Shown: positions 1-39,337 of the stretch, piece after piece
How positions within the stretch are numbered: position 1 is the first letter of the stretch
How the letters are laid out: every line of letters begins with the position of its first letter
Assembly (NCBI GenBank): GCA_002878375.1
Contig: NIRF01000013.1
Coordinates: 1-39,337 of the forward strand
Direction: 5' to 3'
Length of the DNA stretch: 39,337 bases
Origin: Dictyoglomus sp. NZ13-RE01
GTDB taxonomy: Bacteria; Dictyoglomota; Dictyoglomia; Dictyoglomales; Dictyoglomaceae
Program-made: the position numbers and the translations under genes
The notes under the pieces: model-generated
The model's input: the letters and a program-made list of their open reading frames with translations, nothing else
The model's database searches: none
What the model was told of the DNA's origin: nothing

Positions 1-1
1 A

Positions 2-475
2 GTTCCTATACTTTGGAGACCGTTACATGAGGCAGAGGGAAGGTGGTTTTGGTGGGGTGCAAAAGGACCTGAAAGTTTTAAAAAACTTTATTATTTATTA
101 TATGAGCTTTTAACTTACCATTATAAGTTGAATAATCTAATATGGGTTTGGAATGCTATAGATCCAGATTGGTTGGTAGAAGAGGAGTTTTTTGATATTG
201 TAGGTGTGGATTTTTATGCACCTGCAGGAGATTTTGGACCATTAAAATTTAAGTATGATCAAGCTTTAGAATTAGCAAAAGGTGAAAAACCTGTAGCTCT
301 TACAGAAAATGGACCAATACCTGATCCAGATCTTTTATTTGATTCTGAAAGTTATTTTCTTTGGTTTATGCCTTGGTGGGGAAAGTTTGTATTTGATGGT
401 ATTATTAATCCTAAAGAACATCTAATTAAAATATATAATTCAGAAAGAGTAATCACATTAGAAAAAATCAATTAA
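2..475 (+). CDS. Glycoside hydrolase family 26 (beta-mannanase-like), C-terminal part, 5' end cut by window
   Basis: The frame is open from base 2, so only the last 157 codons are visible. The fragment carries both GH26 catalytic landmarks: RPLHEAEGRWFWWG near its start, whose Glu after His fits the acid/base, and ALTENGPIPD near bases 295-325, whose Glu fits the nucleophile on strand beta-7. GH26 enzymes mainly cleave beta-1,4-mannosidic bonds in mannan or glucomannan with retention. Whether it is secreted cannot be judged because the N-terminus is missing. The fragment ends without an accessory domain. Its stop codon overlaps the stop of the convergent arsenate reductase gene. Family assignment is firm from the two motifs; the exact substrate is inferred. 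Confidence 0.85.
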   Translation, partial: VPILWRPLHEAEGRWFWWGAKGPESFKKLYYLLYELLTYHYKLNNLIWVWNAIDPDWLVEEEFFDIVGVDFYAPAGDFGPLKFKYDQALELAKGEKPVALTENGPIPDPDLLFDSESYFLWFMPWWGKFVFDGIINPKEHLIKIYNSERVITLEKIN

Positions 476-915
476 ATTTTTAAGCTAAAGTCATTTTTAG
501 ACTCTTCTTTTATGATGGCTGATTCGATCCAATCTTTTATTTCATCCCTAATTTTTCTAAAAAAGTTAAGTTTTTCATCGTAGGACCCTTCAAAGGAAGA
601 GGGATCTTGAAAACCTTTATGTAGGTAAATTTTACCCCCTGGGAAATAAGGACAGGTTTCTTTTGCATTGTCACATACTGTTACTACATAATCAAAATTC
701 ATGTCTTTAAATTCATCTATACTTTTGGATCTATGATGGGAAATATCAATCCCTATTTCTTTCATTACTTCTATAGCAAGTGGATTCACACTGCTTGGTT
801 TTGTCCCTGCACTGTATGCTACAAATTTATCATTCCAGAGAGCATTCACTAAACCTTCTGCTATTTGAGATCTTGCAGAGTTATGAGTACAAATAAATAA
901 AATACTCTTTTTCAT
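472..915 (-). CDS. arsC: Thioredoxin-type arsenate reductase (LMW-PTPase fold)
   Basis: The protein has an N-terminal P-loop, CTHNSAR (CX5R), starting at Cys9, and the pair Cys81/Cys88 in VCDNAKETCP. This spacing matches the Cys10/Cys82/Cys89 relay of thioredoxin-coupled arsenate reductases, in which Cys10 attacks arsenate and the disulfide is passed to thioredoxin. The length of about 147 residues is normal for the family. An ATG six bases upstream (ending at 921) directly abuts the AGGAGG at 922-927, whereas the ATG at 915 has a six-base spacer, so 915 is chosen. No ars efflux pump or ArsR gene is adjacent, so it may stand alone or act as a general phosphatase. The three cysteines favour reductase. 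Confidence 0.85.
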   Translation of the reverse strand: MKKSILFICTHNSARSQIAEGLVNALWNDKFVAYSAGTKPSSVNPLAIEVMKEIGIDISHHRSKSIDEFKDMNFDYVVTVCDNAKETCPYFPGGKIYLHKGFQDPSSFEGSYDEKLNFFRKIRDEIKDWIESAIIKEESKNDFSLKI

Positions 916-945
916 CCTCATCCTCCTAAATGATATTTTTGATTA

Positions 946-954
946 ATTATATCA
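946..954 (-). promoter_or_regulatory. Extended -10 promoter for arsC
   Basis: On the minus strand this reads TGA-TATAAT, an extended -10 (TGnTATAAT). No good -35 lies 17 bases upstream (GCTTAT). Transcription would start near 939, about 24 bases before the arsC start. Seen in sequence; activity is inferred. Confidence 0.55.
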
Positions 955-990
955 TAGTCAAAGATTATATAAGCCTTAAAATTATTTTAA

Positions 991-1019
991 TTGTTTTAGT
1001 ATTAAAGTCTTTATATAAT
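991..1019 (+). promoter_or_regulatory. Sigma-A type promoter of the sulfane-sulfur operon
   Basis: TTGTTT (991-996), a 17-base spacer and TATAAT (1014-1019) form a good housekeeping promoter. Transcription should start near 1026, inside a palindrome, giving a leader of about 35 bases before the 1061 start codon. Confidence 0.65.
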
Positions 1020-1032
1020 TTAACATGTTAAA
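1019..1032. promoter_or_regulatory. Palindromic operator candidate TTTAACATGTTAAA
   Basis: A perfect 14-bp palindrome starts at the last base of the -10 box and covers the predicted transcription start, an ideal place for a repressor. The downstream genes handle persulfide sulfur, so a sulfur-sensing or redox-sensing repressor would make sense; no regulator gene is adjacent. AT-rich sequence makes short palindromes fairly common, so confidence is moderate. Confidence 0.45.
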
Positions 1033-1060
1033 AAATTATTGCTAAGAGGTGTAAAAAGAT

Positions 1061-2743
1061 ATGGGGAGAAAGATAATAGTCATAGGCGGAGTAGCAGCAG
1101 GTACAAAGGCTGCTGCAAAAGCAAAGAGGGAAGATCCTAATAGTGAAGTGATAATTTTTACAAAAGAGGAGTACATATCATATTCAGGTTGTGGACTTCC
1201 TTATTTTATTGGTAAAGTTGTGCAATCAAAAGATCACTTAATATTGCGTACACCCCAGGAGTTTAAGCATAGCTTAGGTATTGATGTTTATACAAAACAT
1301 GAAGTAATTGATGTGGATAAGCAAAACAAAAAGGTTATAGTTAAAGATCTATCTACAAATAATATTAAAGAGTACTTTTACGATAAATTAATTATTGCAA
1401 CGGGTGCATCCCCAGTAAAACCTAATATAGAGGGAATTAACTTAAAGAGAGTTTTTACCCTAAGGAGTGTAGGCGATGCTCTAAAAATTAGAGAGATATT
1501 GGATAATGACCCTCCTAAAAATCCTGTTATTGTAGGAGGAGGCTTTATTGGTTTAGAACTTGCAGAGAATTTAAAGGAAAGGGGATTTGATGTCAAGATT
1601 ATAGAGGTGGCAGATCAAATTCTTCCAGGCTATGACTTTGAGATTGCAAAACTTGTAGAAAAATATTTGATAGAAGAAAAGGGGGTAAAAGTATTTACAA
1701 GTAAGAAAATAGTAAAAATTCTTGGGAATGAAGAACAAGAAGTAAGTAAGGTCTTGTTAGATAGTGGGGAAGAAATAGAAACAGATTTGTTGATATGGTC
1801 TGCAGGGATAAGACCCAATGTAGAGTTGGCTAAGAAGATAGGAATAGAGATTGGTTCTACAGGTGCAATAAGGGTTGATAAGTATATGAGAACAAATATA
1901 GAAGATATATATTCAGCAGGAGACTGTTGTGAGACTACAAATCTTGTCTGTAATAAACCTGCTTGGGTTCCTCTTGGCTCTACTGCAAACAAAATGGGAA
2001 GAGTGGCAGGAAATAATGTAGTTTATGATAATGAAGAGAATTTTGAAAGTTTTGAAGGAGTGTTAGGGACAAATATATTAAAACTATTCTCTCTGACAAT
2101 TGCTAAGACAGGTCTTTCTGAAAGGCAGGCAAGAGAAGAAGGATTTGAAGTTGAGTCAGTAATTGTTCCTTCTGATGATAAAGCTCATTATTATCCTACA
2201 TCCAAAATGGTCATTTTAAAATTGATTGCGGATAAGAAGACAGGAAGGATCTTAGGGGCACAGGGAATTGGAGAAGGAACAGTGGACAAATTTATAGATA
2301 TAATAGCAAGCTTTATTTATTTGAATGGTACTGTATGGGGTTTAAGCAAAGTAGATCTTGCCTATTCACCTCCTTATTCCATGGCTTTATCCTCCGTTAT
2401 TGTTACTGCAAATGTCATGAAAAATAAACTTACTGGAAAGTTAAAAGGGATAAATCCTTATGAGTTGTATAAAAGGATAAAAGAGGGTGATAAAAATCTC
2501 TTATTAGTGGATGTTAGAACTGAACCTGAATTTGTTATTTCTTCAATTCCAGGCTCCATCAATATTCCTTTGGATGAATTAGTGGAAAAGGTGGATATGA
2601 TTGATAAGAATAAAGAAATAGTTTTGATTTGTGGATTGGGTAAAAGGGCTTATCAGGCTTATACAAAATTGAGAAGTTTTGGTTTCACTAATTTGAAAAT
2701 TCTTGATGGGGGATTAAAAGCATACCCCTTTGAATTAATTTAA
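1061..2743 (+). CDS. CoA-disulfide/persulfide reductase fused to rhodanese (CoADR-Rhd)
   Basis: This is a 560-residue pyridine nucleotide-disulfide oxidoreductase. An N-terminal FAD-binding motif (IGGVAAGTKAA, residues 8-18) is followed by SYSGCGLPY with the single redox Cys44 typical of CoA-disulfide reductases. A second nucleotide-binding motif (VGGGFIGLELAE) lies near residue 160, and the FAD-contacting YSAGDC near residue 288. A rhodanese domain fills residues 445-560, with DVRTEPEF and active-site Cys524 in ICGLGKRA. Such fusions reduce CoA disulfide or CoA persulfide with NAD(P)H, the rhodanese handling sulfane sulfur. It is the first gene of an operon with TusA-like and DsrE2-like genes, supporting a role in persulfide or polysulfide metabolism rather than simple thiol balance. 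The SD is AAGAGGTG upstream of ATG. Confidence 0.9.
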   Translation: MGRKIIVIGGVAAGTKAAAKAKREDPNSEVIIFTKEEYISYSGCGLPYFIGKVVQSKDHLILRTPQEFKHSLGIDVYTKHEVIDVDKQNKKVIVKDLSTNNIKEYFYDKLIIATGASPVKPNIEGINLKRVFTLRSVGDALKIREILDNDPPKNPVIVGGGFIGLELAENLKERGFDVKIIEVADQILPGYDFEIAKLVEKYLIEEKGVKVFTSKKIVKILGNEEQEVSKVLLDSGEEIETDLLIWSAGIRPNVELAKKIGIEIGSTGAIRVDKYMRTNIEDIYSAGDCCETTNLVCNKPAWVPLGSTANKMGRVAGNNVVYDNEENFESFEGVLGTNILKLFSLTIAKTGLSERQAREEGFEVESVIVPSDDKAHYYPTSKMVILKLIADKKTGRILGAQGIGEGTVDKFIDIIASFIYLNGTVWGLSKVDLAYSPPYSMALSSVIVTANVMKNKLTGKLKGINPYELYKRIKEGDKNLLLVDVRTEPEFVISSIPGSINIPLDELVEKVDMIDKNKEIVLICGLGKRAYQAYTKLRSFGFTNLKILDGGLKAYPFELI

Positions 2744-2765
2744 AATTTAGGGGGGTAGAGAAAAT

Positions 2766-2987
2766 ATGGAACATTTTGTTGATGCGAAATATCTACAATG
2801 TCCAGGACCCATAACAAAATTGTTTACAAAGATTAAAGAAATTCCATCTGGAGATATTGTAGTAATAGAAGCTACAGATCAAGGTTTTAAAAAGGATGTT
2901 ACTGCTTGGAGTCAAAAGACTAAAAATGAGCTTCTTTCTTTAGAGGAAGAGAATGGTGTAATTATTGCAAAAATAAGGAAGGCTTAA
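2766..2987 (+). CDS. TusA-like sulfurtransferase
   Basis: This 73-residue protein carries the hallmark LQCPGPI motif with Cys12 as the expected sulfane-sulfur carrier, followed by the small alpha/beta fold typical of TusA/SirA (TDQGFKKDVTAWSQKTKNEL is a clear family match). It sits 22 bases after the CoADR-rhodanese gene, with a GGGGGG-type SD, and just before a DsrE-like gene. The trio rhodanese-TusA-DsrE2 is a known relay in bacteria and archaea for shuttling persulfide sulfur between proteins. tRNA thiolation is an alternative role, but the neighbours favour sulfur trafficking. Confidence 0.88.
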   Translation: MEHFVDAKYLQCPGPITKLFTKIKEIPSGDIVVIEATDQGFKKDVTAWSQKTKNELLSLEEENGVIIAKIRKA

Positions 2988-3002
2988 AAGGGAGGATTTA
3001 TT

Positions 3003-3479
3003 GTGAGCGAAGATAAAAAAACTATTATAGTTTTCAGTAATGATATGGATAAGGTATTAGCTTCTTTTGTAATTGCAACTGGGGCGGCAGCTATGGGAGA
3101 TGAAGTAACTATGTTTTTCACTTTTTGGGGCTTAAATGTATTAAGAGATCCTAATAAAAAATCTCCAAAGAAGAGTTTTTTAGAAAGAATGTTTGGAAGG
3201 ATGATGCCAAAAGGTGTTGAAAATCTCCCATTATCAAAAATGAATTTCTTGGGTATTGGACCTAAATTGATGAAGTATATGATGAGAAAGAAAAAAGTAC
3301 AAACACTTCAAGAAATGTTAAAACAAGCACAGGAGTTGGGAATTAAACTTGTTGCATGTAGCATGTCGATGGATGTTATGGGTATTAAAAAGGAGGAACT
3401 AATTGATGGAGTTGAGATTGGAGGGGTTGCTACCTATTTAGCAGAAGCAAGTCAAGCTGGTTTAAACCTTTTTATCTGA
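3003..3479 (+). CDS. DsrE2-like sulfur-carrier protein
   Basis: A 158-residue DsrE/DsrF/DrsH-fold protein. The N-terminus (KKTIIVFSNDMDKVLASFVI) and the ATGAAAMGDEVTMFFTFWGL segment are characteristic of the DsrE2 subgroup. The single visible candidate carrier is the Cys in LVACSMSMDVMGI near residue 119; DsrE2 proteins usually place their cysteine there. Start is GTG at 3003, with GGGAGG at a good distance; TTG at 3001 is out of frame. Members accept sulfur from rhodanese or TusA partners and may be membrane-associated, although no clear transmembrane helix is seen here. No obvious terminator follows. Confidence 0.85.
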   Translation: MSEDKKTIIVFSNDMDKVLASFVIATGAAAMGDEVTMFFTFWGLNVLRDPNKKSPKKSFLERMFGRMMPKGVENLPLSKMNFLGIGPKLMKYMMRKKKVQTLQEMLKQAQELGIKLVACSMSMDVMGIKKEELIDGVEIGGVATYLAEASQAGLNLFI

Positions 3480-3521
3480 AGGTAAGCTAATTAAACTTAT
3501 TTAAAAAAGTATAATGTTAAG

Positions 3522-3550
3522 TTGACACAAAATAATATAAGTGATAAAAT
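3522..3550 (+). promoter_or_regulatory. Strong promoter of the SLH/barrel envelope protein gene
   Basis: TTGACA (3522-3527), a 17-base spacer and TAAAAT (3545-3550) make a near-consensus promoter. Transcription should start at about 3557, leaving an unusually long 5' leader of about 184 bases. The strength fits a major envelope protein. Confidence 0.75.
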
Positions 3551-3554
3551 TTAG

Positions 3555-3568
3555 TCAAAAGCTTTTGA
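3555..3568. promoter_or_regulatory. 14-bp palindrome at the predicted transcription start
   Basis: TCAAAAGCTTTTGA is a perfect palindrome centred about five bases after the predicted start site. It could be an operator. The RNA could also pair partly at its 5' end, but a hairpin with no loop is poor, so a DNA-binding site is the likelier reading. Confidence 0.4.
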
Positions 3569-3592
3569 TTGATATCTTTAAATGTTAAAGAG

Positions 3593-3602
3593 AGGAGGTG
3601 AT
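3593..3602 (+). promoter_or_regulatory. Perfect Shine-Dalgarno sequence not followed by a gene (STAB-SD candidate)
   Basis: AGGAGGTGAT complements the 3' end of 16S rRNA over ten bases, yet there is no ATG, GTG or TTG at usable spacing. The GTG inside it would give only a six-codon peptide and overlaps the SD itself. It lies about 36 bases from the predicted 5' end. Ribosome docking at such orphan SDs stabilises some Bacillus transcripts (the cry3A STAB-SD). By analogy it may protect this abundant mRNA. Confidence 0.45.
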
Positions 3603-3611
3603 TAAAAAACT

Positions 3612-3643
3612 AATCTAACGTAATCGATACGTTTGTTTAGATT
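3612..3643 (+). other. Leader RNA hairpin 1
   Basis: AATCTA (3612-3617) pairs with TAGATT (3638-3643), and ACGTA (3618-3622) with TACGT (3628-3632) around an ATCGA loop; five bases bulge on the 3' side. There is no U tract, so it is not a terminator. It probably shapes the 5' leader. Confidence 0.45.
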
Positions 3644-3665
3644 CGTACTTTTTCCCTCTATTTGA

Positions 3666-3714
3666 TCAGAGAGGAAGTTCATTACTCGAGGAGAGTAATG
3701 GGAACTCTCTCTGA
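3666..3714 (+). other. Leader RNA hairpin 2, 20 bp
   Basis: Three stacked helices form: TCAGAGAG with CTCTCTGA (3666-3673/3707-3714), AGTTC with GAACT (3676-3680/3702-3706), and ATTACTC with GAGTAAT (3681-3687/3693-3699). The loop is GAGGA, and GA and GG bulge on opposite sides. No T run follows, so it is not a terminator. It ends about 15 bases before the true SD (AAGGAGGG). Likely roles are keeping the ribosome site open or blocking RNase. Confidence 0.6.
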
Positions 3715-3748
3715 AAGATTATTGTTTAAGGAGGGTCGATATGAGTAA
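3698..3748 (+). other. Possible upstream ORF overlapping the envelope protein start
   Basis: An ATG inside hairpin 2, preceded by GAGGAGA, opens a 16-codon frame. Its TAA lies at 3746-3748, five bases into the main coding region in another frame. If translated it could couple initiation at 3741 to ribosomes that melt the hairpin. Its start is buried in the stem, so it may be chance. Confidence 0.2.
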
Positions 3749-6700
3749 AAAATTTTTAGTGTTTGTATTAGTTTTAATTTTAGGTTTGTTTAGTTTAAGC
3801 TTTGCTCAAGTACAAACCAAATTTAAAGATGTACCACCAACTCATTGGGCAGCACCTGCAGTAAAATATCTAACAGACTTAGGTATAATCTCGGGTATTA
3901 GACCTGACACCTTTGGCGGTGATATGTATGTCACAAGATATCAAGTAGCAGTCTTACTTTATAATTTGATCCAAAAATTGAAACTTGCAGAAGTAGCACT
4001 TCCAGCAGCAGATATTGCAGAATTGAAAAACTTAGTGAAGGATCTAAGTGAAGAATTAACCCTTTTAGGTTCAAGAGTCGATGAATTAATGGCAAGTTTA
4101 GATGAACTTTCTGGTAGAGTAAGCGACTTAGAATCTGCATTAGAGGAGAAAGCGACATTAGATGATGTAAGATCAGTAGTAGAGGAGAGCTTAGGGGATG
4201 TAACAGCAAGGTTGGATGATATTGAGGCAAGAGTAAGCGATTTAGAGTCTCTTGTAACAGAGAGACCCACATTAGATGAGGTCACATCATTAATAGAGGA
4301 GAAGATATCAGAGATAGAGATACCAGATATAAGTGATTTAGAAGGAAGAGTAAGTGATTTAGAGGGGTTAGCAGGAGATTTAGATAGCAGGTTAAGCGAT
4401 GTTGAGGTGGCATTAACAGAGAAGGCATCAGTAGATGATGTGCAGGCAATGATAGAGGAGAGCTTAGGAGATACAGTAGCAAGATTAGATGATTTAGAAG
4501 GAAGAGTAAGTGATTTAGAGGGGTTAGCAGGAGATTTAGATAGTAGGTTAAGCGATGTTGAGGTAGCATTAACAGAGAAGGCATCAGTAGATGATGTGCA
4601 GGCAATGATAGAGGAGAGCTTAGGAGATACAGTAGCAAGATTAGATGATTTAGAAGGAAGAGTAAGTGATTTAGAGGGGTTAGCAGGAGATTTAGATAGC
4701 AGGTTAAGCGATGTTGAGGTGGCATTAACAGAGAAGGCATCAGTAGATGATGTGCAGGCAATGATAGAGGAGAGCTTAGGAGATACAGTAGCAAGATTAG
4801 ATGATTTAGAAGGAAGAGTAAGTGATTTAGAATCACAAGTTGCAGGTCTTGCTGAACAAGTAGCTAATATTGAAAAGGTGGAAGTTACAGAAGAGCAAAT
4901 TAAAACTGTAATAGGAGAAAAGCTTGAAGAAACAGTGAAGAAAGTTACCGAAGAGGCATTAGCAGATTTGGAAGGTAGAGTAAGCGACTTAGAGGGGTTA
5001 GCAGGAGATTTAGATAGTAGGTTAAGTGATGTTGAGGTAGCATTAACAGAGAAGGCATCAGTAGATGATGTGCAGGCAATGATAGAGGAGAGCTTAGGGG
5101 ATACAGTAGCAAGATTAGATGATGTGGAAGGAAAAGTAAATGATTTAGAACTTAGAGTAGGAGATGTTGAATCTGCTATTACCGATTTAATGGGTATCAC
5201 TGATGATTTATCTGCTAACTTAACTGCATTAAGTGAGAAGGTTGATGCTCTTGAAGGTGTTGGTGCAATGGTTGAAGATTTAGATGCAAGAGTAAGCGAT
5301 ATTGAAGTGCTCCTCACTGATAGACCAACTGTTGACGAAGTAACAGCAATGATAGAGGAGAAATTAGCTGAAATTCAAGTACCAGATGTTGAGGAATTAA
5401 AGGCAATGGTAGAGGATCATAGTGATGCTATAGATGCTTTAAGAGCAGATGTGGATGCAATCTTAACTGAAGAGCTACCTTCTGTAAAAGATGCTATTGC
5501 AGAATTACAAGATAAGGTATCTGAAATTGAAGATAAGTTAGCGCAAGTGGAAGGAGTTGAGGTCCCAGAAGAGCTTGCGGATATTTCTTCAAGATTAGAT
5601 AATGTAGAGTCTGCAATAAATGCACTATATAATGTAACTGATGACTTAGCATTGAGTCTCTCTGATTTAACTGATAGAGTGTCTTCTGTTGAAGATGCAG
5701 TAGCAGATGTCAATGCTAAAGTGGATGATATTAATAAAGCATTGAATAAATTTGCAGTAAGTGGCTCTGTCTCTGTTAAAGCAAAGAAAGACTTTGGAGC
5801 AAATAAGAATATTGCAATAACCCCATCCGCAACTATTAATTTAGGCATTAAACCTGCAGATGGAGTAAGCATATCTACATCATTTGAGTTAGTAAATAAT
5901 AAGTTATCTTTCAATAGCTTTGATGTAAGTGTTGCCCAGGTAGAATTTGGTCTAAAGAATCTTGTTTTAAGCTATAACGCTGGAGCAGATAGCAACTTCG
6001 CAGTAGATGTCAATGAACTTGTTGGAACAAAGACTGCGAAAGTTGTTGCCAGCGTAGACCTACCAGCAGGACTAAAATTGGCAGTAGGATTAAATGGAAC
6101 TGATGATGGTACTGGCGAAGATCTTGTTGCAGGTAAGGTTTCTGGTAGCTTCAACAATGTTGATGTCAATGCATTTGCGTTAGTATCAAGAGCTAATACT
6201 ACAGCTCCATATAGCTATGCATTTGGTAGTGACTTTGGAACTTCTGTTGCAAAAGGAATTAAACTCTTTGGTGAAGCAGTATATGATGGAACCTTTGATG
6301 TATTAGGTGGAGTATCTCTCAGTGATGTAGGAGTAAAAGGATTAAGCTCCACTTTGAAAGCTACATACAAAGATAATAGTCTAACTCTTTATGGTTCTGC
6401 AAGCTATCCAGTAACTTCTCAAGCAACGGTTAGTGCAGAAGTAACAGTAAGTGATGTAACTCATACTACTCGAACTTATACAGTGAAAGGTGCAGTATCT
6501 GGAACAGTAGCTCCATTCTCTTACGAGGCATACTTCGTATATCCTACTTACAAGACCTGGGCAAAGGTATCTGGAAGTGTCAATCCAAAGACTTCTGTTG
6601 AAGCAGCATTCTACGCACCTAATTTAACTCAATTTAGTAAAGATACCGTATCACTTGTCTTGAAGGGAACATATAGCTTAACAGATAAAGTTACTCTCTG

Positions 6701-6914
6701 GGCATGGGTAACTAATAACCAAGATGGTAAGTGGTTTACTGATCAAGGCTTAAGTACTTATCCAGGAACAGCTTCAGCAATGGCAGAGGCAGATTATGCT
6801 CTTACTTCCAATGTAACATTGAACTTAAGTGTATATAAATTAGGTTTAGGCAATATAACAAAAGGAGATATTCTACCTACCGACGTAACATTGAAAGCAA
6901 CAGTTAACTTCTAA
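3741..6914 (+). CDS. OmpM-like envelope tether: signal peptide, SLH domain, long coiled coil, beta-barrel
   Basis: This is a 1057-residue exported protein. Residues 1-22 form a signal peptide (MSKKFLVFVLVLILGLFSLS, cleavage after SFA). Residues 26-80 are one SLH domain (FKDVPPTHWAAPAVKYL...GIISG). Residues about 85-665 are predicted coiled coil with regular heptads (DLEGRVSDLE and similar) and include four nearly identical 52-residue units. From about residue 668 the sequence turns into alternating beta-strand repeats and ends in KATVNF; a terminal Phe is the usual outer-membrane barrel signal. Known relatives (OmpM of Negativicutes, Deinococcus SlpA, Thermotoga Omp-alpha-type proteins) bind the cell wall by SLH and anchor the outer membrane through the coil. 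The gene is monocistronic with its own strong promoter, long leader and terminator, as expected for a major structural protein. SD is AAGGAGGG. Porin activity of the barrel is inferred. Confidence 0.88.
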   Translation: MSKKFLVFVLVLILGLFSLSFAQVQTKFKDVPPTHWAAPAVKYLTDLGIISGIRPDTFGGDMYVTRYQVAVLLYNLIQKLKLAEVALPAADIAELKNLVKDLSEELTLLGSRVDELMASLDELSGRVSDLESALEEKATLDDVRSVVEESLGDVTARLDDIEARVSDLESLVTERPTLDEVTSLIEEKISEIEIPDISDLEGRVSDLEGLAGDLDSRLSDVEVALTEKASVDDVQAMIEESLGDTVARLDDLEGRVSDLEGLAGDLDSRLSDVEVALTEKASVDDVQAMIEESLGDTVARLDDLEGRVSDLEGLAGDLDSRLSDVEVALTEKASVDDVQAMIEESLGDTVARLDDLEGRVSDLESQVAGLAEQVANIEKVEVTEEQIKTVIGEKLEETVKKVTEEALADLEGRVSDLEGLAGDLDSRLSDVEVALTEKASVDDVQAMIEESLGDTVARLDDVEGKVNDLELRVGDVESAITDLMGITDDLSANLTALSEKVDALEGVGAMVEDLDARVSDIEVLLTDRPTVDEVTAMIEEKLAEIQVPDVEELKAMVEDHSDAIDALRADVDAILTEELPSVKDAIAELQDKVSEIEDKLAQVEGVEVPEELADISSRLDNVESAINALYNVTDDLALSLSDLTDRVSSVEDAVADVNAKVDDINKALNKFAVSGSVSVKAKKDFGANKNIAITPSATINLGIKPADGVSISTSFELVNNKLSFNSFDVSVAQVEFGLKNLVLSYNAGADSNFAVDVNELVGTKTAKVVASVDLPAGLKLAVGLNGTDDGTGEDLVAGKVSGSFNNVDVNAFALVSRANTTAPYSYAFGSDFGTSVAKGIKLFGEAVYDGTFDVLGGVSLSDVGVKGLSSTLKATYKDNSLTLYGSASYPVTSQATVSAEVTVSDVTHTTRTYTVKGAVSGTVAPFSYEAYFVYPTYKTWAKVSGSVNPKTSVEAAFYAPNLTQFSKDTVSLVLKGTYSLTDKVTLWAWVTNNQDGKWFTDQGLSTYPGTASAMAEADYALTSNVTLNLSVYKLGLGNITKGDILPTDVTLKATVNF
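4335..5120 (+). repeat. Four 156-bp in-frame repeats in the coiled coil
   Basis: Units begin at 4335, 4491, 4647 and 4965. The first three are perfectly contiguous (period 156 bp, 52 residues). A fourth begins again at 4803 but diverges after ten codons, and the last full copy follows the non-repeated stretch 4833-4964. Copies differ at only a few third-codon positions, for example AGC/AGT and GTG/GTA, which implies recent duplication or gene conversion. Each unit adds a set length of coil, so unequal recombination would change the length of the tether in frame. Confidence 0.9.
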
Positions 6915-6928
6915 TCCAAAGAATCTTA

Positions 6929-6956
6929 GGGGCTCCCAAATTTGGGAGCCCCTTTT
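6929..6956 (+). terminator. Rho-independent terminator of the envelope gene
   Basis: GGGGCTCCCAAA and TTTGGGAGCCCC form a perfect 12-bp stem immediately followed by TTTTATTTTTTT. It separates the gene from the convergent flavoprotein gene ending at 6963. Confidence 0.92.
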
Positions 6957-6962
6957 ATTTTT

Positions 6963-8165
6963 TTATATGCTTTCTAAAAAAGATTTTATTATTTGAGGTA
7001 AATATCTGAATACTTTTGTGTTTTTTGGTTTTGATATTATATAGGGAATTATAGATAAGAGTGTTGTTTGATAGGCAGTATCTCCTTTTTCTTCTAATTT
7101 CTTTATTATCTCCTTATTTTCCAGAATAATATTCCATATTTCATCTAAATCTTTATCGTTAAGTTTGTTTAAAAATCTTCTTATTAGTCCTGTGAAAAAT
7201 AACTCTTTTCCAAAAGCTCTTTTTATTAAAAATTCATATTCTTTTAAATGCTTTATATTTCCATTGTTTAGATATTTATATGCTTGATTTAATGCAATTT
7301 CTGCTCCTTTTAATCCAAAATATATACCGCCACCTGTAGTGGACTTATTAAATCCTCCTGCATCTCCCAAAACAATTATATTTGGGTATATGTACATCTC
7401 ATAGGGACCATACAAAGGAATAATTCCACCATATTCTTTTAATATTTTGAACTTACTGCTTCTTTCTTTGAGGTTTAAAATGAGATTTTCTAAATAAACT
7501 TTTGGATTGTTACCTGGAAGGACTGCAGTCCCTATTTTCACTAAGTCACCTTTTAATGGAGAGATCCATGCAAAAAATCCCTTTGAGTATTTTTCTCCAA
7601 AATATAGCTCTACACATTCATTATCCTTCAAGTAAATTCCAGATATCTCATATTGAAGTCCCACTAAATGAGGCTTTGCAGGAAATCCTAAACTTCTTAA
7701 AAATTGTCTTTTAGCTCCTTCCGCAACAATAATAATTTTTGCCTTTAATTTATTTATTTTCCCCTTCTCCTTAAAATATATTTCGCTATATCCATTAAAA
7801 TGTTCTATACCAAAGGCTTTAGTTCCAAATAAAAATTTTGCTCCAGCTTTTTCTGCCATCTCTCCTATGTCATTATCAAATTTTGTCCTATCTAATATAT
7901 ATGAGTCAACTTTATTCTTTTTTAACTTTACCTCCTTGCCTATTGGAGAGTAAATATATGCTCCCTTTAAAGGAGAAAGGATAGAATTCTTTGGAAGAGG
8001 ATACTCCTCAAAGGCGTGAAAACTAAGTTTTCCTAAGCAATGTATAGGTTCTCCGATTTTATCGTGCTCTTCTAAAATAACTACTTTAAGGCTTTTTTTA
8101 CCTGCAAGATATCCTGCAAAATTTCCTATAGGTCCTGCCCCAATAATTACTATGTCCCAAATCAT
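6963..8165 (-). CDS. Geranylgeranyl-reductase-family FAD oxidoreductase
   Basis: A 400-residue flavoprotein with an N-terminal Rossmann motif (DIVIIGAGPIGNFAGYLAG) and the family signature GEPIHCLGKLS near residue 40, where the Cys is conserved in geranylgeranyl and digeranylgeranylglycerophospholipid reductases. The second FAD motif, VLGDAGGFNKSTTGGGIYFGL, lies near residue 268. Family members reduce isoprenoid double bonds; in bacteria they may act on quinone or lipid side chains, and the true substrate here is unknown. Its start overlaps the aminotransferase stop by four bases (ATGA), so the two genes are translationally coupled although no shared pathway is obvious. Confidence 0.8.
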   Translation of the reverse strand: MIWDIVIIGAGPIGNFAGYLAGKKSLKVVILEEHDKIGEPIHCLGKLSFHAFEEYPLPKNSILSPLKGAYIYSPIGKEVKLKKNKVDSYILDRTKFDNDIGEMAEKAGAKFLFGTKAFGIEHFNGYSEIYFKEKGKINKLKAKIIIVAEGAKRQFLRSLGFPAKPHLVGLQYEISGIYLKDNECVELYFGEKYSKGFFAWISPLKGDLVKIGTAVLPGNNPKVYLENLILNLKERSSKFKILKEYGGIIPLYGPYEMYIYPNIIVLGDAGGFNKSTTGGGIYFGLKGAEIALNQAYKYLNNGNIKHLKEYEFLIKRAFGKELFFTGLIRRFLNKLNDKDLDEIWNIILENKEIIKKLEEKGDTAYQTTLLSIIPYIISKPKNTKVFRYLPQIIKSFLESI

Positions 8166-9352
8166 GAGTTTTCAACTTCTTCAAAAGCTTTGAATAGTCT
8201 TTTTACTCCTTCAAATATATCGTTGACATTGATCTGAGAGAAGGATATCCTTGCAGTATTTTTCCCCTTCCCATCTACAAAGAATTCTTCTCCTGGTACA
8301 AAGCTTGTTTTATTTTCTAATGCTTTTTCTGCAAGCTTATATCCGTCTATTTTATCATCAAATGTTAAGAAAAAGAAGAAGCCACCGGAAGGAAATGTCC
8401 ATTTTGCTTTGTTTTGGAAAAATTTATTTAAAGCTTCTTGTAGCTTATCTCTTTTTTCTTTATATGCACTTCTTAGTTTATCTACATGTTTTTTGAGATA
8501 TCCATTTTTGCAAAAGTAATATACCAACTTTTGATTGTAGGTTCCAGAGCAAAGATCCGAAGCTTCTTTTATAAGTCTTAAAGGACGAACAAGTTCATTT
8601 GGGGCGATTATAAAGCCTGTTCGTAAACCAGGAGATAAAATTTTTGAAAAACTCCCAATGGTGACAATAAATTTGCTATCTGATAGAGTCAATAAAGGAG
8701 GTAAAGTTTCTCTATCATATGAAAGCAAACTATAAGCCAAATCTTCAATAATATAAAATTGGTATTTTTCTGCTATTTCAATTAATTTTTCTCTCTTTTC
8801 TATGGGCATTAATGTGCCTGCAGGATTAGAAAAATCTGGTACTACATAAAGGACTTTAGGAGGTTTAGGCAATGACTTTATTGTTTCTTCTAATTCTTCC
8901 AGATTTATTCCATCTTTATCCTGGTTTACTCCAATTAAGTGAGGGCGAAAAATTCTCCATGCCTGTATAGTACCTAAATAACCTGGTGCCTCAATGAGAG
9001 CATAGTCTCCTTCATCTAAAAATAATTTACCTAATAAGTCTAAAGCCTGCTGTGAGCCCTCAGTTATAATAATATTTTCTGGATTTACAGTTTTGTTCCA
9101 TTTACTGAAAAATTCTTCCCCAATCCATTTTCTAAGGTTAAAATCACCGAGGCTTGATGTATATTGAAATACTATTTTCCCTTCTTTAGATAACATTTCC
9201 TCGTGGGATGATTGTATTTCATCTATAGGAAATAAGTTATTATCTGGAAGACCACCAGCAAAGGAAATAATCTCTGGATCTTGAGCAAGAACGAATTTGG
9301 ACATAGCATCAGAAGTTGAGATTTTTGTTCTGTTTGATAAAGATTTCTCCAT
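8162..9352 (-). CDS. PLP-dependent aminotransferase, class I/II (LysN/ARO8-like)
   Basis: A 396-residue fold-type I aminotransferase without the HTH domain of MocR proteins. Landmarks are ISFAGGLPDNNLFP near residue 29, the substrate/PLP motif YVVPDFSNPAGTLMP near 175, and the PLP lysine in TIGSFSKILSPGLRTGF near residue 235. The C-terminus has GGFFFFLTF and a conserved Arg in ARISFSQIN that binds the substrate carboxylate. Closest characterised relatives are 2-aminoadipate, aromatic or branched-chain transaminases of broad specificity; substrate cannot be fixed from sequence. SD GGAGGG lies at good spacing. First gene of a two-gene operon. Confidence 0.85.
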   Translation of the reverse strand: MEKSLSNRTKISTSDAMSKFVLAQDPEIISFAGGLPDNNLFPIDEIQSSHEEMLSKEGKIVFQYTSSLGDFNLRKWIGEEFFSKWNKTVNPENIIITEGSQQALDLLGKLFLDEGDYALIEAPGYLGTIQAWRIFRPHLIGVNQDKDGINLEELEETIKSLPKPPKVLYVVPDFSNPAGTLMPIEKREKLIEIAEKYQFYIIEDLAYSLLSYDRETLPPLLTLSDSKFIVTIGSFSKILSPGLRTGFIIAPNELVRPLRLIKEASDLCSGTYNQKLVYYFCKNGYLKKHVDKLRSAYKEKRDKLQEALNKFFQNKAKWTFPSGGFFFFLTFDDKIDGYKLAEKALENKTSFVPGEEFFVDGKGKNTARISFSQINVNDIFEGVKRLFKAFEEVENS

Positions 9353-9379
9353 ACTTATCCCTCCGGAAAATTTTTACTA

Positions 9380-9408
9380 TTCTTAGCATAAAACTTTAAT
9401 CTGGTCAA
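9380..9408 (-). promoter_or_regulatory. Promoter of the aminotransferase operon
   Basis: On the minus strand TTGACC (9403-9408), 17 bases, then TAAGAA (9380-9385), preceded by TGC as an extended -10. Start near 9373, about 20 bases from the ATG. Confidence 0.5.
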
Positions 9409-9428
9409 GAGTTAAAATGTTAAAGTAC

Positions 9429-9457
9429 TTGAAAAGATTAGATTATTATATTATTAT
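9429..9457 (+). promoter_or_regulatory. Promoter giving a leaderless mRNA for the PPC-domain gene
   Basis: TTGAAA (9429-9434), a 17-base spacer and TATTAT (9452-9457). The ATG at 9465 begins exactly seven bases after the -10 box, where transcription is expected to start. No SD precedes it. Confidence 0.55.
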
Positions 9458-9464
9458 TTTAACC

Positions 9465-9896
9465 ATGAAAGTATATTGGAAAGATGTGAATATTAATAAG
9501 CTTATAATAATAAATCTTGAGCCCAAAGAGTTATTTTTAGAAAGTATTATAGAAGTTTTGAAAGAGAAAAAAATAAATAATTCGGTTATTATTAGTGGAA
9601 TTGGAACTTTAGAAAAATTGGTATTTCATAGAGTACTGACAAGAGATTTTCCTCCTCAAAATGAATTTATAACTCTTGAGGCACCTATTGAGCTTTCTTC
9701 CTGTCAGGGATTAATATTAGATTATGAACCTCATATTCATTTTGTTGCTTCCGATTTAGAGAGAACATATTCTGGACACTTAGAGTTTGGATCTAAGGTC
9801 TTATATCTTGCGGAAATTGTTATTTTACCTCTTAAAAATGTAAATCTAACCCGTAAACTTAAAGAGAATAATATAAAGTATATTGAGGAGGAATAA
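9465..9896 (+). CDS. PPC/DUF296 domain protein
   Basis: A single-domain protein of about 143 residues. It matches the PPC (plant and prokaryote conserved, DUF296) fold: NSVIISGIGTLEKLVFH, then a central HIHFVASDLE followed by SGHLEFGSKV, the family's GHL region with conserved histidines that bind metal in some structures. Prokaryotic members form trimers of unknown function. An upstream in-frame ATG at 9417 would add 16 residues, but the predicted promoter lies inside that extension and neither start has an SD, so 9465 is preferred. The next, broken gene starts four bases after its stop, with AGGAGG inside its 3' end. Confidence 0.72.
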   Translation: MKVYWKDVNINKLIIINLEPKELFLESIIEVLKEKKINNSVIISGIGTLEKLVFHRVLTRDFPPQNEFITLEAPIELSSCQGLILDYEPHIHFVASDLERTYSGHLEFGSKVLYLAEIVILPLKNVNLTRKLKENNIKYIEEE

Positions 9897-9899
9897 TTT

Positions 9900-10464
9900 A
9901 TGTTTGATCAAGAAAATAGAGAATTATTGAAGTTATTTGAAGGACTGAGAGTGGCTGATGTAAGAGATGGTCTTGACTATCTACTTCTTCATAATTAATG
10001 TAGTATACCTTATACTATTAAACCCTTATTTAGAACAAGAGTTGTTGGAATAGCAAAGACTGTAAGATATTTACCTTATGAAGGAGAAATTCCAAAGATG
10101 ACTCCAAAGGAATATGCAGAATTTTGTGGTTATTATAGTAATATATGTACTTATCCATGGCTTGATGAGATAAAAAAGGGAGATTTTATTGTAATTGATC
10201 AAAGCAGTGTAGATGCAGGATTAATGGGATCTAATAATTCCCTTGTAGGATATTCTCGTGGAGCAGTGGGATATGTTACAAATGGTGGACCAAGAGATAC
10301 TGATAAGTATAGAAGGGTTTATTGTGAGACCTGGAGACATTATAGTAGCAGACGGCGATGGGGTTGTTGCTATGTATGCTCGAAAGGAATTAGAAATGGA
10401 TAAAGAAGGAAGAAGAAAGCTTTATGATATTTTAGGTTGGCAATATGATGATACAGTAAAATAG
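9900..10464 (+). pseudogene. Broken RraA-like / dimethylmenaquinone methyltransferase-fold gene
   Basis: The ATG at 9900 has a strong AGGAGG SD and starts an RraA-type N-terminus (LRVADVRDGLDYL). An in-frame TAA at 9996-9998 interrupts it, after which the same frame continues with family sequence (VVGIAKTVRYLP..., GDFIVIDQSS, GAVGYVTNGGPRDTDKYR) to about 10314. The conserved C-terminal part GFIVRPGDIIVADGDGVVAMYARKE then resumes in another frame. In intact RraA proteins about 30 residues separate the GG-RD motif from the VRPGD motif, so roughly 90-110 bp appear deleted. A nonsense change plus a frameshifting deletion make it non-functional as a full protein. The ORFs starting at 10098 and 10258 are fragments of this gene, not separate genes. 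Confidence 0.82.
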
Positions 10465-10467
10465 TTA

Positions 10468-11331
10468 TTAGAAATTTTCAATTATTTCTCTTGCTTTTTT
10501 AATATGTTCAGGTGTTGTTCCACAGCATCCACCAATGTAATTTATACCTAATTTTAGCATTTTTACAACAAAATTCCCGAACTCTTCAGGTGTTCCTGGA
10601 TAAAGCGGTTTACCATCTACTATTTTGGGAATTCCTGCATTTGGCTGGATAAGTATTTTCTTATTAGTTTTTCTTCTGATTTCTTCAGCTACTTTTTCCA
10701 TTTCTTCGAAACCTTTTCCACAGTTTGATCCCAAAAATAATATCTCTTTATTTTCTACAGATTTTATAAACTTTTCTATGGTGTCTCCAAAGGATGTCCT
10801 GATCCCTGAAGGAGTAATTTCAAAACTCATAGTAATTCCAACCTTCATGTTAGCTTTTAAAGCAGATTCTAAGGCACATAAAGCCTCTTCTAAATAGATC
10901 ATTGTTTCAATCAATATGAAATCAACTCCTGCGGATTTTAAAATTTCAATTTGCTCTTCAAATACTTCTTTAGCCTCTTCAATAGTAATATCTCCAAAGG
11001 GCTCAAGCAATTCTCCTAAGGGACCTACTGAACCTGCAATTAATACTTTTCCTTTTGATGCTCTTTGGGCAATATCAACGGCTTTTTGATTTATCACTTT
11101 TATTTTTTTGTCCAGATCAAACCTTTTTAATCTTATTCTATTACCTCCAAAGGTATTTGTTTCTATGACCATTGCTCCAGAATTTATATAATCTTTATGA
11201 ATTTGTTCTACTATTTCACTATTTTCTAAATTCCAAAGTTCAGGAGGAGTTCCTAAAGGAAGACCTCTTCTTTGTAGTTCTGTTCCCATAGCTCCGTCAA
11301 ATAAAACATTACCATCAAATATCCGAAACAT
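10468..11331 (-). CDS. Homocysteine S-methyltransferase
   Basis: A barrel-fold methyltransferase of about 287 residues with the zinc-thiolate triad: LGSNCGKG in the middle and the C-terminal GGCCGTTPEHI. The N-terminus FDGAMGTELQRRGLPLGTPPELWN is the classic family start. It moves a methyl group (from S-methylmethionine, SAM or a methylated carrier domain) to homocysteine to form methionine. It lacks the folate or cobalamin domains of full MetH, matching the single-domain MmuM or the N-terminal module of split methionine synthases. It is the last gene of the hydrogenase operon, two bases after the hypE stop. ATG at 11331 is preferred over an in-frame TTG at 11340 that overlaps hypE. No functional link to hydrogenase is known. 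Confidence 0.85.
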   Translation of the reverse strand: MFRIFDGNVLFDGAMGTELQRRGLPLGTPPELWNLENSEIVEQIHKDYINSGAMVIETNTFGGNRIRLKRFDLDKKIKVINQKAVDIAQRASKGKVLIAGSVGPLGELLEPFGDITIEEAKEVFEEQIEILKSAGVDFILIETMIYLEEALCALESALKANMKVGITMSFEITPSGIRTSFGDTIEKFIKSVENKEILFLGSNCGKGFEEMEKVAEEIRRKTNKKILIQPNAGIPKIVDGKPLYPGTPEEFGNFVVKMLKLGINYIGGCCGTTPEHIKKAREIIENF

Positions 11332-11333
11332 AC

Positions 11334-12335
11334 TTAACAAATCCTCGGAAGTAATTCCTTTTTTAAAGTATCTAATATTCTCCTTGTACCAAGAGTAGTT
11401 CTTAAGTACACTTTTTCACCCCTTCCTTTTATTTCACCTATTATTCTTGCATCCTTACCTTCTGGAAATTGTCTTAGGAAGTTTACAATCTTTTCTCCTT
11501 CATTCTTAGAAGCAATAATTAATACTTTCCCTTCATTGGCAATATATAAAGGATCTATTCCTAATATCTCACTGGATTTTCTAACCCAATCTTTTATAGG
11601 CAAGCTTTCTTCAAATATTTCAATATCTACGTGGTATTTTTTAGAGACCTCATTTAAAGTTGTGGCTACACCGCCCCTAGTTGGATCCCGCATAAATTTA
11701 ACTCCTGTAAATTTGTCTAAAAGGGGTAAGGTAATACGGTAAAGAGGAGCAAGATCAGATTTTATTTCACTGCTTGTATTTATTCCTAATCTTTCCAACA
11801 TTATACATACACCATGCTCTCCTATTCCCCCATTTATAATAACTAAATCTCCTTCTTCTATTTTTCTTTCCCTCCAATCTCTATGTTCTTCTAATATCCC
11901 TATTCCTGCAGTATTTATATAAATATAGTCACCTTTCCCTTTTTCTACCACTTTTGTGTCCCCTGTAACAATCTTTATATTACAATCCAAAGCTGCGTCT
12001 CTCATAGATTCCAAGATTTTCCTAAAGTCTTTTAAGGGTAAGCCCTCCTCGATTATAAAGCTTACGCTCAGGTATAAAGGTGTTGCTCCCATAACAGAGA
12101 GATCATTTATAGTACCATAAATTGAGAGTTTTCCAATATCTCCGCCATTAAAAAATATAGGGGATATAACAAAAGAGTCTGTAGTAAAGGCTAACTTTCC
12201 CTTTATTTCAAGAATAGCAGAATCAAATAAATCTATTAAAATCTCATTGCCAAAATACTTCAAAATTTCCTCTTCTATTAATTTTCTTGTTTTTTCTCCG
12301 CCATTTCCATGTGAAAGCATTATAATTTCTTCCAT
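11334..12335 (-). CDS. hypE: Hydrogenase maturation protein HypE
   Basis: A PurM-like ATPase of 333 residues. The N-terminal LSHGNGGEKTRKLIEEEIL and FTTDSFVISPIFFNGGDIGKL motifs form the ATP site, and the protein ends in PRIC, whose terminal Cys receives carbamoyl from HypF and is dehydrated to thiocyanate, the source of the Fe-CN ligands. VTGDTKVVEKGKGD and DPTRGGVATTLNE are further family motifs. The start at 12335 lies one base after the hypD stop with GGGAGAG as SD; an ATG at 12350 would overlap hypD. It works with HypF, C and D encoded just upstream in this operon. Confidence 0.95.
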   Translation of the reverse strand: MEEIIMLSHGNGGEKTRKLIEEEILKYFGNEILIDLFDSAILEIKGKLAFTTDSFVISPIFFNGGDIGKLSIYGTINDLSVMGATPLYLSVSFIIEEGLPLKDFRKILESMRDAALDCNIKIVTGDTKVVEKGKGDYIYINTAGIGILEEHRDWRERKIEEGDLVIINGGIGEHGVCIMLERLGINTSSEIKSDLAPLYRITLPLLDKFTGVKFMRDPTRGGVATTLNEVSKKYHVDIEIFEESLPIKDWVRKSSEILGIDPLYIANEGKVLIIASKNEGEKIVNFLRQFPEGKDARIIGEIKGRGEKVYLRTTLGTRRILDTLKKELLPRIC

Positions 12336-12336
12336 G

Positions 12337-13392
12337 CTAATCTCTCCCATAGAGATAATAAGCAGAACAGGTTCCTTCTGAGGAAACCATACAAGGTCCT
12401 TTTGGATTTTCTGGAGTACATACTTTTTTATATAGTGGACATTGTGTAGGTTTTAATACGCCTCTTAAAACCTCTCCACATTTACACAAAGGATTATGTT
12501 TGACTTGTACCTTTATAGGAAATACTTTTCTTATATTGATGTCATCGTATTCCTCTTTCAATTCTAATCCACTATTCTTTAAGATCCCTAAACCTCTCCA
12601 GCTTGCATCAGCTATTTTAAACACGCGATACATGATATTGAGGGCTGTTAAGTTTCCCTCATCTGATACACTTCTTTTATATTCGTTAACTAATTTAGGC
12701 TTATTTTTTAATACCATTTCTGAGAGTAAATAAATCCCTTTTAATATGTCCATTGGTTCAAAACCAGTAATAACAAAGGGTATTTTATATTCTTCATATA
12801 TTTTTTCCCATCCTTTTTTCCCAATTATGGTAGATACATGCCCTGGTCCTATTATCCCATCTATTTTAACTTCTCCCATATCGAGAATTGCCTTCATTGC
12901 AGGAGGTGTTAACTTATTTAGAGATAAAAAGTAAAGATTTTTGAGATTTTCTTCCCTTATTTTTAATACCGTAAAGGCTAAAGATGGAGCTGTAGTTTCA
13001 AAGCCAATACCAATCAGTACATAATTTTTATTTTTATTCTCCTTTGCAATTTTTAATGCATCTAAGGGAGAATATACAACTTTTACTTCTTTTCCAATTG
13101 CTTTATAATAACTCAAGCTACCTTCACTTCCAGGCACATTCACCAAATCTCCAAAAGTTATTATTCCAAACCCTTCCTTCAATAAGGCTATTATGTAATC
13201 AATATCTTCTTCAGAGGTAACACAAACAGGGCATCCAGGACCAGATAATAAATTAATACTCTCAGGAAGGAGATCTCTAATACCAAAGCGAAATATTTCG
13301 TGGGTATGGGTGCCACAAAATTCCATTAGATTTATAGTACGATCTGAGTACTTTTTTAAAGCTTTAACAATTTCAACAACTTCTTTGCTCAT
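12337..13392 (-). CDS. hypD: Hydrogenase maturation protein HypD
   Basis: A 351-residue HypD. Diagnostic motifs are MEFCGTHTHEIFRFGIRDLL, LLSGPGCPVCVT (redox-active CPVC), IGIGFETTAPSLA and GFEPMDILKG. The C-terminus holds the four-cysteine set for the 4Fe-4S cluster (CKCGEVLRG, QCPLYKKVC, GPCMVSSEGTCSAYY). HypD with HypC forms the scaffold on which the Fe(CN)2CO unit is assembled. Its ATG overlaps the hypC stop (ATGA), so the two partners are translationally coupled, and production of HypD therefore depends on hypC staying in frame. Confidence 0.96.
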   Translation of the reverse strand: MSKEVVEIVKALKKYSDRTINLMEFCGTHTHEIFRFGIRDLLPESINLLSGPGCPVCVTSEEDIDYIIALLKEGFGIITFGDLVNVPGSEGSLSYYKAIGKEVKVVYSPLDALKIAKENKNKNYVLIGIGFETTAPSLAFTVLKIREENLKNLYFLSLNKLTPPAMKAILDMGEVKIDGIIGPGHVSTIIGKKGWEKIYEEYKIPFVITGFEPMDILKGIYLLSEMVLKNKPKLVNEYKRSVSDEGNLTALNIMYRVFKIADASWRGLGILKNSGLELKEEYDDINIRKVFPIKVQVKHNPLCKCGEVLRGVLKPTQCPLYKKVCTPENPKGPCMVSSEGTCSAYYLYGRD

Positions 13393-13601
13393 TTTTCCTC
13401 TAATAATTCTAATATTTCTTTTGCCTCATCCTCTCTAAGGACAGATATGGCAAAACCAGCGTGTACTATTACATAATCTCCTTCTTTAACCTCTGGAGTA
13501 AATATAGTACTAATTTCAAGGGTAGTCCCCCCCCCCATATCTACGTCCGCCATATTATTATCTTTCAATTTTAATACCTTTAAAGGATAACCTAAGCACA
13601 T
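13389..13601 (-). CDS. hypC: Hydrogenase maturation chaperone HypC
   Basis: A 70-residue protein starting MCLGYPLKVL, the Met-Cys N-terminus whose Cys2 binds the iron centre after Met removal. The small beta-barrel core (GDYVIVHAGFAISVL) is typical. HypC carries the Fe(CN)2CO unit with HypD and hands it to the large subunit. Unusually, codons 22-24 are three Gly GGG triplets, and with the last base of Met21 they form a run of ten G; the typical HypC at this point reads about FGG followed by basic residues. SD AGGAGG lies about ten bases upstream. The frame as given is intact. Confidence 0.93.
   Translation of the reverse strand: MCLGYPLKVLKLKDNNMADVDMGGGTTLEISTIFTPEVKEGDYVIVHAGFAISVLREDEAKEILELLEEK
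13527..13536 (-). repeat. G10 homopolymer inside hypC
   Basis: Ten consecutive C on the plus strand (G on the coding strand) at the codons for Met21-Gly-Gly-Gly. Losing one G leads to a stop about 20 codons on (ATG TAA); gaining one gives an almost immediate TGA. Such tracts mutate easily by slippage. It stands out in a window where coding DNA is AT-rich and glycine is usually GGA. Confidence 0.85.
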
Positions 13602-13615
13602 TTTTAATAAGCCTC

Positions 13616-15859
13616 CTATTCTCTTGCCATAATTACTTGTCCTAAAGATATTCCTCCATCATTTGTAGGAACTCTTCTATGAAGATACACTTTAAATCCC
13701 TTTTTTTCAAGAGCAGGAACAACTAAATTTATAAGTAATCTATTTTGAAAAACCCCTCCAGTAAACCCCACACTCCTAATGTTGAATTTTTCTCGAAACA
13801 TCTCAGCCATATTTAATATAACTTTAGCAATAGTATTATGAAATCTTCTCGCAACTATAGATCTATCAAAATAATTTTTCTCTTCAATAATTTTTTCAAT
13901 AGTAGGAAGTATATCTATTTCATACAAATCTTTTTTAACAATCTCAAAGGGATAAAATTCATTATCTTCTTTTTTCCAGGCATACGTTTCAAGTTCTATA
14001 GCTGCTTGTCCTTCATAGTCAATTTTTTCCCTTATCCCTAATAGAGCGGATACTAAATCAAATATTCTCCCACAAGAAGATGTATAAAATATTCCTACCT
14101 CATCCCTTATAAGTTTTTTAATAAGTTCTTTCTCAAGGAAATCAATATGAGGAAAGAGACTGTTTATTTCGCTCGGAATATATTTTGTAATATAGGAAAG
14201 TGCAATTCTTATAGGATTTTCTATGGAATAGTCTCCTCCAGCAATTGGAAAGTATTTAAAATGAGCAATTCTTTCTATTTTATCTAAGTTTCCAATAAAA
14301 ACTTCTCCACCCCAAATTTTTCCATCTTCCCCATAGCCAGTCCCATCAAAGGAAAAACCTATTATATCATCAGTAATATTATTATCTAAAAGTAGACTGT
14401 AAACGTGGGCTTTATGATGTTGAAGAGGAATAACCTCCATAAATTTTTCAAATCTTTGAGCAAATTCAGTGGATAAATATTGGGGGTGCAGATCATGCAC
14501 CAGGATTTCAGGTTCTATTCTAAAAAGCCTAATAAACTCATTGATGGTTTCTTCATAAACTTCTAAGGTTTTCTTATCTTTTAGGTCTCCAATATGTGGA
14601 CTTATGAATATATATTCTTCTTTACCAAGAGCAAATGTATTTTTTAATTCTCCACCTAATGCAAGAACAGGTCTCACTTTAATGGGTACCTTTATGGGAT
14701 CTGGAGCATATCCTCTTGCTCTCCTTACAAAATTTAATTGATTATTTTCGACAAATACAACACTATCATCTACTCTATGAATGATATTTCTATTGTGGAA
14801 AACAAAAATATCTGCAATATTTTTAAGCTCCTTTTTGCTTTCTTCATTGTCCTTGACTATTGGCTCATCAGTAACATTTCCACTGGTCATAATTAAAGGT
14901 TTATCAAAATAATCGAAGATTAAATAATGATAAGGAGCATAAGGAAGCATTACACCTAAGAACTCGTTATTAGGGGCTACATAAGGAGATATATCCTTTA
15001 GGTCTTTTATCCTCAAAAGAACTATAGGTCTTTCCTTAGATGTTAGTATACTCCTTTCTATATCATTTAGAAAACAATATTCTTCTATCATATCTAAATC
15101 TCTCATCATCAGAGCAAATGGTTTAAACTTTCTTCTTTTTCTCTCCCTCAATTTTAAAACAGCCATATCGCTAACAGCAGAACACATTAAATGAAATCCG
15201 CCAATTCCTTTAATAGCAATAATTTTATTTTCCTTCAAAAAATCAGAAATATCCTTAAAAATATTATCTGATTTAAGACCATCAATCCAAATATTTGGAC
15301 CACAGTTAAAGCAGGATATAGGTTGGGCATGAAAGCGTCTACTTAATGGATCATGATATTCTTTTTTGCATTCTTCACACATCTCAAAGATTTTCATACT
15401 GGTTTTGTCCCTATCATAGGGTAAATCTTCAATAATTGTGTATCTTGGACCACAGTTAGTACAATTTATAAAAGGATAGCTATATCTTCTGTCTTTTGGA
15501 TCTCTCATCTCTCTTAAGCAGTCATCGCAAATAGCTATATCAGGAGAAATAAAATTAAATCCTATATCCTCTTTACTTTCTATTATTGAAAAATCATCAT
15601 AAGATTTTTCATCTTCTATGATATCTATATGGATTTTCTCTATCCTTGATAAAGGGGGTGGAGAATTTTTCAAGATATCAATAAATTTTTTAATATTTTC
15701 TTCTTCTCCCTGAATAAGAATATCTACAGAACCGATAGAGTTATATATCCATCCTCGTAGGTCTAAAGACTTTGCAAGTTTATAAACAAAAGGTCTGAAA
15801 CCTACTCCTTGAACAATTCCATAAACTTTAATCCGATAGCTTATTACTGATTGTTTCAT
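13616..15859 (-). CDS. hypF: Carbamoyltransferase HypF
   Basis: A full-length 747-residue HypF. Domains in order: acylphosphatase (about 6-95, with VQGVGFRPFVYKLAKSLDLRGW); two HypF-type zinc fingers (about 108-185, CDDCLREMRDP...CTNCGP and CEECKKEYHDP...CFNCGP); a YrdC-like domain (about 198-385); and a Kae1/carbamoyltransferase domain to the end (VPLQHHKAHVYS, FSFDGTGYGEDGKIWGGEVF, GFTGGVFQNRLL). It makes carbamoyl-AMP from carbamoyl phosphate and ATP and passes carbamoyl to the HypE C-terminal Cys. The start overlaps the protease gene by 32 bases with no clear SD, so it is probably translated by coupling. Confidence 0.96.
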   Translation of the reverse strand: MKQSVISYRIKVYGIVQGVGFRPFVYKLAKSLDLRGWIYNSIGSVDILIQGEEENIKKFIDILKNSPPPLSRIEKIHIDIIEDEKSYDDFSIIESKEDIGFNFISPDIAICDDCLREMRDPKDRRYSYPFINCTNCGPRYTIIEDLPYDRDKTSMKIFEMCEECKKEYHDPLSRRFHAQPISCFNCGPNIWIDGLKSDNIFKDISDFLKENKIIAIKGIGGFHLMCSAVSDMAVLKLRERKRRKFKPFALMMRDLDMIEEYCFLNDIERSILTSKERPIVLLRIKDLKDISPYVAPNNEFLGVMLPYAPYHYLIFDYFDKPLIMTSGNVTDEPIVKDNEESKKELKNIADIFVFHNRNIIHRVDDSVVFVENNQLNFVRRARGYAPDPIKVPIKVRPVLALGGELKNTFALGKEEYIFISPHIGDLKDKKTLEVYEETINEFIRLFRIEPEILVHDLHPQYLSTEFAQRFEKFMEVIPLQHHKAHVYSLLLDNNITDDIIGFSFDGTGYGEDGKIWGGEVFIGNLDKIERIAHFKYFPIAGGDYSIENPIRIALSYITKYIPSEINSLFPHIDFLEKELIKKLIRDEVGIFYTSSCGRIFDLVSALLGIREKIDYEGQAAIELETYAWKKEDNEFYPFEIVKKDLYEIDILPTIEKIIEEKNYFDRSIVARRFHNTIAKVILNMAEMFREKFNIRSVGFTGGVFQNRLLINLVVPALEKKGFKVYLHRRVPTNDGGISLGQVIMARE

Positions 15860-16271
15860 TTATAAAGTTTTGAACAAACTTTTTGGCAAGATCTAAATTT
15901 TCTCTTGCTTTTTCAGAAAGTTCTTCCCCAAAATCAAAATCATACCCTCTTATAGACAATAGATAAAACTCTGGACTCCTTTTATATAAAGCATCGATCC
16001 AAAATAGAAGTTCTTCGCAGGTTAAGTGATGAGTCAATGGAGAAAATTTTTCCTCTTTTTCTATTTTTTTAAAAGAGATAGGACCTCCCTCAATAGAGGC
16101 ATCAACAAAGAGAACAATATCGTATTCTTTTAAAATATCTACTAAATCAATAGAAAGCTCCTGGACCTTTAGTTTATCAACATTTTCATTTATTTGGTCC
16201 AGGAGCTTTATTCCTAAGCCGTCGTCTCTTCTAAACTCGTTCCCAAATCCAACAATAAGTAAATTTTTCAA
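15828..16271 (-). CDS. Hydrogenase maturation endopeptidase (HycI/HyaD family)
   Basis: A 147-residue protease of the HybD/HycI family. It has the nickel-sensing GFGNEFRRDDGLGIKLL motif near the N-terminus (Asp/Glu ligands), DASIEGG near residue 65 and the HHLTCEELLF histidine region near 85. After nickel insertion it cuts the large subunit behind the DPCxxCxxH motif; the large subunit next door has a matching 25-residue tail. The start is TTG (16269-16271) overlapping the large subunit stop by four bases, with no strong SD. Confidence 0.88.
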   Translation of the reverse strand: MKNLLIVGFGNEFRRDDGLGIKLLDQINENVDKLKVQELSIDLVDILKEYDIVLFVDASIEGGPISFKKIEKEEKFSPLTHHLTCEELLFWIDALYKRSPEFYLLSIRGYDFDFGEELSEKARENLDLAKKFVQNFINETISNKLSD

Positions 16272-17692
16272 TCTCTGACTACGGATTCTAATAAGTTTCC
16301 AGAGTTATCATAAATTTCAACTACAATGGGCATTTTCCCAATGGCATGGGTAGAGCAGGACAAACATGGATCGTAACACCTTATGGCTCCTTCAACCCTA
16401 TTTAGCATACCTTCTTTTAAGTTTTTCCCATCCACAAAAGCCTTTGCTACCTCTTCCACAGCTTTACTCATAGCCCAGTTATTATGACCTGTGGATACGA
16501 TCAAGTTCACCTTTTCAATGGTACCTTTCTCATCAACCCAATAATGATGTATCAAAGTTCCTCTTGGAGCTTCAACCACACCAATTCCTTCCTCATTACT
16601 AACGTTTCCTAAGACAAGTACATCTTGAGACATAACATCAGGATCATCTAAAATCTCTCTTGTTCTTTCTAAAGCGTATAGTGTTTCAATAAGTCTTGCA
16701 TAGTGATAATAAATAGAGCCTTCTACTGGTTTTCCATATCCAATAGCTTTAAACTTCTTAAATTCCTCATTAGCAAGAGGTGTGCTTATCTTGTCTGCTA
16801 CATTCAGTCTTGCTAATGGTCCAACTCTATAGACTCCATCAGGATAGCCTAACGGTTTATAGAAGGGGAATTTGAGATAACTCCAATCTTCTACTCTCTC
16901 TCCAATATATTTAAGATAGTATTTACCTTTAAACTCTTTTAAAATATTTCCATCTTTATCCATAAATCTGATTTTTCCATCATAGAGCTCTAAGGAACCG
17001 TCATCTTTTACTAATCCCATGTATCCAGTGGAGAAGGATGCAAATTTGTTACAAAGATCTCTATTTTTCTCTATATAATCCTCTGCTATCTTTATTCCCT
17101 CTTTTATGTAGGATATCATTTCATCTATTCCACTCATTATCTCATCCCTTGCAGAGGGAGAAAGAGCATTATTTACACCGCCTGGAACGGCAAAAGTAGG
17201 ATGGATTCTTCTCCCTGCTACTAATTCTATTATTCTTTGTCCATATTTTCTGAGCTTTACTGCTTTTAGGGCAAGCTCAGGATTTTCCTGTATTAAACCA
17301 ACTACATTCCTAATTCTTGGATCTGCATCCCATCCTAAAATAAGATCAGGACCAGCAAGCTCAAAGAAATGCATGGAATGAGATTGAATTATCTGTCCCA
17401 TATGAATTAATTCTCTGAGGAGTTTTGCTGTTTTAGGTATATCAACTCCCAGAATATCGTCACAGGCTTTTGCTGAAGCAAGATGGTGACTTATAGGACA
17501 TATTCCACATATTCTTTCAGTAATGACAGGCATTTCTGAGAAGTGTCTACCCTCAGAGAATTTTTCAAAGCCTCTAAATTGATCTACATGAAAATAAGCA
17601 TTCTTAACCTTTCCATCCTCATCCAAATGTATAGTTACTCTTGCATGTCCTTCTATTCTTGTAACTGGACTTATTGTAATCTTATTCTCCAT
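16268..17692 (-). CDS. NiFe hydrogenase large subunit, group 3 (HoxH-like)
   Basis: A 474-residue catalytic subunit. Nickel-iron ligands are the two classic motifs: RICGICP (Cys62, Cys65) and DPCLSCSTH (Cys443, Cys446, ending at His449). A 25-residue tail follows His449 and should be removed by the maturation protease encoded next. VTRIEGHARV at the N-terminus is the L0 motif. Together with the 180-residue small subunit and NuoG-like subunit this fits soluble group 3 enzymes that couple H2 to NAD(P) or another cytosolic carrier. ATG at 17692 has AGAGAGGTG upstream and is preferred over the ATG at 17713, which overlaps the small subunit gene and lacks an SD. Confidence 0.93.
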   Translation of the reverse strand: MENKITISPVTRIEGHARVTIHLDEDGKVKNAYFHVDQFRGFEKFSEGRHFSEMPVITERICGICPISHHLASAKACDDILGVDIPKTAKLLRELIHMGQIIQSHSMHFFELAGPDLILGWDADPRIRNVVGLIQENPELALKAVKLRKYGQRIIELVAGRRIHPTFAVPGGVNNALSPSARDEIMSGIDEMISYIKEGIKIAEDYIEKNRDLCNKFASFSTGYMGLVKDDGSLELYDGKIRFMDKDGNILKEFKGKYYLKYIGERVEDWSYLKFPFYKPLGYPDGVYRVGPLARLNVADKISTPLANEEFKKFKAIGYGKPVEGSIYYHYARLIETLYALERTREILDDPDVMSQDVLVLGNVSNEEGIGVVEAPRGTLIHHYWVDEKGTIEKVNLIVSTGHNNWAMSKAVEEVAKAFVDGKNLKEGMLNRVEGAIRCYDPCLSCSTHAIGKMPIVVEIYDNSGNLLESVVRD

Positions 17693-17705
17693 AGAATTCA
17701 CCTCT

Positions 17706-18248
17706 CTATTCATACTTTAATAAATCTCCAGAAAGAACTGGAGTTCTTCCTTCTAAAATTTCCTTTAATACATAGTAAATAGCATCTGCAGATGGTGGAC
17801 ATCCTGGAATATAAAAATCTACCTTAATTACTTCATTCACTGCCTTTGTTTTTGGTAAATGTTTACCAATTTCTTCGGATGTTGGAATCTTACCCTGCAC
17901 AGTACTTTCAGTGGTTATATATCCTCTTTCTAACAGTTCTTCTCTGGTGAAATAATTTCTCATTGTAGGGATTCCACCAAATACTGCACAATCTCCAATA
18001 GCAACAATAAACTTACATTTTTCTCTCATCATTTTAACTTCTTCCTCATGATGATCTGTTGCAATAGCTCCCTCAATAATTCCTATATCGGTATCTTCAT
18101 CGGGGACCTTTAGATCAGTAATAGGAGTAGCATTTAATTCTAATCCTTTATTTATAAGCTCTACTAATCTCTCATCCATATCTAAAAAGGACATATGACA
18201 TCCTGAACAGCCCTCACACCATATTGAAGCTACTTTTAGCTTTGCCAT
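17706..18248 (-). CDS. NiFe hydrogenase small subunit (HoxY-like)
   Basis: A compact 180-residue small subunit. The proximal 4Fe-4S cluster ligands are visible: Cys14 and Cys17 in CEGCSGCHMSFLD, Cys87 in IGDCAVFGG and Cys150 in IPGCPPSAD. An additional Cys11 precedes the motif. There is no signal peptide and no C-terminal medial/distal cluster domain, so the enzyme is cytosolic and passes electrons directly to the iron-sulfur subunit encoded upstream (18266-19948). Size and motifs match HoxY and MvhG-type subunits. Confidence 0.93.
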   Translation of the reverse strand: MAKLKVASIWCEGCSGCHMSFLDMDERLVELINKGLELNATPITDLKVPDEDTDIGIIEGAIATDHHEEEVKMMREKCKFIVAIGDCAVFGGIPTMRNYFTREELLERGYITTESTVQGKIPTSEEIGKHLPKTKAVNEVIKVDFYIPGCPPSADAIYYVLKEILEGRTPVLSGDLLKYE

Positions 18249-18265
18249 ATTCTCACCTCACTATT

Positions 18266-19948
18266 TTACATGATTTTCTCAACTTTTCCCGAGATATCTA
18301 ATAAAATCTCTCTTAAGTCCACCACATCATAATTGCTTCTTAACACTTTTTGTCTTACCAGTTTCTTGCCTTCAAGGTTGTAGAAGGTTCCTTCTTTTTC
18401 AAAACCATTGCTAATTCCAACAACCAAGTTTGCCTTGTTTAACACCTCGTGATTATATGGTGTAAAAATAACAAGAAATGTATTATTAAGATTCATATTG
18501 TTTAATCCATCTAAGTTTTTGGCAAAAACAAATACATTTTTAGCATGTTTCTCTTCATGAGGAATATTGAGTTTATTTAAACCTACTGTATTTGTCTCTT
18601 TTGGTAGCCATAAAAACTTAAAGTTATCATTAGCTTTTAGTATTTTAGCCTCTTCATCTTTTAAATCCTTAAAGATGACTGCTACATTATTCTCGTTTTT
18701 CAAAGAACTAATTGCCAGATCTAAATCCTTTCTGTTATATGTATGATCTGCAATCTTATTTAAACTATTCTCTTTCTCATCAACTAATACTAATTTCTTT
18801 TTATTTCCTATAACGTTTCTCTTTACAAAGGAGCCAATAGTACCAAACTCTTTATTCAAATCTACCCCAATAACTAAGTAGGCGTCCATGTTATCTAAGT
18901 CTTTTATAGAAATATTAGATTCTATTGGAGAATTATTGGGATAAAGAGAATAAACCTTGTCTTTAAATATCTCTTTTACTAATTCCAGCTCTTCGTTTAA
19001 TAGAGAGCCATCTACATAGGCTACTACATCATCAGACAACTTGTTCTTTAATATTTCCTTAAGAATTTCCCTTGATATTCTTCTAAAACCAAAATCATCT
19101 CTTAGTCTAATTCCGGAAACTCTTTCCTTCTCATCATATAATGCTAAATATCTTCCATTTTTACAAAGTACTCCCTGTGATACATCAGAGTTCCAATCCC
19201 CATATATTTTTACTATAAAGTTTGCTCCTTTCTTTTTGTAAATCTCAATTCCACAACCTACAGAGCATTGGTCACAATTTGCATATATAATATCTGATTG
19301 AACCTCTCTTCCTAAATAAGCGGACCTTTTATCTAAAATAGCACCTGTAGGACATACTTGGGCGCATAAACCACAAGAGACGCAGGAGGATTTACCAAGA
19401 GGTACATCCATGTCCGCAATAATCATTGTATCAATTCCTCTTTCCATTTCTCCTAATACATAATGTCCAGCAACCTCAGAACATGCTCTTACACATCTTC
19501 TACATAGGACACAGCGATTATGATCCATTAGGATATAATCATGAGAGTTGTCTACAGGAAACTTTCTTTCGTAGGTAGGAAACTCGAAGTGATCGAGACC
19601 AAATTCATACCCTAAGTCCTGAAGCTCGCACTCTCCTGTAACTTCACAGTACATACAGTAGTGGTTTCTTTCACTAAATAGTAGTTGCAAAACTAACTTT
19701 CTTGAATTTACTACGTTTGGTGTGTCTGTTTGTATATCCATATTAGGTTCTACAGGTGTAGTACATGCAGTTTTAAGTACTCCTCGGTCTTCAACAACAC
19801 ATAGTCTACAAGAACCTTGGGGTGAAAGGTGCTCAAAATGACAAAGTACTGGCACATGAATGCCTAACTCATTTAAAACCTGAAGGACAGTTTTACCTGG
19901 GGATACTTCAACCTCATTTCCATTAATCTTAATTTTAAACTTGTCCAT
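18266..19948 (-). CDS. NuoG/HoxU-like multi-cluster iron-sulfur subunit with long C-terminal domain
   Basis: A 560-residue protein. An N-terminal 2Fe-2S domain uses Cys36, 47, 50 and 62. A His96/Cys98/Cys101/Cys107 set matches the complex I N5 cluster (HYCMYCEVTGEC). Two 4Fe-4S motifs follow (Cys146/149/152/156 and Cys189/192/195/199). Cys225/228/232 and Cys262 resemble the N7 site or the 4Fe-4S of molybdopterin enzymes. Residues 270-560 look like a shortened, cofactor-free molybdopterin-oxidoreductase domain. HoxU normally ends near residue 240, so this is closer to a truncated NuoG. It would link the hydrogenase to a flavin diaphorase, but no NuoE/NuoF-like gene is in this window. Confidence 0.88.
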   Translation of the reverse strand: MDKFKIKINGNEVEVSPGKTVLQVLNELGIHVPVLCHFEHLSPQGSCRLCVVEDRGVLKTACTTPVEPNMDIQTDTPNVVNSRKLVLQLLFSERNHYCMYCEVTGECELQDLGYEFGLDHFEFPTYERKFPVDNSHDYILMDHNRCVLCRRCVRACSEVAGHYVLGEMERGIDTMIIADMDVPLGKSSCVSCGLCAQVCPTGAILDKRSAYLGREVQSDIIYANCDQCSVGCGIEIYKKKGANFIVKIYGDWNSDVSQGVLCKNGRYLALYDEKERVSGIRLRDDFGFRRISREILKEILKNKLSDDVVAYVDGSLLNEELELVKEIFKDKVYSLYPNNSPIESNISIKDLDNMDAYLVIGVDLNKEFGTIGSFVKRNVIGNKKKLVLVDEKENSLNKIADHTYNRKDLDLAISSLKNENNVAVIFKDLKDEEAKILKANDNFKFLWLPKETNTVGLNKLNIPHEEKHAKNVFVFAKNLDGLNNMNLNNTFLVIFTPYNHEVLNKANLVVGISNGFEKEGTFYNLEGKKLVRQKVLRSNYDVVDLREILLDISGKVEKIM

Positions 19949-19969
19949 AACTCACCCTCTCTCTGTTTT

Positions 19970-20704
19970 TTATATTAGTTGAGATATAATTTCTTCCATT
20001 CTAACACTTAAATCAGATTCAAAAAAGAACTTACTGTTATTAATAAAATCATCCATGTTCTGTGAATAAGGCACATACCCTAAATACTTAACAGATAGGT
20101 TTTCGCATTTTGTCTTAACATAATCATCTTCTTTTTTAGATTTCATATTTTCTATGAGACCTAATATGGGCAAATTTAAACCATTTAGAATCTTAATAAG
20201 TTTTTCTACAGTTTCCATAGAAAGTCTTGATGGGGTAGAAACAAGAAGAAATTTTGCCTTTTTTATATATCTGATGAGTTCTAAAAAAACCTCTCCCATG
20301 CCTGGTGGAGTATCTATGATTAAATAATCCAATGGATCCCACTTTGTAATTGTAAAGATCTCCAATATTGTATCTGTTATTTCCTTTCCTCTCATAGTTA
20401 ATGGCTTATTTTCTGTAAAAAAGACAATAGACATAAAATCAATATTTTCCACCTTTACAGGTTTTATGCCATAATCTTCTAATGGTTTAGCATTATCTAC
20501 GCCTAATATTAAATGGCAAGTAGGTCCATACAGATCTAAATCCAATAAGCCTACTTTAAACCCCTTTTTACTTAAAATAAGACTTATAAATGTAGAAAGC
20601 GTGCTTTTCCCTACACCACCTTTTCCACTTGATATAGCCCATATCTCTTTTACACTTTTAAGTCTCTCGTCAATTATTGATATTCTTGGATCAATAAGAT
20701 TCAT
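19970..20704 (-). CDS. Mrp/MinD-type ATPase, probable HypB substitute (mmHypB)
   Basis: A 244-residue P-loop ATPase with the deviant Walker A SGKGGVGKST (residues 26-35, signature lysine first), LLDLDLYGPTCHLILG and IIDTPPGMGEVFLEL motifs of the Mrp/NBP35 group. The C-terminal CxxC pair used by Mrp iron-sulfur carriers is absent (the matching stretch is ENMKSKKEDDYVKTKCE). The gene begins in the stop codon of hypA (ATGA) and no SIMIBI GTPase HypB is in the operon. Thermococcus is known to use a Mrp/MinD-type ATPase paired with HypA for nickel delivery; context and sequence suggest the same job here. ATG at 20704 with AAAGGA is chosen over an in-frame TTG at 20722. Confidence 0.8.
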   Translation of the reverse strand: MNLIDPRISIIDERLKSVKEIWAISSGKGGVGKSTLSTFISLILSKKGFKVGLLDLDLYGPTCHLILGVDNAKPLEDYGIKPVKVENIDFMSIVFFTENKPLTMRGKEITDTILEIFTITKWDPLDYLIIDTPPGMGEVFLELIRYIKKAKFLLVSTPSRLSMETVEKLIKILNGLNLPILGLIENMKSKKEDDYVKTKCENLSVKYLGYVPYSQNMDDFINNSKFFFESDLSVRMEEIISQLI

Positions 20705-21099
20705 TTTATATCCTTTATCCAAACGCCACGTCCCTCTTTAATATCAAAGTCTGGACTTCCACATTTTGGACAACGAATATAAACATGGATGGTTTCAGGT
20801 ATAAAGTGTATTGCTTCTTTTTCTTCACCACTTAATTTATCTAAGCTATCTTTGTAACTCCATTGATATCCACAAGAGTTACAATGAAGAAGGGCAGGGA
20901 ACATTTCAAAATTAAATTTAGCATTTTCTAATATGGTACCTTTAGACAGTTCCTTTAAGGCAAAGTCAAAGACTTCTAAGTCTATTTGTTGTATTTCTCC
21001 AATTTTTAGATAAACTTCTTTCACCCTACTCAGGTTTTTCTCCTGAGTTAAGTTTATAGATGTTTTAATAATTGTTTCTGCTAATGCCCACTCATGCAT
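20701..21099 (-). CDS. hypA: Nickel metallochaperone HypA
   Basis: Starting at 21099 the protein begins MHEWALAETI, the conserved nickel-binding Met-His-Glu N-terminus; an upstream ATG (21171) would add 24 residues and bury it, so that start is rejected. The zinc hairpin is LHCNSCGYQW and IRCPKCGSPD, separated by a longer insert than usual (about 40 residues). HypA delivers nickel to the hydrogenase large subunit with a nucleotide-hydrolysing partner. It is the first gene of the operon, about ten bases from the predicted transcription start and with no clear SD, so initiation may be nearly leaderless. Confidence 0.93.
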   Translation of the reverse strand: MHEWALAETIIKTSINLTQEKNLSRVKEVYLKIGEIQQIDLEVFDFALKELSKGTILENAKFNFEMFPALLHCNSCGYQWSYKDSLDKLSGEEKEAIHFIPETIHVYIRCPKCGSPDFDIKEGRGVWIKDIK

Positions 21100-21115
21100 A
21101 ACAAAGTTATTTTTA

Positions 21116-21144
21116 ATTTTAGAGTAAATAGAAATAAAAATCAA
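21116..21144 (-). promoter_or_regulatory. Promoter of the hydrogenase operon
   Basis: On the minus strand TTGATT (21139-21144), exactly 17 bases, then TAAAAT (21116-21121). Predicted start is near 21109, ten bases before the hypA ATG. It drives about 10.6 kb of tightly spaced genes down to 10468. No operator-like repeat was recognised. Confidence 0.65.
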
Positions 21145-21154
21145 GTTTAAAAAG

Positions 21155-21163
21155 TGGTATAAT
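21155..21163 (+). promoter_or_regulatory. Extended -10 promoter of the SRAP gene, near-leaderless
   Basis: TGG-TATAAT is a perfect extended -10. The -35 region is poor. Transcription would start at about 21170, only a few bases before the ATG at 21174, so the mRNA has almost no leader and no SD. Confidence 0.6.
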
Positions 21164-21173
21164 ATATTCAATT

Positions 21174-21836
21174 ATGTGTGGAAGATTTTTATTAGTTGAT
21201 ATTGAGAAAATAGAAGGGAGATTTAACGTACATATATTAGAGACCACAAATCTTAGAAAAAGATATAATATCTCTCCGGGACAACCTGTTCAGGTAATCT
21301 TTCAAGAAAGCCCCAATAAAATAGCGGATATGATTTGGGGATTAGTTCCCCATTGGGCAAAGGACCCATCCATTGGGAATAGAATGATAAATGCAAGAGC
21401 AGAAACCTTATTGGAAAGACCTGCCTTTAGAGATTCTCTTTTAAAAAGAAGATGTTTGATTCCTGCTAATGGTTTTTATGAATGGAAAAAAGTAGGAAAT
21501 ATTAAAGTACCCTATCTTATCCATTTAAAAAATTTTGAGCTTTTTGCCTTTGCAGGTTTGTATGATGTTTGGAAAGATGAAAGAGGGAATCTAATAAGAA
21601 CATTTACTATAATAACAGTATCTGCAAACTCTTTTGTAAGGGATATTCATGAAAGAATGCCTGTAATTTTAAAAAGAGAATATGAAGAAGTTTGGATCGA
21701 TAAAAATGAGAGAAATGTAAATAGACTGATGGAGATACTTCAACCTTATCCTTCAGAATTTATGTCCGCATATCCTGTTTCCAAAAAAGTTAACAATCCT
21801 AATTATGATGCAGAAGATTTGATAAAACCAGTCTGA
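21174..21836 (+). CDS. SRAP protein (YedK/HMCES family), abasic-site DNA crosslinker
   Basis: A 220-residue SOS-response-associated peptidase domain protein. Cys2 in MCGRF is the residue that forms a thiazolidine link with abasic sites in single-stranded DNA after Met removal. Other conserved points are NARAETL, the catalytic Glu in ANGFYEWKK and HERMPVIL with the His. It protects abasic sites during replication, a useful function for a thermophile where depurination is frequent. It is monocistronic and divergent from hypA. Confidence 0.92.
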   Translation: MCGRFLLVDIEKIEGRFNVHILETTNLRKRYNISPGQPVQVIFQESPNKIADMIWGLVPHWAKDPSIGNRMINARAETLLERPAFRDSLLKRRCLIPANGFYEWKKVGNIKVPYLIHLKNFELFAFAGLYDVWKDERGNLIRTFTIITVSANSFVRDIHERMPVILKREYEEVWIDKNERNVNRLMEILQPYPSEFMSAYPVSKKVNNPNYDAEDLIKPV

Positions 21837-21850
21837 TTTTGATCTAATAT

Positions 21851-21879
21851 TTGACACTCGCTATTTTTTTAACTATACT
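21851..21879 (+). promoter_or_regulatory. Promoter of the plus-strand ABC operon
   Basis: TTGACA (21851-21856), 17 bases, TATACT (21874-21879). Start near 21886, leaving a leader of about 44 bases that contains a hairpin. Confidence 0.7.
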
Positions 21880-21898
21880 TAAATGAGAAAATTGTTTT

Positions 21899-21919
21899 CC
21901 TTAAATAATTAATTTAAGG
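21899..21919 (+). other. Leader hairpin overlapping the SD of the binding-protein gene
   Basis: CCTTAAAT (21899-21906) pairs with ATTTAAGG (21912-21919) around AATTA. The 3' arm covers the first half of the SD AAGGAGG (21916-21922), so folding would partly hide the ribosome site. The stem is AT-rich and would melt at high temperature, giving a possible thermosensor-like effect. Confidence 0.4.
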
Positions 21920-21929
21920 AGGAATTGCT

Positions 21930-23087
21930 ATGAAAAGCTACTCAAAGCCTCTTCTAATTCTTCTCCTTTCTTTCATTGTATTTTTTACCATCTCCTTAGG
22001 GCAACAGACAAAAGCTGTCAAGCTAAGCATTATAGATGTAGCAGGCAATTTACAATTGACTCAAACAGCTATTGAAAATTTCAAAAAGGCTCATCCTGAG
22101 ATAGTTTCTGACATAGAATATATGAAGGCAACAGCTCCTGAACTACCCGCAAAAATTAAAGCACAACAAATGGCAGGAAATGTCGTAACAACGATGGTTT
22201 TAACAGGATATGATGCAATGGCAGCTGGTCTGGAAATGGATATTTGGGAAAATATTTATCCAACTTATGCTTCCTATTTCCCAAATTTAGAATCCCGTTA
22301 TCTACCTGGAGCAAGAGAAGCCTTTAAACTCTTTAAAGGTTATGGAATTGTTGTATCCTATTGCCCTGGTGGTCCCATGTTTACTTATAATCCAGAAAAA
22401 GTTAAGAAAGTCCCAACTACAGCGGAAGAACTATTGGAGTGGGCAAAAGCAAATCCAGGTAAATTTATGTATGCAAGACCAGCTAATTCTGGACCAGGAA
22501 GATGCTTACTTCAGGGGCTACCATACATTCTTGGTGACAAAAATCCTAAGGATCCAAAAACATGGGAGAAGACATGGAATTATTTGAAAGAGTTGGATAA
22601 ATATATTGATTACTATCCTACAGGTACAGCTATTACCTTCAGGGAACTCGCAGAAGGAACAAGGTGGATTATAGCAAGTCATTTAGGTTGGGACATGAAC
22701 CAGAGGATATTAGGTGTGATACCTGCTAATTTCAAAGGATTCTTTTTAAAGAATACTACATGGCTTACTGATGCCCATTTTATGTGTATGCCTAAAGGAC
22801 TTGATGAGGCAAGGAAGAGAGCAACTTTAGCTCTTATGGCTTGGTTACTAAGACGTGAATCTCAAGCTCTGATCTATGATAATGGCTACTTTTATCCTGG
22901 ACCTGCTATTAGTAATGTTCCTTTATCTTTGGCTCCTAAGGAAATACAAGATAAGATTAAATCTGCAATGAGACCCGAATATGAAAAGGCGATAAAAGAA
23001 TTTCCAACAACAACCCAGCTTGGTGCAAAAGAATTAGTTGAAGCTTTTGAAATGTGGGATAAATTAGTAGGATCAAAAGTAAAGTAA
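21930..23087 (+). CDS. ABC transporter substrate-binding protein (spermidine/iron/thiamine-type family)
   Basis: A 385-residue exported binding protein: signal peptide MKSYSKPLLILLLSFIVFFT with a hydrophobic core and cleavage near residue 25; no lipobox Cys is present. The body (VAGNLQLTQTAIENFKKAHP, VVTTMVLTGYDAMAAG, FTYNPEKVKKVPTTAEELLEWAK) is a type II solute-binding fold like those paired with PotABC or YnjBCD systems. Substrate cannot be read from sequence; aromatic residues in the GWDMNQR and NTTWLTDAHF stretches may line the site. It is the first gene of a four-gene transporter operon and is followed by a strong hairpin, which probably raises its level over the membrane parts. Confidence 0.8.
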   Translation: MKSYSKPLLILLLSFIVFFTISLGQQTKAVKLSIIDVAGNLQLTQTAIENFKKAHPEIVSDIEYMKATAPELPAKIKAQQMAGNVVTTMVLTGYDAMAAGLEMDIWENIYPTYASYFPNLESRYLPGAREAFKLFKGYGIVVSYCPGGPMFTYNPEKVKKVPTTAEELLEWAKANPGKFMYARPANSGPGRCLLQGLPYILGDKNPKDPKTWEKTWNYLKELDKYIDYYPTGTAITFRELAEGTRWIIASHLGWDMNQRILGVIPANFKGFFLKNTTWLTDAHFMCMPKGLDEARKRATLALMAWLLRRESQALIYDNGYFYPGPAISNVPLSLAPKEIQDKIKSAMRPEYEKAIKEFPTTTQLGAKELVEAFEMWDKLVGSKVK

Positions 23088-23099
23088 ATTAAAAACTAA

Positions 23100-23132
23100 A
23101 AAGGTGTGGGGAACATTACTCCCCACACCTTT
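23100..23132 (+). other. Intercistronic hairpin after the binding-protein gene
   Basis: AAAGGTGTGGGG and CCCCACACCTTT form a perfect 12-bp stem with a nine-base loop. Only TTT follows, then ACTAATAAC, so termination would be partial. Such hairpins commonly protect the upstream mRNA end. Confidence 0.7.
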
Positions 23133-23157
23133 ACTAATAACTTGAGGTGGTGAAATA

Positions 23158-24261
23158 GTGAAGGATTTTAAAGAAATAAGGATAGAAAATTTAAATAAGA
23201 GTTTTGGAAATCATAAGGTTCTTCAGGATTTTAATCTTACTATAAAAAAGGGAGAATTTGTTACTCTGCTTGGACCCTCAGGTTGTGGTAAGTCAACGAC
23301 TCTTCATTGTTTAGCTGGTTTAGTTCCTATCGATAGTGGAAGAATATATATAGATGATGTATGTATTGATGATGGAAAGAATAGTATACCACCGGAAAAG
23401 AGGGGATTTGGATTAGTTTTTCAAAATTATGCTCTATTTCCTCATCTAAATGTTTTTAATAATATTGCTTTTGGTCTTCAAATAAAAAGAATGCCTAAGG
23501 ATGTAATTAAGGAAAGAGTTAGTAGCGCATTGAAGATGGTTCATCTGGAGGGATACGAAAATAAATATCCAAGACAACTCTCAGGTGGTGAACAGCAAAG
23601 AGTAGCTATTGCAAGATGTATTGTAATGGAACCATTATTAATGATGTTAGATGAGCCATTATCTAATCTTGATGCAAAATTAAGAATAGAAATGCGATAT
23701 GAGTTAAAGGCATTACATGAAAAACTCCACATTACATCTATTTATGTAACCCATGACCAGCAGGAAGCCTTAGCCCTTTCTGATAGAATAGTTGTTATGA
23801 GAGGTGGAAAGATACAACAAATAGGAACTCCCGAAGAGGTTTATCACCAGCCATCAAATCTTTTTGTGGCGGATTTTATGGGATTTAGAAATATGTGGGA
23901 TGCAACAGTGATTAGAGTAAATTCTAATGATGAAGTGGTAATTAAAGTATTAGATTTTGAACTTCTTGTAAGATCATCTTTAAATAGAAAAGTTAATCTT
24001 TCTGAAATTATAAATAGAAAAGTAATTACCGCTATTCGTCCTGAAGACATTCAAATTGTGGAAAAAGATTTTAATTCTATAAGATGCACTACTGAAGTTG
24101 TTGAATATTTAGGGCAAGTAAAACATGTAGGAGCATCAATTAATGGTATTCGAGTAGATATACGTACTCAAGAATATGTAAAGGATAAGGAAACTATTCC
24201 TATATGGATTCCTCCTGAGAAAATTCTTCTCTTTTCTGAAGAAGGAGAGAGAGTATTATGA
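23158..24261 (+). CDS. ABC transporter ATP-binding protein (PotA/MalK type)
   Basis: A 367-residue nucleotide-binding subunit. Visible motifs: Walker A GPSGCGKST near residue 39, Q-loop VFQNYALFPH, signature LSGGEQQR, Walker B LLMMLDEP and H-loop VTHDQQEA. The last 120 residues form the TOBE-like regulatory domain (AIRPEDIQIVEKD). Start is GTG at 23158, with GAGGTGG about ten bases upstream. The downstream permease start overlaps its stop by four bases. Confidence 0.93.
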   Translation: MKDFKEIRIENLNKSFGNHKVLQDFNLTIKKGEFVTLLGPSGCGKSTTLHCLAGLVPIDSGRIYIDDVCIDDGKNSIPPEKRGFGLVFQNYALFPHLNVFNNIAFGLQIKRMPKDVIKERVSSALKMVHLEGYENKYPRQLSGGEQQRVAIARCIVMEPLLMMLDEPLSNLDAKLRIEMRYELKALHEKLHITSIYVTHDQQEALALSDRIVVMRGGKIQQIGTPEEVYHQPSNLFVADFMGFRNMWDATVIRVNSNDEVVIKVLDFELLVRSSLNRKVNLSEIINRKVITAIRPEDIQIVEKDFNSIRCTTEVVEYLGQVKHVGASINGIRVDIRTQEYVKDKETIPIWIPPEKILLFSEEGERVL

Positions 24262-25112
24262 GAGAAAGAAAACTTGTTATTTTTTTAACCTTCCTTCCAT
24301 CACTAATATTCTTATCTTTTTTATTTATATATCCCTTTTTTTATGGACTTTATCTAAGTTTCACAGGGAAAGCTAATGAGTTCACATTAGAAAATTATAT
24401 TAGATTTTTTTCAGATCCTTGGGAAGTCGCAACTATTTTCACTACTTTTAAAATTGCATTACCAGCAACCATTATTAACATATTACTGGCAATACCTTTT
24501 GCCTATTATATGAGACATGGTGTAAAAGGGGAAAAAGTAATAACCTTCTTCCTTATTCTTCCTGTAACCTTAGGAACAGTGCTTGTGGCAGAAGGAATGT
24601 TAACATATTTTGGTCCTGTAGGTTGGTTCAATCAATTTCTAAAAACTATTGGAGTTATAAAAGAGCCTTTAAAACTAACTCATAATTATACTGGGGTACT
24701 ATTAGGATTAATTGTTCATGGTTTTCCTTATGCGTTCTTAATGCTTCTGGGATATATTTCAGGCATAGATCCAAATCTCGAAAAGGCAGCTCAAATGTTA
24801 GGAGCAAATAAGTGGCAGATATTTAGGAGAGTTATTTTCCCTTTATGGATACCTGGTATTACTATTGCTTTCTCTTTGAATTTTGTAATGGCATTCTCTG
24901 TATTTCCAACTGCAGTTCTATTAGGTCAGCCATCAGGACCAACAAGAGTGATGTCAATTTCTATCTTCCATTGGGCTTTTGAGAAATTTGATTTTAATAC
25001 CGCATCTGCCATTGCAATTATCATGGGATTAATAGAGCTAATTGTTATATTAATAGTGATGTTCTGGAGACAGAAAATGTTTAAAGGTGGTACTTTTGTT
25101 GGTAAAGCTTAG
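24258..25112 (+). CDS. ABC transporter permease 1
   Basis: A 284-residue polytopic membrane protein with about six hydrophobic helices and the cytoplasmic EAA loop EKAAQMLGANKWQIFRRVIFPLWIPG near residue 175, which docks onto the ATPase. This arrangement is typical of PotB/CysT/ThiP-like permeases. It overlaps the ATPase gene by ATGA and precedes the second permease by 27 bases. Confidence 0.9.
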   Translation: MRERKLVIFLTFLPSLIFLSFLFIYPFFYGLYLSFTGKANEFTLENYIRFFSDPWEVATIFTTFKIALPATIINILLAIPFAYYMRHGVKGEKVITFFLILPVTLGTVLVAEGMLTYFGPVGWFNQFLKTIGVIKEPLKLTHNYTGVLLGLIVHGFPYAFLMLLGYISGIDPNLEKAAQMLGANKWQIFRRVIFPLWIPGITIAFSLNFVMAFSVFPTAVLLGQPSGPTRVMSISIFHWAFEKFDFNTASAIAIIMGLIELIVILIVMFWRQKMFKGGTFVGKA

Positions 25113-25139
25113 CATAATGTATTTTAGGAGGATAGCAAT

Positions 25140-25955
25140 ATGGGTAGAAAAATTAATTTTTCAGTAATAATATTTTATACAGGATTAGGACTATTTCTTA
25201 TTAACATTTTAGGTATATTGACCACAGTGATTTTAAACTCTCTGAGTAAAGAATGGTATAGTGGCGCTTTTCCAAAAGCTTTTACTCTTGAGTGGTATAA
25301 ATACATGGCAAAAGACCATGATCTTCCTCAACTTCTTTTTGTTACTTTTATTGTTTCTTTTTCTGTAACAATTATTTCATTAATAATAGGATTTCCTACC
25401 GCCTATGGATTAGCAAGATACAATTTTAAATTCAAAAATTTACTTCTTTCTCTTCTACTATTGCCCATGCTTATACCTCCTATGACCTATGGTATTCCTT
25501 TGGCTGCTATGCTTTATAAAATTAGATTAGCTACGAAGATAAGTGGAGTAATCTTAGCTAATTTAATTCCTATTGTACCTTTTGTGATCCTTGTATTAAC
25601 TCCCTTTATTGAGCAGGTGGATCCAAATATTGAATCTGCAGCTAAGATTTTAGGGGCTGGAAAACTTCAGACATTCTTTAGAATCTTAATACCATTAACT
25701 TTGCCTGGTATCTTTACTGCTTCCATTCTTGCTATAGTAAGGACTATTGCAATGTTTGAATTAACTTTTTTGGTAAGTGGACCAAAATCTCAGACTATAG
25801 TAGTAGCTCTATACTATGATGCTTATGCAGCAGGAGTTAGACCGCCACAAGCCATTGATGCTCTTGCAGTAGTCTATTTTCTTATAACTATGACCTTTTT
25901 AGTTATTGCATTAAAGTTTGTAAGTCCAACCCAAATGGTTTTTAGGGTAAAATAA
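25140..25955 (+). CDS. ABC transporter permease 2
   Basis: A 271-residue PotC-like permease with six predicted helices and an EAA loop ESAAKILGAGKLQTFFRILIPLTLPG near residue 165. AGGAGG with good spacing precedes ATG. Last gene of the operon; it would form a heterodimer with the product of the gene just upstream. Confidence 0.9.
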   Translation: MGRKINFSVIIFYTGLGLFLINILGILTTVILNSLSKEWYSGAFPKAFTLEWYKYMAKDHDLPQLLFVTFIVSFSVTIISLIIGFPTAYGLARYNFKFKNLLLSLLLLPMLIPPMTYGIPLAAMLYKIRLATKISGVILANLIPIVPFVILVLTPFIEQVDPNIESAAKILGAGKLQTFFRILIPLTLPGIFTASILAIVRTIAMFELTFLVSGPKSQTIVVALYYDAYAAGVRPPQAIDALAVVYFLITMTFLVIALKFVSPTQMVFRVK

Positions 25956-25993
25956 ACTTTATTTTCCTTATAACTATTTAGACGACAACGTTT

Positions 25994-26012
25994 TGACAAA
26001 GTGTCACTTTTT
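25994..26012 (+). terminator. Weak terminator candidate after the plus-strand ABC operon
   Basis: TGACA-AAG-TGTCA followed by CTTTTT. The stem is only five bp with a three-base loop, so this is doubtful. Nothing better was found between 25956 and 26141; the rest of that gap is AT-rich without recognised genes. Confidence 0.25.
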
Positions 26013-26141
26013 GGTTTTATGAAAATGACATCAATTCCTTTTGTATGAGAAACAAAATTTAAAGTCTCAAAAACTTTTCTTTTACAGAAAAAGCCATTTA
26101 AAGCCAAAAGTCCTATGAAGGTGAAAGAGACTTATTTTTAT

Positions 26142-27035
26142 TTATATCCCTTTATAGTTTTTCATAGCTAATATAGCACATCCAATGGACGGTTCATACA
26201 TGGGCTCAGCTATTACAATCCAATCTTGCTCCCTTACCCATGATAAAAACTTATCGTATAAAATTTTGCAATTTTTTAGCCCACCCACAACAGCCAATTT
26301 TATTTTTTCATTCCTTCCAATCCTACCTCTTATAGCAGAAACAGTTAGTTTCCATTCTTCTACTGCATTTTCTAAAATTTTTAGGGCAAATTTATCTCCA
26401 TTTTTAGCAGACTCACAAACAATTTTGGAGTAACTTGCGATATAACCTCGAGAGTTGATCCCTTTCGTTTTTCTCAAAATCTCCTCGAAATCTTCCTTTA
26501 TTAATTCATACATGTAACTTTTTTCAATTCTTCCATCATACATTTTGAAAATATATCTTAGGCACTCTCTTCCTATATCATATCCACTACCACAATCTCC
26601 TGCATGTTCTCCCCATCCGTCTATTCTGAAAACTTCATCATTCACTTTTCCCATCGCCATGATGCCTGTTCCTGCAAGAAGAACTACACCATTTTCAAAG
26701 GGAAATGCGCCCTCTAAGGCGCCTCTCACATCATTGAAGATTATAAATCTTCCAGGTAAAATTTCTTTTATTATGTCTGAATATATTTCTATTGCCTCCC
26801 TTAGCTCTCCTACTGCAGGAAGCCCAAAACCCCCAAATCTTATATCTTCAATTCTTATCCTTTTACTATCTAAAGCGGAATTTATGGCGGATATTAAGTT
26901 ATTTTTAACTGTTTCTTTATTACTATTAAAAACATCCGCAGGTCCAGATTTCCCTCTTCCATATATATTTAAATTTTCGTCAATAATTACTGCTTCAGTT
27001 TTTGAGCCTCCTCCATCAACGCCTAAGAAGTACAT
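26142..27035 (-). CDS. BadF/BadG-type ATPase domain protein, N-acetylglucosamine-kinase-like
   Basis: A 297-residue ASKHA-fold kinase. The N-terminal phosphate-1 motif is FLGVDGGGSKTEAVI, followed by FNDVRGALEGAF (phosphate-2 region) and LLAGTGIMAMGKV; GWGEHAGDCGSGYDIGRE is the family's adenosine/linker region, with a Cys where most have Glu or Asp-Glu. Family members phosphorylate N-acetylglucosamine, N-acetylgalactosamine or glucosamine. It is the last gene of the sugar operon, its SD lying in the end of the oxidoreductase gene. Here it may phosphorylate the amino sugar or hexose freed by the GH4 enzyme. Confidence 0.78.
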   Translation of the reverse strand: MYFLGVDGGGSKTEAVIIDENLNIYGRGKSGPADVFNSNKETVKNNLISAINSALDSKRIRIEDIRFGGFGLPAVGELREAIEIYSDIIKEILPGRFIIFNDVRGALEGAFPFENGVVLLAGTGIMAMGKVNDEVFRIDGWGEHAGDCGSGYDIGRECLRYIFKMYDGRIEKSYMYELIKEDFEEILRKTKGINSRGYIASYSKIVCESAKNGDKFALKILENAVEEWKLTVSAIRGRIGRNEKIKLAVVGGLKNCKILYDKFLSWVREQDWIVIAEPMYEPSIGCAILAMKNYKGI

Positions 27036-27037
27036 TT

Positions 27038-28282
27038 CTATCCCTCCAATATCTTCTTTCTAAATTCTTCTACAGCTATGGGAATTCCATTATTGATCCT
27101 TGATTTTTCTGCAGAAAAAGCCATAGCATGACTTTCTATGGAATCCTCTAAGGTTGTAGTAGGTAGTTCATAAGTTTCAAGCATCTTAACAAAGCTATCC
27201 ATTATTCCCTCATCTCCTCCTGCATGATCGTCTCTTACATCTACTTTTACTACCTCTTCGTATCTTCCAAAGATATTTATTCTTATCTCTCCATTTATGA
27301 GATTTCCATATATTTCTCCATGAGTACCATATATGTTTATTTTTCTTGTAATGTCATTTGTAAAGGCAGTTACGGTTAAGGTTGCCATTTTCCCATTTTC
27401 AAAGACAATATTTGCGATCTGATGGTCCATAACATTGTTATCAGAATAGTATACACATTTTCCATAATTTGTCTCTTCCAGAGCCTTTATTCTACCCTCT
27501 AAAGATAAATCCATAGTTATAACTGATACAGGCCAGCCTGTATAATCTCTAAGATATATTCTTCTTGCATCATAGGGACAATTTTCTACCATACAACCCC
27601 AGATACATCTTTCCTTTGCTTCTTTTGGTGCCTTTTCTTTCTTGAAGTGAGTTAATTCTCCGAAGGAGGTTATATATTTTGCTTTTGAAGAGGAGAGCCA
27701 ATATAATATATCTAAATCATGACAGCTCTTTGCCAAAATAAATGGAGCAGAAAAATCTGTGTTTCTCCAATTTCCTCTTACGAAACTATGGGCATAGTGG
27801 AAGAAACCAACATTTTCTACAAGATTTATTCCGATAGTTTCACCTATATAATTTTTATCCAATAGTTCCTTAATCTTTCTGAAGAAAGAAGTATATCTTA
27901 AGACATGGGCAACTATAATTAGAGAGTTTCCTTTTTTGTAAGCATCGTATATTTTGCAAACTCCATCTAAATCTGGAGCAATTGGCTTCTCAAGTAGTAT
28001 ATGATAACCCTTTTCTATTGCTTTAATTGCTGGTTCTACATGGAACATATCAGGTGTTGATATTATAACAGCGTCCGCCATTCTATCTTTTGCAAAAAAC
28101 TCCTCTATGGAAGAGAATACGTAATTTTTATCTAAATTATGGGCTCTTGCAAATCTTTCCCTTTTTATTGGATCAGGTTCTACTACACCTATAGCCTTTA
28201 TTTTATGAGGGTTTTTTAATATATAGTTTCCGTAAGCTTCATACCCCCTGCTTCCAGCCCCTATAACCACCACAGTTTTCAT
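27038..28282 (-). CDS. Gfo/Idh/MocA family oxidoreductase with cysteine cluster
   Basis: A 414-residue NAD(P)-dependent sugar oxidoreductase. The N-terminal Rossmann motif is VVVIGAGSRGYEAYG; the EKPI motif (LLEKPIAPDLDG) near residue 98 contains the conserved Lys, and KSCHDLDIL near residue 187 the catalytic His. Unlike many members it holds CIWGCMVENCPYDARRIYL near residue 228 plus GKCVYY near 273, a possible metal site seen in a subgroup of large Gfo/Idh proteins. Some GH109 glycosidases share this fold, but the family marks of GH109 were not recognised. It probably oxidises or epimerises the sugar handled by the operon. Confidence 0.82.
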   Translation of the reverse strand: MKTVVVIGAGSRGYEAYGNYILKNPHKIKAIGVVEPDPIKRERFARAHNLDKNYVFSSIEEFFAKDRMADAVIISTPDMFHVEPAIKAIEKGYHILLEKPIAPDLDGVCKIYDAYKKGNSLIIVAHVLRYTSFFRKIKELLDKNYIGETIGINLVENVGFFHYAHSFVRGNWRNTDFSAPFILAKSCHDLDILYWLSSSKAKYITSFGELTHFKKEKAPKEAKERCIWGCMVENCPYDARRIYLRDYTGWPVSVITMDLSLEGRIKALEETNYGKCVYYSDNNVMDHQIANIVFENGKMATLTVTAFTNDITRKINIYGTHGEIYGNLINGEIRINIFGRYEEVVKVDVRDDHAGGDEGIMDSFVKMLETYELPTTTLEDSIESHAMAFSAEKSRINNGIPIAVEEFRKKILEG

Positions 28283-29523
28283 AATAAATTTACCTCCTCA
28301 TAGAGAGATTTATAGTATTTATCTAAGACATCTTGGATCCTTCCAAATATAAGATCTTCCATAATTGGTTTTAAGAATTTTTCCTGGACCTTTTCAAACT
28401 GATCCGGAAAATATTCATAGATCAAAGGAAGAGGAATATTTTTATCCTCAAAGTTTTTAAACATCATTTTTAATGAATTTTGAATTTTTTCATTTTCATA
28501 ATAGTATCTCCATCTATCCAAAAAGCTAAAAACTACTTTATTTATATCAATATTTTCTCCATAATATTCTTTATAAAATCTATTATCTTCTTTTAGTAAG
28601 CTAAATAGTGTTTCAATGAAATTGCTTGTACTATTTTTAAAGAGAATTTTCTCTATATGTGCTAAAGAAAACAGGGCGGATCTATAGGCAAAGGTCAGTG
28701 CAGGTCCTACCTTAAATATTCCTACTCCATTTTTAGCCATCTCTTTTAAGGATTTTAAAGGTTGATAGTCTGTAGAGTGAGCCTCAAAAACTAAATCTTT
28801 GTTTGAGTCCAATACAGTTATTAATTCTTTTGTCTCTTCAGAACTATATTCATAGATATTTTCATCTCCAAACTCTATTCCCAAATTCACTACGATAGCA
28901 ACAATTCTATCCCATACCTTATCTAATGAATTTTTTGAAAGCTCCTTTTTAAAGGCATCTATCATCTCATAGATCTCAGAATTTGGGGTAACTTTTGGCT
29001 TTTCAGATATATTACCACCAGGTCTTGGCACATCTGTTCCAATCACATAAATAGGATTCATATTATAATTTTGGGCAGTTTCCTCTGCTATAATTAGCAG
29101 TTCTACTTCTCTTTTTACAATCTCCTCTATAGATAATGATAATTCTCCCCTTAAAGGATAGCTGGCATCTAAATGTATCTTTCTATATCCACTTTCTACA
29201 GATTCTTTGATAAGGGTTTTAGCATTTTGCATAGCGGATGAAATCTCAAGATTTCTCCAAGGATATGTTCCACCATGATCCAAACCTATAAAAAATTTGT
29301 TAAAGCTAAACTTTTGGGAAAGATTATTAATTTTATAAACAAAATCTTTGGGTTTTAGTCCTGTGTATCCACCAAATTGATTTACCTGATTTGAAGTAGA
29401 CTCTATTAAAAAGTATGTATCTTTTTCTTTGAAGTATCTAAAAACAGATTCAAGAACTTTAAAGTTTGAAGTGCAGATTGATATTAGCCTTTTTGAATAG
29501 AAGTATTTTTCAATTTTTTTCAT
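28279..29523 (-). CDS. GatZ/KbaZ-like tagatose-bisphosphate aldolase non-catalytic subunit family protein
   Basis: A 414-residue protein with family segments IESTSNQVNQFGGYTGLKPKDF, GLDHGGTYPW, IHLDASYPLRG, YVIGTDVPRPGG and FEAHSTDYQ. GatZ and KbaZ normally stabilise the catalytic class II aldolase GatY/KbaY that splits tagatose 1,6-bisphosphate. No GatY/KbaY gene is in the window. Conserved His and Asp residues (DH, DAS, EAHSTD) could form a metal site, and some relatives are now known as sugar or uronate epimerases, so an independent enzyme is possible. Its start overlaps the DeoR gene stop (ATGA) and its stop overlaps the next start. Confidence 0.8.
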   Translation of the reverse strand: MKKIEKYFYSKRLISICTSNFKVLESVFRYFKEKDTYFLIESTSNQVNQFGGYTGLKPKDFVYKINNLSQKFSFNKFFIGLDHGGTYPWRNLEISSAMQNAKTLIKESVESGYRKIHLDASYPLRGELSLSIEEIVKREVELLIIAEETAQNYNMNPIYVIGTDVPRPGGNISEKPKVTPNSEIYEMIDAFKKELSKNSLDKVWDRIVAIVVNLGIEFGDENIYEYSSEETKELITVLDSNKDLVFEAHSTDYQPLKSLKEMAKNGVGIFKVGPALTFAYRSALFSLAHIEKILFKNSTSNFIETLFSLLKEDNRFYKEYYGENIDINKVVFSFLDRWRYYYENEKIQNSLKMMFKNFEDKNIPLPLIYEYFPDQFEKVQEKFLKPIMEDLIFGRIQDVLDKYYKSLYEEVNLL

Positions 29524-30281
29524 GCAATAACCACCTTCGTCTTAATATTCTTAAACCAATCCTTCTTATCATCCTGTAAACGATCAGTAATAATAATATC
29601 TACATCTCCCAAGTCACATATCTTATAAGGCATAATCACACCAAACTTACTGCTATCTGCAAGAACTATTACCTTCTTTGCATTCTTAAGTATTGTGATA
29701 GCAACATCTCTTTCTTCTGCATCATAGTTTGTTATTCCTTTATTTAAGTCTATCCCATTTACTCCCATAAAATAAACATCCACAATAATATTTTCAAAAA
29801 GGGACAAGGCATGACTTCCAATGCATTCAAAAGATCCCTCTCTTACTATTCCTCCTGAATGTATTAACTTAAACCTCTTTTTCTGATTAATTACTCCCCA
29901 TGCAGTAGTTATAGAATTTGTTACAATAGTTAAGTCTTTTATATTACTCTCATCCAATATTTGGGTTAGATAGAAAATAGTAGTACCGCCACTCATTGCT
30001 ACCGTAATGCCATCAGACAAGTAATCCAATGCTTTTTTAGCTATTTTTTGCTTCTCTTCCTTCTTTTCCTCTAATTTGAAGAAGAAGGGGAGATCTATTC
30101 TAAAATTTTTGGGTACTGCTCCTCCCCTTCTTCTCTCTAAAAGTCCCTGACTTTCTAAAAGGGTTAAGTATCTTCTAATTGTTATTTCAGATACATTTAG
30201 CTCTTTTGCTAACTCACTTACCGTGACAAATCCTCTTTCCTTTAAAATCTCCATTATATCTAATAGTCTTTTATCCTTCAT
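29520..30281 (-). CDS. DeoR-family transcriptional regulator
   Basis: A 253-residue regulator: N-terminal winged HTH (MKDKRLLDIMEILKERGFVT, then VSEITIRRYLTLLESQGLLE) and a C-terminal sugar-phosphate-sensing domain with ISB-like motifs (VAMSGGTTIFYL, VTNSITTAW, VYFMGVNGIDLNKGIT). DeoR repressors release DNA on binding phosphorylated sugars. Lying within the operon, it probably controls it and perhaps the paired operators at 35699 and 39085. It starts one codon step after the SIS gene stop (TAAATG). AgaR-like by neighbourhood. Confidence 0.9.
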   Translation of the reverse strand: MKDKRLLDIMEILKERGFVTVSELAKELNVSEITIRRYLTLLESQGLLERRRGGAVPKNFRIDLPFFFKLEEKKEEKQKIAKKALDYLSDGITVAMSGGTTIFYLTQILDESNIKDLTIVTNSITTAWGVINQKKRFKLIHSGGIVREGSFECIGSHALSLFENIIVDVYFMGVNGIDLNKGITNYDAEERDVAITILKNAKKVIVLADSSKFGVIMPYKICDLGDVDIIITDRLQDDKKDWFKNIKTKVVIA

Positions 30282-31277
30282 TTATATGCTCACCACTTTT
30301 GTTAAATTTCTTGGTCTATCTACATCTAAGCCTTTCCTTTCTGCAATATGAAGACCTAAAATTTGAGAGAAAATTATTCTTAAACTTAAATCATATGGAA
30401 AATCATTAGATATGTAAAGATCAGAGTTTTCATCTCCAATTTTTATCACATTTCCGCCATAATTCTTTAGTTCTTCAACCAACTTATCCTCTTCTTTATC
30501 TTTTTCGCTAAATATGATAATGTTAACTCCTTTTTCTACAAGGGATTTTGGACCATGCCTATACTCAAACTTTGAATATGCTTCTGTTTTTGTTAAGGAC
30601 ATCTCTTCAAGCTTTAAGGCACTTTCTCTTGCTAATCCCTCCTGCATACCAAGACCTAAGAAAACATAATGACTACCATTTAGTAAATCTCTTTCATGAA
30701 TTAATTTTTCGCTATCCTTAATTATTCTTTCCACATTTTCAATTACCTTTTCATAAACTTTAAAATCCCTTTCTCCTGCTATAAAGCTTGATATTATTTG
30801 TAAAGACAATAACATTGATGAGAAGGACTTTGTCATAACGATAGCATTTTCCTTTATAGGAAGGATAAGAGACTCTGAAGATGTTTTAACCAAAGAGCTA
30901 TTCTCTTCCAAGGTTATTCCAAAAGTCTTTATATTAAGTTCATTTAGGATCTCTCCTGCCTTTACTACTTCTGTAGACTCTCCAGATCTTGATATCAATA
31001 CGGCGGTTCTATTTAAATTATTTCTTCCGACATTTTCAAAATGTTTAAAGGTAACTTCACCACCAGGAAGAGCCTTTGTTTCTATCCCAGTTTTATAGGT
31101 AAAAAATCTACTAGCGGACAAGGCTAAGTAGTAAGAAGTTCCACAACCTATAAAGTATACAAGTTCGCTTTTCTCTAAAAATTTTGGAACTATTTTTTCA
31201 ATATTTTTTGAAATATACTCAAAAACTAAAGGAATTTCTTTTATTTGATCCTTTATTTCCTTTTCAACAACGCTCAT
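30282..31277 (-). CDS. SIS-domain sugar-phosphate isomerase/deaminase (AgaS/GlmS-C like)
   Basis: A 331-residue protein with two SIS domains: FIGCGTSYYLALSASRFFTY with SRSGESTEVVKA in the first and LGLGMQEGLARESALKLEEMS with the FEYRHGPKSLVEKG motif in the second. It ends DRPRNLTKVVSI, like the isomerase half of GlmS, but has no glutaminase domain. AgaS-type proteins convert galactosamine 6-phosphate to tagatose 6-phosphate with loss of ammonia; glucosamine 6-phosphate deaminase is an alternative. The GatZ-like and DeoR neighbours fit the Aga route. Confidence 0.85.
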   Translation of the reverse strand: MSVVEKEIKDQIKEIPLVFEYISKNIEKIVPKFLEKSELVYFIGCGTSYYLALSASRFFTYKTGIETKALPGGEVTFKHFENVGRNNLNRTAVLISRSGESTEVVKAGEILNELNIKTFGITLEENSSLVKTSSESLILPIKENAIVMTKSFSSMLLSLQIISSFIAGERDFKVYEKVIENVERIIKDSEKLIHERDLLNGSHYVFLGLGMQEGLARESALKLEEMSLTKTEAYSKFEYRHGPKSLVEKGVNIIIFSEKDKEEDKLVEELKNYGGNVIKIGDENSDLYISNDFPYDLSLRIIFSQILGLHIAERKGLDVDRPRNLTKVVSI

Positions 31278-31295
31278 CTTTCACCTCTCCCTTTC

Positions 31296-32648
31296 TTACT
31301 TTAATAGATCTCCTAAGTATTCTTTATGGGCTGATAATAACTCATCAACCATACTTCGTATTTTATCTAAGGATAATAGGGATGAAACAAGTGGGTCTAT
31401 AGAAACTGCATAATAAACATAATCCCTTTTACCAGAAAGGGCAGATTCTACTGCTAATCTTTGCACATTTATATGGGGAAGATTTAAACTTGCAAGTTGA
31501 CTTGGAATCTCTCCAACAAAGGTAGGAGAAATTCCATTTTTATCTACCAAACATGGAACTTCTACCATACAATCTGAAGGATAATTTGTGATTAAATTGT
31601 TATTTTTAACTATCCCATATATTAAAGTGGGAGTATTTGTTTCTATAGCATGTATAATTTGAATTGCATATTCTTTTGATTTTTCTTCCTGCTCTACTTT
31701 TTCTTCCTCTTCTCCTCCAAAATAATCTCTTAGCATTTTATCTCCTAAATCTCTAAATTCTTCTCTCCCATGAATATAATAATTAACATAGGTCTCAAAT
31801 ACTTTTTCATTTAACTCAACTCTCCTAATATACTCCCTAATAGGTATATTTAATTTTTTCACCAAGCTTTCATCTTTTATGAAATAGGGCACATATTCTG
31901 CATTATGTTCGGAAGATTCGGTGACAAAGTAACCAAAATTCCTTAATATTTCAAATCTCACAGGGTCCTTTTTCCATATTTCTTCTTTTTCCATAGCTTT
32001 AAAGAGAATTGGGTAAAGATTTTCTTTGTTTCTTTCAAGGATAAGGACCCATGCCATGTGGTTTATTCCAGCCACCTTATAATTAATCTCTTGAACAGGC
32101 ACATTTATATAACTTGCAATCTGCTCTATCGTATTAGGAATTGAATGACATAGCCCAATATTTTTTATATCAGTAATTGAATTTATATACCACTGGTTCA
32201 TGGACATAGGATTTGTAAAATTAATAAGTAAAGAGGATGGAGCAGAATTTTCTATTTCTCTAACAAGATTTTTCAGAAAAGGCGCAGTTCTTAGAAATCT
32301 CATAACCCCGCCAACTCCATGGGTATCTCCAATGGTTTGGGGTATACCATACTTTTCAGGTATATCAAAATCTACATAAGTTGCAGGTATTCCTCCAATC
32401 TGTACTGTATTAATCACATAGTCAGAATTTTTAATAGCAGGTCCAAGTTCTAAATATGCATTTATCTTCCAATTTTTATTCCTTTTTTCTTTAATCTCTT
32501 CTGCTACCTTCTGAGCTATTTTTAGTCTTATCTCATCTATATCCATAAGAGAGATTTCAACTTGATTAAATTCTGGATACAAGCTTAAATCTTGTAAAAG
32601 ATTTTTTGTGAAGACTACACTTCCAGCCCCAACAAAAGTAATTTTCAC
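31296..32648 (-). CDS. Glycoside hydrolase family 4 (alpha-galactosidase/alpha-glucosidase type)
   Basis: A 450-residue NAD- and Mn-dependent glycosidase. Family marks: KITFVGAGSVVFTKNLLQDL (NAD Rossmann), NFTNPMSMNQW, GLCHSIPNTIEQ with the metal-binding Cys and AGINHMAWVL with the metal-binding His. GH4 cleaves by oxidation at C3 and elimination. The NPMS and CHS patterns are of the MelA/AglA subgroup acting on unphosphorylated alpha-galactosides or alpha-glucosides. Cytosolic, no signal peptide. It lies between the sugar permease gene and the isomerase, so it probably cuts the imported oligosaccharide. Start is GTG with AAGGAGG upstream. Confidence 0.88.
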   Translation of the reverse strand: MKITFVGAGSVVFTKNLLQDLSLYPEFNQVEISLMDIDEIRLKIAQKVAEEIKEKRNKNWKINAYLELGPAIKNSDYVINTVQIGGIPATYVDFDIPEKYGIPQTIGDTHGVGGVMRFLRTAPFLKNLVREIENSAPSSLLINFTNPMSMNQWYINSITDIKNIGLCHSIPNTIEQIASYINVPVQEINYKVAGINHMAWVLILERNKENLYPILFKAMEKEEIWKKDPVRFEILRNFGYFVTESSEHNAEYVPYFIKDESLVKKLNIPIREYIRRVELNEKVFETYVNYYIHGREEFRDLGDKMLRDYFGGEEEEKVEQEEKSKEYAIQIIHAIETNTPTLIYGIVKNNNLITNYPSDCMVEVPCLVDKNGISPTFVGEIPSQLASLNLPHINVQRLAVESALSGKRDYVYYAVSIDPLVSSLLSLDKIRSMVDELLSAHKEYLGDLLK

Positions 32649-32663
32649 TTTTTTACCTCCTTC

Positions 32664-33470
32664 TCACTTAATTCCCGTGAAGGTGATGCCTTCAATAAAG
32701 TTTTTCTGAGCGAATAGGAAAAGAAGAATAGGAGGAATAGAGGCAATTACTCCTCCTGCCATAATTACTCCCCAATTTGAGAAATACTGTCCCTGAAGAA
32801 GTGCGATTGCAATAGGAAGGGTTCTTTTTTCCGGAGAAGTAATAACAATCAATGGCCATAGGAATAGGTTCCATGCATAGATGAAGACTAAAAGACCAAA
32901 AGAAGTAGTGATAGGTTTGGAAAGTGGCATCATGATTTTCCAGAAGACTTGCCAAAGGCTTGCGCCGTCTACAATTGCAGCCTCTTCCATTTCAATAGGT
33001 AAAGATAAAAAGTGTTGTCTATATAGAAATATTCCGAATATGCTAAAGATCTCAAGTAAGATAACTCCAGTTAATGTATTAACTAATTTTAGATATTTAA
33101 GGATGAGATATCTTGGAATAAGAAGAACTATTCCTGGAAGCATGAGAACTGAAACAAATAACAAGAAAATTAAATCTTTAAAAGGAAAATATAACCTTGC
33201 GAAGGCATAACCTGTTATAGCACATAAAATTATTTGAATTATAACTAATGATAAGGTAATAAATACAGAGTTAAGAAAATATCTACCAAAATCAAGTTTT
33301 GAAAATAATTCTATATAGTTGGAAATTATTGGATGAAATGGAATAAAATGAGGTGGAATTGCGGAAGCTTCTTGTACAGTCATAAAAGATATGGATAGCA
33401 TAAACCAATAAGGAAGAACCATTATAATAGCGCCAATAATTAATAAAATAGTTATTATAATTTTACTCAT
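32664..33470 (-). CDS. Carbohydrate ABC transporter permease, MalG-like
   Basis: A 268-residue permease with six helices and EAA loop EEAAIVDGASLWQVFWKIMMPLSKP near residue 165. N-terminal segment (LPYWFMLSISFMT) and the IP-HF-PFHP periplasmic loop are typical of MalG/UgpE partners. It overlaps the MalF-like gene by eight bases. Its last 46 codons are almost identical to the partial gene at the right edge of the window. No ATPase gene is in this operon; a shared MsmK-like ATPase elsewhere is likely. Confidence 0.92.
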   Translation of the reverse strand: MSKIIITILLIIGAIIMVLPYWFMLSISFMTVQEASAIPPHFIPFHPIISNYIELFSKLDFGRYFLNSVFITLSLVIIQIILCAITGYAFARLYFPFKDLIFLLFVSVLMLPGIVLLIPRYLILKYLKLVNTLTGVILLEIFSIFGIFLYRQHFLSLPIEMEEAAIVDGASLWQVFWKIMMPLSKPITTSFGLLVFIYAWNLFLWPLIVITSPEKRTLPIAIALLQGQYFSNWGVIMAGGVIASIPPILLFLFAQKNFIEGITFTGIK

Positions 33471-34353
33471 AGTATACCCACCTTTTTTGTAAACGGAATT
33501 GTATTATTGTTAAAATTAACAGGATAAAATACAATACCCAGGAAATTGCTACACCATATCCCATTCTAAACCAGTTAAATCCATTTCTATAGATATAATA
33601 AACGAGAGTATGAGTAGCATAACCAGGTCCACCTCTTGTTAATATGAAGACAGCTTCAAACATTTGAACTGTTCCTATTATTTCCATTATCAAAACAAAA
33701 AATATGATTGGAGTCATGAGAGGAATAGTGATATGAAATAAAATATCTTTAGGTTTTGCGCCATCTAAAGAAGCAGCCTCATAATAAATAGAAGGAATAT
33801 TTTGTAAACCTGCTAAGAAGAGAATAATGTTATAACTAAGCCCTCCCCAAATTCCAGCAATTGCTAAGGCAGGTAGAGCAAATCTTTTATCAGTAAGCCA
33901 ATAAATGGTTTTAAAACCAAATAATCTTAAGAAGGTATTTAATAAGCCATATTCTGGCTGATAAAACCATGCCCAAACAAAAGCGATAGCAACAGTTGCA
34001 GATACAGTAGGAAGGAAATATAAAGTTCTAAGAAATTTAATAAACTTGCCCTCCCTATTAAGACCAACAGCTATAAGGAAGCTAAGGATAATTACAGAAG
34101 GAACAACATAAAGTGAATAAAGGAAAGAATTCTTTAAAGAAATCCAAAAAACTTTGTCATTTAGTATTCTTCTAAAATTTTCTAAGCCAATAAATTTAGG
34201 AGGGGTCACAGCATCATATTCTGATAAAGCTAATCTAAATGACATTATAAATGGGATATAATAAGAAAGTGCAGCAAAAATGAAAGATAAAATTGTAAAA
34301 AGGACAAAATATTGTGCTTGTTTTGATTTTGGGATGCCTCCTAAAACTTTCAT
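33463..34353 (-). CDS. Carbohydrate ABC transporter permease, MalF-like
   Basis: A permease of about 296 residues with six helices and EAA loop YEAASLDGAKPKDILFHITIPLMTP near residue 200. YLPFIMSF-like first periplasmic segment and LTRGGPGYATHTLVYYIYRNGF near the end are marks of the MalF/UgpA group. ATG at 34353 has GGAGG at eight bases; a TTG at 34368 overlaps that SD and is rejected. It follows the binding-protein gene after a strong hairpin. Confidence 0.92.
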   Translation of the reverse strand: MKVLGGIPKSKQAQYFVLFTILSFIFAALSYYIPFIMSFRLALSEYDAVTPPKFIGLENFRRILNDKVFWISLKNSFLYSLYVVPSVIILSFLIAVGLNREGKFIKFLRTLYFLPTVSATVAIAFVWAWFYQPEYGLLNTFLRLFGFKTIYWLTDKRFALPALAIAGIWGGLSYNIILFLAGLQNIPSIYYEAASLDGAKPKDILFHITIPLMTPIIFFVLIMEIIGTVQMFEAVFILTRGGPGYATHTLVYYIYRNGFNWFRMGYGVAISWVLYFILLILTIIQFRLQKRWVYYE

Positions 34354-34374
34354 TCTGTTTACCTCCAAAATTAG

Positions 34375-34403
34375 ATGGGGGGAGGGTCATCCCCTCCCCC
34401 CAT
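34375..34403 (-). other. Intercistronic hairpin between binding protein and MalF-like genes
   Basis: On the minus strand ATGGGGGGAGGG pairs with CCCTCCCCCCAT over 12 bp around a five-base loop. The stem is followed by CTAATTTT, so termination can only be partial. Same position as the hairpin at 23100 in the other ABC operon. Confidence 0.72.
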
Positions 34404-34410
34404 TGTTTTA

Positions 34411-35682
34411 TTATTTAGAATACTCTTCAATTATACCATTAATTTCTTCGGTTGCCTCTTTAAGCCCATCTTCTAATTCTAATCTTCCAGCAACTATTTC
34501 TTGAACGTAATAACCTTCCCATCTATCAAAGAACCATTTACTTCCACCAGGAGTTCTTGGGAATGGATATGTATATTTTGAAGAGTCAATGAAGACTTTT
34601 GCATCTTTGTCTTTTCCATACTTTGCAAAGTTTGCTGCCCAAAGGAGATCAGTCCCTTTATAGGCAGGAATTACAGCGCCAGACTTTCCTAAAATCTCTG
34701 CAGCCTCTTTGCTGGCAAGCCACTTTACGAAGGTCCATGCAGCTTCTACATTCTTTGATTTGGACCAAATGACATTCCCTAAGGAGTTAGAGATATTTGC
34801 TCTTTTCCCTGTATTGGACTTTGGTAGCATAGCTACACCCCATTTAAAATCTTTAATATTGGCAGCGTAGAAGCCCATCATCCATGAACCTGCAAAATTC
34901 ATAGCGGATCTTCCAGAGAAGAATAAGTCTTCTGATACTGCACCAGGTTGTGGGGCATATCCTTTATCTGTAAGCTCTTTTGCAAAAGCAAAAGCCTGCT
35001 TTGCCTCAGGTGAATCAAATAGAACTTTATTTCCCTCTTTATTTAGTAGTTGTCCTCCTAAAGAAAGTATTAATGGGAATAGGAATTGTTGAGAATTTGC
35101 CACGCTTCCACCAGCTGCGGTAACACCAAATCTTATTGTAACTCCTTTTGAATCTTTCTTTGTGAGTTTTTCAGCAGCTTTCTCTACATCATACCAAGTC
35201 CAAGCGGTAGTTGGATATTTTACGCCTGCTTCATCAAAAGCATCTTTGTTGTAGAAAATGGCTATCGTGTCATAGTCCCTTGGTAGTGAATAATATTTTC
35301 CATTAAGTTCATGAACTGCAAGTACTCCTTTTGGATAATTGTTTAAATCAACTTTATCTCTTTTTATAAGTGGTGTAATTTCTAATATAACGCCTCTTTT
35401 CGCATAATCTGGTAGAGAAATTGCATTCATAGTGAACACATCCCAGCAGTCACCACCAGCTAACATGGTTTGTAGTTTGGTCCAATAATCGCCCCAGGGA
35501 TAATGCTCAAGTTTGATCTTGATGTTTGGATATTTCTTCTCAAAAGCAGCGATTTGAGCCTTGATTCCATCTATCTGCTCACTCATCCATACACCATACC
35601 TAATAGTAACAGGCTCCGCACTGAATGATGGGAGAAGTAGGAGGAGAACTAAAATTGTTAGGAGAGAGAATACTTTTTTCAT
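34411..35682 (-). CDS. Sugar ABC transporter substrate-binding protein
   Basis: A family 1 extracellular binding protein of about 423 residues. Signal peptide MKKVFSLLTILVLLLLLPSF, cleavage after SFSA; no lipobox. The fold is clear from VTIRYGVWMSEQIDGIKAQIAAFEKKYP, YSLPRDYDTIAIFYNKDAFDEAGV and NFAGSWMMGFY. These proteins bind oligosaccharides. First gene of the sugar operon. ATG at 35682 has AGGAGG nine bases upstream; an ATG at 35715 would place the operator at 35699 inside the coding region and is rejected. Confidence 0.92.
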   Translation of the reverse strand: MKKVFSLLTILVLLLLLPSFSAEPVTIRYGVWMSEQIDGIKAQIAAFEKKYPNIKIKLEHYPWGDYWTKLQTMLAGGDCWDVFTMNAISLPDYAKRGVILEITPLIKRDKVDLNNYPKGVLAVHELNGKYYSLPRDYDTIAIFYNKDAFDEAGVKYPTTAWTWYDVEKAAEKLTKKDSKGVTIRFGVTAAGGSVANSQQFLFPLILSLGGQLLNKEGNKVLFDSPEAKQAFAFAKELTDKGYAPQPGAVSEDLFFSGRSAMNFAGSWMMGFYAANIKDFKWGVAMLPKSNTGKRANISNSLGNVIWSKSKNVEAAWTFVKWLASKEAAEILGKSGAVIPAYKGTDLLWAANFAKYGKDKDAKVFIDSSKYTYPFPRTPGGSKWFFDRWEGYYVQEIVAGRLELEDGLKEATEEINGIIEEYSK

Positions 35683-35698
35683 AACCAACAACCTCCTT

Positions 35699-35714
35699 TG
35701 TTCATTTTTGAACA
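35699..35714. promoter_or_regulatory. Operator TGTTCA-N4-TGAACA in front of the sugar operon
   Basis: A perfect 16-bp inverted repeat just downstream of the -10 box, on the transcription start. The same core is found at 39085-39098 before the secreted-enzyme gene at the same distance from its -10. Binder is unknown; the DeoR protein in the operon is the nearest candidate. Confidence 0.65.
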
Positions 35715-35716
35715 TA

Positions 35717-35746
35717 AATTTATCATATATTGAATGGTTTTGTCAA
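35717..35746 (-). promoter_or_regulatory. Promoter of the sugar operon
   Basis: On the minus strand TTGACA (35741-35746), 18 bases, TAAATT (35717-35722). The block CAATATATGATA inside is shared with the promoter at 39101-39129. Confidence 0.6.
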
Positions 35747-35754
35747 GTATTTTA

Positions 35755-35794
35755 AAATAAAAACCCCACGGGATTTTTTAAAACTCCGTGGGGT
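35755..35794 (-). terminator. Terminator after the secreted DUF4832 gene
   Basis: On the minus strand ACCCCACGG pairs with CCGTGGGGT, followed by TTTTATTTT. It ends the gene that stops at 35820 and insulates the sugar operon promoter. Confidence 0.85.
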
Positions 35795-35819
35795 ATAAGA
35801 ATAATAGATACTTTTTTTA

Positions 35820-38800
35820 TTACTTAATGGTAATTGAGTCTAATTGGAATCTTCCATCAGATCTCCTACCTTCAATTGCAAGATTTATTGCTGGATTATT
35901 TGTTTTAGGATCATTAATAGAAATTAATAATGTATAGTTTCCGGGTTGTATTTCTTTAGGAATTCTAACTTTGCTATAAACTTTGCTGACTCCTGGAAGT
36001 ATATTTCTAATATCAAAATCTTCCAAGATAAAGCGATATACTACTTCTCCTTTTGTATTTGCTAATGAAATTTCTACTGGCCACTTGAAATAGAAAGGTG
36101 CAACGCCACGGTTATTCCAGAGCATTTCTAAGTTTAGTAAATCTCCACGATTGATTTCCTTTTCATGTTTTATTGCCTCTAATACAAATCTATAACCCAA
36201 TGTTTTGTGGAAAATATCAATATTTTCTTTTATTGGATGACCTTCAGGAAGAGGGTCTCCCTCATTTGTTATCGCTCCAGCTTTATATCTTACATCTAAA
36301 GCGGAGCATGGACCAATAAAGGTTGTGTGTGATATTCTTGCTTGTCTTAGAGTCTCTGCTATAGTATCATCAGTAAGAAATTGATATGCATCTCCATATG
36401 CAAATTCACCACCAGAATAAGCATATTTCCAAAAATCTGGCATTGGTTTTGTAAGATTGCCCTCTTCGTCCTCTCTTCCATAAGTAAACCAATTAACCCA
36501 TTCTTCTGTTGCTCCTTTATCGCCGAACATATCGTTGTATAATCCTAACTTATAATTTTCCATAATCTTATAGGGCTTTCTTAGACCTAATATTTTATTA
36601 GGAAATGCATCGATATATTGTTTTATATATCTATTTACAACTTCTATAGATGGAAATTTACCTGTACCATCAGGCCATGTATGTAACTCACCCCAATGTC
36701 CAAGGCTACCTATTTCAATAAAAGCGATTCTATCATCTTTACCGTATTTTTCAGCTAAAGCCTTTAGTAAGCGTTCATGTTCTCTTATTAAAATTTCATT
36801 TTCATAATTTGGACTAAATCCTCCACCACCAATTAAATCGCTTCTATACCAAGTACCGTCTTCTTTAATTTCTTTATATAACCATATTGGAATATCCAGA
36901 TCATTCATACTCTTCTTTCCTGCAATGTATTTATACATTCCTGGTTCATCTAAGTATAATCTAAATACAAATCTAACTCCCTTCTTTGTCCAGTAATCAA
37001 ATTTGTTCTTTCTCTCAAAGTCTTGCCATTTATATACACCCTTTTCTGGCTCTAATTCTTTCCAGGAAACATTAATAAAGGCTAAAGTATGTTTATAACC
37101 AGTTTCACCAAACTTTGCCCATGGAGCGCTCCCCATTAGAGGATTATATAGAGTATCAAAGATTTCATATGGATAGAATGTATTTTTATCTCTTTCTCTA
37201 TTTATTTTTCCTGTAACTTTAACGGGGTTTGAATTTCGCTCTGGTAAATATATAACATCCTTTATAATTGCAGATAAGCTTATATCCTTCATATTATCTG
37301 TTAGACCTAATTGTTTTAAATTAACTTCGTATTCTACGTAATTTGCGTCTATAAATGGCCAAACCTCGCCTATTCTTTTCCATGAATTGCTGTTATATTT
37401 ATATAGAGAGTTCCTCTCAATTTTATAATCTCTTATATTTCCACCTGTACTTATATAGATGACATTATTTGTATTTAATCTAGCACCATCAATTCTAATG
37501 TATAACTTTCTATCGTCTGTTACTGCGGATAGCTTAAATTCTGTATTGCTACTTTTTACTTCCTGGGTAATACCATCCCATTCTTTATCATCTCCATCGA
37601 TCTCTACTTTAAATCCCTCTTCTGCATTTAATGGGGTAATTACTCTATCTTGAGGAAAGATTTCATATGGAGATTCAGAGAAGAATAGTAATTTTAAATC
37701 ACTTATTTTATCAACTAATTTTGATAGATCTATTTCTGCTTTTGCTAATTCTTTTGTTTGTACCCATTTTATACTCACATTCTTTATCTCTTCCCAATTC
37801 ATATCTTTGCTTGCAAACAATTTACCGTCTTTTACCATATAATTAAACTTGTTTTCAATATTAGAGGCAATTTTAATACCTTCCCTATCAGATGGTGTTA
37901 TATCTAAATAAAACCCTACATGTTCAAAATTACCTTTTATTAAGGTTTTTAGAACATTGCCACTTTTTATTGCAATAACTTTTCTGATATTGCCATTTCC
38001 TGTGGCAGTAGGTGGAACCATAATCCATTCGTTATCATTATTATCTAAGGTTACTTCAGGTATAGAAACTTTTACTATTTCTGTAGAGATCCCTGGATCA
38101 GGTAGATTAGTATTTCCTCCACTAAACGCAATACGTAGATTTTTGATGTCTTCAATTTTTAGCTCACTTAATGGAAAGGCTAATTCAATTACTCTATTAG
38201 GATTGGTTCCTGATTCTTTCCATTCTACTTTGGCGCCTTCTATTTGTTGCCATGCCCATCCAGCGCTTAGACTTTTATACAACAATCCATTCTCTATTAA
38301 ATAATCTCCACCAAAGTCTTTCCAAGCCCAAGAAAGAAATCCTGTTTCAGGATTTCCATCCACATCTAAAAATAGATCATTCCAGTCACCCATCTCGCCT
38401 ATTATTAATGCGTATAATACTCCATTCTTAATTCCAGCGAAAAGTTTTGCTCCACTTTGACTTGTGTACATGGGTTTTATATCTTTCCAATCATCGCCAT
38501 TTCCATCTATAGTAACATTAATTGATGGTCCAAAAACTGTAGTTGGTTTATCTACTATAAACATTGGTGTTCCTGGTTCAGGTAGGAAATATTCGTCTCC
38601 AATACTTATTCCAATTTTAATTTTTCTTGAATCAAATATACCAATTGCATTTAATGGAATAGCTATTTCTGCTACATTATTCTTTTTTGCAATCTTTAGT
38701 TTTTCATTTAATTTCTCCCAATTATTTTTATCTACGTTGAACTTGTATAATGATTCATCTTCTGATTTATACTTAATCCCTTTCACATCATTCCATATAC

Positions 38801-39068
38801 TAACAACAGCACCATTTTCTACTAATGGATTTGTATCAATATAAACAATAATCTTTTTATCATCTATTCTCTTTTTGCTTTTAATAAGTATATACAATGT
38901 ATCATTTGCTTGAATGGCTTTTAGAGATTCAAGAGGATTACTCACAACTACCAAAGGGGAAATTTTAGACCAATCTACATAGGATAAAGATTGGGGATTT
39001 TCAATATTTCCTTCTCCAACTATTACTAAAAAAATTAGGAAAAATAGAATCAAGACTACCTTTTTCAT
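35820..39068 (-). CDS. Secreted multi-domain DUF4832-type putative glycoside hydrolase with CBM9/DOMON-like modules
   Basis: A 1082-residue exported protein: signal peptide MKKVVLILFFLIFLVIVGEG. Residues about 26-640 hold several weakly similar beta-sandwich units; three start with a DG-N-DW-type strand (IDGNGDDWKDI, LDNNDNEWIMV, IDGDDKEWDGI) and contain LY-K... and VEWKE/EIAIPL strands like CBM9 or DOMON domains. From about 640 a TIM-barrel-like region begins (NPLMGSAPWAKF, FINVSWKELEPEKGVYKW). FIEIGSLGHWGELHTW near 783 has Glu residues placed like the acid/base in clan-A glycosidases. The end (residues 960-1082) is a beta-sandwich with NNRGVAPFYFKWPV. DUF4832 proteins are barely characterised; a polysaccharide-cutting role is inferred from context and fold. 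It has its own promoter, operator and terminator. Confidence 0.72.
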   Translation of the reverse strand: MKKVVLILFFLIFLVIVGEGNIENPQSLSYVDWSKISPLVVVSNPLESLKAIQANDTLYILIKSKKRIDDKKIIVYIDTNPLVENGAVVSIWNDVKGIKYKSEDESLYKFNVDKNNWEKLNEKLKIAKKNNVAEIAIPLNAIGIFDSRKIKIGISIGDEYFLPEPGTPMFIVDKPTTVFGPSINVTIDGNGDDWKDIKPMYTSQSGAKLFAGIKNGVLYALIIGEMGDWNDLFLDVDGNPETGFLSWAWKDFGGDYLIENGLLYKSLSAGWAWQQIEGAKVEWKESGTNPNRVIELAFPLSELKIEDIKNLRIAFSGGNTNLPDPGISTEIVKVSIPEVTLDNNDNEWIMVPPTATGNGNIRKVIAIKSGNVLKTLIKGNFEHVGFYLDITPSDREGIKIASNIENKFNYMVKDGKLFASKDMNWEEIKNVSIKWVQTKELAKAEIDLSKLVDKISDLKLLFFSESPYEIFPQDRVITPLNAEEGFKVEIDGDDKEWDGITQEVKSSNTEFKLSAVTDDRKLYIRIDGARLNTNNVIYISTGGNIRDYKIERNSLYKYNSNSWKRIGEVWPFIDANYVEYEVNLKQLGLTDNMKDISLSAIIKDVIYLPERNSNPVKVTGKINRERDKNTFYPYEIFDTLYNPLMGSAPWAKFGETGYKHTLAFINVSWKELEPEKGVYKWQDFERKNKFDYWTKKGVRFVFRLYLDEPGMYKYIAGKKSMNDLDIPIWLYKEIKEDGTWYRSDLIGGGGFSPNYENEILIREHERLLKALAEKYGKDDRIAFIEIGSLGHWGELHTWPDGTGKFPSIEVVNRYIKQYIDAFPNKILGLRKPYKIMENYKLGLYNDMFGDKGATEEWVNWFTYGREDEEGNLTKPMPDFWKYAYSGGEFAYGDAYQFLTDDTIAETLRQARISHTTFIGPCSALDVRYKAGAITNEGDPLPEGHPIKENIDIFHKTLGYRFVLEAIKHEKEINRGDLLNLEMLWNNRGVAPFYFKWPVEISLANTKGEVVYRFILEDFDIRNILPGVSKVYSKVRIPKEIQPGNYTLLISINDPKTNNPAINLAIEGRRSDGRFQLDSITIK

Positions 39069-39084
39069 AAAGACACCTCCTTGC

Positions 39085-39098
39085 GTTCATTTTTGAAC
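39085..39098. promoter_or_regulatory. Operator GTTCA-N4-TGAAC in front of the DUF4832 gene
   Basis: The same 14-bp inverted repeat as at 35700-35713, between the -10 box and the AGGAGG SD. It implies joint control of secreted enzyme and uptake operon. Confidence 0.65.
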
Positions 39099-39100
39099 AA

Positions 39101-39129
39101 ATTCTATCATATATTGAATTAAAATGCAA
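39101..39129 (-). promoter_or_regulatory. Promoter of the DUF4832 gene
   Basis: On the minus strand TTGCAT (39124-39129), 17 bases, TAGAAT (39101-39106). It shares the TTCAATATATGATA block with the sugar operon promoter. Confidence 0.6.
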
Positions 39130-39150
39130 TATAAGAGAAAATTTTATTTT

Positions 39151-39198
39151 AAAAAAAGAGGGAAGAGCTCTGTACTAAAAACTCCTCCCTCTTTTTTT
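39151..39198 (-). terminator. Terminator after the second MalG-like permease
   Basis: On the minus strand AAAAAGAGGGAGGAG and CTCTTCCCTCTTTTT form an imperfect stem followed by TTTTTT. The stop codon of the permease lies at its 5' edge. Confidence 0.8.
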
Positions 39199-39337
39199 AC
39201 TTAATTCCCGTGAAGGTGATGCCTTCAATAAAGTTTTTCTGAGCGAATAAGAAAAGAAGAATAGGGGGTATAGAAGCAATTACTCCTCCTGCCATAATTA
39301 CTCCCCAATTTGAGAAATACTGTCCCTGAAGAAGTGC
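39197..39337 (-). CDS. Second MalG-like permease, C-terminal 46 codons, cut by window
   Basis: The visible 141 bases align without gaps to 32664-32804, the end of the first MalG-like gene, with five differences, one of them in the stop codon (TAA here, TGA there). The encoded C-terminus (EGITFTGIK) is identical. It shows that a second, closely related sugar ABC cassette lies beyond the right edge, probably in the same binding protein-MalF-MalG order. Confidence 0.88.
   Translation of the reverse strand, partial: ALLQGQYFSNWGVIMAGGVIASIPPILLFLFAQKNFIEGITFTGIK

Follow-up and report, generated by a model that had tools for sequence, protein, structure and literature searches.

How does a bacterium load nickel into its hydrogenase when its hydrogenase operon holds hypA, hypC, hypD, hypE and hypF, but no hypB? 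The question is raised by a 39,337-nucleotide stretch of Dictyoglomus sp. NZ13-RE01 DNA (hereafter, the window), which makes up the entire contig G000:C13; the genome measures 1.93 Mb. Its minus strand carries an 11-gene [NiFe]-hydrogenase/hyp operon, whose genes overlap or are separated by no more than about 30 bases. At the head of the operon are hypA (20701..21099), encoding a HypA of the long, Thermococcus form (132 aa), and an ATPase gene (19970..20704, 244 aa). They are followed by the genes of a NuoG/HoxU-like iron-sulfur subunit (18266..19948, 560 aa, recognised by NuoG and HoxU models), a VhuG-like [NiFe] hydrogenase small subunit (17706..18248, PF01058), a VhuA-like large subunit with a DPCxxCxxH motif and a C-terminal extension (16268..17713, the only PF00374 open reading frame of the genome), and a hydrogenase maturation protease (15828..16271, TIGR00072, 65.9 bits). 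The remaining genes are hypF (13616..15859, TIGR00143, 827.8 bits), hypC (13389..13601, TIGR00074, 66.9 bits), hypD (12337..13392, PF01924, 471.9 bits), hypE (11334..12350, TIGR02124, 420.1 bits) and, as the last of the run and overlapping hypE, a homocysteine S-methyltransferase-like gene (10468..11340, PF02574, 245.4 bits). In a related genus (L004–L007), a gene of the latter type lies immediately 5′ of hypA. The gene content given by the original prediction, with all these hyp genes and no hypB, was thus borne out by NCBIfam and Pfam models.

The lack of hypB extends from the operon to the whole genome. Family (profile) searches of the genome, which is 99.99% complete, with TIGR00073, a model that recognises E. 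coli HypB and detects this protein in 138 of 386 sampled bacterial genomes, gave no match, and no canonical hypB was found. Two weak matches to the cobW domain turned out to be Der and Ffh. HypB was likewise below the cut-off in all 24 genomes searched, most of them carriers of the ATPase described below.

The place of the GTPase is very probably taken by the second gene of the operon, which we identify as a bacterial Mrp/MinD-type HypB (mmHypB), predicted to hydrolyse ATP. The gene starts within the ATGA that also contains the hypA stop (20701..20704), and a similarly tight coupling is seen in most homologous loci. Translation from the ATG at 20704 gives the N-terminus MNLIDPR, comparable to MNAIDPR of Thermococcus kodakarensis HypB; the TTG at 20722 proposed by the ORF caller was rejected as lying six codons too early. 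The protein has a deviant Walker A motif, SGKGGVGKS (residues 26–34, 20603..20629), and a Walker B region, YLIIDTPPG (residues 127–135 with Asp131, 20300..20326), and is devoid of CxxC, so that the features originally ascribed to it, including the overlap with the hypA stop, all proved correct. The Walker A lysines and the A′ and Walker B aspartates (K28, K33, D55, D57 and D131) are invariant across 69 mmHypB sequences.

The nearest solved relative of this ATPase by sequence is T. kodakarensis HypB (PDB 3vx3), which it matches over the full length with 222.8 bits and 43% identity, as compared with 113.6 bits for the best iron-sulfur Mrp structure. Its predicted model, for which 25 window and locus sequences were used (pLDDT 90.9, pTM 0.90), pointed to the same protein: the 12 best PDB matches found by Foldseek were all T. 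kodakarensis HypB or HypAB chains, with 5aun_B the best of them (E 1.2e-28, TM 0.91) and ApbC next at 7e-17. T. kodakarensis mmHypB (PDB 3vx3, 5aun–5auq) thus shares with the window protein its fold, at a TM of about 0.9, and its ATPase motifs; it likewise is encoded next to hypA, in a genome without HypB, and is paired with a HypA that has MHE and His98. The differences are that here the host is a bacterium, that the operon includes a NuoG/HoxU-like subunit and a Vhu-like hydrogenase, and that the activity is a predicted one. The GTPase HypB of the SIMIBI class (TIGR00073, E. coli HypB) presumably does the same job, the nucleotide-driven loading of nickel together with HypA, whereas the window protein belongs to another branch of P-loop NTPases (MinD/Mrp, using ATP) and has no match to TIGR00073. 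Counted against the mmHypB reading is a nucleotide-exchange step reportedly proposed in archaea by Sasaki in 2013, for whose partner no counterpart is named here.

As the ATPase falls into PF10609, a Pfam family common to it and to iron-sulfur Mrp proteins, it could also be read as an iron-sulfur carrier of the Mrp/ApbC/NBP35 type that sits in the operon by chance and supplies clusters to the hydrogenase subunits. Such carriers share with it the deviant Walker A motif too, and the best-scoring NCBIfam models are MrpORP and ApbC. However, both scores are far under the respective cut-offs (161 of 450 and 126 of 348 bits), and no other NCBIfam model reached its cut-off, which makes automatic annotation of this gene likely to mislead. 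In addition, the cluster-binding CxxC is present in none of the mmHypB sequences compared, whereas the separate Mrp of the same genome (G000:C9, L012) has CPYC. In a tree of 56 sequences, a 100/100 branch separated the mmHypB proteins, that of the window among them, from every Mrp protein, and the same split was obtained in a tree of 104 sequences (SH-aLRT 100). The tree of the ATPase with archaeal mmHypB and bacterial Mrp proteins, which had been suggested as a check, therefore places it with the archaeal mmHypB proteins. Together with an adjacency to hypA that was never seen for Mrp, these data largely refute the iron-sulfur carrier, which we regard as very improbable, and leave mmHypB as the identity of the ATPase.

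The HypA encoded next to it is of the matching type. It scored above the cut-off of the long-form model NF003008/PRK03824 (194.9 vs. 125 bits) and below that of the canonical TIGR00100 (80.5 vs. 88.1 bits), and its sole PDB match was T. kodakarensis HypA, aligned over residues 1–132 with no gap. In the complex of T. kodakarensis HypA and HypB, the N-terminal MHE and His98 make up an induced nickel site (PMC7055735). Both are present in the window HypA, the MHE motif at 21091..21099 and His98, which aligns gaplessly with its T. kodakarensis equivalent, at 20806..20808. This histidine is part of, or adjoins, a segment missing from E. coli HypA. No variation was seen in His2, Glu3, His98, Pro101 or the four zinc cysteines among the 67 mmHypB-linked HypAs compared, from archaea and bacteria. 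The pairwise distances of HypA and mmHypB are correlated (r 0.82), as would be expected anyway of adjacent, co-inherited genes, and the correlation is therefore not taken to prove that the two proteins interact. Thus, sequence, tree and HypA type all support the original idea that an archaeal-style Mrp/MinD-type HypB is paired with hypA in a bacterium.

This pairing is a property of the phylum. All seven Dictyoglomota genomes carry mmHypB, six of them as a full-length gene, and wherever the contig is long enough the other genomes of the phylum have the same order of hypA, mmhypB and the NuoG/HoxU-like gene. The recurrence of this order shows that it is not an effect of chance or assembly. The window mmHypB is about 56% identical to those of its genus mates (G005, G006), no closer than to those of the sister genus, and in G005, G006 and G001 hypD and hypA are on different contigs; either the Dictyoglomus operon has been rearranged or the mmHypB gene is fast-evolving.

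Among the 386 bacterial genomes, 14 scored 245 bits or more against the mmHypB profile, and it was these same 14 that exceeded the long-HypA cut-off. Three further bacteria (G076, G095 and G363), whose mmHypB proteins are divergent and scored little or no better than Mrp, were counted as carriers on the basis of the tree, the adjacency to HypA and the missing CxxC. At their loci (L113, L116 and L117), this strongly divergent mmHypB is accompanied by a shorter HypA whose sequence starts with MHEF, and the HypD proteins of G076 and G095 group with those of Dictyoglomota (100/100). In total, mmHypB was found in 17 of the 386 bacterial genomes, from nine families and including all Dictyoglomota, and none of these 17 is among the 138 with HypB, an exclusion with a Fisher p of 5e-4 when kinship is ignored. 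In archaea, at least 100 of 397 genomes carry mmHypB (at least 108 match at E 1e-60). hypA adjoins mmhypB in essentially every locus examined, bacterial or archaeal, the one exception among the archaeal loci being truncated, and it adjoins no mrp. Some archaeal genomes contain two hypA–mmhypB pairs (L203/L204, L206/L207, L208/L209).

Such a distribution, with at least 100 of 397 archaeal genomes as carriers against 17 of 386 bacterial ones, favours the transfer of mmHypB from archaea. In the best trees, the bacterial mmHypB proteins are nested within the archaeal ones at two or more positions: those of Dictyoglomota are joined in a clade by the protein of a single further bacterium (G167; 100/99), and most of the remaining ones group with Methanophagales (98/95). 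The alternative that the HypA–mmHypB pair is an old system of archaea and bacteria, which most bacteria have since lost, and not an acquisition from archaea, would fit its presence in all Dictyoglomota. It is also compatible with the AU test on the full set of sequences, which rejected neither a single bacterial clade (p 0.44) nor a single archaeal one (p 0.17), and with the borderline result for Dictyoglomota branching first on the reduced set (p 0.053). On that reduced set, however, both one-clade trees were weakly rejected (p 0.044 for the bacterial and p 0.020 for the archaeal clade), and the grouping with Methanophagales likewise speaks against such an origin, which we consider less likely than not. 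As the outcome of the AU tests shifts between borderline and non-significant with the choice of taxa, we make no strong claims on the number or direction of transfers, which are weakly resolved.

The HypD proteins of mmHypB bacteria mostly group with the HypD of bacteria that have HypB, away from those of most archaeal mmHypB genomes, with the root of this tree uncertain. This grouping hints that the HypAB pair may have moved on its own, and as such it also counts against an old shared system. HypA–mmHypB could be a nickel-loading cassette capable of transfer, which reached bacteria on two or more occasions and replaced GTPase HypB and short HypA jointly while the other Hyp machinery stayed bacterial, with bacteria keeping either type but not both. 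We propose this tentatively, giving it slightly less than an even chance.

The mechanism by which mmHypB would act in Dictyoglomus can be sketched from the T. kodakarensis HypAB work summarised in PMC7055735 and PMC12134894. By analogy, an ATP-bound dimer of mmHypB would bind two HypA molecules to give a 2:2 complex, and in it mmHypB would reshape HypA so that MHE and His98 come together as a nickel site of high affinity. The binding of nickel, together with the hydrolysis of ATP, would then release Ni-HypA, which would pass its nickel to the large subunit (16268..17713) once HypCDEF have placed Fe(CN)2CO, and the protease (15828..16271) would trim the large subunit last. Every catalytic and ligand residue needed for this scheme is present in the window HypA and mmHypB. 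The traits of the mmHypB class, ATP hydrolysis and a 2:2 complex with HypA that has nanomolar nickel affinity, are expected of the window protein by the same analogy.

Since CooC is also a nickel ATPase of the Mrp/MinD family (PMC6006190), the ATPase might be thought to serve carbon monoxide dehydrogenase (CODH) or another nickel enzyme and not the hydrogenase. Yet CODH, the client of CooC, was found neither in the window genome nor in the other Dictyoglomota genomes searched (TIGR01702), the gene overlaps hypA and stands at the head of a hydrogenase operon, and HypB is its best match both in the PDB and by fold, all of which renders a CooC-type function extremely improbable. With a single [NiFe] hydrogenase and no CODH in the genome, the client of mmHypB is clear: it is the large subunit of this operon.

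The kind of protein described here is known, but finding it as the regular HypB throughout a bacterial phylum is apparently new. Reviews to 2025 give an ATP-hydrolysing HypB as a trait of some archaea (PMC12134894), and no report of a bacterial ATPase-type HypB was found in the open literature, a scope that leaves out the original reports on T. kodakarensis mmHypB (Sasaki 2013; Watanabe 2015). mmHypB, with its matching HypA, is the only HypB of the whole phylum Dictyoglomota and of several other bacterial families. The genome paper of D. turgidum described a "partial hypA operon" (PMC5167688), and the mmHypB ATPase is probably its missing part. This also corrects an annotation trap, in which database models name mmHypB as MrpORP or ApbC-like, and it means that a defect in nickel insertion inferred from a missing hypB is wrong in organisms with mmHypB. 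Moreover, nature here provides a test of which features of HypA serve to bind a GTPase partner and which an ATPase partner.

The hydrogenase itself (16268..19948) looks mixed. No HoxF-like NADH subunit is encoded after the NuoG/HoxU-like gene in the window operon, and the large and small subunits are nearest to VhuA and VhuG of the F420-non-reducing hydrogenase of methanogens, here paired with the NuoG/HoxU-like subunit. The latter has a degenerate molybdopterin-type C-terminus, and a gene of its type directly follows mmhypB also in L110, L113 and L117.
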